Origin: Flavobacteriaceae bacterium NBU2977
Lineage (GTDB): Bacteria > Bacteroidota > Bacteroidia > Flavobacteriales > Flavobacteriaceae
Assembly (NCBI GenBank): GCA_019931105.1
Contig: JAIOUW010000001.1
Span: 62,001 to 126,000, forward strand
Length of the DNA: 64,000 bases
Direction of reading: 5' to 3'
A program made the position numbers and the translations under genes. Shown here piece after piece: positions 1 through 64,000 of this stretch (position 1 is its first letter; each line of letters starts with the position of its first letter). A model generated the notes under the pieces. The model was not told the DNA's origin. It searched no databases and worked only from the letters and a program-made list of their open reading frames with translations.

Positions 1-2
1 GG

Positions 3-317
3 ATCATGGAAGTACAACAGCCCTATCTCGACAATGATCTAAGGTTGGACGATCTGGCATTGATGATAAAGCTCTCGCGAAACCAAACATCTCAAATTAT
101 CAACGAGCATTTCAACTTGTCGTTTTTCGACTTTATCAACCAGTATCGCATCAAAGATGCAAAGAATCTTTTGCTTCAAAACAAGGAAGACAACAGGACC
201 ATCGGCCAAATAGCCTATGATGTAGGTTTCAATAACCGGGCTTCATTTTATAAAGCCTTTAAAAAGTTTTCCGACGGAAACCCATCGGACTATGTAAAAC
301 ATACGCAAGCATCATAA
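3..317 (+). CDS. AraC-family transcriptional regulator, C-terminal part (5' end outside window)
   Basis: The reading frame is open to the left edge, so this is the C-terminal DNA-binding part of a larger regulator; the first ATG at 6 is probably internal. The visible ~104 residues form the double helix-turn-helix of the AraC/XylS family: a first helix pair around LDDLALMIKLSRNQTSQII, then the typical second half TIGQIAYDVGFNNRASFYKAFKKF and a final P-x-x-Y. In Bacteroidota such C-terminal domains often follow membrane or 7TM sensor regions, but the sensor part cannot be seen here. The target is unknown; the next gene begins 51 bases downstream on the same strand. Confidence 0.85.
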   Translation: MMEVQQPYLDNDLRLDDLALMIKLSRNQTSQIINEHFNLSFFDFINQYRIKDAKNLLLQNKEDNRTIGQIAYDVGFNNRASFYKAFKKFSDGNPSDYVKHTQAS

Positions 318-367
318 ATCAAATTGATGAAATACGAACTTGATCTTAAAACTTATTTTAACTACCG

Positions 368-1018
368 ATGAAATCTTCCGCCAATACGATTTTCGCAATG
401 ATAATGTGCCTTTTGTTGATTTCCTCCTACGGTTGCAAAAAGGATGACAAAGATTTGTCGGCAAAGGAGGCGATAGAAAATGAAAATGTAGTGGCCGTTG
501 GATGTCCAAAAACAGAATATAGAGATTGGAAAACTTCAGAATACGTTCTGCCCTATCCGATGGGCCAAAGTTATATGGTCACGCTCAGTCATTGTGGTGG
601 GTCATTTCATAGCATCGACGGTCCGGATCAATTTGCAGTTGATTTTGCAATGGACATCGGTCAAACCATCACTGCCGTAAGGGAGGGTATCGTTGTACAC
701 GTCGAAGAATCGGGCATCGATGGCGAGTTTCCGAATAATCTGGTCGTGATAGAACACGAAGATGGTACTTTTGCCCAATACATGCATTTGACACAGAATG
801 GAGCCTTGGTCGAAAAAGGCGATAAGATCGAACAGGGGCAAAATATCGGTTTGAGCGGTAACACCGGTTTGGCAGGATTTCCGCATTTACATTTCGTCGT
901 GACCGAAAAGGGTAGCTTTCATTATCCGTATACGTCGATTCCCGTTACATTCAGAAATACATCGCCTAATGAAAGAAGTTTGGCCGCCGGATACCGATAT
1001 ACCGCATTTGATTACTGA
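368..1018 (+). CDS. M23-family (LytM-like) peptidase lipoprotein
   Basis: A 216-residue protein with a lipoprotein signal peptide (lipobox SSYGC, Cys23), so it should sit in the cell envelope. Residues ~85-180 match the M23/LytM fold: an xxAVDFA segment, VREGIVV, then Y-M-H (His140) and the H-L-H pair at 173-175. Active M23 enzymes cut peptidoglycan cross-links with a zinc held by His and Asp of an HxGxD motif plus HxH. Here the first His position is Gln88 (Q-F-A-V-D92), so the enzyme may be inactive, use another ligand, or act as a LytM-type activator. The ATG at 368 gives a complete signal peptide. Confidence 0.8.
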   Translation: MKSSANTIFAMIMCLLLISSYGCKKDDKDLSAKEAIENENVVAVGCPKTEYRDWKTSEYVLPYPMGQSYMVTLSHCGGSFHSIDGPDQFAVDFAMDIGQTITAVREGIVVHVEESGIDGEFPNNLVVIEHEDGTFAQYMHLTQNGALVEKGDKIEQGQNIGLSGNTGLAGFPHLHFVVTEKGSFHYPYTSIPVTFRNTSPNERSLAAGYRYTAFDY

Positions 1019-1155
1019 CCAAACAAATAAACCAAAGAGCTTGGCGCACAGTGTTCAAAGAAAATTCCATATGAGCTCGAGCCCGCTTTAAAGAATGATT
1101 AAAAATACTTTTTTAACAACATATATAATTAATAATCACTAACTTAGAAATAAAA

Positions 1156-1163
1156 TAATTTTG
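1156..1163 (+). promoter_or_regulatory. Bacteroidota -7 element upstream of 1186
   Basis: TAATTTTG matches the Bacteroidota primary-sigma -7 consensus TAnnTTTG and lies 22 bases before the ATG at 1186. The upstream stretch is AT-rich, but no clear -33 TTTG is present at the expected distance, so this is a partial promoter call. Confidence 0.45.
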
Positions 1164-1185
1164 CGCTGAAAAAAAATTCGATACG

Positions 1186-2502
1186 ATGAAAACAACAATC
1201 ATAACCCGTAAGAAACGTCTGATGATAACATTAATATCAGTGTTATTCATTGGTGCACTATACAATGCCAATGCTTTTTTTCAAGAAACGGCGAACCAAG
1301 ACTATGAACAATACAAAGGAGAGGTCTTGGATTCAGAAACCAATAAACCATTGGTCTTTGCGAGTCTGGCCCTTGAGGGTTCCAATATTAGTACTATCAC
1401 GAACACCGAGGGAGAATTCTCCTTGAAAGTACCTGAAAATATTGCACAGGGCAACGTGTCGATTACTTTTCTGGGTTATAAGAACAGATCGATACCGTTG
1501 GCACAATTTAAGAAAGAGGACAACAAGATTATGATGGAAGTATCTGTCGTACAGCTTTCCGAAATCAACTTGAGCATTCCTAAAGATGCACGTAATTTGG
1601 TGCAGGAGACTTTGGAGAAAAAAGGTGAAAATTATTTTGAAGACCCTACTGTGATGACCGCTTTTTATCGCGAGACCATCAAAAAAAGAAGAAAGAACGT
1701 TTCGCTTTCCGAAGCCGTGGTCAATATCTACAAAGCCCCGTATACTTCTGTGCGAAGAGATGCGGTACAAATGTACAAAGCAAGAAAAAGTACAGATTAC
1801 AGCAAACTTGATACGGTGGCCCTTAAACTTCAGGGCGGACCTTTCAACGCTCTTTTCGTCGACCTTATGAAGTACCCTGAATACATTTTTACAGACAGGT
1901 CGATCGACGATTATATCTTTAGCTTCGACCGTTCGATCCAGGTAAATGACCAGCTTATTTATGTAATAAACTTTAATCAACGCGACGATATTGCAGACCC
2001 GCTCTATAAGGGCCAACTTTTTATCGACGCGGATAACAAAATATTGACCAGTGCCATCTATTCATTGAACATTACCGATAAAGAGGAAGCCTCAAAGCTT
2101 TTCGTTCGTAAAAAACCAAAAAATGCGAGGGTATGGCCGACCGAAGTCGCCTATCGTGTAGATTATCGCGAAAAAAACGGTCGTTGGCATTATAGCTATA
2201 GCAACGTGTTGCTAGAATTCAAGGTAAATTGGGATAAGCGGCTTTTCAATTCGGTATACAGTATGACATGTGAAATGGCCGTTACGGATTGGGAGAAAAA
2301 TTTGACCAGTAATTTTCCAAAATCCAAGGAGCGGATAAAATCGTCGATTATCTTGAGCGATGAGGCCCTTGGTTTTGCCGATCCTGATTTTTGGGGCGAA
2401 TACAATATCATAGAACCTGAAAAATCAATCGAGTCGGCAATAAAGAAAATTCAGCGCCAACTTAGAAGGACCCAGTCAAAATCGGGTGCAGCGGCACCAT
2501 AA
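1186..2502 (+). CDS. Exported carboxypeptidase-regulatory-domain protein
   Basis: A 438-residue protein with an N-terminal signal segment (hydrophobic stretch around residues 11-30). Residues ~43-130 form a CarboxypepD_reg-like (CNA-B/transthyretin-like) beta-sandwich: KGEVLDSETNKPLVFASL, followed by T-N-x-x-G-E-F and GYK. This domain is common at the start of flavobacterial outer-membrane and surface proteins. The remaining ~300 residues are beta-rich and resemble the conserved Bacteroidota family with this layout; there is no recognisable TonB plug or barrel signature. It stands alone, with a -7 element just upstream and a terminator hairpin after it. Its function is not known. Confidence 0.7.
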   Translation: MKTTIITRKKRLMITLISVLFIGALYNANAFFQETANQDYEQYKGEVLDSETNKPLVFASLALEGSNISTITNTEGEFSLKVPENIAQGNVSITFLGYKNRSIPLAQFKKEDNKIMMEVSVVQLSEINLSIPKDARNLVQETLEKKGENYFEDPTVMTAFYRETIKKRRKNVSLSEAVVNIYKAPYTSVRRDAVQMYKARKSTDYSKLDTVALKLQGGPFNALFVDLMKYPEYIFTDRSIDDYIFSFDRSIQVNDQLIYVINFNQRDDIADPLYKGQLFIDADNKILTSAIYSLNITDKEEASKLFVRKKPKNARVWPTEVAYRVDYREKNGRWHYSYSNVLLEFKVNWDKRLFNSVYSMTCEMAVTDWEKNLTSNFPKSKERIKSSIILSDEALGFADPDFWGEYNIIEPEKSIESAIKKIQRQLRRTQSKSGAAAP

Positions 2503-2527
2503 CATCACTTTTATAACGACCAAGACT

Positions 2528-2562
2528 CAAAAGGCCACTTTTTACAGAAGTGGCCTTTTTCC
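2528..2562. terminator. Rho-independent terminator, probably bidirectional
   Basis: The stem AAAAGGCCACTT / AAGTGGCCTTTT with a short loop, followed by a T-run, lies between the convergent gene ending at 2502 and recQ ending at 2596. It can serve both strands. Confidence 0.85.
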
Positions 2563-2595
2563 ATGTAAGCGTAAGTCTGAAGAAGGTAGTCTTTC

Positions 2596-4806
2596 TTAAT
2601 TCGCCACCTCACTGATAAACTTCAACCGGTACAGTCGTAATTCCTCATCTTCGTATTCACCGTCAAATTCCTTTAACGCCTCTTCTACATCGTCGGTATC
2701 AGCTTCCAAAAAATATTCATGTATCTCTTCTTGTTGGTCTTCATCCAATACCTCATCTATCCAGTAACCGAGATTCAATTTGGTACCGCTATAAACGATC
2801 TGCTCCATTTCTTTTATGAGGTCGGGAATCTCCAACCCTTTTGAAGATGCGATATCGGGAAGGGGAAGTTTACGGTCTACATTTTGAATGATATATAGCT
2901 TAAGACCCGAATTCGCACCGGTGCTCTTTACAACAAGGTCTTCAGGACGGACTATCTCGTTCTCGTCAACATATTTTGAAATAAATTCAATAAAAGGCCC
3001 ACCATACTTCTTGGCCTTACCCTCGCCTACTCCGTTAATATTGACCATTTCCTCCATTTTAATAGGATATTTTAAGGCCATATCTTCCAAAGAGGGATCC
3101 TGAAATACCACGAAAGGGGGTACTCCCAGCTTATTGGCCTGGGCTTTTCGAAGGTCTTTGAGTTGTTTCAAAAGTTTTTCATCGGCAACCCCCGCCTTTG
3201 CCGCACTGACAAGTGCCCCATCATTGGCCATATTGTACACATGGTCTTTCGTCATCATGAACGATGTTGGGTTTCTCAAAAAAGCTTCCCCTTTTTCAGT
3301 GACATGCAAAATTCCGTATTGTTCGATTTCCTTTTGTATAAGACCTGCAACCAATGTTTGCCTAATAAGTGCCATCCAATAGTTTTTATCCCTATCGGAA
3401 CCTATACCGAAAATTTCCTTTTCGTTGGTCTTGTGCGAGGCGATCAACGCGTTTACCTTACCGGTAAGTGCCTTTACGATTTCTTTTGACTTGAATTTCT
3501 CACTGGTTTCCTTGATTGCCCTTATTAACTTGACAACGTTTTCCTTGGCCTCTTCCTTTTCTTTGGGGTTTCTTGAATTATCGTCCATATCGGCACCTAT
3601 TCCGTTGATTTCGTCAAATTCTTCACCAAAATAGTGCAACATGAATTTACGGCGCGACATAGAGGTTTCGGCATAGGCAACGACCTCTTGTAACAAGGCG
3701 TTTCCGATTTCCTGCTCGGCCACGGGTTTTCCTGACATGAATTTTTCGAGTTTTTCGATGTCCTTATAAGAGTAAAAGGCGAGACAATGGCCGTCACCAT
3801 CGTCCCTTCCAGCACGGCCGGTCTCCTGATAATAGCTTTCTATACTTTTAGGAATGTCGTGATGAATGACATATCGAACATCGGGTTTGTCGATTCCCAT
3901 TCCGAAAGCAATCGTGGCGACAACGACATCAACATCTTCCATCAAAAACATATCCTGATACTTTGAACGGGTCTTGGCATCGAAACCTGCATGATAAGGT
4001 ACTGCGCTGATGCCATTGACTTGCAAGACCTCTGCCAATTGTTCGACCCGTTTACGGCTCAGGCAGTAGATGATTCCAGACTTTCCTGAGTTTTGCTTAA
4101 CGAACCTTATGATATCGGCATCGACATTCGCCGTCTTTGGTCGTACTTCATAAAAAAGATTGGGTCGATTGAACGAGGCCTTGAACACCTTCGCATCGGC
4201 AATGCCCAAATTTTTGATAATATCTTCTTGTACTTTCGGAGTGGCGGTCGCCGTCAACGCAATGATGGGAATATTTTCCCCGAGTCTATTCGAAATCGAT
4301 CTCAAATTACGGTATTCTGGTCTGAAATCGTGGCCCCATTCTGAAATACAGTGGGCTTCGTCAATAGCCATAAAAGATAATGGTACCGACTGTAGAAATT
4401 CAATATACTCATCCTTGGTCAACGACTCGGGCGCGACATAGAGCAGTTTTGTAATACCGTCAAGAATATCACGCTTGACCCGTTTGACCTCTGATTTGTT
4501 CAAAGAAGAGTTCAAAACGTGAGCAATGCCTTCTTCGGAAGAAATTCCACGAATCGCATCGACCTGATTTTTCATTAGTGCTATCAACGGCGAGACAATA
4601 ATTGCGGTACCTTCGTTCATCAAGGCCGGAAGTTGATAGCACAGCGACTTTCCTCCTCCTGTAGGCATGATGGCAAAGGTGTTCTTACCCTTAATGATAT
4701 TCTTGATTACTTCTTCTTGAAGACCTTTGAATTTAGAGAACCCAAAGTGTTTTTTTAACGAGGCATGCAGATCTATTTCTCCAAAAGCCATACCATGTTT
4801 TGTCAT
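2596..4806 (-). CDS. recQ: ATP-dependent DNA helicase RecQ (zinc-site variant)
   Basis: A 736-residue superfamily 2 helicase that unwinds recombination and stalled-fork intermediates. Motif I TGGGKS is at residues 49-54, DEAH at 149-152, then the helicase C domain with ATIAFGMGIDKPDVR and QETGRAGRD, an RQC winged-helix region, an HRDC-like segment (~residues 530-610) and an acidic C-terminal extension. In the RecQ zinc-binding subdomain (about residues 380-415) the usual four cysteines are absent: the E. coli-like NCRR...CGNCDNC stretch reads SMSRRKFMLHYFGEE...DMDDN. An alternative start is Met6. It is divergent from kdsD across 361 bases. Confidence 0.95.
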   Translation of the reverse strand: MTKHGMAFGEIDLHASLKKHFGFSKFKGLQEEVIKNIIKGKNTFAIMPTGGGKSLCYQLPALMNEGTAIIVSPLIALMKNQVDAIRGISSEEGIAHVLNSSLNKSEVKRVKRDILDGITKLLYVAPESLTKDEYIEFLQSVPLSFMAIDEAHCISEWGHDFRPEYRNLRSISNRLGENIPIIALTATATPKVQEDIIKNLGIADAKVFKASFNRPNLFYEVRPKTANVDADIIRFVKQNSGKSGIIYCLSRKRVEQLAEVLQVNGISAVPYHAGFDAKTRSKYQDMFLMEDVDVVVATIAFGMGIDKPDVRYVIHHDIPKSIESYYQETGRAGRDDGDGHCLAFYSYKDIEKLEKFMSGKPVAEQEIGNALLQEVVAYAETSMSRRKFMLHYFGEEFDEINGIGADMDDNSRNPKEKEEAKENVVKLIRAIKETSEKFKSKEIVKALTGKVNALIASHKTNEKEIFGIGSDRDKNYWMALIRQTLVAGLIQKEIEQYGILHVTEKGEAFLRNPTSFMMTKDHVYNMANDGALVSAAKAGVADEKLLKQLKDLRKAQANKLGVPPFVVFQDPSLEDMALKYPIKMEEMVNINGVGEGKAKKYGGPFIEFISKYVDENEIVRPEDLVVKSTGANSGLKLYIIQNVDRKLPLPDIASSKGLEIPDLIKEMEQIVYSGTKLNLGYWIDEVLDEDQQEEIHEYFLEADTDDVEEALKEFDGEYEDEELRLYRLKFISEVAN

Positions 4807-5167
4807 TTAACCAACTTTCAACGGGCCATGACCCATAAATTTTTAATAGTCAATTTACACACTTCTGATGACTTAACTTGTACGATAGCGATAAAAAACC
4901 TAAAATCTAGAACAGTATGTCTCTTGTTCGACATGAAACCTTATAGAAAATGAGGTGTTTACTATCACATTAGATTTTTTAAAGACCGTTTTCATTGTTG
5001 ATCAACAAAAGCCAATCGCAATTAATAACTTTAAATGTAAAAGAATTGCCAAGATCGAGTTCTTCAGATAAAAGATACTTTGTGTAATTTTGCTATCTTA
5101 AAGATAAGACATTCTTTTAGGAATTCAACTATATTTCCTAAAACAGTCCTGTAACCAGAAATATACT
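4807..5167. other. Divergent intergenic region recQ / kdsD
   Basis: 361 bases without a convincing gene; the short open frames in it lack coding-like composition. It must hold the promoters of both flanking genes. A -7-like TAATTTTG (5085-5092) points toward kdsD. A small perfect palindrome, TATCTT-A-AAGATA (5094-5106), follows it directly and could be an operator, though it is short enough to arise by chance. No clear promoter could be placed for recQ. Confidence 0.5.
5085..5092 (+). promoter_or_regulatory. Possible -7 element for the kdsD-tatC operon
   Basis: TAATTTTG matches TAnnTTTG, 75 bases upstream of the TTG start at 5168. There is no good -33 element at 17-19 bases. The palindrome at 5094-5106 would overlap the transcription start region. 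Confidence 0.4.
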
Positions 5168-6133
5168 TTGAGCGACACAAAAGCCATTCTCGCATTAGCC
5201 CGTCAAACGATCCAGATCGAAAGCGAGGCCATTCAGAATTTGACGTCTTTTATAGACGAAAACTTTGCAGATGCTGTCAATGCCATTTTCAAGTCAAAGG
5301 GAAGGGTGGTTATCTCAGGAATCGGAAAAAGCGCGATTATCGCCTCGAAAATCGTTGCCACCCTGAATTCTACCGGCACTCCTGCAATATTTATGCATGC
5401 CGCTGATGCCATTCACGGTGATTTAGGAACCATTCAAGAGAACGACGTTGTTATCTGTATTTCGAAAAGCGGCAACAGCCCCGAGATAAAAATGTTGGTC
5501 CCTTTGATAAAGAGGGGCAAGAACAAACTTATCGGAATGACCGGTACTATGGAATCTTTTTTGGCACAGCAGGCGGATTATGTGCTCAATACATCGGTAG
5601 AGAAGGAAGCCTGCCCCAACAACCTTGCACCGACCACCAGTACAACGGCTCAATTGGTCATGGGTGATGCCCTTGCCGTTTGTCTGTTGGACCTGAAAGG
5701 GTTCAGCAGCAAGGATTTTGCAAAATACCATCCTGGTGGCACCTTGGGAAAACGGTTATACCTTCGTGTAAAAGATATTGCCGACAACAATCAGAAACCC
5801 CAGGTACATTTGGAAACCGATGTAAGAAAAGTAATCGTCGAGATCTCAGAGAAAATGTTGGGAGTGGCCGCCGTAATAGACCATGATGAGATAGTAGGTA
5901 TTGTAACCGATGGTGATATTCGTCGAATGCTCAACAAATATGACAATATCAATGGGCTTACCGCCCGAGATATCATGACATCGAACCCTAAGATAATCCA
6001 GACCGAAGTACTTGCGATAAAAGCCCTTGAAATGATGCAAGACAATGGTATTTCGCAATTGTTGGCGGTCGATGGAAAATCGTACCGGGGCATCGTGCAT
6101 TTACATAATTTGATCAACGAAGGAATTATATAA
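5168..6133 (+). CDS. kdsD: Arabinose-5-phosphate isomerase (KdsD/KpsF family)
   Basis: A 321-residue cytoplasmic enzyme that interconverts ribulose-5-phosphate and arabinose-5-phosphate, the first step toward Kdo of lipopolysaccharide. An N-terminal SIS domain (residues ~35-170) shows GIGKSAIIASK, HAADAIHGDLG and ISKSGNSPEIK, followed by CLAPTTST-like phosphosugar-site residues (here NLAPTTST) and two CBS domains (~205-320). The start is TTG at 5168; no in-frame ATG fits better. Its stop overlaps the tatC start by one base, which indicates translational coupling, and lptB follows. Confidence 0.93.
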   Translation: MSDTKAILALARQTIQIESEAIQNLTSFIDENFADAVNAIFKSKGRVVISGIGKSAIIASKIVATLNSTGTPAIFMHAADAIHGDLGTIQENDVVICISKSGNSPEIKMLVPLIKRGKNKLIGMTGTMESFLAQQADYVLNTSVEKEACPNNLAPTTSTTAQLVMGDALAVCLLDLKGFSSKDFAKYHPGGTLGKRLYLRVKDIADNNQKPQVHLETDVRKVIVEISEKMLGVAAVIDHDEIVGIVTDGDIRRMLNKYDNINGLTARDIMTSNPKIIQTEVLAIKALEMMQDNGISQLLAVDGKSYRGIVHLHNLINEGII

Positions 6134-6990
6134 TGGCAAAGAAAAAACAGACCAAGTCACCGGACGAAATGTCTTTCTTGGATCATTTGGAGGAACTCAG
6201 GTGGCATTTGATCCGTTCCACCTTGGCAGTTGTAATCATAGGGAGTGTTGCCTTTTTGATGAAACGCTTCATCTTCGATACAGTACTGCTCGGCCCTTCG
6301 TATATGGATTTTCCCACGTACCGTCTTTTTTGCGATATAGCCACCTCCATTGGTTTTGATTCCGCATTTTGTGCCGACAAACTTCCGTTTACGATTCAGA
6401 GCCGGCAAATGGCGGGACAGTTTTCGGCCCATATCTGGACCTCGATTTGGGCCGGTTTTATTGTGGGATTCCCATACGTATTATGGGAAATGTGGAAATT
6501 TATTAGTCCCGGGCTACATGATAACGAGCGGAAGAATTCACGAGGTTTTATACTTATTGCCTCCTTTTTGTTTTTCATGGGCGTACTTTTTGGGTATTAC
6601 GTTGTGGCCCCTCTATCCATCAACTTTTTGGGCACCTATCAGGTAAGTGAGGTGGTATTGAACGAGTTCGATCTTGATTCATATATTGGCACCTTAAAAG
6701 CTTCTGTTCTGGCTTGTGGCATCTTGTTCGAGCTGCCTATTGTCATTTTCTTTTTGACCAAGGTTGGTCTCGTAACACCCGAAATCATGAAAAAATACCG
6801 AAAGATTGCTTTGGTCATCGTATTGATACTTTCGGCAGTCATTACTCCACCCGATGTGGCCAGTCAGATAATCGTTGCCATACCTGTTATAGGTCTTTAC
6901 CAGATCAGTATTTACATATCGCAGTTTGTTTTGAAAAGGGAGGCCAAAAAAGAGGCGAAACTGGCAATGCAACGTACTAAAAAAAGTTAA
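6133..6990 (+). CDS. tatC: Sec-independent protein translocase TatC
   Basis: A 285-residue integral membrane protein, the signal-recognition core of the Tat system that exports folded proteins with twin-arginine signals. The conserved N-terminal cytoplasmic motif SFLDHLEELRWHLIRS is present, followed by six predicted membrane spans, including the GFPYVLWEMWKFISPGL block and the late ITPPDVASQI loop. The ATG overlaps the kdsD stop by one base. No tatA/tatB is nearby. At least four other proteins in this window carry Tat-type signals, so TatC has plausible clients here. Confidence 0.95.
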   Translation: MAKKKQTKSPDEMSFLDHLEELRWHLIRSTLAVVIIGSVAFLMKRFIFDTVLLGPSYMDFPTYRLFCDIATSIGFDSAFCADKLPFTIQSRQMAGQFSAHIWTSIWAGFIVGFPYVLWEMWKFISPGLHDNERKNSRGFILIASFLFFMGVLFGYYVVAPLSINFLGTYQVSEVVLNEFDLDSYIGTLKASVLACGILFELPIVIFFLTKVGLVTPEIMKKYRKIALVIVLILSAVITPPDVASQIIVAIPVIGLYQISIYISQFVLKREAKKEAKLAMQRTKKS

Positions 6991-7042
6991 ACCTTGCCAT
7001 ATTTCTCGATAATACCCGATTTTAAAGTTTAGTTTTACAAAA

Positions 7043-7783
7043 ATGAAGCTCAGGGCCGAAAAAATAATGAAGTCTTACCGAGGGCGCCAGGTCGTCAGAG
7101 GTATCTCTTTGGAAGTAAACCAAGGCGAGATCGTCGGCTTGCTCGGCCCCAACGGTGCGGGCAAGACTACTTCGTTCTATATGATCGTCGGACTCATAAA
7201 GCCCAATGGCGGAAATATTTTCTTGGATGACATGGAGATTACCAATTTTCCCATGTACAAAAGGGCACAAAACGGTATCGGATACCTGGCCCAGGAAGCT
7301 TCGGTATTTCGAAAATTGAGCATCGAAAAAAATATTCTGAGCGTATTGCAATTGACTAAGCTAAGCAAAAAAGAGCAGCATATGAAAATGGAATCGCTCA
7401 TAGAGGAATTCGGTCTTGGTCATATTCGTAAAAATCGTGGTGATCTACTTTCCGGCGGTGAACGTAGACGCACCGAGATTGCCCGTGCGCTTGCTACGGA
7501 TCCCAAGTTCATTCTGCTCGATGAACCTTTTGCCGGGGTCGATCCCGTCGCAGTAGAGGACATTCAAAGAATCGTGGCCCAATTGAAGAACAAGAATATC
7601 GGCATTCTGATCACGGATCACAACGTTCAGGAAACACTTGCCATAACAGAACGTTCATATCTCATGTTCGAAGGCGGCATTTTGAAATCAGGGGTTCCCG
7701 AAGATCTTGCCGCCGATGAAATGGTACGAAAGGTCTATTTGGGCCAAAACTTCGAACTACGCAAAAAAAAGTTGGATTTTTAA
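7043..7783 (+). CDS. lptB: Lipopolysaccharide export ABC ATPase LptB
   Basis: A 246-residue ABC ATPase that powers LPS extraction from the inner membrane together with LptF/LptG. Walker A is GPNGAGKTT (residues ~37-45), the signature is LSGGERRR and Walker B is [12 protein letters not shown]. The segment [14 protein letters not shown] is diagnostic for LptB rather than for other ABC ATPases. It lies 52 bases after tatC on the same strand. The co-location with kdsD links Kdo supply with LPS export. Confidence 0.93.
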
Positions 7784-7873
7784 AGTTCAAACCGAACTGC
7801 CATTCGACTTAAATCCACTTATCGAATGAATATTATGAATTCTTAGGCTACACGCATTTTCACCAATGTCCAT

Positions 7874-8611
7874 CTATTTTTTGGTATTCGGCACCAACAA
7901 CGAACTCAAAATATAAAAAAGAATGATCAAGGGTACCGCCAAAAACCGCATCGTGATCAACAAAACCAAACTCACTATTATAAAAATATAACGAAGTGCA
8001 TTATCCTTAAAGCTCCAGTTGTTGAACTTGAGGGCAAAAAGTTCGATTTTAGAATTCAAAAGATAACAACTCAAGATCGTCATTGCCAGCAAGAACCATT
8101 GGTTCAAAACAATACTGTTCAAAAAATCATTATTGTGGTGCAAAAGAATAAGGGGCAACGATACGATCAACAAGGCATTGGCCGGTGTCGGTAGACCGAC
8201 AAAAGATGATTGTTGGCCTTCATCTAAATTAAATTTTGCAAGTCGATAGGCAGAGGCCATGGTAATCAGAAACCCTAAAAAAGGTAAAGGCGAGATATCC
8301 AAATTTTTGGCCCAAAAGATGCTTGAACCGGCATTCCACCCGCCCATTTCAGACATATTCAACAATTGAAACATGACAACACCGGGTACCAATCCGCTGG
8401 TAATCACATCGGCCAATGAATCCAACTGAAGGCCCAAATCGCTTTTAACATCCAATATCCGCGCTGCCAAGCCATCGAAAAAGTCAAAGATTATCCCCAA
8501 AAACATAAACGATGCAGCAAGTTCCAGTTGGTTCAGAACCGCAAACACGACAGCGACGCAGCCACAGAAAACGTTCATGAGCGTAATAAAGTTGGGAATA
8601 TGTCTTTTCAT
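7874..8611 (-). CDS. pssA: CDP-diacylglycerol-serine O-phosphatidyltransferase
   Basis: A 245-residue membrane enzyme making phosphatidylserine from CDP-diacylglycerol and serine, the precursor of phosphatidylethanolamine. The CDP-alcohol phosphotransferase motif DG-x2-AR-x8-G-x3-D-x3-D is complete (DGLAAR ... G ... D ... D, residues ~45-67). The N-terminus (KRHIPNFITLMNVFCG) and several hydrophobic spans fit the PssA type. It is convergent with lptB and divergent from the gene at 8717. Confidence 0.92.
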   Translation of the reverse strand: MKRHIPNFITLMNVFCGCVAVVFAVLNQLELAASFMFLGIIFDFFDGLAARILDVKSDLGLQLDSLADVITSGLVPGVVMFQLLNMSEMGGWNAGSSIFWAKNLDISPLPFLGFLITMASAYRLAKFNLDEGQQSSFVGLPTPANALLIVSLPLILLHHNNDFLNSIVLNQWFLLAMTILSCYLLNSKIELFALKFNNWSFKDNALRYIFIIVSLVLLITMRFLAVPLIILFYILSSLLVPNTKK

Positions 8612-8716
8612 GGATAAAAAGGTTGCATCAGGTAAAAATAGTACAATTTTCGTTCTATCGATTTGAAGACCTATTTTATTCGGATATTTGCCAACAGTCA
8701 GTCATACAGTTCAAAA

Positions 8717-9901
8717 ATGCCATTTAAAAAACTGCTTTTTCTTCTTTGTACGGTTGCGACCCTCTTTGGTTCGGCCCAAATACCGGAACTCTCCCCACTA
8801 TCAAAGATAAGTGTCTTGACGAGCGGCCCCGGTGATGTACTCTACTCCGCTTTCGGCCATAGTGCCTTTCGCGTGCAAGATCCGACTTTGGCAATCGACG
8901 TGGTCTATAATTACGGGGTATTCGATACAAGTGGTGAGAATTTTTATTGGAAATTCTCGCTGGGCAGAATGGACTATAAACTGGTGAGGCAACGTTTTGG
9001 CCCCTATTTGCAGAGTTACAAATTCGAAAACCGATGGGTCAAAGAACAGCTATTGAACCTGTCGCATACAGAAAGGAACGAGCTTTTTAAGTTTCTCGAA
9101 AACAACAACCTGCCCGAGAACAAGGTCTATTCATATGATTATTTTTCAAACAATTGTGCGACCAAGATTTGGGATGTACTACAAGAGGTTTTGGGCGAAA
9201 AATTGGTTTTTAAAGAAGATTATATTGACCAGAGGTATAGCTTTCGCGAACTTATCCATCATAATATCAATACGAACTCTTGGGGTGCTTTCGGCATCGA
9301 TGTTGCCCTGGGATCGGTAATCGATAGAAAGGCAACTGCCAAAGAACATATGTACTTGCCCATTTATATATATTACCAATTGAATGCCGCCCAACTTAAG
9401 GGTCTGCCACTAGTAAGCAATACGACCACTCTTTTTGACTCCGATACCGAAAAAAACGGTCCGGGCTTTTTCGCAACGCCATTGTTTCTTTTCTTGATCA
9501 TCGCCATTTTGATATTGGTAATCACCTATTCCGATTTCAAAAAGAGAAAACGAAGTAGGGCATTGGATGTTTTCATTTTATTGTTGACAGGGCTTTCGGG
9601 CGTGGTGCTGTTCTTTCTGTGGTTCTTGACCGATCATATATGGACCGTTCAGAATTACAATATTTTTTGGGCCTTCCCGCTAAATGTTTTTATGGCCTTC
9701 GTCATGCTGCGACGATCGCCGCCTCGATGGACCGGAAATTATTTTTTGCTATTATTGGCCTTGCAAGCGGCCATGCTGCTGTTCGGCATCTTTAGAATAC
9801 AATATTTCAGTCCGGTACTGCTTCCACTATTTTTGGCCCTGGGAGTTCGCTATTTTTATTTATGGTATTCGTCTAAAAATTTCAAAATTCTTTCGAAGTG
9901 A
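8717..9901 (+). CDS. DUF4105 domain exported membrane protein
   Basis: A protein of 394 residues from the ATG at 8717; an in-frame ATG at 8663 adds 18 residues, but the 8717 start gives a clean signal peptide (MPFKKLLFLLCTVATLFGSAQ). Residues ~25-190 match DUF4105 (TSGPGDVLYSAFGHSAFRV, then FEVDYFSNNCATK-like DYFSNNCATKIWD), a periplasmic domain with conserved His and Asn-Cys residues that has been compared to NlpC/P60-like folds. The C-terminal half contains five or so membrane helices. The stop overlaps the start of the following ABC-F gene by four bases, so the two are co-translated. The biochemical role is unknown. Confidence 0.8.
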   Translation: MPFKKLLFLLCTVATLFGSAQIPELSPLSKISVLTSGPGDVLYSAFGHSAFRVQDPTLAIDVVYNYGVFDTSGENFYWKFSLGRMDYKLVRQRFGPYLQSYKFENRWVKEQLLNLSHTERNELFKFLENNNLPENKVYSYDYFSNNCATKIWDVLQEVLGEKLVFKEDYIDQRYSFRELIHHNINTNSWGAFGIDVALGSVIDRKATAKEHMYLPIYIYYQLNAAQLKGLPLVSNTTTLFDSDTEKNGPGFFATPLFLFLIIAILILVITYSDFKKRKRSRALDVFILLLTGLSGVVLFFLWFLTDHIWTVQNYNIFWAFPLNVFMAFVMLRRSPPRWTGNYFLLLLALQAAMLLFGIFRIQYFSPVLLPLFLALGVRYFYLWYSSKNFKILSK

Positions 9902-11778
9902 ACCTTGTTACAGTTGAGAACATTACAAAGTCGTATGGTGCATTGGTACTCTTTGATGAGATTTCCTTCGGAATCAACAAAGACCAGAAAATTGCCTTGA
10001 TCGCCAAAAACGGTACCGGCAAAACATCGATTCTTAATATTTTGTCGGGCAACGACGTTGCCGATTCGGGCCAGGTCAATTTTCGAAAGGGCCTTCGCGT
10101 ATCATACCTGGAACAGGAGCCCAGGTTAAACCCCGACCTCACCGTCGAAGAAACTATTTTTGCTTCCGATAATGAAGTGCTGCGAGTCATCCATAATTAT
10201 GAAAAAGCCCTGACAAAGCCTGAAGACCCCGATGCCTATCAAAAAGCATTCGATGCCATGGAGCGCTTCGGTGCTTGGGACTTCGAAACCCAATACAAAC
10301 AGATCTTGTTCAAACTAAAGCTTCAAGATCTTAATGTTACGGTCGGTAAACTTTCAGGGGGGCAGAAAAAACGGCTGGCATTGGCCAATGCCTTGATCAA
10401 CCGACCCGAACTATTGATCTTGGACGAACCGACGAATCACCTCGACCTTGAAATGATCGAATGGCTCGAACAGTATTTTGCCAAAGAAAACATCACCCTG
10501 TTCATGGTGACCCACGACCGCTATTTTTTGGAACGGGTCTGTAACGAAATCATCGAATTGGACAATCGGACACTCTATTCATACAAAGGCAATTACTCGT
10601 ATTATTTGGAGAAAAAAGAAGCCCGAATCGAACAGGAGGCGGTAGAGCAACATAAATCCAAGCTGTTGTTCAAAAAAGAACTCGCCTGGATGCGCCGACA
10701 ACCCAAGGCACGAACTACCAAATCGAAATCCCGGATCGATGATTTTCATAGTATCAAGGAAAAAGCCAACCAAAGGCGAAAAGAGCACGAGGTACAGCTT
10801 GAAATCAATATGGAACGGGTCGGAAGTAAAATTCTTGAACTGCATAAAATTTCGAAATCCTACCCCGACAAACCCATTCTCGACAAATTCGAATACGTTT
10901 TTACCAAGGGGGAACGCGTAGGCATCATCGGAAAAAACGGTACGGGAAAATCGACTTTTTTAAATGTCATTACAGGTGCTGATCGACCCGATTCGGGAAA
11001 GGTCGTCGTTGGCGACACCATCAAATTCGGATACTATACCCAAAAGGGAATTGCCGTAAAAGAAGGTCAAAAAGTTATCGATGTTATTCGCGAATTCGGT
11101 GATTTTATCCCGTTAAAAAAAGGAAGGCAAATTTCGGCACAGCAACTGCTCGAACGTTTTCTTTTCGATCGTAAAAAACAATACGATTTTGTCGATAAGT
11201 TGAGCGGTGGCGAACGCAAGCGACTTTATCTCTGTACGGTACTTATCCAAAACCCGAATTTTTTGATTCTTGACGAGCCCACTAATGATCTGGATATCGT
11301 TACCTTGAACGTTCTCGAGAATTTTTTGCTCGATTTTCCCGGATGCCTCTTGGTCGTATCGCACGACCGCTATTTTATGGATAAGATCGTAGACCATTTA
11401 TTCGTCTTTAGGGGCAATGCCGTCATCGAGGATTTCCCAGGAAATTATTCCGATTTCAGGGCCTACGAAGACAGTGCCATTATCGAGTCAAGAGAAGAAC
11501 GAAAAGTCGAAAAAGAATCGAAAACAGTCAAAAACGGCTGGAAAAATGAGGAAAAAAGACAAAAATTGTCGTATTTGGAGCAAAAAGAGCATAAAACACT
11601 CGAAAAAGACATTCATAGCCTAGAGACCAAAAAGGAAGAAATACAGACAAAATTTGCCGAAGGAAACCTGACCGGTGAAGAAATCGACCAACTCGCTATC
11701 GAACTCAAGAAAATTTCCGATAAAATCGAAGAAAAAACAGAACGATGGTTCGAACTTTCGGCCTTATTGGAGGGGTGA
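9898..11778 (+). CDS. ABC-F family ATPase (Uup/EttA-like)
   Basis: A 626-residue soluble protein with two ABC domains and no membrane part, so it belongs to the ABC-F group that acts on ribosomes or, for Uup, in DNA/ribosome metabolism. The first Walker A is at ~36-44 (AKNGTGKTS) with the signature LSGGQKKR; the second Walker A is GKNGTGKST with LSGGERKR. An inter-domain linker lies between them, and a C-terminal charged coiled coil (~530-626) resembles the Uup C-terminal DNA-binding domain. The start is GTG at 9898, overlapping the upstream stop (GTGA). Its exact ABC-F subclass cannot be settled by eye. Confidence 0.9.
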   Translation: MNLVTVENITKSYGALVLFDEISFGINKDQKIALIAKNGTGKTSILNILSGNDVADSGQVNFRKGLRVSYLEQEPRLNPDLTVEETIFASDNEVLRVIHNYEKALTKPEDPDAYQKAFDAMERFGAWDFETQYKQILFKLKLQDLNVTVGKLSGGQKKRLALANALINRPELLILDEPTNHLDLEMIEWLEQYFAKENITLFMVTHDRYFLERVCNEIIELDNRTLYSYKGNYSYYLEKKEARIEQEAVEQHKSKLLFKKELAWMRRQPKARTTKSKSRIDDFHSIKEKANQRRKEHEVQLEINMERVGSKILELHKISKSYPDKPILDKFEYVFTKGERVGIIGKNGTGKSTFLNVITGADRPDSGKVVVGDTIKFGYYTQKGIAVKEGQKVIDVIREFGDFIPLKKGRQISAQQLLERFLFDRKKQYDFVDKLSGGERKRLYLCTVLIQNPNFLILDEPTNDLDIVTLNVLENFLLDFPGCLLVVSHDRYFMDKIVDHLFVFRGNAVIEDFPGNYSDFRAYEDSAIIESREERKVEKESKTVKNGWKNEEKRQKLSYLEQKEHKTLEKDIHSLETKKEEIQTKFAEGNLTGEEIDQLAIELKKISDKIEEKTERWFELSALLEG

Positions 11779-11826
11779 AACGAACAACTCTCCATACAGG
11801 CGATTACCTCAATCAATAGAATACTT

Positions 11827-12324
11827 TTGTACAAAATTATAGCATACCTGAATTTCCTGTTTTCTTCTACCAACCAGCACGGTGTCCACTCCCCTTTTGT
11901 TTATGATTATGTTACCAAATGTCTCTATGCACGACAAAAATTTAAGGTCTCAAAAGCCGAAAATGTGCTGTTCAAAAGTATGGGCTACTTCAATGTGAAA
12001 AACATCTGGATTTCCTCAGGATCAAAACCGCTACAAAAGAAAATACAGGCCGAACATCCATCCATTCAAATTAATCATGGACCGTACGATCTTATTTTTA
12101 TCGATGCCCCGCATCTTGAGGAAAGCTTTAACTTTCTTTTTGAAAATATACACAACAACAGTATGCTGCTGATCGGTTCCATTTATAAGAACAAGCCGTG
12201 CACCAAGCTCTGGCAGATGGTCAAGGACCATGAGAAAGCACGTGTGACCATAGATATGTACCATTGTGGTGCGGTATTCTTCAGAAAAGAACAAGCTTCC
12301 GAACATTTTAGGATTCGGATTTAA
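11827..12324 (+). CDS. Reduced class I methyltransferase-like protein
   Basis: 165 residues from a TTG start. The N-terminus (NQHGVHSPFVYDYVTKCLY) and the C-terminus (VTIDMYHCGAVFFRKEQA) are the hallmarks of a ~250-residue flavobacterial SAM-dependent methyltransferase family. Here the middle is shortened: the glycine-rich SAM motif I (E-L-G-T-x-x-G) is absent and its position reads NIWISSGSKP, while the later strand YDLIFIDAPH is kept. It probably does not bind SAM in the usual way. The frame is intact with no stops or shifts. It sits between the ABC-F gene and a tiny membrane protein on the same strand. Confidence 0.65.
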   Translation: MYKIIAYLNFLFSSTNQHGVHSPFVYDYVTKCLYARQKFKVSKAENVLFKSMGYFNVKNIWISSGSKPLQKKIQAEHPSIQINHGPYDLIFIDAPHLEESFNFLFENIHNNSMLLIGSIYKNKPCTKLWQMVKDHEKARVTIDMYHCGAVFFRKEQASEHFRIRI

Positions 12325-12355
12325 TCCCTTAATTTTAAAAATCAATCCTATCGTG

Positions 12356-12496
12356 ATGGACTATTCGATTTATATTATTGCCGGGGGCCTTTTTGTCGCC
12401 TACGTTCTTTTTTCAATGGTAACAAGGGGGCGTTCGAAACGAAGAAAGGGTAAATCGTTTCTGGAAAACTATAAACGAAAGGACAAAAGGCAATGA
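12356..12496 (+). CDS. Small single-span membrane protein (46 aa)
   Basis: The ATG at 12356 opens a 46-residue frame: a hydrophobic span (residues ~4-23, IYIIAGGLFVAYVLFSMV) followed by a strongly basic tail (RGRSKRRKGKS ... KRKDKRQ), giving an N-out/C-in topology by the positive-inside rule. Its last four bases are shared with the start of the adenosyltransferase gene (ATGA), which supports translation of both. The frame continues upstream without a better start. Function unknown. Confidence 0.65.
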   Translation: MDYSIYIIAGGLFVAYVLFSMVTRGRSKRRKGKSFLENYKRKDKRQ

Positions 12497-13068
12497 AAAT
12501 ATACACCAAAACAGGCGACAGCGGCACGACTGCTCTTTTCGGGGGAACCCGGGTCAAAAAATATCACTTGCGCATAGAAAGTTATGGCACCCTTGACGAA
12601 TTGAATTCATGGTTGGGTCTAATTCGTGACCAAGAAATAGATTCGCGCACAAAACAGAACCTGGTATCGATCCAAAAAAACCTTTTTACCATCGGTGCCA
12701 TATTGGCGACCGATCCCGAAAAGGCGGTGCTTAAAAATGGGAAAGAACGCTTGAACATACCCAAAATTTCTGAAGGCGATATTACCCTTTTGGAAAAGGA
12801 AATCGATTCAATGAACGAAACTTTGCCACCAATGACACATTTCATTCTTCCTGGCGGTCACACGACCGTGTCATACTGTCATATTGCCCGTACGGTATGC
12901 AGACGTGCCGAAAGGCTTGCTTCACATCTTCACGAAAACGAGCCTTTCGATTCGAAGGTACTGTCATTTATCAATAGGCTTTCCGACTATCTCTTTGTCT
13001 TGGCACGAAAATTGTCAAAGGATTTAAAAGCCGAGGAAGTGAAATGGATTCCCGAGAAAAAGGTCTAA
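12493..13068 (+). CDS. Cob(I)alamin adenosyltransferase, PduO type
   Basis: A 191-residue cytoplasmic enzyme that transfers the adenosyl group of ATP to cob(I)alamin, giving adenosylcobalamin. The PduO-type signature is clear: an N-terminal ATP-binding TKTGDSGTTALFGG, then the conserved SYGTLDELNSWLG, and the helical C-terminal part with CRRAERL and the SDYLFVLAR segment. It overlaps the preceding 46-residue gene by four bases. It pairs functionally with meaB at 42325: both serve B12-dependent methylmalonyl-CoA mutase, which is not in the window. Confidence 0.9.
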   Translation: MKIYTKTGDSGTTALFGGTRVKKYHLRIESYGTLDELNSWLGLIRDQEIDSRTKQNLVSIQKNLFTIGAILATDPEKAVLKNGKERLNIPKISEGDITLLEKEIDSMNETLPPMTHFILPGGHTTVSYCHIARTVCRRAERLASHLHENEPFDSKVLSFINRLSDYLFVLARKLSKDLKAEEVKWIPEKKV

Positions 13069-13148
13069 TAAATTCCACATTTCTTCGTTATCAATTTGTT
13101 AATGCAAAAATAATGTTGATAAAATAGTCGAAATACTTTGCTAAAAAG

Positions 13149-13178
13149 TTGGCTGTTTGCTTTAAAAAATTACTTTTG
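13149..13178 (+). promoter_or_regulatory. Bacteroidota primary promoter for the DUF2795 gene
   Basis: TTG (13149-13151) is followed after 19 bases by TACTTTTG (13171-13178). This matches the Bacteroidota -33 TTG / -7 TAnnTTTG arrangement. The ATG of the next gene is 28 bases downstream. Confidence 0.7.
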
Positions 13179-13205
13179 CAAAAATTTTAAAATCAAACTA
13201 TTACG

Positions 13206-13430
13206 ATGTATTGGACATTAGAATTAGCATCTTATTTAAGTGATGCGCCATGGCCAGCCACAAAAGACGAATTGATCGACTACTCGATCCGTACCGGTGC
13301 CCCTTTGGAGGTTGTCGAAAACCTTCAATCCATGGAAGAGGAAGGCGGCGAGATATACGAGTCCATCGAAGAAATCTGGCCTGACTATCCTACCGAAGAA
13401 GATTACCTCTGGAACGAGGATGAATATTGA
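13206..13430 (+). CDS. DUF2795-type small acidic protein
   Basis: 74 residues, very acidic (many Glu and Asp in the C-terminal half, IEEIWPDYPTEEDYLWNEDEY). The N-terminus MYWTLELASYLSDAPWPATKDELIDYSIRTG fits the DUF2795 family: a helix-turn-helix-like fold followed by VVENLQSM. This small protein is nearly universal in Flavobacteriaceae and commonly adjacent to secA. It has its own promoter and a terminator just behind it, so it is probably a highly expressed single-gene transcript. Function unknown. Confidence 0.8.
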   Translation: MYWTLELASYLSDAPWPATKDELIDYSIRTGAPLEVVENLQSMEEEGGEIYESIEEIWPDYPTEEDYLWNEDEY

Positions 13431-13452
13431 TAACATTACGATAATTGAATCT

Positions 13453-13479
13453 AAAAAGTCTCTTCTGAGGCTTTTTTTT
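13453..13479 (+). terminator. Rho-independent terminator after the DUF2795 gene
   Basis: The stem AAAGTCTC / GAGGCTTT (with one G-T pair) and loop TTCT are followed by a run of eight T. It lies 22 bases after the stop at 13430. Confidence 0.8.
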
Positions 13480-13664
13480 ATGTAATTTTGGCAGTGCTTC
13501 GACGGCGTTTGGCCTATCGGCTTGGTGCCTGTCATGAAATTGAAAACTGGAACAGCTTTTGCTGACCAATTACCCAAATGGGTGAAAATCCCATAAAAAC
13601 AATTCATTTTGAAACGATTCCTAGACTTTCATTGGTACGTTTTCCCAATTAACAATAGCATATT

Positions 13665-16600
13665 ATGAGTTTTATAAATTCGGTACTAAAGGCATTTGTC
13701 GGTGATAAATCCAAAAAAGACGTAAAAGAACTTCAGCCTTTGGTCAACCAGATAAAGTCGTTCGAAACGACTTTGGAAAATTTGACCCACGACGAACTGA
13801 GGGCCAGAACGAAAACCTTCAAAGCAAAAATCGAAGAAAATTGTAAAGCGGTAAATGACCAAATGGCCGAACTTCTCGAACAGGTCAAAACGTCTACAGA
13901 TATTGATAAGAACGAAGAACTCTACAATGAAGTAGATAAGTTAAAAGAAGAGGCCTATAAAATATCGGAAGACACTTTGAACGAAATATTGCCCGAGGCA
14001 TTTGCGGTGGTCAAAGAGACCGCCAAGCGGTTCAAGAACAATGAAACACTTACTGTGATCGCATCCGAATATGATCGTCTGCTCTCTGGTAGTAAGGATT
14101 ATGTAACCTTGGATGGAGATAATGCGATATGGAAAAATTCTTGGGACGCCGCCGGAAAAGAAGTCACTTGGGATATGGTACACTACGATGTACAATTAAT
14201 AGGGGGTATCTGTTTGCACCAGGGCAAGATTGCCGAAATGCAGACCGGTGAAGGAAAAACATTGGTGGCAACGCTACCGTTATACCTGAATGCCCTTTCG
14301 GGCAACGGGGCACACTTGGTCACCGTGAACGATTATTTGGCAAAAAGGGATAGTGCCTGGATGGCACCTATTTTTCAGTTCCATGGGCTTTCGGTAGACT
14401 GTATCGATCACCATAGACCAAATTCGGAAGGCCGACGTGCCGCCTATAACGCCGATATCACTTATGGAACCAATAACGAATTCGGTTTTGATTATTTGAG
14501 GGACAATATGGCCCATACGCCAAAAGATCTGGTGCAACGCCCACATCATTATGCGATTGTCGATGAGGTAGATTCCGTTTTGGTAGATGACGCCCGTACC
14601 CCCCTGATCATCTCTGGTCCTGTGCCCGAAGGCGATCGTCACGAGTTCAACGAGTTGAAACCTAAGATTTCAGATATCGTAAACAAACAGCGCCAACATC
14701 TTACCGGCGTACTCGCCGAGGCAAAAAAATTGATTGCCGAAGGCGATACCAAAGAAGGCGGATTTTTGTTGTTAAGGGTTCACAGAGGACTTCCGAAGAA
14801 CAAAGCTTTGATCAAATTCTTGAGCGAAGAAGGCGTCAAGCAATTGCTACAGAAGACCGAGAACTTCTATATGCAAGACAATAACCGCGAGATGCCCAAG
14901 GTAGATGAAGATCTGTTGTTCGTTATCGATGAAAAGAACAATCAGATAGAACTTACTGACAAAGGAGTCGAGTACATTTCGGGATCTGACAACAAAGATT
15001 TCTTTGTAATGCCCGATATTGGCGGCGAAATAGCCAAGATAGAGAATCAAAATCTCGACATTGAAAAAGAGGCCGAACTCAAAGAAGAACTCTTTAAAGA
15101 CTTTACCGTAAAAAGTGAGCGTATACATACCATGAGCCAGTTGCTCAAGGCCTACACCCTGTTCGAAAAAGACGTGGAATATGTGGTCATTGACAACAAA
15201 GTTATGATCGTAGACGAACAAACGGGCCGCATCATGGATGGTCGTCGGTATTCCGATGGGCTCCATCAAGCGATAGAAGCCAAAGAGAATGTAAAGATCG
15301 AGGCTTTGACCCAAACTTTTGCAACGGTCACTTTACAGAACTATTTTAGAATGTACCGCAAGCTGGCAGGTATGACAGGTACCGCCATCACCGAAGCAGG
15401 TGAATTCTGGGAAATCTATAAGTTGGATGTCATGGAGATTCCAACGAACAGGCCCATTGCACGCGATGACAGAAACGACTTGATCTATAAGACAAAGCGT
15501 GAAAAATATAATGCCATTATCGACGAGGTGACCAAACTCTCGGAAGCCGGTAGGCCGGTTTTGATAGGTACGACCTCGGTCGAAATTTCAGAGTTGTTGT
15601 CACGAATGTTGAATATTCGAAAAGTGCCCCATAATGTACTGAACGCGAAACTGCATAAAAAAGAGGCCGATGTCGTTGCCGAAGCCGGAAAATCTGGAAT
15701 AGTGACGATTGCCACCAACATGGCGGGGCGCGGTACCGATATCAAATTGAGTGATGAGGTAAAAAAAGCCGGCGGACTTGCAATCGTCGGTACCGAAAGA
15801 CATGATTCTAGAAGGGTCGATCGCCAGTTAAGAGGTCGTTCGGGCCGTCAGGGAGATCCTGGAAGCTCACAATTTTATGTTTCTTTAGAGGACAACTTGA
15901 TGCGTCTGTTCGGATCGGACCGCGTTGCTAAAATGATGGATAAAATGGGCTTGGAAGAGGGTGAGGTCATTCAACATTCCATGATGACCAAGTCCATTGA
16001 AAGAGCCCAGAAAAAGGTCGAGGAAAACAATTTCGGGGTGCGAAAACGTCTATTGGAATATGATGATGTAATGAACGCACAACGCGAGGTCGTCTATAAA
16101 AGAAGGCGACATGCCCTACAGGGAGAGCGTTTGAAAGTCGATATCGCCAATATGGTCTACGATACCTGCGAGGTAATCGCCGACACCAACAAAGCGGCCA
16201 ATGATTTCAAGAATTTTGAGTTTGAACTGATCAAATACTTCTCGATCACCTCTCCGATTTCGGAAAGCGATTTTACCAAATTAGGAGTCCAGGAAATGGC
16301 CAACACCATTTACAAGGCAGCCTATGATTACTATCAAAATAAAATCGAGCGTAATGCACAGACCGCGTTTCCGGTAATCAAAAAAGTATATGAAGACAAT
16401 GCCAATAAATTTGAACGCATCGTAGTTCCTTTTACAGATGGTATCAAGACCTTGAATGTGGTCACCAATCTAAAGGATGCCTATGAAAGTGACGGTAAGC
16501 AATTAGTCACCGATTTTGAAAAGAATATCACGCTGGCCATTATCGACGACGCATGGAAAACCCATTTGCGCAAAATGGACGAGTTGAAACAATCTGTACA

Positions 16601-17027
16601 ATTGGCCGTCCACGAACAAAAAGACCCTTTACTGATCTACAAATTCGAAGCTTTCGAGCTTTTCAAGAGTATGATCGAAAAGGTGAACAAAGAAGTGGTT
16701 TCGTTTTTGTTCAAGGGAGAATTACCGACAGGCAATCCCAACGAAATACAAGAGGAAAGGAATGTAAGGAGACCGAAAGAAAATCTTCAGACGACTAAGG
16801 AAGAAATTCCGAATAGCGATGAACGTGCCGCACAAAGTAGGGCCATCGGTCAAAATCAGGGAGGAAGACCGGCCGTTACGGAAACCATTGTACGCGAACG
16901 GCCCAAAATAGGTCGTAACGAAAAAGTGACGATTAAGAACGTGATGTCGGGCGAGAGTAAAACCGTCAAATATAAACAGGCCGAACCTTTATTGGATAAA
17001 GGTGAATGGGTTCTGACCGAAGACTGA
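13665..17027 (+). CDS. secA: Preprotein translocase ATPase SecA (long Bacteroidota form)
   Basis: A 1120-residue motor that drives Sec-dependent export. Motor domain: EMQTGEGKT Walker A near residue 192, DEVDSVLVDDARTPLIISGP near 300, and the second domain with GTTSVEISE, NMAGRGTDIKL and QLRGRSGRQGDPG. It is ~220 residues longer than E. coli SecA. One insertion follows the ISGP segment (about residues 313-425, charged and helical); there is further extra length at the end. The C-terminal zinc/SecB motif (CxCxSG...CH) is absent; the tail ends in a conserved GEWVLTED. Promoter region 13480-13664 shows no clear consensus. Confidence 0.97.
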   Translation: MSFINSVLKAFVGDKSKKDVKELQPLVNQIKSFETTLENLTHDELRARTKTFKAKIEENCKAVNDQMAELLEQVKTSTDIDKNEELYNEVDKLKEEAYKISEDTLNEILPEAFAVVKETAKRFKNNETLTVIASEYDRLLSGSKDYVTLDGDNAIWKNSWDAAGKEVTWDMVHYDVQLIGGICLHQGKIAEMQTGEGKTLVATLPLYLNALSGNGAHLVTVNDYLAKRDSAWMAPIFQFHGLSVDCIDHHRPNSEGRRAAYNADITYGTNNEFGFDYLRDNMAHTPKDLVQRPHHYAIVDEVDSVLVDDARTPLIISGPVPEGDRHEFNELKPKISDIVNKQRQHLTGVLAEAKKLIAEGDTKEGGFLLLRVHRGLPKNKALIKFLSEEGVKQLLQKTENFYMQDNNREMPKVDEDLLFVIDEKNNQIELTDKGVEYISGSDNKDFFVMPDIGGEIAKIENQNLDIEKEAELKEELFKDFTVKSERIHTMSQLLKAYTLFEKDVEYVVIDNKVMIVDEQTGRIMDGRRYSDGLHQAIEAKENVKIEALTQTFATVTLQNYFRMYRKLAGMTGTAITEAGEFWEIYKLDVMEIPTNRPIARDDRNDLIYKTKREKYNAIIDEVTKLSEAGRPVLIGTTSVEISELLSRMLNIRKVPHNVLNAKLHKKEADVVAEAGKSGIVTIATNMAGRGTDIKLSDEVKKAGGLAIVGTERHDSRRVDRQLRGRSGRQGDPGSSQFYVSLEDNLMRLFGSDRVAKMMDKMGLEEGEVIQHSMMTKSIERAQKKVEENNFGVRKRLLEYDDVMNAQREVVYKRRRHALQGERLKVDIANMVYDTCEVIADTNKAANDFKNFEFELIKYFSITSPISESDFTKLGVQEMANTIYKAAYDYYQNKIERNAQTAFPVIKKVYEDNANKFERIVVPFTDGIKTLNVVTNLKDAYESDGKQLVTDFEKNITLAIIDDAWKTHLRKMDELKQSVQLAVHEQKDPLLIYKFEAFELFKSMIEKVNKEVVSFLFKGELPTGNPNEIQEERNVRRPKENLQTTKEEIPNSDERAAQSRAIGQNQGGRPAVTETIVRERPKIGRNEKVTIKNVMSGESKTVKYKQAEPLLDKGEWVLTED

Positions 17028-17049
17028 TCTATCGAATAAAAAGTTTTCA

Positions 17050-17079
17050 AATGGCGACCAAAAAAGGTCGCCATTTTTT
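17050..17079 (+). terminator. Rho-independent terminator after secA
   Basis: The strong stem AAATGGCGACC / GGTCGCCATTT with a loop of six A and a T-run lies 23 bases after the secA stop. Confidence 0.92.
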
Positions 17080-17128
17080 ATTCGTTAAAATTCGATATCT
17101 TTAAAAACAATCCAATTCCCTTAAAACA

Positions 17129-18523
17129 ATGACCACATCACGACGCAAATTTCTCACCTCAATCAGTATGTTGGCAGCCAGTTCGGCCATGCCTATTCAC
17201 GCATTTGATTTTGGCAAATCCAAAAAATTAAAGGTAGCCCTCGTCGGTACCGGTATCAGGGGTATCACTTTTTGGGGCAAACGGTTAGTGGATGAGTATT
17301 CTGATATTTTGGAATTCGTAGGACTAGCGGATATCAACCCGGGAAGATTGGAACATGGCAAAAAATACATAGGTGCCTCCTGCCCTACCTTTTCAAATTT
17401 TGAAGAAATGGTAAAGACGTCAAAACCCGATCTGATCATCGTGACCACAAAAGATTCGACGCATCACGAATTTATAATTAAAGGACTGGAGATGGGCTGT
17501 GATGTTTTGACCGAAAAGCCGTTAACTACAGATGAGACCAAGTGTCGGGGTATTTTGGAAGCCGAGAAAAAATCAGGAAAAAACCTTATCGTCGGCTTTA
17601 ACTATAGGTGGAGTCCATACGCCACAAAAATAAAGGAATTGCTGGCATCAGGTTCGATAGGAGAAATAACCTCTGTTGATTTTCATTGGTATTTGAATAC
17701 CTACCACGGTGCCTCCTACTTTAGAAGATGGCATGGCCTGGTAGAGAGTGGAGGCTCGCTTTGGGTGCATAAATCGACACATCATTTCGATCTGCTCAAT
17801 TGGTGGATCGATTCTGAACCGAGCGAGGTATTTGCCTACGGAGACTTGGAATTCTATGGAAAGAACGGGCCCTTCCGAGGTAAGAATTGCAGAGATTGCG
17901 AGCACACGGCAAACTGTGATTTTTATTGGGATATAAACAAGGATAAATTTCTAAAAGCCCTGTACGTAGACCACGAAAAACACGACGGATACATTCGTGA
18001 TAACTGCCTATTTAGGGAAGAAATTGATATTTACGACAAAATGTCGGCCCAAATAAAATATGCCAACAACGTGGTTGTCAACTACTCTTTGACCACCTAT
18101 TCACCTTTTGAAGGTTGGCGCGTATCCTTTAACGGTACCGAGGGCCGAATAGAAGCTTGGCTCGATATACCCTACAACAAAAATGTGGCGGTCGACCAAG
18201 CCGCTATGCACGCTAAGGAAATGGAACAGGCAGAAGACCAAGAATTCCATATCGAGCCTATAATCGTGCATAAATTATGGAAAGATTATTATACTGTCGA
18301 TGTCAAGACCGAAAAGAGCGGTCACGGCGGTGGAGACGGACGTTTGCAGGACAAGATATTTAGAGACACCCAAAGTGTGGATCCCTATGGTCGAAGCGCA
18401 GGTTCTCGAGACGGTGCCATGTCATGCCTTATCGGTATTGCCGCAAGAAACAGTATTGAGTCGGGCAAGGCCATAAAAATTGAATCCTTGACCGACCTAA
18501 AGCCAAAAATAAAACGAAGTTGA
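17129..18523 (+). CDS. Tat-exported Gfo/Idh/MocA-family oxidoreductase with a cysteine cluster
   Basis: 464 residues with a twin-arginine signal (SRRKFLTSISMLAASSAMP), so probably exported folded with its nicotinamide cofactor. The Rossmann domain starts at LKVALVGTGIRG (~residue 35); TEKPLTT is the conserved EKP motif; the C-terminal substrate domain holds HKSTHHFDLLNWW. An unusual insertion contains C254-x2-C257-x5-C263, with a fourth Cys at 293, which could bind zinc or iron. Substrate is unknown; sugars or inositols are typical of the superfamily. It is a single gene between the secA terminator and the histidine kinase. Confidence 0.85.
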   Translation: MTTSRRKFLTSISMLAASSAMPIHAFDFGKSKKLKVALVGTGIRGITFWGKRLVDEYSDILEFVGLADINPGRLEHGKKYIGASCPTFSNFEEMVKTSKPDLIIVTTKDSTHHEFIIKGLEMGCDVLTEKPLTTDETKCRGILEAEKKSGKNLIVGFNYRWSPYATKIKELLASGSIGEITSVDFHWYLNTYHGASYFRRWHGLVESGGSLWVHKSTHHFDLLNWWIDSEPSEVFAYGDLEFYGKNGPFRGKNCRDCEHTANCDFYWDINKDKFLKALYVDHEKHDGYIRDNCLFREEIDIYDKMSAQIKYANNVVVNYSLTTYSPFEGWRVSFNGTEGRIEAWLDIPYNKNVAVDQAAMHAKEMEQAEDQEFHIEPIIVHKLWKDYYTVDVKTEKSGHGGGDGRLQDKIFRDTQSVDPYGRSAGSRDGAMSCLIGIAARNSIESGKAIKIESLTDLKPKIKRS

Positions 18524-18555
18524 TTCACATCTAGCCCACTATATTAAGTTTGATT

Positions 18556-18563
18556 TACTTTTG
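18556..18563 (+). promoter_or_regulatory. -7 element for the histidine kinase gene
   Basis: TACTTTTG matches TAnnTTTG, 67 bases before the ATG at 18631. No good -33 element is seen at 17-19 bases, so this is a partial match. Confidence 0.45.
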
Positions 18564-18630
18564 TAATCTGCCAAACATGATTAGTTTTACATAAGTTATT
18601 TCAAGAGTAGGTTCAAAGTAAAATAGGGTT

Positions 18631-19845
18631 ATGGAAGGTACAACCATTGATGTGGAACGCCTGCGGGATAAGATCAATCTGGTTCTCCGGGTCAATTATA
18701 TTGCCGCTTCCCTGGCCATAATATTTTCAGCTGTATGCCTTTTTCTGTTGAAAATAACTGAGATCGTCCCACATACCTTTTTGTTTTTTGGGTTGTTCAA
18801 CCTACTGAACACACTCCTTTTCAGGTATCACAAAAACCTTACCCTAACTTATAACATTTCATCGATAGCAGCGTTGGTCTCTGCCTTGGTCATCACCCTA
18901 TATACCGGCGGAATTGCGAGTCCGTTTATATTTACGCTGGCCTTGATCGTGTTTGCGGGCTATGTGACCACCAGACAATACGGCCAAGTTTATCTCAACC
19001 TAATTTTGTTCCTGATTATATTGATCTATTCACAAAGTTTGGAGGACTTTAGTTTTACAAGAAATGTCATTCCCGAAGAATCACAGAGTCTATTCAATTT
19101 GCTGTCCGTAATGTTCTCAGTATATCTTCTGGGCAATGTCTTCGGCAAGAATTTATTACGCACCCACCATCGCGTATATAAGTCAAAAATGGCCATAGCC
19201 CAACAGATAAAAGAGCGCGAGACACTTTTAAAAGAAATTCATCATAGGGTCAAAAACAATCTACAAACCGTTTCAAGTTTGTTGAGCCTACAGTCAAGAA
19301 ACATCGAGGACCCAAAAATGAAAGAGTTGATCAAAAGCAGCCAAAACCGTGTCATTTCTATGGCCATGGTACACGAAATGCTATATATGCGCGACGACCT
19401 TTCAAAAATTGAATATGAATCATATGTTCAAGAGCTCGCAGATTATTTGATCCGATCCCTCAAAGGGACCGAAAACCGCGTGAAATTAAATATTGATATA
19501 CACGATATCAAACTGGGAATAGATACCGCCATTCCATTGGGCCTGTTGATCAATGAAGCCATAACCAATGCCCTAAAATATGGTATTAAAGGAGATGAAG
19601 AAGGTGAAATCAATATCGCATTGAAAAAAGAGGCGGGCAGTGAATATGTACTGAACATTGGGGATAATGGTGTTGGTTTCCCAGAGACCGTAAATCATAA
19701 GAACACCAAATCTTTGGGCCTTAAACTCATACACAACCTTGCACGTCAACTAAAGGGTTCGATCAACCGCGACGCTTCAAAAAAAGGCACTTATTATATT
19801 GTGAAGTTCAAAGATATAGGCAGTAATTTTCATTCGATAGCCTAA
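18631..19845 (+). CDS. Membrane sensor histidine kinase, HisKA_2 type
   Basis: 404 residues: six membrane helices in the first ~175 residues and no periplasmic domain of note, then a short linker coiled coil, the HisKA_2 dimerisation/phosphoacceptor box KEIHHRVKNNLQTVSSLL (His204/His205, the second the likelier acceptor), and a HATPase_c domain with the N box (INEAITNALKYG) and G1 box (IGDNGVGFP). HisKA_2 kinases usually act with LytTR or other response regulators. No response regulator is adjacent, so it is an orphan. The membrane part probably senses a lipid-phase or small hydrophobic signal; this last point is inference. Confidence 0.9.
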   Translation: MEGTTIDVERLRDKINLVLRVNYIAASLAIIFSAVCLFLLKITEIVPHTFLFFGLFNLLNTLLFRYHKNLTLTYNISSIAALVSALVITLYTGGIASPFIFTLALIVFAGYVTTRQYGQVYLNLILFLIILIYSQSLEDFSFTRNVIPEESQSLFNLLSVMFSVYLLGNVFGKNLLRTHHRVYKSKMAIAQQIKERETLLKEIHHRVKNNLQTVSSLLSLQSRNIEDPKMKELIKSSQNRVISMAMVHEMLYMRDDLSKIEYESYVQELADYLIRSLKGTENRVKLNIDIHDIKLGIDTAIPLGLLINEAITNALKYGIKGDEEGEINIALKKEAGSEYVLNIGDNGVGFPETVNHKNTKSLGLKLIHNLARQLKGSINRDASKKGTYYIVKFKDIGSNFHSIA

Positions 19846-19958
19846 ACTTAGACTTCTGATCGCATCGATTATATAAAAAGTTCTCTTGTAGCTATCCACG
19901 TGAATGGCTTTCTATTTTTATACCTATATTTAAAACGGTTAATTCAAATATATTATCG

Positions 19959-22478
19959 ATGGTAAAACGATTACTTGTGCTTGTTTTGTTATGCAATACT
20001 TCACTTTATGGCCAAGACTATTTCTTAGAAAAATATGAGCCTTATACTAGCAAGATACCTTCGCCCGAGCAATTCTTGGGTTATGGTATCGGGCAACATC
20101 ATACACGCCATGATTTGATCGTTGCCTATTTGGAAAAGCTGAGCGAAGTTTCCGATAGGGCATCCATACATTATTATGGCAAGACCCACGAAGGACGTAA
20201 ATTGGTCATTTTGACCATTACTACCCCGGAAAATTTATCGAATCTTGAAAACCTAAAAAAACAACATCTGGCATTTACGGATCCCGAACAAAATGCTTCG
20301 AACTACGACAATGTGCCGGTTTTTATCAATTTAGCTTATAATGTTCACGGTAATGAGCCTTCGAGTTCCGAGGCCGCGATGTTGACCGCCTATACCCTTG
20401 TCGCTTCCGAGAGTGCCGAAATAGAAAAATATCGAAAGAATGCCGTAATCTTTATAGACCCGACCATCAATCCGGATGGACGTGACCGACATACCCAATG
20501 GGCAAATACCTATCAAGGAGCTCCCGAAGTAGCCGACCCTCAAGATGCTGAACATAACGAATATTGGCCAGGAGGGCGCACCAATCACTATTGGTTCGAT
20601 CTGAACAGGGACTGGTTGCTGGCCGTTAATCCTGAAAGCCGGGGAAAGTTGAACTGGTACCATCAATGGTACCCCAATGTGGTTACCGACTTTCATGAAA
20701 TGGGAAGTCAAAGCACCTATTTTTTCGAGCCGATGAAAGACAATGGGTCATTAGATCCGATTATGCCCAAGGAAAATTATGAGGACCTGAACACCCTATT
20801 CGGAAATTATTTTGCAAAAGCAATGGATAGCATCGGTTCGTTTTATTTCACCAAAGAAGTATTTGATGGCACTTATCCTGGCTATGGCTCTTCCTATCCT
20901 GACCTACAGGGTGGCCTGGGGCTCCTTTTTGAACAGGCCAGTTCACGAGGGCATCGCCAAAAAACGGCCTTTGGCGAAATCACCTTTCCTTTTACGATCC
21001 GAAACCAGTATACTTCAAGTATTACCACGGTCAGAGCTGCTGTCGAAAACAAAGCGTATATGCGCAAATACCAACAAGATTTCTTCAAAAGCGCGCTGAC
21101 CAACGCGGCCAAAAGCAAGATCAAGGGCTATACATTTGGTGACGAAAAAGATCAAAACCGCACCAAGGCATTTATAGATAAGTTATTGTTGCATAAAATC
21201 GATGTGTATAAATCAGGAAACAAATATGTGGTTCCGACCAAACAGCCACAATATCGAATGGTGCAGACTATGTTCGAAACGTACGGTAAATACCGTGATA
21301 GTGTCTATTATGATGCTTCCGCATGGTCGGTGGCCAATTTTTATAATATGAAATACCGACCGGTTACCAGCCTTAATCTTGGCGAGAAGGTTACTGACCT
21401 AAAGGGTTTGGTCACCGTTGATCCCGTAAAAAAATCAAACTATGCCTATGTAATCGATTGGCAAGACTACAATGCGCCGGCTGCTTTGAACTACTTGCAA
21501 TCGCAAGGACTCGTATTATCGAGTTCGGCAAAACCTTTTACCACAATGGTAGGATCTGCGACCAAGACTTTTGGTTATGGCACATTGATGGTCCCGGTGA
21601 GCTTACAAAAGAAAAATCCCGATGAAATATTCGAACTGCTCCAAAAAGCCCAACAAGAATATGAAGTACCCATTTTTGCCATCAATACGGGACTTAACCT
21701 AAACGGAATCGATTTAGGCAGCGCGTATGTCTCACCCATAAAAAAACCCAAGGCCTTTATGCTGATCGGCAATGGGGTAAGTTCATATGAAGCGGGCGAG
21801 GTATGGCATTTGCTCGATACCCGCGTTCGCATGCCCGTTACGAAAATTCCGATGCGCAATTTCAATAGGGCCAATTTTGATAAATACAATGTCTTGGTCA
21901 TGGTTTCGGGCCGCTATTCACTCAATGAAGGGCAGCAGAAAAAAATCAAGGATTGGGTGAGCAAGGGCAATACACTTGTCACCATAGGATCCGCATCGAA
22001 ATGGGCCGTTGAAAAGAAATTGGTCAAAGAAAAATTGACCGAAGTCAAAAAAGATTCCACAGAAAAGACAATGCGCAAGCCATATGTCGATGCTCCCGAA
22101 AATATTGGTAAAGAAAGCGTGGGTGGTGTAATTCTAAAAGCCGATATAGATATTACGCATCCCCTGGCTTTTGGATATACAGACACCACAATACCTGTTT
22201 ACAAGAATAATGAAGTTTGGTTGGCGCCAAGCAAGAACGAATATTCTACCGTGGCCAAATACAGTGCCGACCCGCATATCGATGGTTTTATGACCGAAAA
22301 GAACAGAGATGAATTCGTAAAGCCTTCCGCATCATTGATAGTTAGTCCGTTGGGAGGTGGCCGTGTGGTGCTTTTTGCCGACAACCCAAATTTCCGAGGT
22401 TCATGGTATGGCACCAATCGTTTGTTCTTGAATGCGCTTTTCTTGGGAAACCAAATCCGAATTCCTGAATCAAACTAA
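19959..22478 (+). CDS. Exported M14-family zinc carboxypeptidase
   Basis: 839 residues with a signal peptide (VKRLLVLVLLCNTSLYGQ). The M14 metallopeptidase domain (~residues 35-380) keeps all key residues: zinc ligands His130 and Glu133 (NVHGNEP), the third ligand His246 (TDFHEMG), the substrate-binding NPDGRDR and the catalytic Glu325 (LLFEQASSRG). The C-terminal half resembles the flavin-independent GATase1-like/DUF4350-type beta domain seen in other large Bacteroidota M14 proteins. It probably trims peptides in the periplasm or outside the cell. The following amidohydrolase starts 31 bases downstream, so the two are likely one operon for peptide or amide use. Confidence 0.9.
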   Translation: MVKRLLVLVLLCNTSLYGQDYFLEKYEPYTSKIPSPEQFLGYGIGQHHTRHDLIVAYLEKLSEVSDRASIHYYGKTHEGRKLVILTITTPENLSNLENLKKQHLAFTDPEQNASNYDNVPVFINLAYNVHGNEPSSSEAAMLTAYTLVASESAEIEKYRKNAVIFIDPTINPDGRDRHTQWANTYQGAPEVADPQDAEHNEYWPGGRTNHYWFDLNRDWLLAVNPESRGKLNWYHQWYPNVVTDFHEMGSQSTYFFEPMKDNGSLDPIMPKENYEDLNTLFGNYFAKAMDSIGSFYFTKEVFDGTYPGYGSSYPDLQGGLGLLFEQASSRGHRQKTAFGEITFPFTIRNQYTSSITTVRAAVENKAYMRKYQQDFFKSALTNAAKSKIKGYTFGDEKDQNRTKAFIDKLLLHKIDVYKSGNKYVVPTKQPQYRMVQTMFETYGKYRDSVYYDASAWSVANFYNMKYRPVTSLNLGEKVTDLKGLVTVDPVKKSNYAYVIDWQDYNAPAALNYLQSQGLVLSSSAKPFTTMVGSATKTFGYGTLMVPVSLQKKNPDEIFELLQKAQQEYEVPIFAINTGLNLNGIDLGSAYVSPIKKPKAFMLIGNGVSSYEAGEVWHLLDTRVRMPVTKIPMRNFNRANFDKYNVLVMVSGRYSLNEGQQKKIKDWVSKGNTLVTIGSASKWAVEKKLVKEKLTEVKKDSTEKTMRKPYVDAPENIGKESVGGVILKADIDITHPLAFGYTDTTIPVYKNNEVWLAPSKNEYSTVAKYSADPHIDGFMTEKNRDEFVKPSASLIVSPLGGGRVVLFADNPNFRGSWYGTNRLFLNALFLGNQIRIPESN

Positions 22479-22509
22479 TCTGATTATTTAAACCTTCACA
22501 AATTAACAA

Positions 22510-24102
22510 ATGCAAAAACAAAAGTTCTTAATTGCGATAGCCCTATTCGCTATAGGTGTTTCCCATATTACGGCACAATCCCTCGAGGGAGATGGACCTT
22601 TTTCACAACTCATTATCCGTGGGGTAATGTTGATCAACGGTAATGGGGCGCCACCACAAGGTCCCATCGATATTGTCGTCGAAAACAATATCATTAAAAA
22701 AATACAAGTGGTCGGATACGATGGTGTACCTATTGACGAATCGAAAAGGCCGAAACTTACTTCGGGAGGCAAAGAATTGGACTGTAGCGGTATGTATCTC
22801 ATGCCCGGGTTCATTGATATGCACGGCCATATCGGCGGTAAGGCCCAAGGTGCCGAACCCGATTATGTCTTTAAGCTTTGGATGGGACATGGGGTTACCA
22901 CCGTGCGTGAACCAAGTGGACGCGGGGTAGATTTCACGATGGATCTAAAACGCAAAAGTGCCAAAAATGAAATCGTTGCACCGCGCATCTATGCCTACAC
23001 CGGTTTCGGGCAAACAAGCAAAAACTTCAATCCGCTGAACGACATACCGATTTCCACGCCCGAACAGGCACGTGAATGGGTACGTGCCAATGCCAAAAAA
23101 GGTGCTGATGGCATTAAGTTTTTTGGAGCTGAACCGGAAATCATGGCGGCGGCTTTGGACGAGAATAAAAAACTCGGACTTGGATCCGCCTGCCATCATG
23201 CGCAATTGAGTGTGGCGCGTTGGAATGTCTTGCATTCCGCTCGTGCGGGCCTCACCTCCATGGAACACTGGTACGGATTACCCGAGGCGTTGTTCGATGA
23301 TAGAACCGTCCAGGATTATCCGTTGGACTATAATTACCAAAACGAACAGCATCGTTTCGAAAATGCAGGTAGGCTTTGGGCGCAGGCAGCTAAACCGGGT
23401 TCCGAAAAATGGGAAAGCGTAATGACAGAACTTTTGGAACTTGATTTCACGTTAGATCCAACTTTTAATATCTACGAGGCCAGTCGCGATCTACAGCGTG
23501 CACGACGGGCCGAATGGCACGAAGAGTATACCTTGCCCTCACTGTGGGAGTTCTATCAACCCAGTAAGATATCGCACGGCAGCTATTGGCACGATTGGGG
23601 CACGGAGCAGGAAGTCGCCTGGCGCGAGAATTTTCAATTGTGGATGAAGTTCATCAACGAATATAAAAATCGAGGGGGTCGCGTAACCACAGGCTCCGAT
23701 TCCGGGTTTATCTTTCAACTCTACGGATTTGCCTATATCCGTGAATTCGAGCTACTGCGTGAGGCAGGTTTCCATCCTTTGGAAATCATTCGGGCCGCCA
23801 CCCTGAATGGCGCCGAGGCATTAGGGGCCGATGATAAGATCGGAAGTGTTGCCATTGGCAAACTGGCCGATTTTGTCGTGGTCGATGCCAATCCACTGAA
23901 AAATCTAAAAGTACTTTACGGAACAGGGGCCGTAAAATTAACGGATGATAACGAAGTCATTCGTGAAGGTGGTGTCAAATACACCATTAAGGATGGTATT
24001 GTTTATGACGCCAAGGCATTGCTCAAAGACGTCAAACGCATGGTTGCCGAGGAAAAAGAAAAAACAGGTTTTAAATTACTTCAACCCGGTGTAAAGGAGT
24101 AG
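22510..24102 (+). CDS. Exported amidohydrolase
   Basis: 530 residues with a signal peptide (residues ~1-22, ending SHITAQ). The amidohydrolase metal site is present: GFIDMHGHIGG (H-x-H) at ~residues 98-108, later ACHHAQLS with a His pair, the conserved GSDSGF aspartate, and the C-terminal GKLADFVVVDANPL. Family members cleave C-N bonds, for example in prolyl dipeptides, imidazolones or cyclic amides; the substrate cannot be assigned. It is probably co-transcribed with the M14 carboxypeptidase and terminated by the hairpin at 24130. Confidence 0.85.
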   Translation: MQKQKFLIAIALFAIGVSHITAQSLEGDGPFSQLIIRGVMLINGNGAPPQGPIDIVVENNIIKKIQVVGYDGVPIDESKRPKLTSGGKELDCSGMYLMPGFIDMHGHIGGKAQGAEPDYVFKLWMGHGVTTVREPSGRGVDFTMDLKRKSAKNEIVAPRIYAYTGFGQTSKNFNPLNDIPISTPEQAREWVRANAKKGADGIKFFGAEPEIMAAALDENKKLGLGSACHHAQLSVARWNVLHSARAGLTSMEHWYGLPEALFDDRTVQDYPLDYNYQNEQHRFENAGRLWAQAAKPGSEKWESVMTELLELDFTLDPTFNIYEASRDLQRARRAEWHEEYTLPSLWEFYQPSKISHGSYWHDWGTEQEVAWRENFQLWMKFINEYKNRGGRVTTGSDSGFIFQLYGFAYIREFELLREAGFHPLEIIRAATLNGAEALGADDKIGSVAIGKLADFVVVDANPLKNLKVLYGTGAVKLTDDNEVIREGGVKYTIKDGIVYDAKALLKDVKRMVAEEKEKTGFKLLQPGVKE

Positions 24103-24129
24103 TAATTCTCAATAGCGGGATGCTATTAC

Positions 24130-24166
24130 AAAAGCCCGTCTTTCGGTATTGCGAAGGCGGGCTTTT
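24130..24166. terminator. Rho-independent terminator between convergent genes
   Basis: The stem AAAAGCCCGxC / GxCGGGCTTTT, extended by TTCG/CGAA around the loop, lies between the amidohydrolase (ends 24102) and the minus-strand small gene ending at 24185. T-runs are only four long on either side. Confidence 0.75.
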
Positions 24167-24184
24167 ATAGGCTTCATGTTCTTC

Positions 24185-24307
24185 CTATTTTCTAGGTTCA
24201 TAATTTACCGGAACCTTTATGGGCCTTAATTGACCTTTGGTCTTTGGAAAAATGCCCACATAACTCAAATAAAGGGCAACAGGTAACATAAGTGCGATGA
24301 TGATCAT
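24185..24307 (-). CDS. Small membrane protein (40 aa), unassigned
   Basis: Reading the minus strand, the ATG at 24307 opens a 40-codon frame ending TAG at 24185. It has a hydrophobic span (IIIALMLPVALYLSYVGIF) followed by a polar tail (PKTKGQLRPIKVPVNYEPRK). Codon choice resembles the neighbours. The frame stays open 14 codons upstream to a TAA without another start, and it sits 57 bases after the stop of the small exported gene at 24365 on the same strand, so it could be its distal partner. No function is recognised. Confidence 0.5.
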   Translation of the reverse strand: MIIIALMLPVALYLSYVGIFPKTKGQLRPIKVPVNYEPRK

Positions 24308-24364
24308 AACTGTACGGGTTTGTAACGCTCGCTGTTTAACGAGGTAGTTTTAATGTTTCAAGTA

Positions 24365-24622
24365 TTATGCCAATTTGGCTTTGGTATTTTTTGTAGCAAA
24401 ATCGAGCTCTTTTCTAACCTTAGAGTTTTTACGGCGATATAACCGAGCTACCGAGTTTTCTTTTTGGGCTGCCATTTCTTTTTTAGAAACAATATGATCG
24501 TTGCCAGTGACCAGAACAACACCCATTTCAATAGACTGAACTTTATCATGGTTTTCTATGTTTTGGGCCAGAGCGATTGCTCCGAAGATGAGTACAAATA
24601 CGAGTGTTAAAACAGCCTTCAT
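24365..24622 (-). CDS. Small exported basic protein, YRR/KxA family, member 1
   Basis: 85 residues: signal peptide ending around ALAQ (residues 1-19), then a short variable mature region and a strongly basic C-terminus, LYRRKNSKVRKELDFAT...KAKLA. That C-terminal pattern, YRR-x2-S-x-V-(K/R)-K-x-L-x-F...K-(M/L)-A, recurs in the three other small proteins at 25431, 26547 and 31301. I do not recognise a named family. A hairpin (24634-24653) lies 11 bases before the ATG, and an upstream element shared with members 2 and 3 lies at 24706-24730. Confidence 0.75.
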   Translation of the reverse strand: MKAVLTLVFVLIFGAIALAQNIENHDKVQSIEMGVVLVTGNDHIVSKKEMAAQKENSVARLYRRKNSKVRKELDFATKNTKAKLA

Positions 24623-24633
24623 AAGCTAAGATT

Positions 24634-24653
24634 GGGTTATACCAAGATAACCC
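24634..24653 (-). promoter_or_regulatory. Start-proximal hairpin of member 1
   Basis: GGGTTAT-accaag-ATAACCC is a perfect 7-bp stem with a six-base loop, 11 bases upstream of the ATG at 24622 and therefore inside the 5' leader, covering the ribosome-binding region. It may modulate translation or mRNA stability. Confidence 0.5.
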
Positions 24654-24705
24654 CGAAGCAGGCCCCGGAAGGGTTTCAAATCGCTAAAAACCCTTATTTT
24701 TCGGT

Positions 24706-24730
24706 ATCTGTAAAAAGGTCGGATGAAGTG
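24706..24730 (-). promoter_or_regulatory. Upstream element shared by the small exported genes (copy 1)
   Basis: On the coding strand it reads CACTTCATCCGACCTTTT followed by TACAGAT. The same element occurs upstream of members 2 and 3 as CACTTAATCCGAACTTTT + GCAGAT. The proximal edge is 84 bases from the A of the start codon in each case. It may be a promoter with an overlapping operator. Confidence 0.55.
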
Positions 24731-24873
24731 TTATAAAGTGTCGATAAAAATTCAAAGCGGTTAAAACGACTTGCCGAAAAAAAATGTTTTTTATCGATGA
24801 TTTTCCGCTATCAAAATGAACTTCCGATTTAAAATCTGACCGATCTTTGTTCTGGGAACCCTATATTTGTCTT

Positions 24874-25308
24874 GTGACCACCGCGCAATTTCAAGAGTTT
24901 TCAAAAAGGATCGATCAATTGACCCTTGAGCATAAACCAACGTTCGGAAAGATGAGTACGGGCCAAATGGTTTGCCATTGTACCGACCAATTGCGATTGG
25001 CTTTCGGATCTTTACGGCCTGATGAAGATTATATCAGAATTGACCCTAAAAAAGTCAGGGCACTTGCCCTTAGCGGAAAAACGGTACCTACTCCAAAAGG
25101 TTTGGACCAAGTGAAAGGTGGGGGCACCAAGCCTACGACCTTGGAAAATGACAAACTACTTTTAAAAGCACATCTGCAAGAGCTGGTTAATTTACCGGAA
25201 GATTATGCATTTGCACCACACCCCTATTTTGGGCCATTCGATAAAAAGAGATGGACGAACCTAACCATATACCACCTGAACCATCATCTCGCACAGTTCA
25301 ATGTATGA
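24874..25308 (+). CDS. DUF1569 (DinB-like) protein
   Basis: 144 residues from the GTG at 24874; a TTG at 24847 in the same frame adds nine residues of non-family character. The family pattern is clear by comparison with the paralogue at 54919: RI-x-x-LT...P-x-(F/W)GKM(S/N)xxQM-x-(C/A)HC near the start and a C-terminal L-x-x-HHLxQF. The fold is the four-helix DinB/YfiT bundle; His residues in HC and HLNHH could bind a metal. The reaction is unknown. It is divergent from the small exported gene at 24365. Confidence 0.75.
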   Translation: MTTAQFQEFSKRIDQLTLEHKPTFGKMSTGQMVCHCTDQLRLAFGSLRPDEDYIRIDPKKVRALALSGKTVPTPKGLDQVKGGGTKPTTLENDKLLLKAHLQELVNLPEDYAFAPHPYFGPFDKKRWTNLTIYHLNHHLAQFNV

Positions 25309-25430
25309 CCAAAAGGCATTCTTTATATCGGTCTTGAAATAGACCCACTTAGAAATTGCGCCCAAATTTGGGTATCTAACAAAAGTATTATCGGGAAACT
25401 AGTATTACAGCGGGTGAATTGATAGGTAGA

Positions 25431-25670
25431 TCATGCCATCTTCGCCCTATCCCTTTTGGTAGTGAAAGACAAGGCCTTCTTAACTTTACTGTTAGACCTT
25501 CTGTACAAACGGGCAACTTCGGTGTTTTTTTCGGTCACTGTTTTTTCGACGGTGATTTCGGTTACAATGCTCATTTCGATAGTTTCTACCTTTACTTCTT
25601 TGGTAGTGTTCTGAGCTTGGGCGGCCATTCCGACAAAAAGAACAAAAATTAAAGTTGCGATGGTTTTCAT
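25431..25670 (-). CDS. Small exported basic protein, YRR/KxA family, member 2
   Basis: 79 residues: signal peptide (KTIATLIFVLFVGMAAQAQ), a Glu/Val/Thr-rich middle (KVETIEMSIVTEITVEKTV) and the basic family C-terminus LYRRSNSKVKKALSFTT ending RAKMA. It is almost identical to member 3 (T42-to-K-type and K-to-N changes only). The mature peptide would be about 60 residues and is rich in Lys/Arg at its end. It is preceded by a hairpin that begins five bases before the ATG. Unknown function; secreted or periplasmic by its signal. Confidence 0.8.
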   Translation of the reverse strand: MKTIATLIFVLFVGMAAQAQNTTKEVKVETIEMSIVTEITVEKTVTEKNTEVARLYRRSNSKVKKALSFTTKRDRAKMA

Positions 25671-25675
25671 GACTT

Positions 25676-25698
25676 GCGTTTTTATATAATAAAAACGC
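25676..25698 (-). promoter_or_regulatory. Start-proximal hairpin of member 2
   Basis: GCGTTTTTAT-ata-ATAAAAACGC is a perfect 10-bp stem with a three-base loop, ending five bases before the ATG at 25670. It occupies the place of a ribosome-binding site. The same hairpin is conserved in the duplicated copy. Confidence 0.6.
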
Positions 25699-25753
25699 CG
25701 TAGGCCCCATTCTACAGGGTTTGCGTTCGTTCAACGAGACCAAATACTCGTCG

Positions 25754-25777
25754 ATCTGCAAAAGTTCGGATTAAGTG
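25754..25777 (-). promoter_or_regulatory. Upstream element shared by the small exported genes (copy 2)
   Basis: Coding-strand sequence CACTTAATCCGAACTTTT + GCAGAT, with the proximal edge 84 bases from the A of the ATG at 25670, the same spacing as in member 1. It lies inside the CGTTCG/CGAACG inverted arms (25724-25729 and 25792-25797). Confidence 0.55.
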
Positions 25778-26024
25778 CAAAAAACACTCGACGAACGTCT
25801 GAAAGGGGAATTACAACTTACCGAAAAAAGATGCCGTTCGACCGGATTATCCATCGGTTTGCAACAGTCAAAATTGCAGAGTTATGTAATTTATTGGCAA
25901 CTAAGGACTCAACAATCCGTCGGGCAAACCCCTAATCAAAATTTTATTTACCTTTTGGTCATATCGAAATTGATAAATTGCCCGAACAAGTTTAGAACCA
26001 GATAAACCTATAACCGCATTGATA

Positions 26025-26441
26025 ATGTCAGAATTTGAAATAAATGGTCTTGACCATGTCGCTATTCGCGTAAAAAATCTTGAAGCCGCCATTGGATGGT
26101 ATGAAAACGTTTTGGGATTAAAGGTTTGTAAACTGGCAAAATGGGGAGAATCCCCTATTTTCATGTTGGCCGGAAAAACGGGAGTGGCTCTTTTTTCAGC
26201 TGGCCTTAATGATACGGAACTTGACCCTCTATCAAAAAATGTAGGTATTGATCACTATGCATTTAATGTGACCCGAGAAAACTTCATAAAAGCGAAGATG
26301 CGATATGATAAGCTGGACATTGACTATGAATTTAAAGACCACTTCTACTTTCATTCGATATATACCAAAGATAGAGATGGGCATACTGTGGAACTGACCA
26401 CCTTGGTTGTCGATGAAAAGTCATTCTATTTGAGTGAGTAG
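26025..26441 (+). CDS. VOC-family (glyoxalase/dioxygenase-like) protein
   Basis: 138 residues forming one vicinal-oxygen-chelate module: LDHVAIRVKNLEAAIGWYENVLGL at the start (metal-ligand His), a second His at VGIDHYAFNV, and a closing DRDGHTVELTT with the Glu ligand. Typical members are glyoxalase-like, fosfomycin-resistance-like or ring-cleaving enzymes; the substrate cannot be told. The ATG at 26025 is preferred to the TTG two codons earlier. It lies between the two copies of the 369-bp duplication. Confidence 0.85.
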   Translation: MSEFEINGLDHVAIRVKNLEAAIGWYENVLGLKVCKLAKWGESPIFMLAGKTGVALFSAGLNDTELDPLSKNVGIDHYAFNVTRENFIKAKMRYDKLDIDYEFKDHFYFHSIYTKDRDGHTVELTTLVVDEKSFYLSE

Positions 26442-26546
26442 TTTTACGCTATGCTATGAATTACTTAATACTCGATTAGCTGGTTCATATCTCGAGAATC
26501 CACTTTTAAAAATTATCCCAGACACTAAAAGAATAATATGTATTGA

Positions 26547-26786
26547 TCATGCCATCTTCGCCCTATCCCTTTTTGTAGTGAAAGACAAGGCATTCTTAAC
26601 CTTGCTGTTAGACCTTCTGTACAAACGGGCAACTTCGGTGTTTTTTTCGGTCACTTTTTTCTCGACGGTGATTTCGGTTACAATGCTCATTTCGATAGTT
26701 TCTACCTTTACTTCTTTGGTAGTGTTTTGAGCTTGGGCGGCCATTCCGACAAAAAGAACAAAAATTAAAGTTGCGATGGTTTTCAT
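26547..26786 (-). CDS. Small exported basic protein, YRR/KxA family, member 3
   Basis: 79 residues, the near-identical twin of member 2, with the same signal peptide and basic C-terminus LYRRSNSKVKNALSFTT...AKMA. Two residues differ (Thr to Lys in the EK(T/K)V segment and Lys to Asn in the SKVK(K/N)A segment) against five silent changes, which suggests the protein is under selection to stay intact after duplication. The VOC gene ends 105 bases away on the other strand. Confidence 0.8.
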   Translation of the reverse strand: MKTIATLIFVLFVGMAAQAQNTTKEVKVETIEMSIVTEITVEKKVTEKNTEVARLYRRSNSKVKNALSFTTKRDRAKMA

Positions 26787-26791
26787 GACTT

Positions 26792-26814
26792 GCGTTTTTA
26801 TATAATAAAAACGC
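26792..26814 (-). promoter_or_regulatory. Start-proximal hairpin of member 3
   Basis: Identical to the hairpin at 25676-25698: 10-bp stem, three-base loop, five bases before the ATG at 26786. Confidence 0.6.
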
Positions 26815-26869
26815 CGTAGGCCCCATTCTACAGGGTTTGCGTTCGTTCAACGAGACCAAATACTCGTCG

Positions 26870-26893
26870 ATCTGCAAAAGTTCGGATTAAGTG
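26870..26893 (-). promoter_or_regulatory. Upstream element shared by the small exported genes (copy 3)
   Basis: Identical to the element at 25754-25777 because of the duplication, again 84 bases from the start codon. It is not independent evidence for the motif. Confidence 0.5.
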
Positions 26894-27046
26894 CAAAAAA
26901 CACTCGACGAACGCATCCCATACCCAAATCACTTAATCGAGACAAAGTGCATTTCAACCAAGTCCATCTACTTGTATTTACTTTCGTAATCGGATATTCA
27001 TGAGTATAAAAACATCAATTCAAAGTATTTTTCTATTTTTAGCCCC

Positions 27047-27232
27047 ATGGATTTGAAAAAAATATTCGGTACGGTTTTGACCCTTTTGGGTATCGGCGGA
27101 CTTATCTATACGGCTATTCTTTTTGCCAACAATTCGGGAACTGTTAAAATGATGATGGTCTATGGTATTCTTGGAGCCATCTTCTTCTTTGCAGGCGTGG
27201 GATTGATAAGAAATACAAAAAGCGGAGCGTAG
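27047..27232 (+). CDS. Small two-span membrane protein (61 aa)
   Basis: 61 residues with two hydrophobic spans (about residues 5-26 and 35-55) separated by a short polar loop NNSGTVKMM, and a basic end RNTKSGA. Similar tiny membrane proteins are widespread and unnamed in Flavobacteriaceae. A variant -7 element (TACTTTCG) lies ~75 bases upstream. It is convergent with the FtsX-like permease. Confidence 0.7.
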   Translation: MDLKKIFGTVLTLLGIGGLIYTAILFANNSGTVKMMMVYGILGAIFFFAGVGLIRNTKSGA

Positions 27233-27285
27233 CCTATACCGTCTTTAAATTGCAGAGGTTAGAGTAGGAATGAAGTATGTTCCAC

Positions 27286-29841
27286 TCAAATTCCTTCTTT
27301 ACGGAGTACCTGCAATGGAGGGCTATTAAGCACGCCCCTACTGTTCATAAGACCGATAACCACGACCAACAGGGCTAACCCTGGCGCGACTACCAAGAAA
27401 GGTATCCAAGATGGTGAGAAATCGATGTTGAATACATATGCGGCCAATAATTTGCTTCCAAAAAAAGACAGGAGTACTCCCATACCGCTTCCCAAAATTC
27501 CCAAATAAAAATACTCCAGTGCAGTGATATTCAAAATCTGCTTGCCTTTGGCACCTATCGTCCGGAGCAAAACACTTTCCTTTATGCGCTGATATTTGCT
27601 GGTTCGCACCGACCCGATAAGCACAATAATTCCCGTCAAAATGCTAAAGAACGCCATGAAGTTGATGACCCACGATATTTTATCCAGAATGTTCTGAATC
27701 AGAATCATTAGTTGTCTCAAATCGATGATCGAAACGGTAGGAAATTTTTTTACGAGTTCTCGCTGCAAGCGTGCCGATGACCTTTCATCGGGGGCATTGG
27801 TACTCAAAACATGAAACTGTGGGGCGTTTTCAAGAACCCCTTTAGGAAATATTATCGAAAAATTCATTTGCATACGGCCCCAATCAACGGCGCGGGTGTT
27901 GGCGACCACGGTTTCCATCAATACGCCTTGAACATTAAAGACCAAGGTGTCGCCTTCCACCACCTTCGCATCTCTGGCGACATTATCGGAAAGCGAAATA
28001 GGAATGGCCCCACCTTTTTCAAATTCAGGATTCCATTTTCCCGAAGCAAGACTTTCAGATTCGGCAAGCGAGTCCCTATACGTGGTTCGAAATTCATGGT
28101 TCAAGACCCATCTGCTTATCGTTCGGGCCGTATCTTGGCGAATATCGTCTACCGATCGGCCCTTGATACTGTGCATTCGCATAGTAACTATCGGAACGTT
28201 ATCGATAACCTTCAAATCGTTGTTACGTATACTTTTATCCACACCCGATATTTCATGGGTCTGTACGTCCATTAATATAAGGTTGGGTGTTTTTCCGCTG
28301 GTTTCCAATGAAGTCTTGGCCACAAGTATGTTTTTGGTAAAATAAAGGGTGCTGATCAAAAAACTTCCAATACCGATTGCCAAAAGCAATACCAGCGTCT
28401 GGTTATTAGGGCGGTAGAGATTCAAAAGACTTTGACGCGCCGTAAAACCCCAAGACGATGGAAAGAACTTTTTAATCGCCCGCATTAACAAGGAGGCAAT
28501 TCCCGACAAAACACCAAAAACAATGAGTATTCCCAGAACAAAAAACAAAGCGAAACGTATATTGTTCAAAATCCAAAAGGAAAAACCGACCAAGAACAAT
28601 AATATGGCGGCCATCACCATTATTGCCAATCTCCGTTCCTTTTGCGAAGAGACTTCTTGAATTCGCAACACTTGGAGCGGAGAAACGTACCAGGTACCCA
28701 ACAAAGGCGACAGGGCGAACAATACTGACATAACAAGGCCCAATAACGGTCCGACGAACAATGGGCGCAAGGCAACGGAAATATCGATCTCCAAGGGCAG
28801 AAAATCCTTTAAAAGCATTGGAAAGAACTGTTGGAACATTAAACCGATTATGGTTCCGATAAGGCCTCCTAGCAATCCCATCCCTGCGATCTGTATCAGG
28901 TAAATCAAAAAGGATTGTTTTCGTGTTGCTCCCAAACATTTCAAAACGGCCACCGATACCAACTTTTCCTTGATATAAATATGTACCGAGCTGGCTATGC
29001 CCACGCAGCCCAATAAAAGGGCGATAAAGGCCACTAGGTTCAGAAAGCGGCCAAAATTGTCGTACCGGCGGCCCAATTGGCGTCCTGTTGACTCATGGGT
29101 GTCAAGATCGGCGTGTTCGGCATCAAGTATAGGATCCAATTTTTTGGCCATTTCTCTATAGTCCGGCTCGGGATCTGCCACAAAATAACTTTTATACTCC
29201 ACGCGGCTACCTATCTGAATCAATCCGGTCTTATCGATTTTGCGATAGGGAATATATACCGGAGGAGCCACGGAGGTAGATACACCCGTGCTACCGGGGC
29301 CGGAAGTTATCGAACCCGATATCGGCATGGTGACCAGACCTACCCGAATAGAATCACCTACCTTCAAGTCGAATTGCAGCATTAAGGTGGCGTCGACCAA
29401 CGCGCCTCCCCTGTTTTGATATTCAATGGCGGCCGAAGGTGGTTTCGTCTCCAAACTTCCATAAAATGGATACCCGCCTTGAATGCCCCGTACAAAGGCC
29501 AATTTGGTGCCGCCATTTTTTGGAAACGTGACCATGGACGGAAAATTGATCTCGGTCGCATTGGCACCACCCAAAGAATCGATGATGTCCTGAACTTTTG
29601 GCGTATGGGGCTGTCGACCGACTATCAAAAAATCGGAACCCATCAAGGATTTTGACTGCTTTGTAAAATTTTCCTTTAAATTATCACCAAAAGATTGAAT
29701 AGCCACCAGGGCTGCGACTCCCAAAATAATGGAGGCCATAAACAACAAAAGACGTTTGGCACTGGCCCGACCATCGCGCCATGCCATTTTCAGGAGCCAA
29801 GAAAAACCAGCTTCTCCATATTTTAACTGGCGGTCGCTCAT
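27286..29841 (-). CDS. FtsX-like ABC transporter permease (YbbP type)
   Basis: 851 residues: a first membrane helix (~residues 30-50), a large periplasmic domain, then FtsX domains in which groups of three to four helices recur (about 265-375, 410-510 and 725-845). This two-FtsX-domain layout with a long periplasmic part is that of YbbP-like permeases, which are thought to work on lipids or lipoproteins rather than small solutes. Its start overlaps the stop of the LolD-like ATPase gene by four bases (ATGA), so the two form one transporter. Confidence 0.9.
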   Translation of the reverse strand: MSDRQLKYGEAGFSWLLKMAWRDGRASAKRLLLFMASIILGVAALVAIQSFGDNLKENFTKQSKSLMGSDFLIVGRQPHTPKVQDIIDSLGGANATEINFPSMVTFPKNGGTKLAFVRGIQGGYPFYGSLETKPPSAAIEYQNRGGALVDATLMLQFDLKVGDSIRVGLVTMPISGSITSGPGSTGVSTSVAPPVYIPYRKIDKTGLIQIGSRVEYKSYFVADPEPDYREMAKKLDPILDAEHADLDTHESTGRQLGRRYDNFGRFLNLVAFIALLLGCVGIASSVHIYIKEKLVSVAVLKCLGATRKQSFLIYLIQIAGMGLLGGLIGTIIGLMFQQFFPMLLKDFLPLEIDISVALRPLFVGPLLGLVMSVLFALSPLLGTWYVSPLQVLRIQEVSSQKERRLAIMVMAAILLFLVGFSFWILNNIRFALFFVLGILIVFGVLSGIASLLMRAIKKFFPSSWGFTARQSLLNLYRPNNQTLVLLLAIGIGSFLISTLYFTKNILVAKTSLETSGKTPNLILMDVQTHEISGVDKSIRNNDLKVIDNVPIVTMRMHSIKGRSVDDIRQDTARTISRWVLNHEFRTTYRDSLAESESLASGKWNPEFEKGGAIPISLSDNVARDAKVVEGDTLVFNVQGVLMETVVANTRAVDWGRMQMNFSIIFPKGVLENAPQFHVLSTNAPDERSSARLQRELVKKFPTVSIIDLRQLMILIQNILDKISWVINFMAFFSILTGIIVLIGSVRTSKYQRIKESVLLRTIGAKGKQILNITALEYFYLGILGSGMGVLLSFFGSKLLAAYVFNIDFSPSWIPFLVVAPGLALLVVVIGLMNSRGVLNSPPLQVLRKEGI

Positions 29842-30527
29842 ATTTGAACGGCGTTATTGTTGGAAACCAGTTTTCCGCCCTTAAGCCTGATAATATGTTC
29901 GGTACGCTTGGCCAATTCAAGATCGTGCGTAACGATGATCAGCGTCGTACCCGCGCCATGGTTAAGGTCGAACAACAATTGTATGACTTTTTCTCCAGTT
30001 TCCTCGTCAAGGTTTCCGGTGGGCTCATCGGCAAAAAGTATGGACGGTTTGTTTGAAAAAGCACGGGCCAAGGCGACCCTTTGTTGCTCGCCTCCCGAAA
30101 GCTGCGATGGATAATGGTGCATGCGATCTTGCAGACCTACTTTTTCAAGCAACTCTACACCCGTCTTGCCTGCATTTTTTACCCCTTGTAGTTCAAGGGG
30201 TACGATAACATTTTCCAATGCCGTTAAAGTGGGAAGCAATTGAAAATTCTGAAAAATAAATCCAACCTCCCTATTGCGCAAAAGTGCACGTTCATCCTCA
30301 TTAAGATCATTGAGCTTGGTCCCGCAAAGCGCTACCGTACCGGTATCGGGCCGGTCAAGGCCGGCACATAGCCCCAATAATGTTGTTTTGCCACTGCCCG
30401 ACGGCCCAACAATTGCAAATGTTGCACCCGTCTCGACACTGAACGATATATCATCGAGTACTGTCAAGTTTTTAGAACCGCTCGTGTAGGTTTTCCCAAG
30501 ATTGTCAACGTTTAATATCTTTGTCAT
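29838..30527 (-). CDS. LolD/YbbA-type ABC transporter ATPase
   Basis: 229 residues: Walker A GPSGSGKTT (~residues 39-47), signature LSGGEQQR, Walker B ILFADEP and the H-loop THDLE. The spacing and the FIFQNFQLLPTLTALENV segment identify the LolD/MacB/YbbA group. It is the first gene of a two-gene operon with the FtsX-like permease. It is divergent from the TesA-like esterase at 30599, the same arrangement as ybbA-ybbP and tesA in E. coli. Confidence 0.92.
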   Translation of the reverse strand: MTKILNVDNLGKTYTSGSKNLTVLDDISFSVETGATFAIVGPSGSGKTTLLGLCAGLDRPDTGTVALCGTKLNDLNEDERALLRNREVGFIFQNFQLLPTLTALENVIVPLELQGVKNAGKTGVELLEKVGLQDRMHHYPSQLSGGEQQRVALARAFSNKPSILFADEPTGNLDEETGEKVIQLLFDLNHGAGTTLIIVTHDLELAKRTEHIIRLKGGKLVSNNNAVQI

Positions 30528-30598
30528 AAAATCGATTTCGTCATTTTGCGCAAAGACCGAAAAATAAGCATTTGATTTCGATTTCTTAATCCACAGGT

Positions 30599-31300
30599 AT
30601 GCAGATCTTCTTAAAGTTTCGTTATTTTTTGGTGATTATGGCCCTTGTCTCCTGCAAGGAAAACCAAAAAAAAGAACCAAAAAATGTTCCGGGGTCGACT
30701 ACTGAAAAGGTTTTGGAACCTCAAACCGAGACTGAAACCAAAACCATTCTTTTTTTCGGGAACAGCCTCACCGCAGGATATGGACTAAGTACCGAAGAAG
30801 CTTTTCCGGCACTGGTTCAATTGCGTTTGGATTCTCTTGGACTTGACTATACCGCTATCAATTCGGGACTCAGCGGTGAAACGACCTCGGGAGGATTAAA
30901 TCGACTGGACTGGGTATTGAACCAAAAGGTAGCTATTTTCATATTGGAACTGGGCGCGAACGATGGTCTGAGGGGTATTCCGCTTGACGAGACCAGACAA
31001 AATCTGCAATCCATAATAGATTTGGTACAAGCAAAAAATAGCGATACCGAAATAATTTTGGCGGGCATGCAGATTCCGCCCAATATGGGCCAAGATTATA
31101 CTACTGAGTTCAGAAAAATCTACCCTGATCTGGCCGAAAAGAACGGGTTGAGGCTCATCCCGTTTATATTGGACGGTGTTGCCGGTATTCCCGAGTTGAA
31201 TTTACCTGACGGAATACATCCGACCGCTGAAGGTCATAAAATAGTTCGTGATAATGTCTGGGAGGTTCTAAAGGAAGTACTTGGTCTAACTGAAAGTTGA
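30599..31300 (+). CDS. SGNH/GDSL esterase lipoprotein (TesA/arylesterase-like)
   Basis: 233 residues with a lipoprotein signal (lipobox ALVSC, Cys19). The SGNH hydrolase blocks are complete: block I FFGNSLTAGYG with the catalytic Ser, block II NSGLSGETT with Gly, block III LGANDGLRG with Asn, and block V DGIHPTAEGH with Asp and His. TesA-like members hydrolyse acyl thioesters and lysophospholipids. It is divergent from the LolD-like/FtsX operon. Its TGA lies directly next to the stop of the minus-strand gene at 31301, the two sharing the hexamer TGATCA. Confidence 0.88.
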   Translation: MQIFLKFRYFLVIMALVSCKENQKKEPKNVPGSTTEKVLEPQTETETKTILFFGNSLTAGYGLSTEEAFPALVQLRLDSLGLDYTAINSGLSGETTSGGLNRLDWVLNQKVAIFILELGANDGLRGIPLDETRQNLQSIIDLVQAKNSDTEIILAGMQIPPNMGQDYTTEFRKIYPDLAEKNGLRLIPFILDGVAGIPELNLPDGIHPTAEGHKIVRDNVWEVLKEVLGLTES

Positions 31301-31552
31301 TCAAGCCATTTTTACCTTGTTTTTTCTACCATGAAAGAACAAGTGCTTCTTGACGACCGAAAGCCTTCTTCTGTAAATCAAGGAAAGTTCTTGTTTTGAT
31401 TCTGCATTATCGAACAAAGTAATGTCGGCCTTAAAATTACTTTTCGAAAACGGAGCGGTCTCGACGATTTTCACCTTGTCAAGGGGAAAATTTTGTGCGC
31501 GGCCAAGAATTCCAAAAAATAATACTATAAACAAAAGTATAATACTCCGCAT
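31301..31552 (-). CDS. Small exported basic protein, YRR/KxA family, member 4 (divergent)
   Basis: 83 residues: signal peptide (SIILLFIVLFFGILGRAQ), a variable middle and a C-terminus IYRRRLSVVKKHLFFH...KVKMA that keeps the family pattern seen in members 1-3. It is the most diverged copy, which makes the conserved positions informative. The gene is convergent with the esterase, without any spacer. The upstream region has a weaker hairpin and a degenerate form of the shared element. Confidence 0.65.
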   Translation of the reverse strand: MRSIILLFIVLFFGILGRAQNFPLDKVKIVETAPFSKSNFKADITLFDNAESKQELSLIYRRRLSVVKKHLFFHGRKNKVKMA

Positions 31553-31866
31553 GGTTCGAGGGGTTTGGTCTCGTTATAACCCTTCAACCGTTGTTTTGAC
31601 GTGTTTCAATTCGGTAAAGTGCTTGGTTTTGACGATAAAAAGAATAAAAATCGGTGAATGGCCAAATTTTGTAGTCCTACAAAAAGACTTGTAAGAACCT
31701 ATAATCGAAAAAATCATACATTTAATCGATGTATTCGGCAATAAAAGGAAGGTTAATCGAATCGATCGATTTAATTGCTTCAAATAACGCGACTAATTCT
31801 TAATGATTCCCGTAAGTATTTGTAAATTTTAGCTACTAATCGGCATTGAAAAACAAAATAATCAAA
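31553..31866 (-). promoter_or_regulatory. Upstream region of member 4 with degenerate shared element
   Basis: 314 bases between member 4 and msrA with no gene. On the minus strand, CACTTTACCGAATT (31609-31621 region) resembles the CACTTnATCCGAnCTTTT element of members 1-3, but it is closer to the start (58 bases) and has one base fewer. GGGTT/AACCC (31561-31565 and 31578-31582) could form a weak hairpin nine bases before the ATG. The half nearer msrA shows no clear consensus promoter. Confidence 0.3.
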
Positions 31867-32550
31867 ATGAAGCTATTTAAAGTTACGATTCTAGTTTTGG
31901 CCACAATGGTTTCGAGTAGTTGCCAATCAAAAGTCAGGGAGCACAAGCAGGTTGAAACTTCGGAACATATTGAAGAAAGCGTTATTCCAGTTTCCCAGGA
32001 TTTAAAAAATTACGAAACCGCATATTTTGCAAGCGGCTGTTTTTGGTGCGTCGAGGCCATTTTCGAAAGTGTAAGGGGTGTCAAGGAAGTGATTTCGGGA
32101 TATTCTGGTGGAAGCGAGAAAAACCCGACCTATGAGCAAGTCGGGCGCGGACTCACAACCCATGCTGAAGCCGTAGAGGTCTATTACGACCCCAAGGAAA
32201 TTTCGTTTACCGAACTGGTCCAAGTATTTTTCGGGTCGCACGATCCTACCAGTTTTAATAGGCAAGGTCCTGATAGGGGGCCACAATACCGATCTATCGC
32301 ATTTTATAAAAACGAAGATGAAAAGAAGATTATCGAAGACTATATGAAAGCCTTACGTGAGCAAAAAATCTACGACGCCCCTATTGTTACCGAAGTGACA
32401 AAATTCGTCAAGTTCTATGACGCCGAAGATTATCATCAAGATTATGAACGAAAACACCCGAACAATTCATATATCAGAAATGTTTCGATACCGCGGTTGA
32501 ACCGGTTCAAGAAAAATTTTCCCGGATTTCTGAAAGAAGAAGCTCATTGA
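31867..32550 (+). CDS. msrA: Peptide methionine-S-sulfoxide reductase, lipoprotein
   Basis: 227 residues from the ATG at 31867 (a TTG seven codons earlier is less likely, because the ATG gives a clean lipoprotein signal with lipobox SSSC). The MsrA active site GCFWCVEAIFE is complete, followed by GYSGG and HAEAVEV. The enzyme reduces methionine-S-sulfoxide in oxidised proteins, here at the envelope. The C-terminal part reads EDYHQDYERKHPNN. No MsrB domain is fused. It is a single gene, followed by the MG2/plug protein 104 bases later. Confidence 0.93.
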   Translation: MKLFKVTILVLATMVSSSCQSKVREHKQVETSEHIEESVIPVSQDLKNYETAYFASGCFWCVEAIFESVRGVKEVISGYSGGSEKNPTYEQVGRGLTTHAEAVEVYYDPKEISFTELVQVFFGSHDPTSFNRQGPDRGPQYRSIAFYKNEDEKKIIEDYMKALREQKIYDAPIVTEVTKFVKFYDAEDYHQDYERKHPNNSYIRNVSIPRLNRFKKNFPGFLKEEAH

Positions 32551-32654
32551 GTTCTTGACATATTATTCGCGAAGAACGTGAGCGCACATTGCGATGGCTT
32601 ATTGAAGTCTTTATTTTCGTATCTTTAGGAATCATTCCTTGAAAGTACTTGAAA

Positions 32655-35201
32655 ATGAAAACTTTATACAAATTCGTAGGTATTGCAATAGTATGTCTTT
32701 TCGCCTTACAAGCCTTTAAAAGAATACCGCAAGAAAACATCCTGCTACAGAACATTATAAGCAAGCTCTTGATCTATAATACAAATGAAGGGCCGGAGAA
32801 AACCTACCTACACACCGACAAGGACTTTTACACCAACGGCGAGACCATTTGGTTCAAGACCTATTTGGTCGATGGCATAACCCACACCAAGAGTGATAAA
32901 AGCAAAGTCATCTATGTTGAACTGGTCAACCCTCAAGATAGTATTATTGCAAAACGCAAGCTCTATGTGAATACCCTTGGGGCCTCTGGCGATATTGAGC
33001 TGGATAACGACATACCGCAGGGCAACTACTATCTACGTGCGTACACCAAATATATGTTGAACGAAAACGAGCCGGTTATCTTTCAAAAGAAGATTCCAAT
33101 CGTTGTCCAACGAATTCGAACCAATGTGGTTTTGGATGGTCTTACCGGAACCAATTTAAAAAATAACACGGTGCAAGACGCTCATTTATCAAAATCTTTC
33201 GGAAAACCTCATGTTAGATTCTTTCCTGAAGGAGGCCAATTGGTCGAGGGAATCAATACGATACTTGGTATCGAGGTATCCGATACCAAAGGTAATGGCA
33301 TTGCACTAAAGGGATACATTGAGGATGGTAAAGGCAATAAGGTCAAACCTTTCGAAAGCCAAGAATTTGGTCTCGGAAAGGTCAATTTTAGACCTGAACC
33401 TAACACCGATTATTATGCAAGTGTAGTACTAAATGGTGTTGAAGAAAAATTTCCTTTACCAAGAGCCGAAGACATTGGCTATGGCCTTAGCATTAAAAAT
33501 CGTGGCGATCACTTACTATTGCAGGTCAGCAGTAATACTGAAGAAGGGGTTGCCGGCACTCTGCTCATTGGGCATTTACGGGGCAAACTTATTTTTAATC
33601 GCGTAGGCAAAACTGCCGACAAGCAATCCTATGGGGTGAAACTTTTCAATAAGGAACTTTTGGACGGAGTCGCCCAATTTACCCTTTTTGGCCCTAATGG
33701 CGAGCCTGTTTGTGAACGTCTGACCTTTGTAGACAATCCATATAACGACGTGAAGCTTTCCTTATCTACAAATGACAATATTTATGGGGCTCGTGAAAAG
33801 GTCGATTTGAATATGTTGCTGACCAATTCCAACGGTGTTCCTTTGTCCGGTGAACTTTCCTTAGGCGTAGTGACCAAGAACAGCCAGTTAAACAGTCTAA
33901 CCTACAATGATGATATCAGAAGTTGGCTGTTACTGGACTCTGATCTCGGAGGTTCGATTCCGGATCCTGATTTTTTCTTTGCCGACAATTCGGAGAAAAG
34001 AAAGTACTTATTAGATGCCTTAATGCTCACTCACGGATGGCGACGCTTCGTGTGGGTCGATATGCTCGATAAAAAAACAAATAAAGTATTGGAATACCGA
34101 CCAGAGAAAGGAATCATGATTTCTGGAAAGACCACCAAATTCAACGAGGAATTCGTTCCGAAGAAAGCCATGGCTTCCATGACACTATTTGGCAAAGGTC
34201 TTGTACACGATGAACAGCAGACCAACGACGAGGGCATGTTTAGTTTCGGACCATATATTTTTGCGGATAGCATTTCCGGTATCGTTCAAGCCTTTGATTC
34301 GTTGGCAAAAAGAAAGTTTAAACAAAAGCATTATTCCATTTTTTTAGATTCCCCATGGCCCAAAGTCAATGTGAAAAACAATAAGCAAGAAAAACTCGAT
34401 CGGAGAACCTTGATTTACAATACCGAGTATCTAAAAGAATCGTACCAAAAAAAAGTTGCTGATTTCAAATATGACCCCAGGGTTACTCATCTCAATGAAG
34501 TAGTTGTTACAGACAAGAAAAAAACAAGAAGGGCGATTATCAACGAAATTTACGATGCCGAGCAAACTTCCGGTCTTTTTTCTAGACGAGTGTATAGAGA
34601 TTCCATTCCTGGCAGTGGAGTTCTCAGCGCTATGGACTTATTGGCTAGAATGCCAGGAGTTTGGATAACTGGCACCTTTCCGGATCAAAGAGTGATTCTT
34701 CCTGGCGGACCTAAATCTCTAAATGCGGGATCAAACCCATTGGTTCTTATTGATGGTATGCAAACCGATATTAGCCTTCTAAAAACACTTCGAGCTCCTG
34801 AAATCAGTTTTATAGATGTTGTTTGGGGATCTGATACTGCCCTTTGGGGTTCTAGAGGGGCTGGAGGTGTTATCGCAATATATACCGAAAGAGGTTATAG
34901 TTTCGACAAAGAAGATGTCGCGGTACCGGGTATTGTTAATTTCGAGATACCCGGGTTCTACAAGGTTCGCGAATTCTATACGCCAAATTATGCCGAGCAC
35001 AAACCAGAATACGAAAAACCCGACTATCGCACTACCCTCTTTTGGCAACCCAACTTGAAAATCGATAAAGATGGTAAGACTTCCATCGATTTCTATACCG
35101 GCGACAGTCCCGGGAGTTACCTAGTAAAGGTCGAAGGCATGACCGATGATGGGCGACCCGTAAGTGGTCTTCACTCTATTGAGATACATGAACCAAACTA
35201 A
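32655..35201 (+). CDS. Large exported MG2/TonB-plug-like surface protein
   Basis: 848 residues from the ATG at 32655 (TTG two codons upstream possible). After an N-terminal hydrophobic segment, residues ~45-150 match a macroglobulin MG2-type domain (YLHTDKDFYTNGETIWFKTY ... IPQGNYYLRAYT). Several beta-sandwich domains follow, and residues ~655-745 resemble a TonB-dependent receptor plug (MDLLARMPGV ... PLVLIDGM ... WGSRGAGGVIAIYT), but no beta-barrel follows. The last ~100 residues look like a sandwich domain ending in SIEIHEPN. Such MG2-plug proteins are frequent in Bacteroidota; their role in polymer or peptide handling is unproven. Confidence 0.75.
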   Translation: MKTLYKFVGIAIVCLFALQAFKRIPQENILLQNIISKLLIYNTNEGPEKTYLHTDKDFYTNGETIWFKTYLVDGITHTKSDKSKVIYVELVNPQDSIIAKRKLYVNTLGASGDIELDNDIPQGNYYLRAYTKYMLNENEPVIFQKKIPIVVQRIRTNVVLDGLTGTNLKNNTVQDAHLSKSFGKPHVRFFPEGGQLVEGINTILGIEVSDTKGNGIALKGYIEDGKGNKVKPFESQEFGLGKVNFRPEPNTDYYASVVLNGVEEKFPLPRAEDIGYGLSIKNRGDHLLLQVSSNTEEGVAGTLLIGHLRGKLIFNRVGKTADKQSYGVKLFNKELLDGVAQFTLFGPNGEPVCERLTFVDNPYNDVKLSLSTNDNIYGAREKVDLNMLLTNSNGVPLSGELSLGVVTKNSQLNSLTYNDDIRSWLLLDSDLGGSIPDPDFFFADNSEKRKYLLDALMLTHGWRRFVWVDMLDKKTNKVLEYRPEKGIMISGKTTKFNEEFVPKKAMASMTLFGKGLVHDEQQTNDEGMFSFGPYIFADSISGIVQAFDSLAKRKFKQKHYSIFLDSPWPKVNVKNNKQEKLDRRTLIYNTEYLKESYQKKVADFKYDPRVTHLNEVVVTDKKKTRRAIINEIYDAEQTSGLFSRRVYRDSIPGSGVLSAMDLLARMPGVWITGTFPDQRVILPGGPKSLNAGSNPLVLIDGMQTDISLLKTLRAPEISFIDVVWGSDTALWGSRGAGGVIAIYTERGYSFDKEDVAVPGIVNFEIPGFYKVREFYTPNYAEHKPEYEKPDYRTTLFWQPNLKIDKDGKTSIDFYTGDSPGSYLVKVEGMTDDGRPVSGLHSIEIHEPN

Positions 35202-35225
35202 TACTGGACGTAAGCGATATATCAC

Positions 35226-35253
35226 AAAGCGACCTAAAACAGGTCGCTTTTTA
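35226..35253 (+). terminator. Rho-independent terminator after the MG2/plug gene
   Basis: The perfect stem AAAGCGACCT / AGGTCGCTTT with loop AAAAC and a T-run lies 25 bases after the stop at 35201. Confidence 0.9.
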
Positions 35254-35423
35254 TTTGTAGCTTTAGGGGGTATTTTTACATAATTCGTAACTTCTTTGGT
35301 TTTTATAGTGGATTTAGGTATTCGACTCCTTTATATTTAGCCAACCATGAAACCCTAAGGATAATTTCATCGAACCGATATTATCCTCGCAAATAGCAAT
35401 GAGAGATCGATAAATAAAAAATC

Positions 35424-36752
35424 ATGACAACGAGACGCAATTTCATCAAAAAGACCTCGGCAGGTGCGACGGCAATGACCTTGGGAAGTATCATCATGCC
35501 GAAATGGGGGTATTCGAACATTCTTGGGGCGAACGACCATATCAACTGTGCGGTGATCGGTGTACGCAGTAGGGCCAAGGCCCATGTCAAGGCCATTAAT
35601 GCCGACCCCAATGCCAAGATCATCTATAATTGTGACGTTGACGACGTAATTATCGAAGAGCACAATGCTTGGTGCCAAGAAAACATTGGTTATGTGCCCA
35701 AGGTGATGAAAGACTTTAGAAAAGTCTTGGAAGACAAGGCCGTCGATGCTGTCTTTATTGCCACTCCCGAACATTGGCACGCCCCAATGGCCATTATGGC
35801 ATTGCAGGCCGGCAAACATGTATATGTAGAGAAACCGTGTAGCCATAATCCCCATGAAAATGAGCTTTTGGTACAGGCCCAGAACAAATACGGCAAGAAA
35901 GTACAGATGGGCAATCAACAGCGTTCGGCTAAAACCTCGATTAACGCCATAAACGACATCCGTAACGGAATAATCGGCGAGGTATACAAAGGTGAGGCCT
36001 ATTACTCCAACAACCGTGGTTCGATAGGTAAGGGAAATAAAATCGATGCACCGAAAACGTTGGATTGGGAACTGTGGCAGGGTCCGGCCCCAAGAAAAGC
36101 GTATCAAGACAACATCCATCCGTACAATTGGCACTGGTTTCGAAATTGGGGTACGGGTGAAATGCACAACAATGGCACCCATGAAGTGGATATCTGCCGT
36201 TGGGCACTGGGCGTCGACCTACCCGAAAGTGTCACTTCCTTTGGAGGAAAATATGCCTATGACGATGATTGGGAGTTTGTCGATAACCAACAGGTCACCT
36301 TCAAATACCCGAACGATAAATTCATAACTTGGACAGGCCACAGCCGTGGACTGATCCAACCCGAAAGGCCCGGTCGCGGAATCACGATTTACGGAAGCAA
36401 AGGTTCGATAATGCTAGATCGTAATTTTTACAAGCTTTTTGACCTTGGGGGCAACCCGATAAAATTCGAATACGAACAATCGGGAAGCGAGACCACGAAT
36501 ACAAGAGGAGAAGGCGGCTTGGATATCAACCATGTCGGCAACTTCTTCGACGCGATCCGAAAAGACGAAAGTCTTCATGCCGATATCAATGATGCCAGTA
36601 TCTCAACAATGCTTTGTCACCTTGGGAATATGGCACAGGATGCCGGGGAAACGTTGAAAATAGATCAAAAAACGGGAAAAGTGCTGAACAATGAAAAGGC
36701 CATGAAAAATTGGAAACGCGAATATGAAAACGGATGGGAACCCAAAGTTTAA
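35424..36752 (+). CDS. Tat-exported Gfo/Idh/MocA-family oxidoreductase (first of a pair)
   Basis: 442 residues with a twin-arginine signal (TTRRNFIKKTSAGATAMTLG). The Rossmann start reads NCAVIGVRSRAK, where the usual GxGxxG is reduced to a single Gly, as in one Bacteroidota subfamily; YVEKPCSH supplies the EKP motif, and HNNGTHEVDICRWALG holds the substrate-domain His/Asp residues. Likely an NAD(P)-dependent sugar or polyol oxidoreductase exported with its cofactor bound. A second family member follows 68 bases downstream, so the two probably act in one pathway. Confidence 0.87.
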   Translation: MTTRRNFIKKTSAGATAMTLGSIIMPKWGYSNILGANDHINCAVIGVRSRAKAHVKAINADPNAKIIYNCDVDDVIIEEHNAWCQENIGYVPKVMKDFRKVLEDKAVDAVFIATPEHWHAPMAIMALQAGKHVYVEKPCSHNPHENELLVQAQNKYGKKVQMGNQQRSAKTSINAINDIRNGIIGEVYKGEAYYSNNRGSIGKGNKIDAPKTLDWELWQGPAPRKAYQDNIHPYNWHWFRNWGTGEMHNNGTHEVDICRWALGVDLPESVTSFGGKYAYDDDWEFVDNQQVTFKYPNDKFITWTGHSRGLIQPERPGRGITIYGSKGSIMLDRNFYKLFDLGGNPIKFEYEQSGSETTNTRGEGGLDINHVGNFFDAIRKDESLHADINDASISTMLCHLGNMAQDAGETLKIDQKTGKVLNNEKAMKNWKREYENGWEPKV

Positions 36753-36820
36753 ATAGCGAATCCTTGATCTACCATAAACCAAACGTTCACGGTCAATGCA
36801 CCGAAACCATAAATTAGATA

Positions 36821-38011
36821 ATGAAAAGAAGGGATTTTGTAGTTAAAAGCGGCTTGGCAACAACGGCCATAGCTACCTCATCATCGGTATTTGCCGGTAT
36901 CTTAAATTCAAAAAAAGCGAACGAAACGATCAATATCGGCATTATAGGTACAGGAGACCGTGGTGGCGGATTGCTTCCCTTTATCAACGAAATCGAAAAT
37001 TTAAATGTGATCGCCTGCTGCGATATCCTTCCCCAACGATTGGAAAAGGGTTTGGGCAAAGCCGAAGGTACCGCCAAAGGGTACAAAGATTATCGAAAGC
37101 TGCTCGAGAACCCCGATGTGGATGCCGTACTCATTGCCACACCTTTCAATACGCATTCAAAAATCGCCATAGATGCCTTGGATGCCGGAAAACATGTCTA
37201 TTGCGAGAAAACTTTGGCCAAAGGGTTTTATGGAATACAGAACCTTGTCGAAAAAGTTAGAACATCGAACAGAACTTTTCAAACCGGGCATCAATACCAC
37301 AGTTCTCGACTCTACACCCACGTAGTGGATTTAATAAAAGATGGTAAAATTGGCAAGATCACGGCCTTCGAATGCCAGTGGAACCGAAACGGTGATTGGC
37401 GCAGGCCAATACCGAGTCCTGAATTGGAGCGCGCCATAAATTGGCGCATGTACCGTGAGTTTTCGGGAGGATTGGTGGCCGAATTATGCTCGCATCAACT
37501 GGATTTCGTGAACTGGGTAACCGAAAGCGTGCCAGAAAAAGTTATGGGAATTGGCGGTATCGACTACTGGAAAGACGGGCGAGAGACCTACGACAATGTG
37601 CATTTGATCTATAGTTACCCGAACGGGATCAAGGCCAAGTTTACATGCCTGACCAGCAATGCCATGGACGATTACAAAATCAAGGTCATGGGCGACAAAG
37701 GCACGATAATCTTAGATTATGTAAAGGCCTGGTTTTATCCCGAGGGAAAGAAAAATAGGGAAATCGGAAATGTGGACGGTGTCTCGGGCGCAACCGTCAA
37801 GTGGGAAGAAGGAAAAGGTATACCTATCGAAGTGGCCCATAACGACCCCAGCAAACAGGCGCTTATCGATTTTCGCGACAGTATCGTGAACTGTAAAGAA
37901 CCCGTTTCAAATGTCATTTCAGGTGCAAGGGCGGCCGTTTGTGTGCAAATGGCCCTAGATGCCATGTATGAAGATAAAATCGTAAACTGGCGATCAGGCC
38001 TTGGTCTTTAA
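36821..38011 (+). CDS. Tat-exported Gfo/Idh/MocA-family oxidoreductase (second of a pair)
   Basis: 396 residues with a twin-arginine signal (KRRDFVVKSGLATTAIATSS). The Rossmann motif NIGIIGTGDRGGG is canonical. At the position of the conserved EKP the sequence is E129-K130-T131 (YCEKTLAKG), a substitution for the proline normally next to the catalytic Lys. The C-terminal domain has ELCSHQLDFVNW, with a likely metal or substrate His. It follows the first member closely on the same strand. Confidence 0.87.
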   Translation: MKRRDFVVKSGLATTAIATSSSVFAGILNSKKANETINIGIIGTGDRGGGLLPFINEIENLNVIACCDILPQRLEKGLGKAEGTAKGYKDYRKLLENPDVDAVLIATPFNTHSKIAIDALDAGKHVYCEKTLAKGFYGIQNLVEKVRTSNRTFQTGHQYHSSRLYTHVVDLIKDGKIGKITAFECQWNRNGDWRRPIPSPELERAINWRMYREFSGGLVAELCSHQLDFVNWVTESVPEKVMGIGGIDYWKDGRETYDNVHLIYSYPNGIKAKFTCLTSNAMDDYKIKVMGDKGTIILDYVKAWFYPEGKKNREIGNVDGVSGATVKWEEGKGIPIEVAHNDPSKQALIDFRDSIVNCKEPVSNVISGARAAVCVQMALDAMYEDKIVNWRSGLGL

Positions 38012-38091
38012 ACCGATATGCAATAAATTCTTTTTTGGAAGATAGTCGCCACTGAGGATCAGTAACGACTGGGAAGGAACAATGCTGCTTG

Positions 38092-39570
38092 TTATTCTTT
38101 GAGCACTACATCACTGAATTTCGAGTTGATCGTAATCGAACGATCGGTATTTTTGCTCTTATGATATCCCTTTTGAACCAAACTGTTCAAATTTTCGGTT
38201 CGCTCCAATTGCAGATTTGCCGGGCAGGTAAACTTCGACGAAATACCATTGACATAGACCGTAAATGAAGAAGAGGGCAGTTCACAATCCATTTCGGCAT
38301 TCTGCAGTGAAACGTCAAGCGTCTTGAAATCATCTCCGACCTTATTTATACGAAGGGGCCCTAGATCGTTTTTTATGTAGGCACTTTTGATCAGTCTGTC
38401 GATTACCACATCTGAAGAAGTAGCACTCAACCTCAGGTTGAGCACTTCCTTCAAATCTACCTTATCGGAATAACTGGTCTGCAACTGCCCGTAATTCCAT
38501 CTTTGCACACTGACAGGGGAATATGAGGCCGTTATAACTGTGGCGTCCCCATCAATGGTACTGGCCAGCAAAGCGGCATATGACAGTTTAGCATTAAGGT
38601 TCCTCGTATTTTCAGCCAACTTTACCTCTCCATGGCGCACGTTCATCTTAATCTTGACGGATTTTGGCAATTTTACCTTAATGGTCTTCTTGACCTTATA
38701 TTTTCTTTTCTCGGCCCCGTTGGAAAAATAGAACATATTCGGGCTTCCTCTCAAACTGTCCCTATCGATCACAATACCTTTCAATCGCCTTCTGGCAAGT
38801 TCTTCTTTTTCCCTACTTTGCTCTAGAAGTGCCCGCTTTCTTTCTTGCATTTCAGCTCTTTTTTGATCCAATTTTTCACGCTTTTCAAGTAGGTCAGCAC
38901 GGTCTTTCTGTCTTTTTTCCATTAAAAGGGCGCGCTTTTCTTCCTGCTTCGCACGACTTTCGGCCATACATTTGCTCCATTCCTCTAATTTTTTTTCGTA
39001 GTCCTTGTCAAAACTTTTTGAAAACTCTTTCTGCCATTCCTCCAAATAGTTCTTGCCATCCTTTTTAAAGGCATCGTAATCAAATTCTGCCATGGGCATG
39101 GGCGGCATCGGCGGTACCTCGAACAGGTCGGGGAAATCGGCAATCTCAGGGATAACGGCGAACGCAAAATCCAAAGAATCCATATTGGGAATCACCGGGT
39201 ATTCAAATTGAAAATCAAAATTGTCAAGAACATCAACTGAATGTCCAAAAAGCCATGAATTCTCAGCTTCGGAGGTAATGGTCACTTTTTTACTGTTACC
39301 CAAAATCTCAAGGTTGTCACTTTCAAAATAATCTTTGGCCTCTTCATCGGAAACCCCATCAAGTTCAATAATGGCCTGGATAAAAATCTCATTATTGTTC
39401 CACGTTTCGAACTCAATGTCGGCATGGCTCGTATTGATATCCAATACGGCTCCATCGGCGACCTTAAAACGTTCTTCAAAGGTTTTGGTCTGCTTTTGTC
39501 CGTAAGCACCTATGCTGATGAGACCTAGGGCAAGCACAAAAGATTTAAACGGTATTTGTGTCATGTTCAT
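38092..39570 (-). CDS. Exported adhesin-like protein with a long charged helix
   Basis: 492 residues with a signal peptide (~residues 1-24). Beta-rich flanks (30-145 and 275-492) resemble DUF4097/DUF4098-type repeats that follow sigma/anti-sigma genes: ILDINTSHADIEFETW ... KLAENTRNLNAKLSYAAL ... LPSSSFTVYVNG. Between them lies a Met/Pro stretch (about 151-161) and then ~100 residues (164-266) rich in Glu, Lys and Arg with a heptad-like pattern, probably a coiled coil or single alpha helix. It overlaps the anti-sigma gene by 26 bases and is the last gene of the operon. Confidence 0.7.
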   Translation of the reverse strand: MNMTQIPFKSFVLALGLISIGAYGQKQTKTFEERFKVADGAVLDINTSHADIEFETWNNNEIFIQAIIELDGVSDEEAKDYFESDNLEILGNSKKVTITSEAENSWLFGHSVDVLDNFDFQFEYPVIPNMDSLDFAFAVIPEIADFPDLFEVPPMPPMPMAEFDYDAFKKDGKNYLEEWQKEFSKSFDKDYEKKLEEWSKCMAESRAKQEEKRALLMEKRQKDRADLLEKREKLDQKRAEMQERKRALLEQSREKEELARRRLKGIVIDRDSLRGSPNMFYFSNGAEKRKYKVKKTIKVKLPKSVKIKMNVRHGEVKLAENTRNLNAKLSYAALLASTIDGDATVITASYSPVSVQRWNYGQLQTSYSDKVDLKEVLNLRLSATSSDVVIDRLIKSAYIKNDLGPLRINKVGDDFKTLDVSLQNAEMDCELPSSSFTVYVNGISSKFTCPANLQLERTENLNSLVQKGYHKSKNTDRSITINSKFSDVVLKE

Positions 39571-40129
39571 TTTTTGATGATTTTAATTCGTTCAGTTTTT
39601 CCTTTAACTTATGTAATAATTGCAATCTTAACTGCAGATTCTTGATCAAAGCGTTTATGGTCTGGTCGTTAGGTCCGATTTGGTTCAATTCGGCGTTTAA
39701 ACGGTTGTATTCTAGGTTCAATTCTGACAAACGGTCCATAAACCCATCGACCATCGCTTTGTTGTCTTCCGAAATTTCGAGCTTCGACAGTTCATAATTG
39801 ATGTTGGCGACATAGTAGTTTTCTACTTTCTTCAAGTCAGGTGAGAGATCGCCCAACGAAATGCCCTCTTTTTTTTCGGTAGTATCACCCTTATTGACGA
39901 TAGTAGTCTTCACAGGATCCTCGCCGGGGGGCAATAGTTGATACGCTAACCAACCTGCTGCAAGAAGTACCAATACCGCGGCAGCTATCTTAAAAAGGCC
40001 AAAAGACGATTTTTTACGTTTTGGCAGTTCATCTTCAATTCGGGCCAAAAAACGTGCTTCGTGGCCTTCTTTCATAAGAAACTTCTCGTTCCGCTGCTCT
40101 TTGAATAGTTTTCTAAGATCCTGTCCCAT
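39545..40129 (-). CDS. Membrane anti-sigma-like protein
   Basis: 194 residues: a cytoplasmic N-terminus (MGQDLRKLFKEQRNEKFLMKEGHEARFLARIEDELP as the probable sigma-binding part), one membrane span (~residues 43-66) and an extracytoplasmic part with a helical, charged C-terminal region (~95-190). There is no zinc-binding HxxxCxxC motif, so it is not a ZAS-type anti-sigma factor. Position is the argument: it overlaps the ECF sigma gene by 17 bases upstream and the exported protein gene downstream by 26 bases. Confidence 0.72.
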   Translation of the reverse strand: MGQDLRKLFKEQRNEKFLMKEGHEARFLARIEDELPKRKKSSFGLFKIAAAVLVLLAAGWLAYQLLPPGEDPVKTTIVNKGDTTEKKEGISLGDLSPDLKKVENYYVANINYELSKLEISEDNKAMVDGFMDRLSELNLEYNRLNAELNQIGPNDQTINALIKNLQLRLQLLHKLKEKLNELKSSKNEHDTNTV

Positions 40130-40655
40130 GTTTTCTTTGTTGTAACATTTCCTTTAACAACCCTTTTCCCCGCAATAATCGCGTTCTACAATTTGATGGC
40201 GTCAAATCCAGAACCTGGGATATTTCGTTATGATCATAACCTTCCAGCAAAAACATCATGACCACATATCTATATTTTTCGGGAAGACATTCAATACCAT
40301 TCTTGATTTCTTCCATCGAGATACCGTCTTCGACGGTCCAGTCATCGTTCACTTCAACATGCATATAGCCTTCATCAAGTGTCACCATTTTGTCTTTCTT
40401 CGTTTTTAAGAAGTCGATACTCTTGTTGATGACTATGCGCTTCAACCATGCGCCGAAACTGACATCTCCCTCGAACTGATGTATTTTTTGAAAGGCCTTA
40501 ATAAATGACTCCTGAAGCACATCTTCTGCATCGTCGGCATTTTTCAAAAATCGCATTGCCACACAGTACATACCATCACAGTACTGTCTGTACAGTTTCA
40601 TTTGTGCGCGCCGGTCGTTGGCTTTGCACTGCTCTACTACATCAATTTGAAACAT
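40113..40655 (-). CDS. ECF-type RNA polymerase sigma factor
   Basis: 180 residues with sigma region 2 (DGMYCVAMRFLKNADDAEDVLQESFIKAFQ, -10 recognition) and region 4 (ECLPEKYRYVVMMFLLEGYDHNEISQVL ... NCRTRLLRGKGLLKEML, -35 recognition by helix-turn-helix). No C-terminal extension. It heads a three-gene operon with the membrane anti-sigma-like protein and the exported adhesin-like protein, which suggests envelope-signal control and autoregulation. It is divergent from galM; no promoter consensus could be set with confidence in the 61 bases between them. Confidence 0.93.
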   Translation of the reverse strand: MFQIDVVEQCKANDRRAQMKLYRQYCDGMYCVAMRFLKNADDAEDVLQESFIKAFQKIHQFEGDVSFGAWLKRIVINKSIDFLKTKKDKMVTLDEGYMHVEVNDDWTVEDGISMEEIKNGIECLPEKYRYVVMMFLLEGYDHNEISQVLDLTPSNCRTRLLRGKGLLKEMLQQRKHGTGS

Positions 40656-40716
40656 TAATACGTTTCGGTGTTGGTTTTGAATACGTTGTTGTCTTAAGGA
40701 CGATTAAAAAAACACG

Positions 40717-41667
40717 ATGTTGCAAAAATCGAGTATTTTTACCGTGATCAAAGTTCGAAGTTTGAAACAAGTTACCTTAAATACCCCTTTTATTACCTTG
40801 ATCGTACTCGATTATGGGGCGATAATCCAGAAATTATTGGTCAAGGACAAAGATGGAAATTCGAGGAATGTGGTGGTCGGGTACGACTATCCAAGCCTCT
40901 ACCCGACCGACAAGGTTTTTCTTGGTGCATGTGTCGGTCGTTTTGCAGGACGTATTTCAAATGCGGCATTTGAGCTTGACCGCCAGACCTATCCCCTATA
41001 CGGGGAACACGGCGTGCACTTGCATGGTGGAAAAGAAGGTTTTGGAAAAAAATATTGGAAAATCGAGGAAGTAGGACGTGGAAGAGAGCCTTTCGTAAGA
41101 CTATCTTATTTTAGTAAGCATTTGGAAGAAGGGTATCCTGGAAATCTAAACGTAAATGTCACCTATAGATTATCGAACAATACTCTTCAAATAACGCACG
41201 AGGCAACGACAGATCGCACCACGATCGTCAATTTGACGAACCACTCATACTTTAGGTTAGACGATGCCGAATCGGTCAATCACTACGAACTTGAACTAAA
41301 TTGTACGAAAATGGCGGAGACCTACGAGAATCTGTTGCCGACGGGTAACATTGTTTCCGTAAACGGTACCGAGTACGATTTTATGACACGTAAAAAAATT
41401 GCCGGCCAGCCTTTGGACACCCCATACCTTGTTGATGCCCGTTCAGAAAGAGTTGCCAAAGTTTACTCCAAAAAAACAGGTATTTCGATGGAGGTCATTA
41501 CCGATCAGCCTGCTGTCGTCGTCTACACACCACCTCATTTTCCCGGTATTTGCTTTGAGACCCAAAACCTGCCCGACGCCCCGAACCACAGGAATTTTCC
41601 GAGCAGCGTACTGCGGCCCGGAGAAAAATACTTTAACGATTCAAAGTTCGTTTTTGGCATTGAATAA
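40717..41667 (+). CDS. galM: Aldose 1-epimerase (galactose mutarotase)
   Basis: 316 residues catalysing alpha/beta anomer conversion of galactose and other aldoses. Visible features: GRFAGRISNAAFEL near residue 70, HGEHGVHLHGG-like GEHGVHLHGGKEGFGKKYW with the His pair, NLTNHSYFRL with catalytic His, and YDFMTRKKI; FETQNLPDAPNHRNFPSSVL carries the catalytic Glu near the end. No signal peptide; cytoplasmic. Start taken as the ATG at 40717. Confidence 0.93.
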   Translation: MLQKSSIFTVIKVRSLKQVTLNTPFITLIVLDYGAIIQKLLVKDKDGNSRNVVVGYDYPSLYPTDKVFLGACVGRFAGRISNAAFELDRQTYPLYGEHGVHLHGGKEGFGKKYWKIEEVGRGREPFVRLSYFSKHLEEGYPGNLNVNVTYRLSNNTLQITHEATTDRTTIVNLTNHSYFRLDDAESVNHYELELNCTKMAETYENLLPTGNIVSVNGTEYDFMTRKKIAGQPLDTPYLVDARSERVAKVYSKKTGISMEVITDQPAVVVYTPPHFPGICFETQNLPDAPNHRNFPSSVLRPGEKYFNDSKFVFGIE

Positions 41668-41761
41668 ACCGTCGCGAACGACCAAGTTCTTCCTTTGCCA
41701 ATAAAAAAACGTTCAGTTGAGATAGGTTTTAGTAATTTAGGGTAACACAAATAACAAATCT

Positions 41762-42322
41762 ATGAAGTTTTTAAAATGGTTTTTGATCGTAATCGTAGCC
41801 TTGGCCCTACTTTTCTTTACTGTGGGCAAACCCTATCTGCAGGAACAGACAAAAAAACATAGTCCAGAAAAAGTGTCGACCTACACCAAAAATGGAATGG
41901 ACCTGGCCGTAAAATATAGCAGTCCGTTTAAAAAAGGCCGTGTCATTTTCGGAGAGTTGGTACCCTATAATACCATCTGGCGAACCGGGGCGAACGAACC
42001 GACGACCTTTACCACAGAAACCGACATTAAGATCAGCGGCAACGAACTACCCACCGGAACGTATTCAATATGGACCAAGCCCAATGCCGAAAGTTGGGTC
42101 GTTATGTTCAACAAAGAGGTTCCCGAATGGGGGGTTACCCTACTCAGCGGAGGCAAGGAAACTACCAGAAATCCCGAACAAGATGTCGTTACGGTAGAAG
42201 TACCCGCCGAAAAGTTAGCATCGCCCCAAGAAAGTTTCCTTATCGATTTTGAGGATTCCGACAAAACATACCTTACACTATCTTGGGACGAGACCAAGGT
42301 GAAAGTTCCTATTGAAAATTAG
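41762..42322 (+). CDS. DUF2911 membrane-anchored protein
   Basis: 186 residues with one N-terminal membrane anchor (residues ~4-22, WFLIVIVALALLFFTVG) and a DUF2911 beta domain: VKYSSPFKKGRVIFGELVPYNTIWRTGANEPTTFT and LPTGTYSIWTKPNAESWVVMFN. The domain is common in Bacteroidota and has no proven activity. Downstream, meaB begins two bases after the stop, so both could share a transcript. Acts at the periplasmic face by topology. Confidence 0.85.
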   Translation: MKFLKWFLIVIVALALLFFTVGKPYLQEQTKKHSPEKVSTYTKNGMDLAVKYSSPFKKGRVIFGELVPYNTIWRTGANEPTTFTTETDIKISGNELPTGTYSIWTKPNAESWVVMFNKEVPEWGVTLLSGGKETTRNPEQDVVTVEVPAEKLASPQESFLIDFEDSDKTYLTLSWDETKVKVPIEN

Positions 42323-42324
42323 CA

Positions 42325-43371
42325 TTGGAGCCAAAAAAGAACACTGACACAAAAAATATTTCAAAGGTTCAGGAGAAACGTAAATCATCTCTCACTGAAG
42401 AAACACTCGTCGAAGCAATTCTCACCGGTGACCGAGCGGCTTTGGCAAGGGGAATTACGCTGGTTGAAAGTACCCAGGCCGAACATCATAAAAAAGCCAA
42501 TTTTTTGCTCGAGCAGTGTCTGGCAAAAAAATCCGATAGTATTCGAATTGGTATTACCGGTGTACCCGGCGTGGGCAAAAGTACCTTCATAGAGGCCTTT
42601 GGCAAACACCTTACATCGATAGGAAAAAAAGTGGCCGTTCTGGCCATCGACCCCACAAGCGCCCAAAGCAAAGGGAGCATATTAGGAGACAAGACCCGTA
42701 TGAACGAACTGGTCAAAGACCCCAACGCCTTTATACGACCTTCCCCCTCCAGTGAATCGTTGGGCGGCGTAGCTCGTAAGACCCGGGAAACAATGATCCT
42801 ATGCGAAGCTGCCGGATACAATGTCATACTTATTGAAACCGTGGGTGTAGGGCAAAGTGAAACAGCCGTACACAGTATGGTCGATTTTTTTCTGCTCTTG
42901 AAACTGGCCGGGGCCGGTGACGAACTTCAAGGCATCAAAAGGGGTATTATCGAAATGGCCGACGCCTTGGTCATCAATAAGGCCGACGGGGCGAATCGAA
43001 AAGAGGCGCATAGGGCGCAGACCGAGTTTAAAAAAGCATTGCACCTGTATCCGCCCAAGTCGAACGGGTGGATACCAAAAGTCTTGACTTGTTCGGCCTT
43101 GGAAAAAACCGGTATTACCGAGATTTGGAATATGATTCTAGAATTTGTTGCCCTCGCGAAAAAAAAGGGTCATTTCATTTCGAACAGAAAGAAACAGAAC
43201 CAAAGTTGGTTGTTGCAGACCATCGACGAAAGGTTGAAACAAGTTTTTTATTCAGATCCGAAGAACAAAAAACGCCTTGAAGAGTTGATGAACGACGTCA
43301 AGACGAACAAAATTTCCCCTTTTCAGGCCGCTGAAAAGTTATTAAGGGCCAACGAAAAAGAAAAGTCTTAA
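42325..43371 (+). CDS. meaB: Methylmalonyl-CoA mutase-associated GTPase MeaB (ArgK family)
   Basis: 348 residues from the TTG at 42325, two bases after the preceding stop. P-loop GVPGVGKST, then LAIDPTSAQSKGSILGDKTRM, the signature region FIRPSPSSESLGGVARKTRE, ETVGVGQSE and the NKAD guanine motif NKADG. MeaB protects and reloads adenosylcobalamin-dependent methylmalonyl-CoA mutase. The mutase itself is not in the window; the B12 adenosyltransferase at 12493 serves the same cofactor. Confidence 0.93.
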   Translation: MEPKKNTDTKNISKVQEKRKSSLTEETLVEAILTGDRAALARGITLVESTQAEHHKKANFLLEQCLAKKSDSIRIGITGVPGVGKSTFIEAFGKHLTSIGKKVAVLAIDPTSAQSKGSILGDKTRMNELVKDPNAFIRPSPSSESLGGVARKTRETMILCEAAGYNVILIETVGVGQSETAVHSMVDFFLLLKLAGAGDELQGIKRGIIEMADALVINKADGANRKEAHRAQTEFKKALHLYPPKSNGWIPKVLTCSALEKTGITEIWNMILEFVALAKKKGHFISNRKKQNQSWLLQTIDERLKQVFYSDPKNKKRLEELMNDVKTNKISPFQAAEKLLRANEKEKS

Positions 43372-43405
43372 AACGCTTAACTTTGACCAACGGTAAATTC
43401 TTTTG

Positions 43406-44365
43406 ATGAGTCTTATTACACAAAGCTTACTTTCCGTAGTGGTACCCCTCTATAATGAGGAGGACAATGTGGAACTGCTGACCGAAAAAATCCATGAAAG
43501 TTTAACGGGATACAATTACCAGATTATCTATATCGATGATTTTTCAAAGGATAATACCCGTCAGGTCGTTAAAACAATGAACGACAAAAAGGTTCATCTG
43601 ATCGAGCTCAAAAAAAACTATGGTCAAAGTCTTGCCTTAGCGGCCGGTATCGACTATGCCGAGGGCGAGTTTATCATCACCATGGACGGCGACCTGCAAA
43701 ACGACCCCAGCGATATACCACAGATGTTGAATTATGCCGTAAGCGATGAATACGATGTAGTCACAGGAATACGCCAAAAAAGAAAGGATTCGCTAGTAAA
43801 AAAAATCCCGTCAAAAATTGCCAACTTTTTGGTTCGCCGTGTGACCAAACTGGATATAAAGGACAATGGCTGCGCATTGAAAGTCTTTACCAAGGATATT
43901 GCCAAAGATCTCAACCTTTATGGCGAGATGCACCGTTTTATAACATTGTTGGCCCATCTAGAAGGCGCACAGATCAAACAAGTGCCCGTAAAACATCACG
44001 CCCGCCATGCCGGGGTTTCCAAGTACGGTCTTGAGCGCGTTTTTAAGGTAGTTGCCGACATGATGCTTTTGCTCTTCATACGCAAGTACTTTCAAAGGCC
44101 CATACATCTTTTCGGTATTTTTGGGTTCCTTTTGATATTGCTCGGCGTTCTGATAAATGTTTACCTGCTTTTCGTAAAATTTTATTTTGGAGAGGATATC
44201 GGCAATCGACCCTTGTTGATATTCGGACTCATGTTCATTCTCGCAGGCATTCAGCTATTTACAATTGGCATTGTCATGGAACTTTTGATACGCACCTATT
44301 ATGAGTCTCAGAACAAAAGACCGTATCGCATCAAAAAAGTGACCGTTGGTGGCAAATCGTCGTAA
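43406..44365 (+). CDS. Membrane glycosyltransferase family 2 (DPM1/GtrB-like)
   Basis: 319 residues from the ATG at 43406 (a TTG one codon before is possible). An N-terminal GT2 domain: VVPLYNEEDNVELL, YIDDFSKDNT, and MDGDLQNDPSDI as the DxD-containing donor site. Then ELYGEMHRFI-type acceptor segment (NLYGEMHRFI) and two C-terminal membrane helices. This is the layout of enzymes that place a sugar on a polyprenyl phosphate carrier. It overlaps the next gene by 20 bases. Confidence 0.9.
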   Translation: MSLITQSLLSVVVPLYNEEDNVELLTEKIHESLTGYNYQIIYIDDFSKDNTRQVVKTMNDKKVHLIELKKNYGQSLALAAGIDYAEGEFIITMDGDLQNDPSDIPQMLNYAVSDEYDVVTGIRQKRKDSLVKKIPSKIANFLVRRVTKLDIKDNGCALKVFTKDIAKDLNLYGEMHRFITLLAHLEGAQIKQVPVKHHARHAGVSKYGLERVFKVVADMMLLLFIRKYFQRPIHLFGIFGFLLILLGVLINVYLLFVKFYFGEDIGNRPLLIFGLMFILAGIQLFTIGIVMELLIRTYYESQNKRPYRIKKVTVGGKSS

Positions 44366-45239
44366 AAAGCTCATCAGCATTTTGAAAATCGCCATCAGTG
44401 CGATACTCGTCTATTTTATTTTTACAAAGGTCGATTTCGCCGAAGTATGGACCATACTTAAAAGAACGAATCCTTTTTACTTCTTTTTGGCCGCCATTCT
44501 TTTCGTTCTGTCAAAGATGATCGCGGCCTTTCGCCTTAACCTTTACTTTCATCGGTTAAAAATATTCCTGACCCAAAAAAGTAATTTGAAGCTTTATCTT
44601 TTGGGCATGTTCTACAATCTTTTTCTTCCCGGGGGAATCGGTGGAGATGCTTATAAAGGCTATTTGATCAAAAAGAAATTTGAGGTAAGTACCAAAAAGG
44701 TAATATCGGTTTTGCTGTTGGACAGACTCAGCGGATTGCTGCTTCTCTTCGTATACGCCTGCATATTGGCGACAGTTGTAGACAATCAAGATCTTCAGGG
44801 GCTCAGGCCTTGGTTCGTTGTGGCCATTCTTTTAAGTATCATATCGTTTTGGCTACTTAACAGAAGGTTTTTCAAGGATATGCTTCCAGTATTTTGGATG
44901 TCTTTTTTGCACTCGGCAATCGTGCAATTGGCGCAATTGGCCAGTGCCTATTTTATCTTGAAATCCTTGGGGATCGTATTGGACACTATCGCTTATCTAT
45001 TCATATTTCTGGTATCTTCCATTGTGTCCGTAATACCTCTAACCATTGGCGGTATAGGTAGCCGCGAAGTTACTTTTTACTACGGGGCGACCTTGTTCGG
45101 CTTGGACCAAACGAGTTCAATAAGTATAAGTATGGTCTTTTTCTTTATATCAGCGCTCGTTTCTTTTCTAGGAATTTATTACCATTTCAAGAAAGTTGAC
45201 TTAGATGTTAAGGCCGGTAACAATGAAACCAAGAATTAA
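44346..45239 (+). CDS. YbhN/UPF0104-type membrane protein (lysylphosphatidylglycerol-synthase TM-like)
   Basis: 297 residues, about seven to eight membrane helices, with the family motif FLPGGIGGDAYKGYLI near residue 95 and SVIPLTIGGIGSREVTFYYG near 235. The domain matches the flippase part of MprF/LPG synthase. Alone, such proteins are suspected lipid-linked sugar or lipid translocases. Start TTG at 44346 (or GTG one codon later), overlapping the GT2 gene by 20 bases, so the two are translationally coupled. Its stop overlaps the stop of the convergent GT39 gene. Confidence 0.82.
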   Translation: MVANRRKKLISILKIAISAILVYFIFTKVDFAEVWTILKRTNPFYFFLAAILFVLSKMIAAFRLNLYFHRLKIFLTQKSNLKLYLLGMFYNLFLPGGIGGDAYKGYLIKKKFEVSTKKVISVLLLDRLSGLLLLFVYACILATVVDNQDLQGLRPWFVVAILLSIISFWLLNRRFFKDMLPVFWMSFLHSAIVQLAQLASAYFILKSLGIVLDTIAYLFIFLVSSIVSVIPLTIGGIGSREVTFYYGATLFGLDQTSSISISMVFFFISALVSFLGIYYHFKKVDLDVKAGNNETKN

Positions 45240-46894
45240 TAAATATGCACCAAATGCATCTTGTTAAGCACTTTTTTTCTTTTGGCAGGATCCAAGAATT
45301 TGGCTTGAAGACGGGTAATCCTAAATTGCTTTTCGGTGAACTGCCGATCCCAATCGAAGCCTGATTCGTGCAGTTGCTTTAATTCCTCTTCGTTGGCATA
45401 AACCCAAACATCTTGTTTATCCTTTAATTCTTCCAAAGAAAGAATCCGTACCGGTCGTTTATTATAGAAATCGAGTGCCCAAGTATATCTTTCCGATACT
45501 TTATAAATGCCATCCACCGGAATATCGTTCTCGGCAATAGTGTTCGCCATGGTAGAGCCGGCCTGGTACTTCAACAAATTAGGATAAAAATGGAGGTTTA
45601 AAACTGCATTCAACAGTAACGAACTACAAACCGCTACCGTTATTATTCGAAAATAGTATGCCTCACGGATCAGACAATAATAAATGATAATGGCACCCGC
45701 AGCCAACACTGCAAGGTAGACCAAAGGGCCGTTAAACGGAAAGACATAAAAACAGATCAATGTCGAGGCAACAAAGACCACAGCAAGTATAAAATACTGA
45801 ATGCCCAAAAAAATCTTCAACTGTTTTATTGAGCCGTTATTACCTAGACGGTAGATGAATGAAGCCGTAAGCACGGCAAACAAAGGAATTACAATATTCA
45901 AATAATGTGGCAGCTTAAACTGGGCAAAACTGATGATCGTAAAAATCAGGGTGATTCCGCCAACGGTCAACAACTCTTTATCAAGGGACTTTCGAAATTT
46001 TTCGTTTACAAAGACCTTGATCTTTGTAAAATAGGCCAAAACTCCCAGGACCGTCCATGGTAAAAAGACCCAAAGAAACGTATGGAAAAAGAAAAAATAA
46101 TCGCTACTGTTCTTACCAATTCCCTCACCACTCATACGCTCAAAACTCTGCTCCCAAAAAATGAAGAAAATACCGCTTCTGTTTCCCCTTCCCCTTATGA
46201 TTTTTTCGGGATGCAAATCGAACTGATGATAATAGGCAAAGAGCATCGGGGCTATGGTAATCGCAAAGATTATTAATGCGGCCAACACTTTCCAATTAAA
46301 AAGGACATTAAAATTTCTACTATATGCCAAATGACAGATCAAGGGAAGGCCGATTACCACCAATGCTATCTGGCCTTTGGTGGAAAAAGCGATTCCGGCG
46401 GCGAAAGCCCCAAAAAGAACATTTTTTAAACGCTGTGTTTTTATATAGGCCGCCAATTGCCAAATGGCCAAAATAGTGAAGCCCGTAAGAACGGCATCGG
46501 TACGAACATCGATTGCGGAAAGTACAATGGTCTGGGCGGTCAAGAAGATCAACGACGCCAACTTACCTACATCTTTGTTATAAAGTAATTTTCCCAGCCC
46601 AAAGCAGCTATAGGCACCCAACAGGGTTGCCAAAATTCCAGGGATTCGATAAGCCCAGTCGTGAATGCCGAAAATCTTAAAAGACAGTGCCGCGAGCCAA
46701 TAGTGCATATGAGGTTTGTCCAAATACTCTTCAGTACCTTTAAAAAGGCTCAAGAAGTCATTCTCCTGGACCATGCGCATGGCCATCACCGCAAATTGCG
46801 CAGAATCGTTCTCGAACAGCGTCACGAACATTCCGGCACTGTAAACCAGAAAGGTCAAGAACAATAAAAACCAATACCTACGGTTAGAAATCAT
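45236..46894 (-). CDS. Membrane glycosyltransferase family 39 (ArnT/PMT-like)
   Basis: 552 residues from the ATG at 46894, which overlaps the PAP2 stop by four bases (ATGA); an upstream in-frame start 16 codons earlier lies inside the PAP2 gene and is less likely. First periplasmic loop: ENDSAQFAVMAMRM ... YLDKPHMHYWLAAL, the ArnT/PMT catalytic loop with the acidic residue and KPxxxYWL. About eleven helices follow. Family members move a sugar from a polyprenyl phosphate to lipid A or to protein. Confidence 0.88.
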   Translation of the reverse strand: MISNRRYWFLLFLTFLVYSAGMFVTLFENDSAQFAVMAMRMVQENDFLSLFKGTEEYLDKPHMHYWLAALSFKIFGIHDWAYRIPGILATLLGAYSCFGLGKLLYNKDVGKLASLIFLTAQTIVLSAIDVRTDAVLTGFTILAIWQLAAYIKTQRLKNVLFGAFAAGIAFSTKGQIALVVIGLPLICHLAYSRNFNVLFNWKVLAALIIFAITIAPMLFAYYHQFDLHPEKIIRGRGNRSGIFFIFWEQSFERMSGEGIGKNSSDYFFFFHTFLWVFLPWTVLGVLAYFTKIKVFVNEKFRKSLDKELLTVGGITLIFTIISFAQFKLPHYLNIVIPLFAVLTASFIYRLGNNGSIKQLKIFLGIQYFILAVVFVASTLICFYVFPFNGPLVYLAVLAAGAIIIYYCLIREAYYFRIITVAVCSSLLLNAVLNLHFYPNLLKYQAGSTMANTIAENDIPVDGIYKVSERYTWALDFYNKRPVRILSLEELKDKQDVWVYANEEELKQLHESGFDWDRQFTEKQFRITRLQAKFLDPAKRKKVLNKMHLVHIY

Positions 46895-47460
46895 TGGGGA
46901 AATTTCTGTTGCGCAAATATATACAACTTTGAGGCAATCCAACTTAGAAAGAGTCCGAGAAGCCCCCCAGTAAGGACATCAAGCGGAAAATGCACCCCGA
47001 TGTAAATGCGGCTATAGGCCATCAAAAAAGCCCAAGCCATCAATAAAAACCCTATGTAGCGCAACTTGCGCCTCAAGACCGCCGTGAAGAAAAAAGCAAT
47101 GGCAAAAGAATTGGCGGCATGAGCCGAAAAATAGCCGAACTTACCCCCACAGGTATCCTTCACCAATCGCATCAACAAGTTCACTTCGGGATCGTAACAA
47201 GGTCGAAGGCGCTGTACCCCATACTTGAAAAAATCGGCCAGGCCGTTTACGGCCACCACTAAAACGATTGCACTCAAAATGACCCAAAGCGTTTTTTTTG
47301 CCCCAAAATAGCGATGGGTCAAAAGAATCAACAAAATGTAAATCGGGATCGAGCTGAACTTGTTGGTGACGAACATCCAAAAACCGTCCCAAGAAGGGTT
47401 TCCCAAATTATTGAGAAAGAGAAACAGTTCTTTATCGTAACGGATGAGTTCTTCCCACAT
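46891..47460 (-). CDS. PAP2-family membrane phosphatase
   Basis: 189 residues from the ATG at 47460 (TTG at 47469 also possible). The three PAP2 motifs are present: KYGVQRLRPCYDP (K-x6-RP), FSAHAANSFA (SAH with catalytic His), and SRIYIGVHFPLDVLTG (SR-x5-H-x3-D). About five membrane helices. Typical substrates are undecaprenyl pyrophosphate, lipid A 1-phosphate or phosphatidate. It lies between the small gene at 47466 and the GT39 gene, overlapping the latter by four bases. Confidence 0.92.
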   Translation of the reverse strand: MWEELIRYDKELFLFLNNLGNPSWDGFWMFVTNKFSSIPIYILLILLTHRYFGAKKTLWVILSAIVLVVAVNGLADFFKYGVQRLRPCYDPEVNLLMRLVKDTCGGKFGYFSAHAANSFAIAFFFTAVLRRKLRYIGFLLMAWAFLMAYSRIYIGVHFPLDVLTGGLLGLFLSWIASKLYIFAQQKFPQ

Positions 47461-47465
47461 AGCGG

Positions 47466-47693
47466 TCAATCTTCATATCGTGCCACCTCCCTGTCATAAA
47501 AATCGGTCGCGGCTTGAATCAGATTGGCGGTCTCGCCTTCAAGATCGTCCTCATCTTCCTTGGAAAAATCCTCGAACCATGTTACCTCATCATTTTCCAA
47601 ATTGATGATAAAACGCGGATATTCGGTATGGACGATGAATATGGCCTCGGGAAAATCGGTATTGTCCCCCAGAATGAATTTAGGTAACTCCAT
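47466..47693 (-). CDS. Conserved small acidic protein (75 aa)
   Basis: 75 residues, acidic (FSKEDEDDLEGETANLIQAATDFYDREVARYED). The start MELPKFILGDNTDFPEAIFIVHTEYPRFIINL looks like a compact beta-then-helix domain that I have no name for; it appears as a conserved unnamed protein in Flavobacteriaceae. It overlaps the MATE gene stop by 14 bases and ends a few bases before the PAP2 start, so all three are in one transcription unit. No signal peptide. Confidence 0.7.
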   Translation of the reverse strand: MELPKFILGDNTDFPEAIFIVHTEYPRFIINLENDEVTWFEDFSKEDEDDLEGETANLIQAATDFYDREVARYED

Positions 47694-49056
47694 CGGTAAT
47701 CAGTTTTTTGGTCAAATAATTGAATCGAATATACAACATAATCGCCGAGGCCGTCAAACCCGATAATAAGCCAATCCAAATACCCATGCTTTTAAGTTCG
47801 GTCTCTAGGCCTAAATAATAGGAGATGGGGAAACCGATCAACCAATACGCGATAAATGTTATAAAGGTAGGAACCTTTACATCTTGTAGACCCCGCAGGG
47901 CGCCCAAAACAACAACTTGAATACCGTCTGAAATCTGAAAAAATGCAGCTATCAAAAGTAATTGGGCCGTAAGGCCGATCACCTCGGTATTGTCGGCCAG
48001 GTTGATGGCATTGTCGAGGTCGAGATACAGGGACGGAAACCAATATCTACCCAAAAGAAACCAGACCGCAAATACGATTTCGATCAAGACGGTCAGTAAA
48101 AATATCGAATGTGCAATGCGACGTAAAGCCTTATAATTTTTCAAACCCTTTTGGTTGCCGACCCGGATCATTGCGGTCACACCCAGCCCCATACCGAACA
48201 TAAACGTCATACTCGCCAAGTTCAGGGAAATCTGGTTGGCCGCCTGCGGATTCTTTCCCAAAATTCCGCTGAGCCAGATGGCCGCCGTGAATATGGCAAC
48301 CTCAAAGAACATCTGCAATGCCGAAGGAAAGCCCAAATTTATGATCTTTCGCATCACTTTCTTTTCGATTTTCTTAAGGTCGAAACCGGTAACATAGTCA
48401 TGGAACTTTCTTTTATTCTTCAGTATGAGCCAAATGTAAGCGACCATCATGCACCTCGCCACCAATGTGCCGATCGCGGCCCCTACGATTCCCAATTTTG
48501 GAAATCCGAAAGACCCGAAAATCAATAAATAGTTCAGGGTGATGTTCACAACGTTTGCAATAATGGTCGCGTACATCGGGTATTTTGTTTGTGAAAGTCC
48601 TTCAGAAAATTGCTTGAAGGCCTGAAATATGATCAATGGCACCAGCGAAATAGCGACCAGATCAAGATAGGGCATTGCCAATTCGACGACCTCTTGCGGC
48701 TGGTCCATTAAATACATCAACGGTTTGCAAAACAATATCGCCATCAACAATAACAAGCCTAAAATAGTGCATAATACAAGGCCGTGCTTCAAGGCACTTT
48801 TTGCGTTGGCCTTGTTACCGGCACCATCGGCCTCGGCAACCAATGGTGTAATCGCTGTCGAAAATCCGATTCCCAATGACATGGCAATAAAAACAAAACT
48901 GTTGCCAAGGGATACCGCGGCCAGTTCTGCCGTACCCAATTGCCCCACCATGATATTGTCGGCCAGCTGTACAATCGTGTGGCCCAACAATCCCATGATT
49001 ACGGGAAGGGACAGCTTCAAGTTATAGCGGAATTCTTTGGTATAATTTTTCAACAA
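47680..49056 (-). CDS. MATE-family multidrug/cation antiporter
   Basis: 458 residues with twelve membrane helices and two homologous halves, each with the MATE pattern: LSLPVIMGLLGHTIVQLADNIMVGQLG in the first, NLGFPSALQMFFEVAIFTAAIWLSGILG in the second. It exports drugs or other organic cations using a sodium or proton gradient. The start is TTG at 49056; there is no ATG nearby. It is 30 bases downstream of mazG on the same strand and leads into the small protein/PAP2/GT39 run. Confidence 0.93.
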   Translation of the reverse strand: MLKNYTKEFRYNLKLSLPVIMGLLGHTIVQLADNIMVGQLGTAELAAVSLGNSFVFIAMSLGIGFSTAITPLVAEADGAGNKANAKSALKHGLVLCTILGLLLLMAILFCKPLMYLMDQPQEVVELAMPYLDLVAISLVPLIIFQAFKQFSEGLSQTKYPMYATIIANVVNITLNYLLIFGSFGFPKLGIVGAAIGTLVARCMMVAYIWLILKNKRKFHDYVTGFDLKKIEKKVMRKIINLGFPSALQMFFEVAIFTAAIWLSGILGKNPQAANQISLNLASMTFMFGMGLGVTAMIRVGNQKGLKNYKALRRIAHSIFLLTVLIEIVFAVWFLLGRYWFPSLYLDLDNAINLADNTEVIGLTAQLLLIAAFFQISDGIQVVVLGALRGLQDVKVPTFITFIAYWLIGFPISYYLGLETELKSMGIWIGLLSGLTASAIMLYIRFNYLTKKLITDGVT

Positions 49057-49086
49057 GGTCGCCTGTCTTTAAATGAAAATATCGAT

Positions 49087-49887
49087 CTATTGTTTTGAGC
49101 TTGATTCTTGAATTTGAGCTTTTTTGGCCTCCTCCCAAAATACATCCATTTCGGCAAGGGTCATTTCTTTTAACGATTTTCCGATCTCCTTCGCCTTGCT
49201 CTCCAAATACTGAAAGCGCCTTATGAATTTTTTATTGGTACGTTCCAAGGCATTCTCGGGATCAACGTTCAAAAACCTTGCATAATTTATCATTGAGAAC
49301 AGTACATCGCCGAACTCCGATTCCATTTTTTGAGCATTGCCTGAATTGACCTCGTTTTGAAGCTCGGCCAATTCTTCCTGTACTTTTTCAAAAACTTGTT
49401 CGGGTTTTTCCCAGTCAAACCCAACGCCCGCAACTTTGTCTTGAATACGGTTGGCCTTTACCAAGGCCGGCAACCCGACCGGAACCCCCTCGAGTACACT
49501 TTTCTTACCCTCCCTTAATTTTATGTTTTCCCAATTCTGTTTTACATCCTCTTCATTTTCAACGGTTACGTCGCCGTAGATATGCGGATGTCGATTGATC
49601 AATTTTTCACAGATATCGGTGCAGACATCCGCAATATCAAAATCATTGGTCTCGGATCCGATCTTGGCGTAAAAGACAATATGCAACAGCAAATCGCCCA
49701 ATTCTTTTTTGACTTCCTCAAGGTTATTTTCCAAAATGGCATCGCCAAGTTCGTACGTTTCTTCGATCGTCAAGTGCCTCAGTGTCTGCATGGTCTGCTT
49801 TTTATCCCATGGGCACTGCTCGCGCAGCTCATCCATCACGGTCAACAGACGGTCAAAGGCCCTCAATTTTTCTTCCCTAGTGCTCAT
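49087..49887 (-). CDS. mazG: Nucleoside triphosphate pyrophosphohydrolase MazG
   Basis: 266 residues with two MazG domains. First: CPWDKKQTMQTLRHLTIEETYELGDAI and EVKKELGDLLLHIVFYA with the EExxE...ExxD metal-binding residues; second: VQEELAELQNEV and EFGDVLFSMINYARF. The enzyme hydrolyses (d)NTPs and (p)ppGpp-related nucleotides to the monophosphate plus pyrophosphate. No signal; cytoplasmic. In many Flavobacteriaceae it lies next to def and the DUF5606 gene; here those are ~13 kb away (63141-64000), which suggests an insertion between them (recollection, not a search). Confidence 0.94.
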   Translation of the reverse strand: MSTREEKLRAFDRLLTVMDELREQCPWDKKQTMQTLRHLTIEETYELGDAILENNLEEVKKELGDLLLHIVFYAKIGSETNDFDIADVCTDICEKLINRHPHIYGDVTVENEEDVKQNWENIKLREGKKSVLEGVPVGLPALVKANRIQDKVAGVGFDWEKPEQVFEKVQEELAELQNEVNSGNAQKMESEFGDVLFSMINYARFLNVDPENALERTNKKFIRRFQYLESKAKEIGKSLKEMTLAEMDVFWEEAKKAQIQESSSKQ

Positions 49888-50233
49888 TACATGAATTTGG
49901 GCAAAAGTACAAATCTAGCATCGTAGACCGCATTGCATTATTTAGTATTTTAGGAGGAATAAAAATCAGATGACCGATACCATTAAAATCTGCTTGTCTT
50001 TTTCCCGCTTTATCGCTACTATACCACTGTTTACGATTATTGCTGCGGTGGCACAGCCGTGGATAGCTTTCTTGAACACATTGCTATTTCTACTTTTAAA
50101 AGAGACACGGTCTACCAGCCCCAAAAACACATCGAATCCCCAAATTGATCCCCTAATAATAAACCTAATGTAATTGCAAGCTATCGTCAAAGATAATTCT
50201 ATAAAAAACGAACCGACAAAACCAATATAAACG
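49888..50233. other. Intergenic region between mazG and the DUF3500 gene
   Basis: 346 bases without a convincing gene. A plus-strand frame of 67 codons at 49970-50173 and a minus-strand frame of 74 codons at 49966-50190 overlap each other fully; neither matches a family I know. AGGAGG occurs at ~49951, but 12 bases before the plus ATG, too far for a normal ribosome site. It lies at the left border of the accessory-looking block. Confidence 0.35.
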
Positions 50234-51256
50234 ATGCATAAACTTTACTTTTTGTCACTATTATTCATACTTACCACTGTTAATGCCGAAGCTCAGGATA
50301 TATCCGATAAGGCAAATGCCTTTTTGAATTCGCTCAGTAATGATTTAAGGGAACAGGCACATTTTAAACTTGATGATGCCGAACGTTTTAATATGAACTA
50401 TGTGCCCATGCCCCGAAAAGGACCCACTTTTTATCAATTCAACGAAGCTCAAAAAACCGCGGCCTTGAATTTACTGAAAGCCTCTTTGAGCGAAGAAGGT
50501 TTCGAAAAATCGTCGGAAATCATGGCTCTTGAAAAAGTGCTCCGTATCATCGAAAACAACGATGACGACAAAATGCCAAGCGGAAGACCTCGAAGAGATC
50601 CTTTGAACTACCACCTCACCATTTTCGGTGACCCGGCACCCGACCAACCATGGGGATGGCGCTTCGAAGGACACCATCTTTCCTTGAATTTCACATCGGC
50701 CGATAGCAGGATCGTATCTTCCACACCTACTTTTTTCGGAACCAACCCGGGAATTGTAAGAAGTACCGAGTTCAAGGGAAAAGAGGTCTTAAAAGAGGAA
50801 TCCTATTTGGGTTTTGCGCTGATCAATTCGATGGACGACGAACAATTAAAAATTGCCCAAATTGCCGATCAGGCCCCTCGCGATGTGATTACCTTGACCA
50901 AAAGAAAAGTTAGCCATATCGAACCCTATGGAATCTCATACAAGGAGATGAACGAAGATCAGCAGGAGCTCTTGACCCAATTGGTACAAGTCTATATCGA
51001 TAACTATCAAAAAGATTTCGCTGCAGATTTTGCCGACCGAATCGTAAAGGCTGGTTATGAAAACCTACATTTTGCATGGGCCGGAAGCCTTAGTTACGGG
51101 TTTGGGCACTACTATCGTATTCAAGGGCCAATGCTCCTCATTGAATTCGATAACACACAGAACGATGCCAATCATGTGCACACCGTGGTAAGAGACCTTG
51201 AAAATGATTACGGTGAAGATATGTTGAAAGCGCATTATGAAGAACATCACAAATAA
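50234..51256 (+). CDS. Exported DUF3500 protein
   Basis: 340 residues with a signal peptide (residues ~1-20, ending NAEA). The mature part matches DUF3500: YVPMPRKGPTFYQFNEAQKTAALNLL, FGDPAPDQPWGWRFEGHHLSLNFT with a His pair, FFGTNPGIV and later YGLSYKEM-type YGISYKEMNEDQQELL and RIQGPMLLIEFDNTQNDANHVHTVVRD. The conserved His, Asp and Asn-rich C-terminus suggest metal binding. No enzyme activity is established. It is followed seven bases later by the sugar isomerase-like gene. Confidence 0.85.
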   Translation: MHKLYFLSLLFILTTVNAEAQDISDKANAFLNSLSNDLREQAHFKLDDAERFNMNYVPMPRKGPTFYQFNEAQKTAALNLLKASLSEEGFEKSSEIMALEKVLRIIENNDDDKMPSGRPRRDPLNYHLTIFGDPAPDQPWGWRFEGHHLSLNFTSADSRIVSSTPTFFGTNPGIVRSTEFKGKEVLKEESYLGFALINSMDDEQLKIAQIADQAPRDVITLTKRKVSHIEPYGISYKEMNEDQQELLTQLVQVYIDNYQKDFAADFADRIVKAGYENLHFAWAGSLSYGFGHYYRIQGPMLLIEFDNTQNDANHVHTVVRDLENDYGEDMLKAHYEEHHK

Positions 51257-51262
51257 AGAAAA

Positions 51263-52096
51263 ATGATAAACCGAAGAGACTTTTTAATCCGGTCAACGGC
51301 TTTTGCGGTCGGCTCCACCCTTTTACCTTCAAATGTTTTTGGCAACACGGCCGGTAGCCGATATGGTGTGCAACTCTACTCCTTTCGTGAGGCCATGGCC
51401 AATGATGCCCTCGGTACCTTGAAACAGATCGCCTCCATTGGTATCAAGGAAATTGAATCCGCTCGAAGTAAGGATGGCCACTATTATGGACTCTCTCCCC
51501 GAGATATGAAAAAGGCCTGCGACGACCTGGGTATGAAACTGGTGAGCGGCCATGTACTTCTTGACGAAAATTTTGAGAAAACCATGGAAGAAGCGGTTGC
51601 TTCAGGCCAAGAATACCTAATCTGCTCTTCGATGCCAACAAATGGACAAAACATCGATAATTATAAAAAGGTGGCCGAAGCGTTCAACAAGGCGGGCGAG
51701 GCGTGTGAAAAATTGGGAATCCATTTTGGGTACCACAACCATGAATACGAATTTGAATCGGATCAGGGACAGGTACTCTATGATGTCTTAATGGACAATA
51801 CGGAACCGGACTTGGTACATATGGAATTGGATCTAGGTTGGGTCATCGTTGGCGGAAAAGACCCCTTGGATTATTTCAAGAAGTACCCCGGACGTTTCCC
51901 GCTTTGGCATTTAAAGGATATGGACATGACCAAAAAGGAAAGTACCGAATTCGGAAAAGGCGGATTGGATATCCCTACAATGATGCAAAATCAGCATGCC
52001 TCTGGTGTCAAGCATATTTTTATCGAACAGGAAGAATACGCCAGTACACCACTGGAAAGCATGAAACACAACATGGTATTCTTAAAAAATCTGTAA
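51263..52096 (+). CDS. Tat-exported sugar phosphate isomerase/epimerase-like protein
   Basis: 277 residues with a twin-arginine signal (INRRDFLIRSTAFAVGSTLLP), then a xylose isomerase-like TIM barrel (AP endonuclease 2 family): YGVQLYSFREA, ESARSKDGHYYG, FGYHNHEYEFE with metal-site His/Glu, MELDLGWVIVGGKDP and FPLWHLKDMD with His, ending with FIEQEEY. Substrates in the family are sugars or inosose-like polyols. Export of the whole folded protein fits metal-cofactor loading before transport. Its stop directly precedes the next ATG. Confidence 0.86.
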   Translation: MINRRDFLIRSTAFAVGSTLLPSNVFGNTAGSRYGVQLYSFREAMANDALGTLKQIASIGIKEIESARSKDGHYYGLSPRDMKKACDDLGMKLVSGHVLLDENFEKTMEEAVASGQEYLICSSMPTNGQNIDNYKKVAEAFNKAGEACEKLGIHFGYHNHEYEFESDQGQVLYDVLMDNTEPDLVHMELDLGWVIVGGKDPLDYFKKYPGRFPLWHLKDMDMTKKESTEFGKGGLDIPTMMQNQHASGVKHIFIEQEEYASTPLESMKHNMVFLKNL

Positions 52097-53749
52097 ATGG
52101 GCCTTCAAAGAGCGTTGATCATCATTGGAATGCTAATCGTATTTTCTTCCTGTAACGAAGAAAAAACACAATATGACATCCTTATCAAAAACGGCCGTAT
52201 TCTAGATGGGTCGGGCGGTGAACCTTATACAGGTGACATCGCCATAAACGCCGATACCATCGCGGCTATCGGAAAACTCGAAAATGCCTTAGGCAAACAG
52301 GAAATCGATGCCTCAGGACTGGCCGTGGCCCCCGGTTTTATCAATATGCTGAGTTGGGCCAATGTTTCGCTCTTGGAAGACGGTCGTTCGCAAGGCGATA
52401 TTCGGCAGGGCGTTACTTTAGAGGTTATGGGCGAAGGCTCTTCCATGGGGCCGTTGAGCGATTCGATGAAAAAAGAAATGAAAGAGGGCCAAGGCGACAT
52501 CACGTATGACATTCCATGGACGACTCTCGGGGAATACCTGACGCATCTCGAGACCAAAGGGATTTCGACCAACGTGGCTTCGTTCGTCGGCAACGCGACC
52601 TTGCGGGAACATGTTATCGGTATCGAGAAAAGACTTCCGACCGAAGAGGAAATGCAGACGATGAAAAATCTTCTTCGTCAGGGTATGGAAGAAGGCGCAA
52701 TGGGACTTTCAACCTCCTTGATCTATGTTCCCAGTGGGCATGCCCAAACCGATGAGATCATAGAATTGGCCAAAGTGGTCGCCGAATACGGCGGTATGTA
52801 CATTTCGCACATACGCGATGAAGAAGGAGGCCTTTTGGAGGCGGTTGATGAATTGATCACCATTTCGGAAGAAGCGAAACTTCCTGCCGAGATCTATCAT
52901 TTCAAAGCTTCCGGAAATGCCAATTGGCATTTGCTGGACAGTGCCATCCAAAAGGTCGATAATGCGCGGCAAAAAGGCCTCGATATTACTACCGACATGT
53001 ATATGTACAATGCCAGTTCAACAGGGTTGAACGTGGTTTTGCCCGCTTGGGCCAAGGAAGGTGGCCATGCCGCTACCATGGGGTTAATCGAAAATCCGGC
53101 AAAACGAAAGAAAATGATGGATGAAATCGATTTTCATGTACCGCCCGAAAAAATTCTTTTGGTCGGCTTTCGAAATAAAGCGCTTAGGCATCTGATCGGA
53201 AAAACCTTGGCCGATGTCGCTAAAGAAAGGGGCAAGACCGCCAACGAAACGCTGGTCGACCTGATCTATGAGGACGATAGTAGAATTCAGGTCGTCTATT
53301 TTTCAATGTCAGAAGACAACATCAAAAAGAAATTGAAACTGCCCTATATGAGCATTTGCTCCGACGCAGGTTCGTATACGAACGAAGGTGTATTTTTAGA
53401 ACAAAGTACCCATCCAAGGGCCTACGGCTCGTTTGCCAGACTTTTGGGGCATTTTGTTAGGGAAGAAAAAGTCATTCCCTTAGAAGAGGCCATATACAAA
53501 TTGACCACGCTGCCCGCTACAAATTTGAAACTAAAAAAATGGGGCGCATTGAAAGAAGGATATTTTGCCGACGTGGTCGTTTTTGACCCCAATACCATAA
53601 AGGACAACGCGACTTTCGAAAAACCCCACCAATATGCCACGGGAATGCAACATGTTTTCGTAAACGGAGGTCACGTATTAAAGGATGGTGAACATACCGG
53701 AGCCCATTCGGGCCGGTTCATAAAAGGTCCGGGTTGGGGCGAAAGATAA
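52097..53749 (+). CDS. D-aminoacylase-like amidohydrolase lipoprotein
   Basis: 550 residues with a lipoprotein signal (lipobox VFSSC, Cys18-19 region). The domain order is that of N-acyl-D-amino-acid deacylase/dihydroorotase-like amidohydrolases: IKNGRILDGSGGEPYTGDIAI at the start, VAPGFINMLSW..., ISHIRDEEGGLLEAVDEL, FKASGNANW, SDAGSYTNEG and VVFDPNTIKDNATFEKP at the end. The usual HxH after PGF(I/V)D is replaced by NMLSWAN, as in a Bacteroidota subfamily. Metal ligands His in SHIRDE and the Asp in CSDAG remain. It begins directly after the upstream stop. Confidence 0.85.
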   Translation: MGLQRALIIIGMLIVFSSCNEEKTQYDILIKNGRILDGSGGEPYTGDIAINADTIAAIGKLENALGKQEIDASGLAVAPGFINMLSWANVSLLEDGRSQGDIRQGVTLEVMGEGSSMGPLSDSMKKEMKEGQGDITYDIPWTTLGEYLTHLETKGISTNVASFVGNATLREHVIGIEKRLPTEEEMQTMKNLLRQGMEEGAMGLSTSLIYVPSGHAQTDEIIELAKVVAEYGGMYISHIRDEEGGLLEAVDELITISEEAKLPAEIYHFKASGNANWHLLDSAIQKVDNARQKGLDITTDMYMYNASSTGLNVVLPAWAKEGGHAATMGLIENPAKRKKMMDEIDFHVPPEKILLVGFRNKALRHLIGKTLADVAKERGKTANETLVDLIYEDDSRIQVVYFSMSEDNIKKKLKLPYMSICSDAGSYTNEGVFLEQSTHPRAYGSFARLLGHFVREEKVIPLEEAIYKLTTLPATNLKLKKWGALKEGYFADVVVFDPNTIKDNATFEKPHQYATGMQHVFVNGGHVLKDGEHTGAHSGRFIKGPGWGER

Positions 53750-53761
53750 ATTAGATTAGAG

Positions 53762-53833
53762 TTGTCATTTCGAACGAAGAGAGGAATCCCATATTGCGCG
53801 AACAAGTAGATTCCTCGTTCCTCGGATTGACAA
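53762..53833. repeat. REP-like imperfect inverted repeat
   Basis: The outer arms TTGTCA / TGACAA and the inner arms AGGAATC / GATTCCT pair across ~72 bases, with CGAAC/GTTCCTCG between. The core (TGTCATTTCGAACGAAGA...AGGAATC) looks like the extragenic palindromes common in flavobacterial genomes. No other copy is in this window. Confidence 0.55.
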
Positions 53834-53872
53834 TTTAAAAACTTTCTGTACCTTGATTCCTTATACAATACC

Positions 53873-54772
53873 ATGATGAAAAATTACCTTTTTATATTTG
53901 CTGTTCTTGCCGTTGTAACAACCTCCTGCAAAGCCCAAAATATAATTGCCGAAGGGGCCGAATTGACACTGGTCTCAGATCAATATGAGTTTACCGAGGG
54001 GCCGGCCGTGGCTAAAAACGGGGACGTCTATTTTACGGACCAACCGAACGATCGCATCATAAAATGGAATGCTTCCGACAATTCCGTTTCGGATTGGATG
54101 AAACCCAGCGGCCGTTCAAACGGACTTTATTTCGACAATGATGGAAATCTATTGTCCTGCGCCGATGAAAAAAACGAATTGTGGTCCATCGACCCTGAAA
54201 AGAACGTAACGGTATTGGTCGATAATTATGAAGATAAATTGCTCGGAGGACCCAACGACCTTTGGATCCATCCGAATGGTGGTATATATTTCACAGATCC
54301 TTTATACGATCGCCCGTGGTGGAAACCTACCGAGAACAGAATTCAAGAACGCCGGGTTTATTACATGCCCGCAGATAAAAGTAGGATAACGATCGTGGCA
54401 AAAGACTTTGTCATGCCCAATGGAATAATTGGATCCAGCGATGGCAAAACTTTATATGTTGCGGATATCGGTGACAAAAAGACCTATGTCTATTCGATAA
54501 ATGAAGATGGCAGCCTTTCCGAGAGAAAGGTTTTTTGCGAACTCGGATCCGACGGGATGACCTTGGACAATCAAGGTAATGTTTATTTAACGGGCAATGG
54601 GGTTACCGTTTTCGACAAAACGGGAAAACAGATCAGACATATTGAAGTACCTGAAAAATGGACGGCGAACGTAACTTTTGGCGGGCCTGACCAGAACATT
54701 TTATTTATCACCGCTATGGATTCAGTCTATACTTTGAAAATGGTCGTTAACGGCGTTCGGTACAAAAATTGA
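53873..54772 (+). CDS. SMP-30/gluconolactonase-family lipoprotein
   Basis: 299 residues with a lipoprotein signal (lipobox TTSC near residue 19). The six-bladed beta-propeller pattern of SMP-30 lactonases: FTEGPAVAKNGDVYFTDQPNDRI with the metal-site Glu, SGRSNGLYFDNDGNLL, LLGGPNDLWIHPNGGIYFTDP with Asn, FVMPNGIIGSSDGKTLYVAD with Asn/Asp, and DGMTLDNQGNVYLT with Asp. The enzymes hydrolyse aldonolactones. This fits the sugar-oxidation context of the neighbouring Tat-exported enzymes. Start ATG at 53873 or the next codon. Confidence 0.88.
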   Translation: MMKNYLFIFAVLAVVTTSCKAQNIIAEGAELTLVSDQYEFTEGPAVAKNGDVYFTDQPNDRIIKWNASDNSVSDWMKPSGRSNGLYFDNDGNLLSCADEKNELWSIDPEKNVTVLVDNYEDKLLGGPNDLWIHPNGGIYFTDPLYDRPWWKPTENRIQERRVYYMPADKSRITIVAKDFVMPNGIIGSSDGKTLYVADIGDKKTYVYSINEDGSLSERKVFCELGSDGMTLDNQGNVYLTGNGVTVFDKTGKQIRHIEVPEKWTANVTFGGPDQNILFITAMDSVYTLKMVVNGVRYKN

Positions 54773-54862
54773 TCCGGTATGCTAAAAACCATCCGACTAA
54801 CCGACCGTCCAAAATCTGTTGAACGATCAAAAGAAAGCAACCCATTGAATATACGCCGTATC

Positions 54863-54894
54863 TTATAAATAAGGACATATTTACATATTTATAA
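54863..54894. promoter_or_regulatory. Inverted repeat upstream of the DUF1569 gene at 54919
   Basis: TTATAAATA and its exact reverse complement TATTTATAA are separated by 14 bases, 25 bases before the ATG. It may be an operator or a structured leader; because the sequence is AT-rich, chance is possible. Confidence 0.35.
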
Positions 54895-54918
54895 ATCACT
54901 TTCTAAAACAAACCGACC

Positions 54919-55377
54919 ATGGAATGGAAAAACCTATTTGAAGAAAAAGAATCACAGGAAACGATTGGCCGTATCAATAAATTGACCGCCGAGACCCAGC
55001 CGCTTTGGGGCAAGATGAACGTTTCCCAAATGTTGGCCCATTGTAATGTGGCCTATGAACTGGTCTATACCGACAAACACCCAAAACCGAAAGGCTTTAA
55101 AAAATTCATGATCAAACTTTTCGCGAAAAACATCGTGGTGGGACCAAAACCATACAAAAAAAACAGTCCGACCTCGCCAATATTCGTAATTAGCGATGAA
55201 CGTGATTTTCAAAAGGAAAAAGGCAGATTGATCGAACATTTGCAGAAAACGCAGCAATTGGGTGCCGGGCATTTTGAGGGCAAGGAATCGCATGCCTTTG
55301 GCAAACTCACTTCAAGGGAGTGGAACACGCTCTTCTCGAAACATCTGGATCATCATCTGCAACAATTCGGGGTCTAA
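54919..55377 (+). CDS. DUF1569 (DinB-like) protein, paralogue of 24874
   Basis: 152 residues with the DUF1569 pattern: RINKLTAETQPLWGKMNVSQMLAHCNVAYELV, SPTSPIFVISDERDFQKEKGRL and a C-terminal SREWNTLFSKHLDHHLQQFG. The His residues in AHC and HLDHH are candidate metal ligands of the DinB-like bundle. No known reaction. It is convergent with the DUF5916 gene, whose stop lies three bases away, and is preceded by an inverted repeat. Confidence 0.82.
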   Translation: MEWKNLFEEKESQETIGRINKLTAETQPLWGKMNVSQMLAHCNVAYELVYTDKHPKPKGFKKFMIKLFAKNIVVGPKPYKKNSPTSPIFVISDERDFQKEKGRLIEHLQKTQQLGAGHFEGKESHAFGKLTSREWNTLFSKHLDHHLQQFGV

Positions 55378-55380
55378 GTA

Positions 55381-57594
55381 TTATTTGACCAAATCGAACA
55401 TGCGGGTGTATTTGACGATGATGCTGTTGTTGAGCGGGCCGGCCTCCCATGTATTGTAGTTCCAAACCAGAAATAGCCCTGTATTGGCCTGTTGCAACCA
55501 TCCGAAACGTACATTGGTCGCCCACAACTTATCGGTAGTGTTATGTTGTACAAGACCCTGAATATAGATATTGGGTTTAAAAGCATAGGACAATTGACTT
55601 CGTAGGATGTTCGCCGTGAAATTGCCGACAGGAAGCCTAAAATTATTGTATTGCAGGCCCAATTCGGCGTTGAACTTGTCTCCCAACCTCAACCTACCGG
55701 TAACGCTCTCTACATATTTAGTACCCCCGAACGAACCCCCGATCACCGAGCGCAGGTTGATCGATAACGGTTTGCTCATATTCGTGAAGAACACAATCTG
55801 CGATTCAATGTGGTCATAAGTGCCAGGTTGTACCAGTACCCCCTGCCCCCTGGAAATATCGAAGGCATCCACCACCCCCTCTTTAGTCACATTAATACCG
55901 GTATGAAGTTCGGTACCGCTTTTCCACTCAAAATGATTGTCTATATGTAGAAAACTGGTTTCTAGGAAATTATTAAAATTCCAATATCCGCGATATGAAA
56001 TATGGGGGCGGTATTCCAATATTTTGGCATCTTCTTTTTTGGGTCTTAAATGGTACAATATCAGACCTTCGGGTTTTCGAAACGAGGAACGCAATAGAAA
56101 TCCTACTTCGGGGTTGAACCCCTGCCCTACTTCGGTGTAGGCTGCCCGAAGCTCCCAATTGTTCCAATTATAATCCCCCTGAAGTTTATAGGAATGTGCA
56201 TTTATGGTATCGTTGGGATCTTTGGTCTTGGCAAAAAATCCTGATAAACGGGCTTTCTTTCCCAAGCCAAGCTTTCCATCCAAGGCTATGGTGCGATTAT
56301 AATTGTCATCTGACTGAAGGCCCTGTCGATTTATGAAGACAGCCCCCAGGGCAGACCTTCCCTTGAATTCATGATTGACGCGGGCTACCGTAAAATTGTT
56401 CTCTTCAATACCTTTTTCCTGAACATCCTCTGTCCACATGCTCAAGAGACCGACATTGGTACGGTTCAACTTACCGGATAGACGTGCGCCCCCGATTATC
56501 GGAACAACGCTTCCATTGTCCCCGATGCCGATCCTTCTGCTAAAGAACAAATCGACCTCTCCGGGGCTCCCTACACTAAAAAGTCCGGCATTCTCTAAAA
56601 AGAAGGGTCTTTTTTCAGGAAAGAATAAATTGAAGCGGTCCAAGTTAATTTGTTGATCGTCTACCTCGACCTGTGCAAAATCGGTGTTGTAGGTAAGATC
56701 GAGGGTCAGACTTGGTGTTACACTGAACTTCACGTCACCGCCCACCTCTGACGTAAATTTGTTCTTTGAGTCGACAATGGTATAATCATTGTCCATTCTA
56801 CCCAACACATAAGGTATCACTTTCAAGTTGCCAGGGCTTGGCAAATCGAGGCCGGTCAGGGTTCCCGCCAGCGACAGGCGCTTTAAATCCAGTCCCAATG
56901 GCAATGGTGACCAATAAACGATTTCATTACTTTTTCTAATGTTACGCCTAAAGTTGATGCCCCAATCTTTACCCGCTTGAAAGCGCAAGGTTCTGACCGG
57001 AATCGCAAACTCGGCACTCCAACCGAAATCGCCAACTTGGGTTCGCACTTCAAAAGAGGCATCCCAATTAAGATTAAAGCCGCCGATTGTTCCGCCTTGT
57101 TGTCTATTGGCATTGAAATTACCTTGTCCCTCGTTATCGACCTGTCCATCATATTCTACGCCCAAAGAATTCGTGCCGAAAATAAATCCGTTCTGACCAT
57201 CCTTATACGTATCCAAGATAAAGAGAAAAGCATCGGTATTATCAAGGTCGGCATCACGGCGGGCATCCGAGACCACAAGGTCATCAGGTCTTGAATCATA
57301 ACACACGACTGAGAGATAGAACGTTTCTTTCGTATATGCAATACGTATTTCGGTCTTTTCACTCGCCGGTTTGCCAAAATTTGGCTGAACCTGTATCAGA
57401 TTACCGAAGGGTTCTATTGCTTGCCATAAGGCGTCGTTGATAACTTCTCCGTCAATTATTGGGGCAGTTTCCAAAGCGACGGCACTCGCAACAGGTCGAT
57501 CAGTATTGCCTGAAACCGAAGGGTTCTGCGCAAATGTTGGTAGGGATAAGATAAAAACACCTATGAATATTCCTATTTTCGAAGAATGCCACAT
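55381..57594 (-). CDS. Outer-membrane DUF5916 protein with CBM9-like domain
   Basis: 737 residues with a signal peptide (~1-22). Residues ~40-220 form a CBM9-like carbohydrate-binding domain (APIIDGEVINDALWQAI, AYTKETFYLSVVCYD, TDAFLFILDTYKDGQNGFIFGTNSLG) and the rest is DUF5916, a predicted beta-barrel with many alternating strands: SVTPSLTLDLTYNTDFAQVEVDDQQINLDRFNLFFPEKRPFFLENAGLF. The C-terminus ends VKYTRMFDLVK, with an aromatic near the end as in barrels. A function in sugar binding or uptake is plausible but not known. Its terminator is not obvious; the gene at 54919 is convergent. Confidence 0.85.
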   Translation of the reverse strand: MWHSSKIGIFIGVFILSLPTFAQNPSVSGNTDRPVASAVALETAPIIDGEVINDALWQAIEPFGNLIQVQPNFGKPASEKTEIRIAYTKETFYLSVVCYDSRPDDLVVSDARRDADLDNTDAFLFILDTYKDGQNGFIFGTNSLGVEYDGQVDNEGQGNFNANRQQGGTIGGFNLNWDASFEVRTQVGDFGWSAEFAIPVRTLRFQAGKDWGINFRRNIRKSNEIVYWSPLPLGLDLKRLSLAGTLTGLDLPSPGNLKVIPYVLGRMDNDYTIVDSKNKFTSEVGGDVKFSVTPSLTLDLTYNTDFAQVEVDDQQINLDRFNLFFPEKRPFFLENAGLFSVGSPGEVDLFFSRRIGIGDNGSVVPIIGGARLSGKLNRTNVGLLSMWTEDVQEKGIEENNFTVARVNHEFKGRSALGAVFINRQGLQSDDNYNRTIALDGKLGLGKKARLSGFFAKTKDPNDTINAHSYKLQGDYNWNNWELRAAYTEVGQGFNPEVGFLLRSSFRKPEGLILYHLRPKKEDAKILEYRPHISYRGYWNFNNFLETSFLHIDNHFEWKSGTELHTGINVTKEGVVDAFDISRGQGVLVQPGTYDHIESQIVFFTNMSKPLSINLRSVIGGSFGGTKYVESVTGRLRLGDKFNAELGLQYNNFRLPVGNFTANILRSQLSYAFKPNIYIQGLVQHNTTDKLWATNVRFGWLQQANTGLFLVWNYNTWEAGPLNNSIIVKYTRMFDLVK

Positions 57595-57665
57595 GAGAAT
57601 CGGTCGGTTTCGGTTGAATGGATATGAAGAACTAAATGTAACATAATTTTTGAAATCACGGCCAA

Positions 57666-57694
57666 AGAAAAAAGCGACCGTTCGGGTCGCTTTT
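57666..57694 (-). terminator. Rho-independent terminator after the DUF2853 gene
   Basis: On the minus strand, AAAAGCGACC-loop-GGTCGCTTTTTT lies 24 bases after the stop at 57718 and has a six-T run. It separates this gene from the DUF5916 gene. Confidence 0.85.
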
Positions 57695-57717
57695 AATCAG
57701 TATTGCAATGCTTCTTT

Positions 57718-58050
57718 CTAGCTCAATTCTTGTTGAACCAAATAGTAGAAAGCCGGTCTACTCTTCATCCGGATGCTTGACATTTTACCGGCAACGGCAT
57801 TGATAGCACCCATAGCTTTGTCTTTATCGGTTATCCCTAATTTCTTTTCAACGAAATTTCTTCTTACCGTTTCCAACTCAGACTCGTCGGTCCCAGATAC
57901 CAAGGTGGCATCCTTGTTGTCTACCATTGATTTTAGGCTGTTCACATAACCGTCTAATTTGTCGTGATCGATATTCGATACACCACATTCGTTCAGTTGG
58001 CTTACCGCCGTCGATTTTAATGCTGCTAATTTGTCCGCTAAGTCACTCAT
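57718..58050 (-). CDS. DUF2853 protein
   Basis: 110 residues matching DUF2853: DYADKLAALK-like SDLADKLAALKSTAVSQLNECG, VNSLKSMVDNKDATLVSGTDESELETVRRNF, KLGITDKDKAM, and RPAFYYLVQQELS at the end. It is a small helical cytoplasmic protein of unknown function that is widespread in Bacteroidota and Proteobacteria. Single-gene transcript with a strong terminator. Confidence 0.85.
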   Translation of the reverse strand: MSDLADKLAALKSTAVSQLNECGVSNIDHDKLDGYVNSLKSMVDNKDATLVSGTDESELETVRRNFVEKKLGITDKDKAMGAINAVAGKMSSIRMKSRPAFYYLVQQELS

Positions 58051-58226
58051 TTTTAATACATTTTTGATGTTTAAACTCTTCTTTTGGAACTGAAAGTTAA
58101 AAATTTCTTTAGTAAAAAAGGATACCCGGGCTAAAAATATTCACATTTCCTGAATTAATAAAAAAAGCTATCTTGTGGGGTCAAGTGCTCCCTTTAGATA
58201 TCTTAATTAATCTTAAAAGTGAAAAA

Positions 58227-59465
58227 ATGACTAAAAAAGACTTTTGGCTACCCCTCTATGTTATCCTTTTTTTAGGCTATGGTGGTCTGAACGCTCAGAA
58301 CCTTGTCAAATCGAACTCACGGCAAACAAGTGTATCTACCACAAGATTGGACAAGTACGAGGCCTTTTTGAAAAAGGAAATTGCTGATGGAAAGATCCCC
58401 GGTGCCGTTTCCTATATCATGAAAGACGGACAAATGGTACATCAAGCTGCCTATGGTTATTCGAACCTAGAGGATAAGGCGGCGATGCAGGAAAATCAAA
58501 TCCTTCATATCATGTCGATGACAAAGCCTATCGTGAGCGTTGCTTTCATGATGCTTTATGAGGAAGGACACTTTTTTCTTTCAGACCCCGTTTCGAAATA
58601 CTTGCCACAGTTTAAGGATCTAAAAGTCGCCAAAGATGTAAATGCAGGCCTTGAAGGAGAAACCGTACCGGCCAATAAAGAAATAACGATTCACCATGTT
58701 TTGACGCACACCGCAGGATTTTCGCATGGACTAGGAGGTACCGCCCTTGACAATGCCTTTGCGCAAGAATTGTATTTCAAGCCCCAAAAAGACATTGAGA
58801 GCAGGGTCAATACTATGGTGGCACTTCCTTTGGTCAGTCATCCAGGCGAGCAATGGTATTATAGCGCTTCACCCGATGTACTTGCATTGCTCATTGAGCA
58901 CTTTTCAGGAATGAACGTTGCCGATTTTCTGCAACAACGCATTTTCGACCCTTTGGAAATGAAGGACACTGGCTACAACGTCGCCAAGGACAATCAAAGA
59001 AGATGGGGGCCGGTCCACAACTATAACAAAGAAGGTAAAATGGTCAGGTCGAAAGAACAACTGCCGATAGAGGGCAACACTGTTTTCGGCGGTACCCATG
59101 GTCTTTTTTCAACAGCTCCCGATTATATGAACTTTTGCCAAATGTTGCTAAATAAAGGAAAGTGGAACGGTAAGCAGTTATTGAGCCCGAAGACAATCGA
59201 AATTATGACGATGAATCAAATCGGTAATCTATCGCAAGGGCCGGGACAAGGTTTCGGACTTGGTTTTGGCGTGACTACAGATGTGGCGGCGAGCAAGAGT
59301 TTAGGGTCTGTGGGGAAATTCTATTGGAACGGGGCATACTCGACCTACTTTTTCATCGACCCTACAGAAAACCTTATAGCCATTCTTATGACCCAAGTTC
59401 AACCTTATAGCGGATATTACGGGTCGGTATTTCAACAACTTGTCTACCAATCGCTCGTGGACTAA
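58227..59465 (+). CDS. Exported serine hydrolase (class C beta-lactamase/EstB family)
   Basis: 412 residues from the ATG at 58227, which gives a signal peptide (TKKDFWLPLYVILFLGYGGLNAQ); an upstream TTG frame extension has no signal character. The beta-lactamase-like fold shows SMTK (Ser-x-x-Lys nucleophile), YYSASPDVLALLIE with the Tyr general base, and a C-terminal block FGGTHGLFSTAPDYMNF in place of the KTG motif. Such enzymes are esterases, D-aminopeptidases or amide hydrolases rather than beta-lactamases. The aquaporin gene follows 50 bases later. Confidence 0.88.
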   Translation: MTKKDFWLPLYVILFLGYGGLNAQNLVKSNSRQTSVSTTRLDKYEAFLKKEIADGKIPGAVSYIMKDGQMVHQAAYGYSNLEDKAAMQENQILHIMSMTKPIVSVAFMMLYEEGHFFLSDPVSKYLPQFKDLKVAKDVNAGLEGETVPANKEITIHHVLTHTAGFSHGLGGTALDNAFAQELYFKPQKDIESRVNTMVALPLVSHPGEQWYYSASPDVLALLIEHFSGMNVADFLQQRIFDPLEMKDTGYNVAKDNQRRWGPVHNYNKEGKMVRSKEQLPIEGNTVFGGTHGLFSTAPDYMNFCQMLLNKGKWNGKQLLSPKTIEIMTMNQIGNLSQGPGQGFGLGFGVTTDVAASKSLGSVGKFYWNGAYSTYFFIDPTENLIAILMTQVQPYSGYYGSVFQQLVYQSLVD

Positions 59466-59515
59466 ACTATTGACAATTTTTCCTATATTCAGACCCAACT
59501 ATTCAACGATATTTT

Positions 59516-60241
59516 ATGAATGCTTATCTTTTTGAGTTTATCGGAACGGCCATGCTCATTCTACTTGGCAACGGCGTTGTAGCTAATGTATTACTTAAGG
59601 AAACGAAAGGATCCGATGATGGTTGGGTAGGTATTACCCTGGCGTGGGGCATTGCCGTTTTTACAGGTGTTTTTATCGCCGCTGATGTAAGTGGCGCACA
59701 TTTGAATCCGGCCGTAACTTTGGGACTTGCGGCTGCGGGCAAGTTTTCATATAATTTGGTAGCCGGATACATGCTTGCGCAAATATTGGGAGCCATGGCC
59801 GGAACGACCCTGGTATGGCTGGCCTATAAAAAACAATACGATGCGACAACCGATAAGGCCGCGTTGCTCGCCACTTTTGCCACAGGTCCGGCAATACGTA
59901 GCCCATTTTGGAATTTTATTACCGAGATGATCGGAACTTTTGCCTTGGTCTTCGGTGTTATGTACATCGCGGGCGGAACCCTTGGCGACCAACCTGTTAA
60001 ACTAGGCTCCCTAGATGCGTTGCCCGTTGCACTTTTGGTAATCGGTATCGGTCTAAGTCTCGGCGGACCCACGGGATATGCCATCAATCCGGCACGTGAT
60101 CTGGGGCCACGCATAATGCACGCACTGTTGCCCCTAAAGGGAAAGGGCGGTAGTGATTGGGGCTATGCACTCATACCTATTCTTGGCCCGTTTGTTGGAG
60201 GACTTTTGGCCGCTTTCGCATTTCTTGCCATCGGGTATTGA
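59516..60241 (+). CDS. Aquaglyceroporin (MIP family, GlpF-like)
   Basis: 241 residues, six membrane helices and both NPA boxes: HLNPAVTLG near residue 62 and AINPARDLGPR near 190. The Asp in NPARD and the Gly-rich GGPTGYA are typical of glycerol facilitators rather than strict water channels. It passes glycerol and small polyols. It is not next to a glycerol kinase; it follows the serine hydrolase, possibly in one transcript. Confidence 0.92.
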   Translation: MNAYLFEFIGTAMLILLGNGVVANVLLKETKGSDDGWVGITLAWGIAVFTGVFIAADVSGAHLNPAVTLGLAAAGKFSYNLVAGYMLAQILGAMAGTTLVWLAYKKQYDATTDKAALLATFATGPAIRSPFWNFITEMIGTFALVFGVMYIAGGTLGDQPVKLGSLDALPVALLVIGIGLSLGGPTGYAINPARDLGPRIMHALLPLKGKGGSDWGYALIPILGPFVGGLLAAFAFLAIGY

Positions 60242-60376
60242 ACCTAATTTTTTTTAGTTTTTAAGTTGATCACCGGTATTTAATGTTCACCCATATGGTC
60301 ATCGCCCACCTACGTCGAATTTAATTTGAACCATTGTTCGATTAAAGTTAAATTCACGGTTTCAAATTCGCAAAGA

Positions 60377-61021
60377 ATGAAATTTGTTTGCTTTTTGTTT
60401 TTAATGATAGGGTTTCTGGCCCTATCGCAAAGCCCTGAACGCTTCGATAACGAAGTCGAAGCCATTCAAAAAAAATATGATTCATTATGGGATGCCTCAA
60501 ATGAGACCATTGTTTTTACAGGAAGCTCAAGTATTCGCATCTGGAAAAATCTAGAACAGCACTTTCCAGGGCGTCAAATCGTAAATTCAGGCTTTGGAGG
60601 TTCTCAAGCATCCGATCTACTTGCCCATCTCGACAAACTTGTGCTGCGATTTAATCCCGAAAAAGTATTTATTTATGAGGGAGACAATGACATTTCGGCC
60701 AAAAAGAGACCCGGTCAAATTATCAAGACGACGAATACTATCATTAATCGTATTAAAGAACAAAACAAGAACGTTAAAATCGTTCTGATAACCGCCAAGC
60801 CGAGTATCTCTCGTTGGGGCCTAAGACGTAAATACAGGCGTCTCAATCGAAAGTTCAAAAAGCTCTCGAAAAAAGACCCTAATATCGACTATGCCGATGT
60901 ATGGAAGCCTATGTTAAATGGAAGAAAGGTGAAACAAGATATTTTCATTGAAGACGGGCTGCACATGAACGATAAAGGCTATAAGCTCTGGTACGATGTA
61001 ATCAAAAACCATATGGACTGA
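60377..61021 (+). CDS. Exported SGNH/GDSL-family hydrolase
   Basis: 214 residues from the ATG at 60377, which gives a signal peptide (KFVCFLFLMIGFLALSQ); an ATG 17 codons earlier has no such segment. The SGNH blocks are present: FTGSSSIRIW (nucleophile Ser), NSGFGGSQASDL (Gly), IYEGDNDIS (Asn) and DGLHMNDKGY (Asp-His). Likely acts on acylated polysaccharides or lipids. Followed by the GH20 gene 48 bases downstream, so deacylation and hexosaminidase action may belong to one glycan pathway; that link is inference. Confidence 0.87.
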   Translation: MKFVCFLFLMIGFLALSQSPERFDNEVEAIQKKYDSLWDASNETIVFTGSSSIRIWKNLEQHFPGRQIVNSGFGGSQASDLLAHLDKLVLRFNPEKVFIYEGDNDISAKKRPGQIIKTTNTIINRIKEQNKNVKIVLITAKPSISRWGLRRKYRRLNRKFKKLSKKDPNIDYADVWKPMLNGRKVKQDIFIEDGLHMNDKGYKLWYDVIKNHMD

Positions 61022-61069
61022 TATCTTCAGGTATATGCCAATCAAATAATTCAACAATTGTATAATAAA

Positions 61070-62686
61070 ATGAAATCACTGCTCTACAAAACACTCCTGA
61101 CCCTTGTACTATTGACAACTATTGTTGCCTGTACCGCCGAAAAGAAAAAAAGGGCGTTGAACCTTCCAACAACAGATTTGGCCAAGGAGAACTTGGTACC
61201 CATGCCCATGAAGATAATCGCGACCGGCAATGGATTCGCCCTAGATCAGTTTACGGCCATCTATACTTCGCCAAACAACGGAGAATATGAGGAAGTCGGT
61301 AAATTTTTGGCCGAGAAGATCAAGACGAAAACCGATCTTGACGTACAGGTCAACGTTGAAGAAATTCCAAACAGGGAAGGCGTGATCTATATCAATCAAT
61401 CAAACAGCTTGGAACTCGGTGCACAGGAGGCCTATCAACTTTATATCACGCCCGATTCGGTCATCTTGAACTCGAATAGCGCTTCAGGTGCCTTTCGCGG
61501 CGTACAAACCTTGAGACAACTGATCCCTGAAATGAGCAACGACACTTTGGCCGACTATCCGATATGGACGATTCCCACGGGCAAAATAACGGACAATCCG
61601 GTTTTTGAATATCGTGGTAGCATGCTCGATGTCGCCCGACATTTCTTCAGCGTCGCCGACGTCAAAAAATACATCGACATACTCGCCTACTATAAATACA
61701 ATGGGTTGCATTTACATTTGTCCGATGATCAAGGTTGGCGCATCGAAATCAAGTCCTGGCCCAAATTGACCGAAATTGGCGGTAGCACAGAAGTAGGCGG
61801 TGAATCGGGTGGATATTTCACCCAAGAAGATTACAAGGAAATTGTGGGCTATGCAGCCCAACATTACATCACCATCATACCCGAAATAGATATGCCCGGC
61901 CATACAAATGCCGCCTCGGTTTCTTATCCTTTTCTAAATGGCAATGGCAAAAAAGTCGAACTGTACGAAGGCACCAACGTGGGCTTCAGTACTTTCGATA
62001 CCCGCAAAGACACGGTTTACGCCTTTATCGATGATGTAATACGCGAAATCTCGGCCATTACGCCCGGTCCATATTTTCACATCGGTGGCGACGAAAGCCA
62101 TGTCACCGAAAAGAAAGATTATATCTATTTCATGGATAAAGTGGTGGAAATTGTCAAAAAATATAATAAGACTCCTATCGGATGGGACGAATTGGCCACC
62201 GCAAATGTCGATTCGACTGCCATTGCGCAATTCTGGGGCAGTAAGGAAAATGCCGATATGGCCGTTGAAAAAGGCATGAAGGTAATTATGTCGCCTGCCA
62301 AAAAAGCCTATCTCGACATGCAGTACGATACCCTCTCAAAGCATGGATTGCATTGGGCAGCCTATATACCCGTTGACACGGCCTATATCTGGAATCCTGA
62401 AAAATATGAGGGCATACCGCTTAAAAATATCTTGGGGATAGAAGCCCCGTTATGGTCAGAGACCATCAGCAATATCGATGAATTAGAGTATTTGGCCTTC
62501 CCACGTGCCATCGGCTTCTCTGAATTGGGTTGGTCGACCGAAGAAAACCGTGACTGGGAAAACTTTAAGGTACGGCTTGCCAACCAGGCCCCGTATCTAG
62601 ACCGTATGAATGTCAAATACTATCCTTCACCGAGAATCGATTGGAAAAAAAGCAAGTATACCTATGAGAAAATCGAGAAGGATTAA
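61070..62686 (+). CDS. Beta-N-acetylhexosaminidase (GH20) lipoprotein
   Basis: 538 residues from the ATG at 61070 (lipobox VAC gives Cys near residue 22). The N-terminal GH20b domain is followed by the TIM barrel: FEYRGSMLDVARHFFSVADVKKYIDILAYYKYNGLHLHLSDDQGWRIEIK and the catalytic pair D341-E342 in HIGGDESH, with the downstream Trp (WDELATANVDSTAIAQFW). It removes terminal GlcNAc or GalNAc from chitin, peptidoglycan or glycoconjugate fragments at the envelope. The neighbour at 62750 is the stump of a polysaccharide deacetylase gene. Confidence 0.94.
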   Translation: MKSLLYKTLLTLVLLTTIVACTAEKKKRALNLPTTDLAKENLVPMPMKIIATGNGFALDQFTAIYTSPNNGEYEEVGKFLAEKIKTKTDLDVQVNVEEIPNREGVIYINQSNSLELGAQEAYQLYITPDSVILNSNSASGAFRGVQTLRQLIPEMSNDTLADYPIWTIPTGKITDNPVFEYRGSMLDVARHFFSVADVKKYIDILAYYKYNGLHLHLSDDQGWRIEIKSWPKLTEIGGSTEVGGESGGYFTQEDYKEIVGYAAQHYITIIPEIDMPGHTNAASVSYPFLNGNGKKVELYEGTNVGFSTFDTRKDTVYAFIDDVIREISAITPGPYFHIGGDESHVTEKKDYIYFMDKVVEIVKKYNKTPIGWDELATANVDSTAIAQFWGSKENADMAVEKGMKVIMSPAKKAYLDMQYDTLSKHGLHWAAYIPVDTAYIWNPEKYEGIPLKNILGIEAPLWSETISNIDELEYLAFPRAIGFSELGWSTEENRDWENFKVRLANQAPYLDRMNVKYYPSPRIDWKKSKYTYEKIEKD

Positions 62687-62749
62687 AGGTATAACGACTC
62701 AGAACCGTAACAAGTGTTCACCTAATATCAAAACATTCAATGGTGTTGG

Positions 62750-63040
62750 ATGAAAAAAAATCAACTTGTCATACTCTGTCTGATGATAGTCTTGCAAGGT
62801 TGCAAAAACGAAACTCCGGATCGACGGCAAAAAAATGATGACGCCGAAACGATTGTCAGACCAAAAGTCAGTTTCACCTTTGATGACGGTATAACATCCG
62901 ATTTGGCCAGTTTTAAATTTGAGGAATGGAACGACATGATTTTATCGGCCCTCATTGGAGCAATTCAAAAGAGAAGTTGCCGAGTTTATATTAGATACGT
63001 CGAAATAGCAATGTTCGGCAGGGTTTTATCGGATTGCTGA
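62750..63040 (+). pseudogene. Broken polysaccharide deacetylase-like gene joined to an unrelated tail
   Basis: The ATG at 62750 opens a 96-codon frame with a lipoprotein signal (lipobox LQGC) and the start of a NodB domain (KVSFTFDDGITSD, with the metal-binding Asp pair) up to about ILSAL (~62950). The rest of the ~200-residue NodB domain is missing. From 62955 another frame reads LEQFKREVAEFILDTSK and stops at 63006-63008; it looks like the end of an alpha/beta hydrolase. This suggests a deletion that fused two genes. Both parts are remnants; the residual 5' frame might still be made as a short lipoprotein. Confidence 0.65.
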
Positions 63041-63140
63041 CATTTTCCTGTGGTGAAAAATAACCTGCTAGCTTATCGCTTTATCGATATAGAGATTCTT
63101 GTAATAAAGTCATTTATCCTACCAATGGCAAGTAGGTATT

Positions 63141-63554
63141 CTATTCTTCGGAAGAATCCTCGGGATCGGAAAAATCGGTTATGCCTTTTTCATGAAGAAT
63201 ATTGTACCATTGGATTACCTTCTTTATATCGCTGGCATAAACACGGTCTTCATCATAATCGGGAAGCACATCGAAAAAATATTCCTCCAATTTCAGTTTG
63301 TCCTCTTTATGGCCAACTGAAGTCTTTTTGCCTTTTTCTTTGGTCTGGATCCTTAAAAACACCTCTCGAAGTGGCACTTCCTTGTCCAGGGTATATATCG
63401 CAATCTCGGAAAGAACGCTTACGTTGCTTTGAACACCAGCGGTAATTCTTTTGCCGTCCTGCAACGATTCGGCCACGAAACCCGTTCTCGTTTGCGTTAC
63501 CAATTGATAAAGGCCTGGTTTTCCGGCAATTGATAGTATTTTTTCCAAACTCAT
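63141..63554 (-). CDS. DUF5606 protein
   Basis: 137 residues: KILSIAGKPGLYQLVTQTRTGFVAESLQDGKRIT at the start matches DUF5606, a Bacteroidota family with a small beta domain, followed by SVLSEIAIYTLDKEVPLREVFLRI and an acidic C-terminus (DFSDPEDSSEE). Cytoplasmic, no signal. It lies 59 bases after the peptide deformylase stop on the same strand, and is probably one operon with def. Function unknown. Confidence 0.86.
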   Translation of the reverse strand: MSLEKILSIAGKPGLYQLVTQTRTGFVAESLQDGKRITAGVQSNVSVLSEIAIYTLDKEVPLREVFLRIQTKEKGKKTSVGHKEDKLKLEEYFFDVLPDYDEDRVYASDIKKVIQWYNILHEKGITDFSDPEDSSEE

Positions 63555-63613
63555 TGGTTCTTTTTATTTTTCGAATTGGCAAATATTCAACTTTTGCTTT
63601 GATTAGCGTTTAT

Positions 63614-64000
63614 TTAACGTACTTTTTTTGCTGCGGGAAATCGCATCCGGTAATCAACCTTTATCTTTCCCTTCGAAATATTGTTCAATCTTCCCTTTAA
63701 TAATCTTTTCTTAAGCGAAGATAGTTTGTCGGTAAATAAAATACCTTCGATATGATCGTATTCGTGTTGGATCACGCGTGCCAAAAGTCCATCATAGGTC
63801 TCGGTATGGGGCTTGAAATCCTTGTCGAGATACGAAATGGTAATCGTATCTAACCTGTTGACATCCTCGCGCACATCGGGTATGCTCAGGCACCCTTCGT
63901 TAAACACCCAATCTTTGCCAGTCTCTTCGACAATTTTGGCGTTAATGAAAGTTTTTTTAAAGCTTCCCAAGACCTCTTGTTCTTTCGGGGATAAATCTTC
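63614..64000 (-). CDS. def: Peptide deformylase, C-terminal part (5' end outside window)
   Basis: The frame is open to the right edge, so only the last ~128 residues are visible. The enzyme removes the formyl group from the N-terminal methionine of new proteins. Two of the three signature motifs are seen: EGCLSIP (Cys metal ligand) and HEYDH (two His ligands and Glu). The first motif (GxGxA) is beyond the edge. The DUF5606 gene follows. Confidence 0.94.
   Translation of the reverse strand, partial: EDLSPKEQEVLGSFKKTFINAKIVEETGKDWVFNEGCLSIPDVREDVNRLDTITISYLDKDFKPHTETYDGLLARVIQHEYDHIEGILFTDKLSSLKKRLLKGRLNNISKGKIKVDYRMRFPAAKKVR

Follow-up and report, generated by a model that had tools for sequence, protein, structure and literature searches.

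In the Flavobacteriaceae, the genes of a little-studied family whose members are small exported proteins are preceded by an array of six related sites, a and b in antisense orientation followed by c, d, e and f in sense orientation, each with a core close to TTnAYCGA in aligned family upstream DNA and held at nearly fixed distances from its neighbors. Judged from sequence, the array is very likely an operator and its sites are probably bound by protein, with a regulator of the LytTR class as the likely reader. Four of these genes lie in the window, by which we mean the whole 64,000-nt stretch of DNA analyzed here, and that they share a common regulatory element is well supported.

The small exported proteins and their six-site array

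The four family genes of the window are as follows.

24365 to 24622, minus strand: member 1, small exported protein of 85 aa
25431 to 25670, minus strand: member 2, 79 aa
26547 to 26786, minus strand: member 3, 79 aa
31304 to 31552, minus strand: member 4, a distant family member of 83 aa (E = 2.2e-4 from member 1), its end given without a stop codon

The window proteins, of 79 to 85 residues, consist of a signal peptide and a basic, conserved C terminus. Members 2 and 3 represent a recent duplication, and many genomes carry several family genes. Neither Pfam nor NCBIfam yielded a match above cut-off for members 1 to 3, and there was no match among solved structures. The AlphaFold2 model of member 2 is of low confidence and mostly unstructured (mean pLDDT 59.6), with the signal-peptide helix alone averaging above 70. 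Among the titles and abstracts listed for the terms used, none concerned either the family or the array. In the window the family adjoins genes for an FtsX-type permease, its ATPase, a GDSL lipase and MsrA (27286 to 32547), relatives of which occur in 37, 39, 36 and 30, respectively, of 76 neighborhoods.

The four arrays, and a palindrome within one of them, are located as follows.

24677 to 24801, minus strand: member 1 array, from the site matrix; cores a 24793 and b 24773 antisense, c 24745, d 24724, e 24705 and f 24685 sense
25723 to 25848, minus strand: member 2 array, from the site matrix and alignment; cores a 25840 and b 25820 antisense, c 25792, d 25771, e 25752, and f at about 25731 from alignment only
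26839 to 26964, minus strand: member 3 array, closely copying the member 2 array from roughly site c onward; cores a 26956 and b 26936 antisense, c 26908, d 26887, e 26868, with f as in member 2
31607 to 31733, minus strand: member 4 array, from the site matrix, without c; cores a 31725 and b 31704 antisense, d 31655, e 31636 and f 31615 sense
31667 to 31684, no strand assigned: palindrome TTTTGTAG-GA-CTACAAAA at the would-be site c of member 4

Sites a to f of member 1 score 15.0, 7.6, 10.0, 10.1, 7.3 and 7.3 bits with a matrix that includes these sites, and lie at -171, -151, -123, -102, -83 and -63 relative to the ATG. In member 2, sites a to e score 7.0 to 14.0 bits. The sense site f falls below 5 bits in both members 2 and 3, and in member 2 an antisense match of 6.3 bits is found at 25733. 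Sites a, b, d, e and f of member 4 score 13.5, 11.2, 12.9, 10.5 and 13.5 bits and lie at -173, -152, -103, -84 and -63 from its ATG at 31552. Thus, contrary to the first-pass annotation, which placed the element of member 4 at another distance, these five sites are displaced by at most 2 bp from the member 1 positions, and c alone is absent. Stretches like the palindrome also occur in some relatives of member 4. Across the window, 20 site pairs reach at least 16 bits, compared with 0, 1, 3 and 6 in four shuffles. The four family genes account for 12 of these 20 pairs and for 11 of the 12 pairs of at least 20 bits, the twelfth lying at 44551.

The same annotation had reported that members 1 and 2 share CACTTnATCCGAnCTTTT followed by CAGAT on the minus strand, and both do, with CAGAT ending at 24706 and 25754, in each case 84 bases from the first base of the start codon (24622 and 25670). 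The fixed 84-base distance holds for the CAGAT edge but not for the 18-mer itself, which lies one base farther from the ATG in member 1; the gap between CTTTT and CAGAT is two bases in member 1 versus one in member 2. This observation is real and understated: the motif is the middle part of the larger array, the 18-mer corresponding to site d and CAGAT to the beginning of site e. The description of the upstream DNA of members 1 and 2 as otherwise unrelated does not stand, as both carry an array of related sites of about 125 bp. Member 3 does owe its motif to duplication, as its sequence nearly repeats that of member 2 over a stretch that starts at the motif and runs on into the gene.

Exact matches to the motif in the 64-kb window number three, each before a family member, and allowing three mismatches gives four matches against 1.03 expected, with at least four found in 1 of 100 shuffles. 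The annotation had suggested a genome-wide scan with the 18-base pattern, and the 3.8-Mb genome was scanned with a 17-base form of it. The exact matches are again three, all before members 1 to 3 rather than mostly within genes, the distribution named as telling against the motif. The 19 places with up to two mismatches do not exceed the 17 found with a reversed control pattern, so the exact matches alone stand out. The three one-mismatch places sit within other ORFs (gene context was inspected for the exact and one-mismatch places, the other 13 having two mismatches).

Comparison of orthologous upstream regions shows the array to be conserved. Homologues were drawn from relatives together with 75 loci of named genomes, including Maribacter, Zobellia, Arenibacter, Euzebyella and Eudoraea. 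The 201 profile matches yielded 191 with a usable start and 230 bp of upstream DNA, of which 161 were distinct; clustering these at 80% identity left 93, all from Flavobacteriaceae. At least five sites of at least 5 bits are present in 77 of the 93 upstreams, and never more than three in 465 shuffles, with sites sought within 4 bp of their expected place and a matrix built from all 93, so that this count is in-sample. When a weight matrix from one random half of the 93 was applied to the other, the held-out halves contained 5.0 and 5.1 sites per upstream, compared with 0.8 in dinucleotide shuffles; the halves were drawn at random without regard to genus, and a single alignment of all 93 supplied the site columns. 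Same-strand spacings in the held-out halves are almost exclusively 19, 20 and 21 bp, plus values near 40 and 60. From a to f the usual spacings are 20, 28, 21, 19 and 21. The a-b spacing is 20 in 60 of 71 upstreams (11 nt between 9-nt repeats), b-c is 28 in 66 of 71, c-d is 21 in 74 of 75 (12 nt between 9-nt repeats), d-e is 19 in 74 of 75, and e-f is 21 in 52 of 69 and 20 in the other 17. Seven of the 93 upstreams have two sites or fewer, and at L008 and L072 we suspect that insertions close to the start codon have displaced the array.

The reach of the array, the promoter and the leader

A sequence model of the whole array was built from the upstreams, 79 of the 93 being listed and 53 used, with the member 4 group left out. 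In this genome the model finds members 1, 2 and 3 at 79.7 to 81.3 bits, with the next match at 17.6 bits (150 of 2135 first-look candidates scored). Built without the member 4 group, it gives no match to member 4, which the site matrix does detect. Among 25 hand-chosen genomes, matches below 1e-8 are present in nine of nine with the family, part of these matches having no assignment to a listed family place, and in none of 16 others, the best of which reaches 23.5 bits. As far as was searched with the whole-array model, the array looks private to the family. The promoter or operator and regulon proposed in the first-pass annotation are therefore retained as a regulatory element that the four genes and the 93 upstreams have in common, but not as a regulon beyond the family: strong matches to the array model and to the 17-base pattern lie at family genes only. 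This rejection concerns whole arrays, with single sites or pairs outside its scope.

The Bacteroidota sigma-A promoter carries a -7 box, TAnnTTTG, according to the portion of PMC9723704 available to us, and the 3' half of the motif had been likened to such an element. Measured against that box, members 2 and 3 show a loose match (AACTTTTG), which differs from TAnnTTTG at one position in member 2; member 1 differs at two. Neither stretch scanned in the 93 upstreams has an overall excess over expectation, with 42 matches versus 36.6 expected at -110 to -80, which lends the -7 reading no support, and 69 versus 74 at -80 to -12. Near-matches peak locally at -96 (12 of 93) and at -27 (15 of 93), and the TAnnTTTG scan of -110 to -12 did not locate the promoter.

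Inverted repeats are found immediately before the start codons of members 1 and 2.

24634 to 24653, minus strand: GGGTTAT..ATAACCC, just before the member 1 ATG
25676 to 25698, minus strand: GCGTTTTTAT..ATAAAAACGC, just before the member 2 ATG

The letters of this repeat change in many relatives, yet complementarity is kept (5.99 within sequences versus 4.90 with arms swapped, the maximum of 20 swaps being 5.20). Arms of at least 6 occur in 52 of 93 upstreams compared with 10% in shuffles, and the leader fold energy has a mean z of -2.5. The repeat may form a leader hairpin. RNAalifold found no consensus structure in the leader, perhaps as a result of arms shifting register.

Two readings that would deprive the array of a role as a protein-binding operator can be weighed against these data. 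One is that the upstream stretch is transcribed as a structured RNA leader in which stems form between opposed sites. The sequences of a and b are close to complementary to those of c and d, and the retained pairing and fold energy of the repeat before the ATG would suit such a leader. Pairing of a or b with c or d, however, shows no excess, as 63 to 402 of 500 column shuffles reach the observed value; the sole low figure, 6 of 500, was for b with e, a pairing meant as a control. Neither RNAalifold nor Rfam, which gave no match at the arrays, supports the reading, and the lack of covariation between opposed sites argues for a DNA rather than an RNA element. We consider the RNA leader very unlikely. 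Still less credible, to the point of being nearly negligible, is that the similarity is functionless and merely inherited through duplication and descent. The recent duplication of members 2 and 3 and the multicopy nature of the family are what such an origin would produce, but among upstreams less than 80% identical to one another information is high at the site cores and near zero between them, while the spacing stays fixed.

Kinase and LytTR genes that accompany the family

Two genes, one in the window and one elsewhere in the genome, track the family.

18631 to 19842, plus strand: membrane HisKA_2 histidine kinase (Pfam HisKA_2, 1.3e-28)
G000:C9:560663-561409 (the same as L202:2464-3210, minus strand), outside the window: candidate LytTR response regulator

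At E 1e-60 the window kinase is found in 76 of 397 genomes, including 69 of the 71 with the family; the family occurs without it in G082 and G228, in the latter of which a family gene stops just 22 bases short of the edge of its contig, and seven genomes have the kinase without the family. Kinase and family lie on one contig within 20 kb in 54 of the 57 genomes for which both places are listed (12 more have no listed family place), and within 1 kb in 17 of the 57. Several relatives (L126, L127 and L133) carry two or three kinase genes in tandem. In G403, G280 and G247, which lack the family, the kinase still lies beside secA, and the closeness of kinase and family is therefore partly old synteny. 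The kinase contains a GGxxSPF motif, which we take to be reminiscent of the RegB quinone motif. A search of kinase neighborhoods for a partner revealed four paralogue loci with a stand-alone receiver of about 130 aa, which name no DNA-binding partner. From co-occurrence, we infer that the kinase may have some role with the family.

The candidate regulator combines a receiver and a LytTR domain, and its gene adjoins one for a TPR-HisKA_2 kinase. LytTR domains number 17 in the genome, and when all 17 loci were examined for repeat pairs, the best pair (21.7 bits), GCATTTCAT-N11-GCATTTCAT, was found between these two genes. The regulator-kinase gap (L202:2200-2320) contains two copies of GCATTTCAT plus two TTGTGTAATGC-like repeats in reverse orientation, a layout resembling that of the family array. 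Of the 30 flanks of another 15 LytTR genes in the genome, one has a pair, located inside an ORF; at the last locus no LytTR ORF was called. The receiver of the candidate resembles the stand-alone receivers beside the window-kinase paralogues at 75 bits, compared with 33 for the next LytTR protein.

Among 397 Flavobacteriaceae genomes, an orthologue of the candidate is present at 78 to 100% identity in 70 and as a 90% fragment in one more, and these 71 are exactly the 71 that have the family at E 1e-6 (in G082 on a weak match, 7e-7). A further 11 genomes have an orthologue at 57 to 77%, none of them with the family, and the next match is at 45%. Co-occurrence was computed for the candidate among the 17 LytTR domains. 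Repeat pairs at the regulator locus were sought in 27 of the 71 family genomes, in all 11 with the 57 to 77% orthologue and in three more distant ones. Pairs of at least 16 bits lie within 600 nt downstream of the regulator in 12 of the 27 (0.6 in shuffles), the other 15 having none there; pairs are upstream in 0 of 27 and inside the gene in 3 of 27. Downstream pairs occur in 0 of the 11 and 2 of the 3, and that the kinase gene lies beyond the downstream stretch was checked in this genome. Three similar repeats about 20 bp apart are seen downstream of a 40%-identical regulator in a distant relative without a family match (L243).

SecA was compared as a gauge of shared descent. Its identity to that of this genome is 86 to 98% in seven family genomes and 80% in three without the family, and the candidate is 86 to 99% and 67 to 75% identical in the same genomes. 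Thus, in these 10 genomes, regulator conservation matches that of SecA where the family is present and is lower where it is absent. SecA also shows that the family genomes form a clade, so co-occurrence alone proves little, and shared descent could be the source of the association between regulator and family. The assignment of the candidate as regulator of the array is a moderate bet.

A proposed circuit and its relation to known LytTR operators

Scored over eight positions of a LytTR consensus, sites c and d fit well, b partly, and a, e and f poorly, with at least seven positions matched in 41 of 79 (c), 31 of 83 (d), 22 of 77 (b), 5 of 80 (a), 3 of 79 (f) and 2 of 78 (e) against a background of 1.1%. 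Most LytTR sites consist of two repeats of 9 to 11 nt with 11 to 13 nt between them and lack a common consensus, according to the part of PMC4847170 that we consulted. The a-b, c-d and most e-f pairs obey this spacing rule, and the d-e spacing of 19 falls outside it. The site tables excerpted from PMC6193735 likewise fit the array sites in repeat length and spacing.

We propose that the six-site array would control transcription of the small exported protein genes. A LytTR-type response regulator would bind as dimers on the a-b, c-d and e-f pairs, about 20 to 21 bp apart, and would activate, rather than repress, a weak promoter predicted to lie between site f and the ATG. The likeliest such protein would be the candidate encoded beside the TPR-HisKA_2 kinase gene, and the separate HisKA_2 kinase of the window may feed into the same pathway. 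To the full reading, a dedicated operator array read by this particular regulator, we give slightly less than an even chance. The near-fixed spacing of the array, which here spans about 110 bp, would imply one large ordered protein-DNA complex.

A competing account, which we hold to be only a little less likely than this reading, is that the operator is real and is read by another regulator, either a different LytTR protein or a non-LytTR protein recognizing direct repeats, with the candidate being a clade marker. The array evidence does not name the protein, the 17 LytTR domains of the genome offer other choices, and sites a, e and f, three of the six, fit the LytTR consensus poorly. In addition, at three family loci a membrane LytTR gene without a receiver is divergent to the family gene (L129:3492-4313, L044:1687-2505 and L050:7566-8294). 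Against this account, nothing in the present genome matches that membrane LytTR gene above 33 bits, and the best intergenic repeat pair at any of the genome's LytTR loci is the one at the candidate. As a general regulator of the family the membrane LytTR gene was rejected, its best match here being 33 bits; G002 has an orthologue of it at another place. The dedicated array with its named regulator could also be extended into a Gram-negative, peptide-like circuit in which the co-occurring membrane HisKA_2 kinase senses the small basic proteins and signals to the LytTR protein, whose binding to the array would switch their genes as a feedback loop; this extension, which draws on gene co-occurrence and closeness, we regard as improbable. 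On the preferred reading, a family without a Pfam or NCBIfam match gains a testable candidate regulator, and the array could open a signaling pathway in marine Flavobacteriaceae.

Among known systems, the LytTR regulatory systems (LRS) described in the sections of PMC6193735 available to us pair a LytTR regulator with a separate cognate membrane inhibitor and have repeats before their own operon. The arrays resemble LRS in their LytTR-type direct repeats and in the three family loci with a membrane-embedded LytTR gene. They differ in that the candidate regulator has a receiver domain, that the membrane LytTR gene is missing from this genome, and that no repeat pair lies within 600 nt upstream of the candidate in 27 of 27 family genomes. 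Other parallels are the operators of LytTR response regulators such as YpdB and AgrA, which, as presented in the parts of PMC4847170 and PMC4227749 that we consulted, are likewise direct repeats with cores about 20 to 21 bp apart upstream of a gene. The repeat GCATTTCAT at the candidate locus shares nine of ten bases with the YpdB repeat given in the former. In contrast to these operators, which have two sites, the array has six in a near-fixed layout, a and b being reversed, and neither its d-e spacing of 19 nor its opposed a-b pair is what a simple operator of two repeats would show. Measured against the two-repeat LytTR operators covered in those same parts of the two papers, it would be the more elaborate arrangement.
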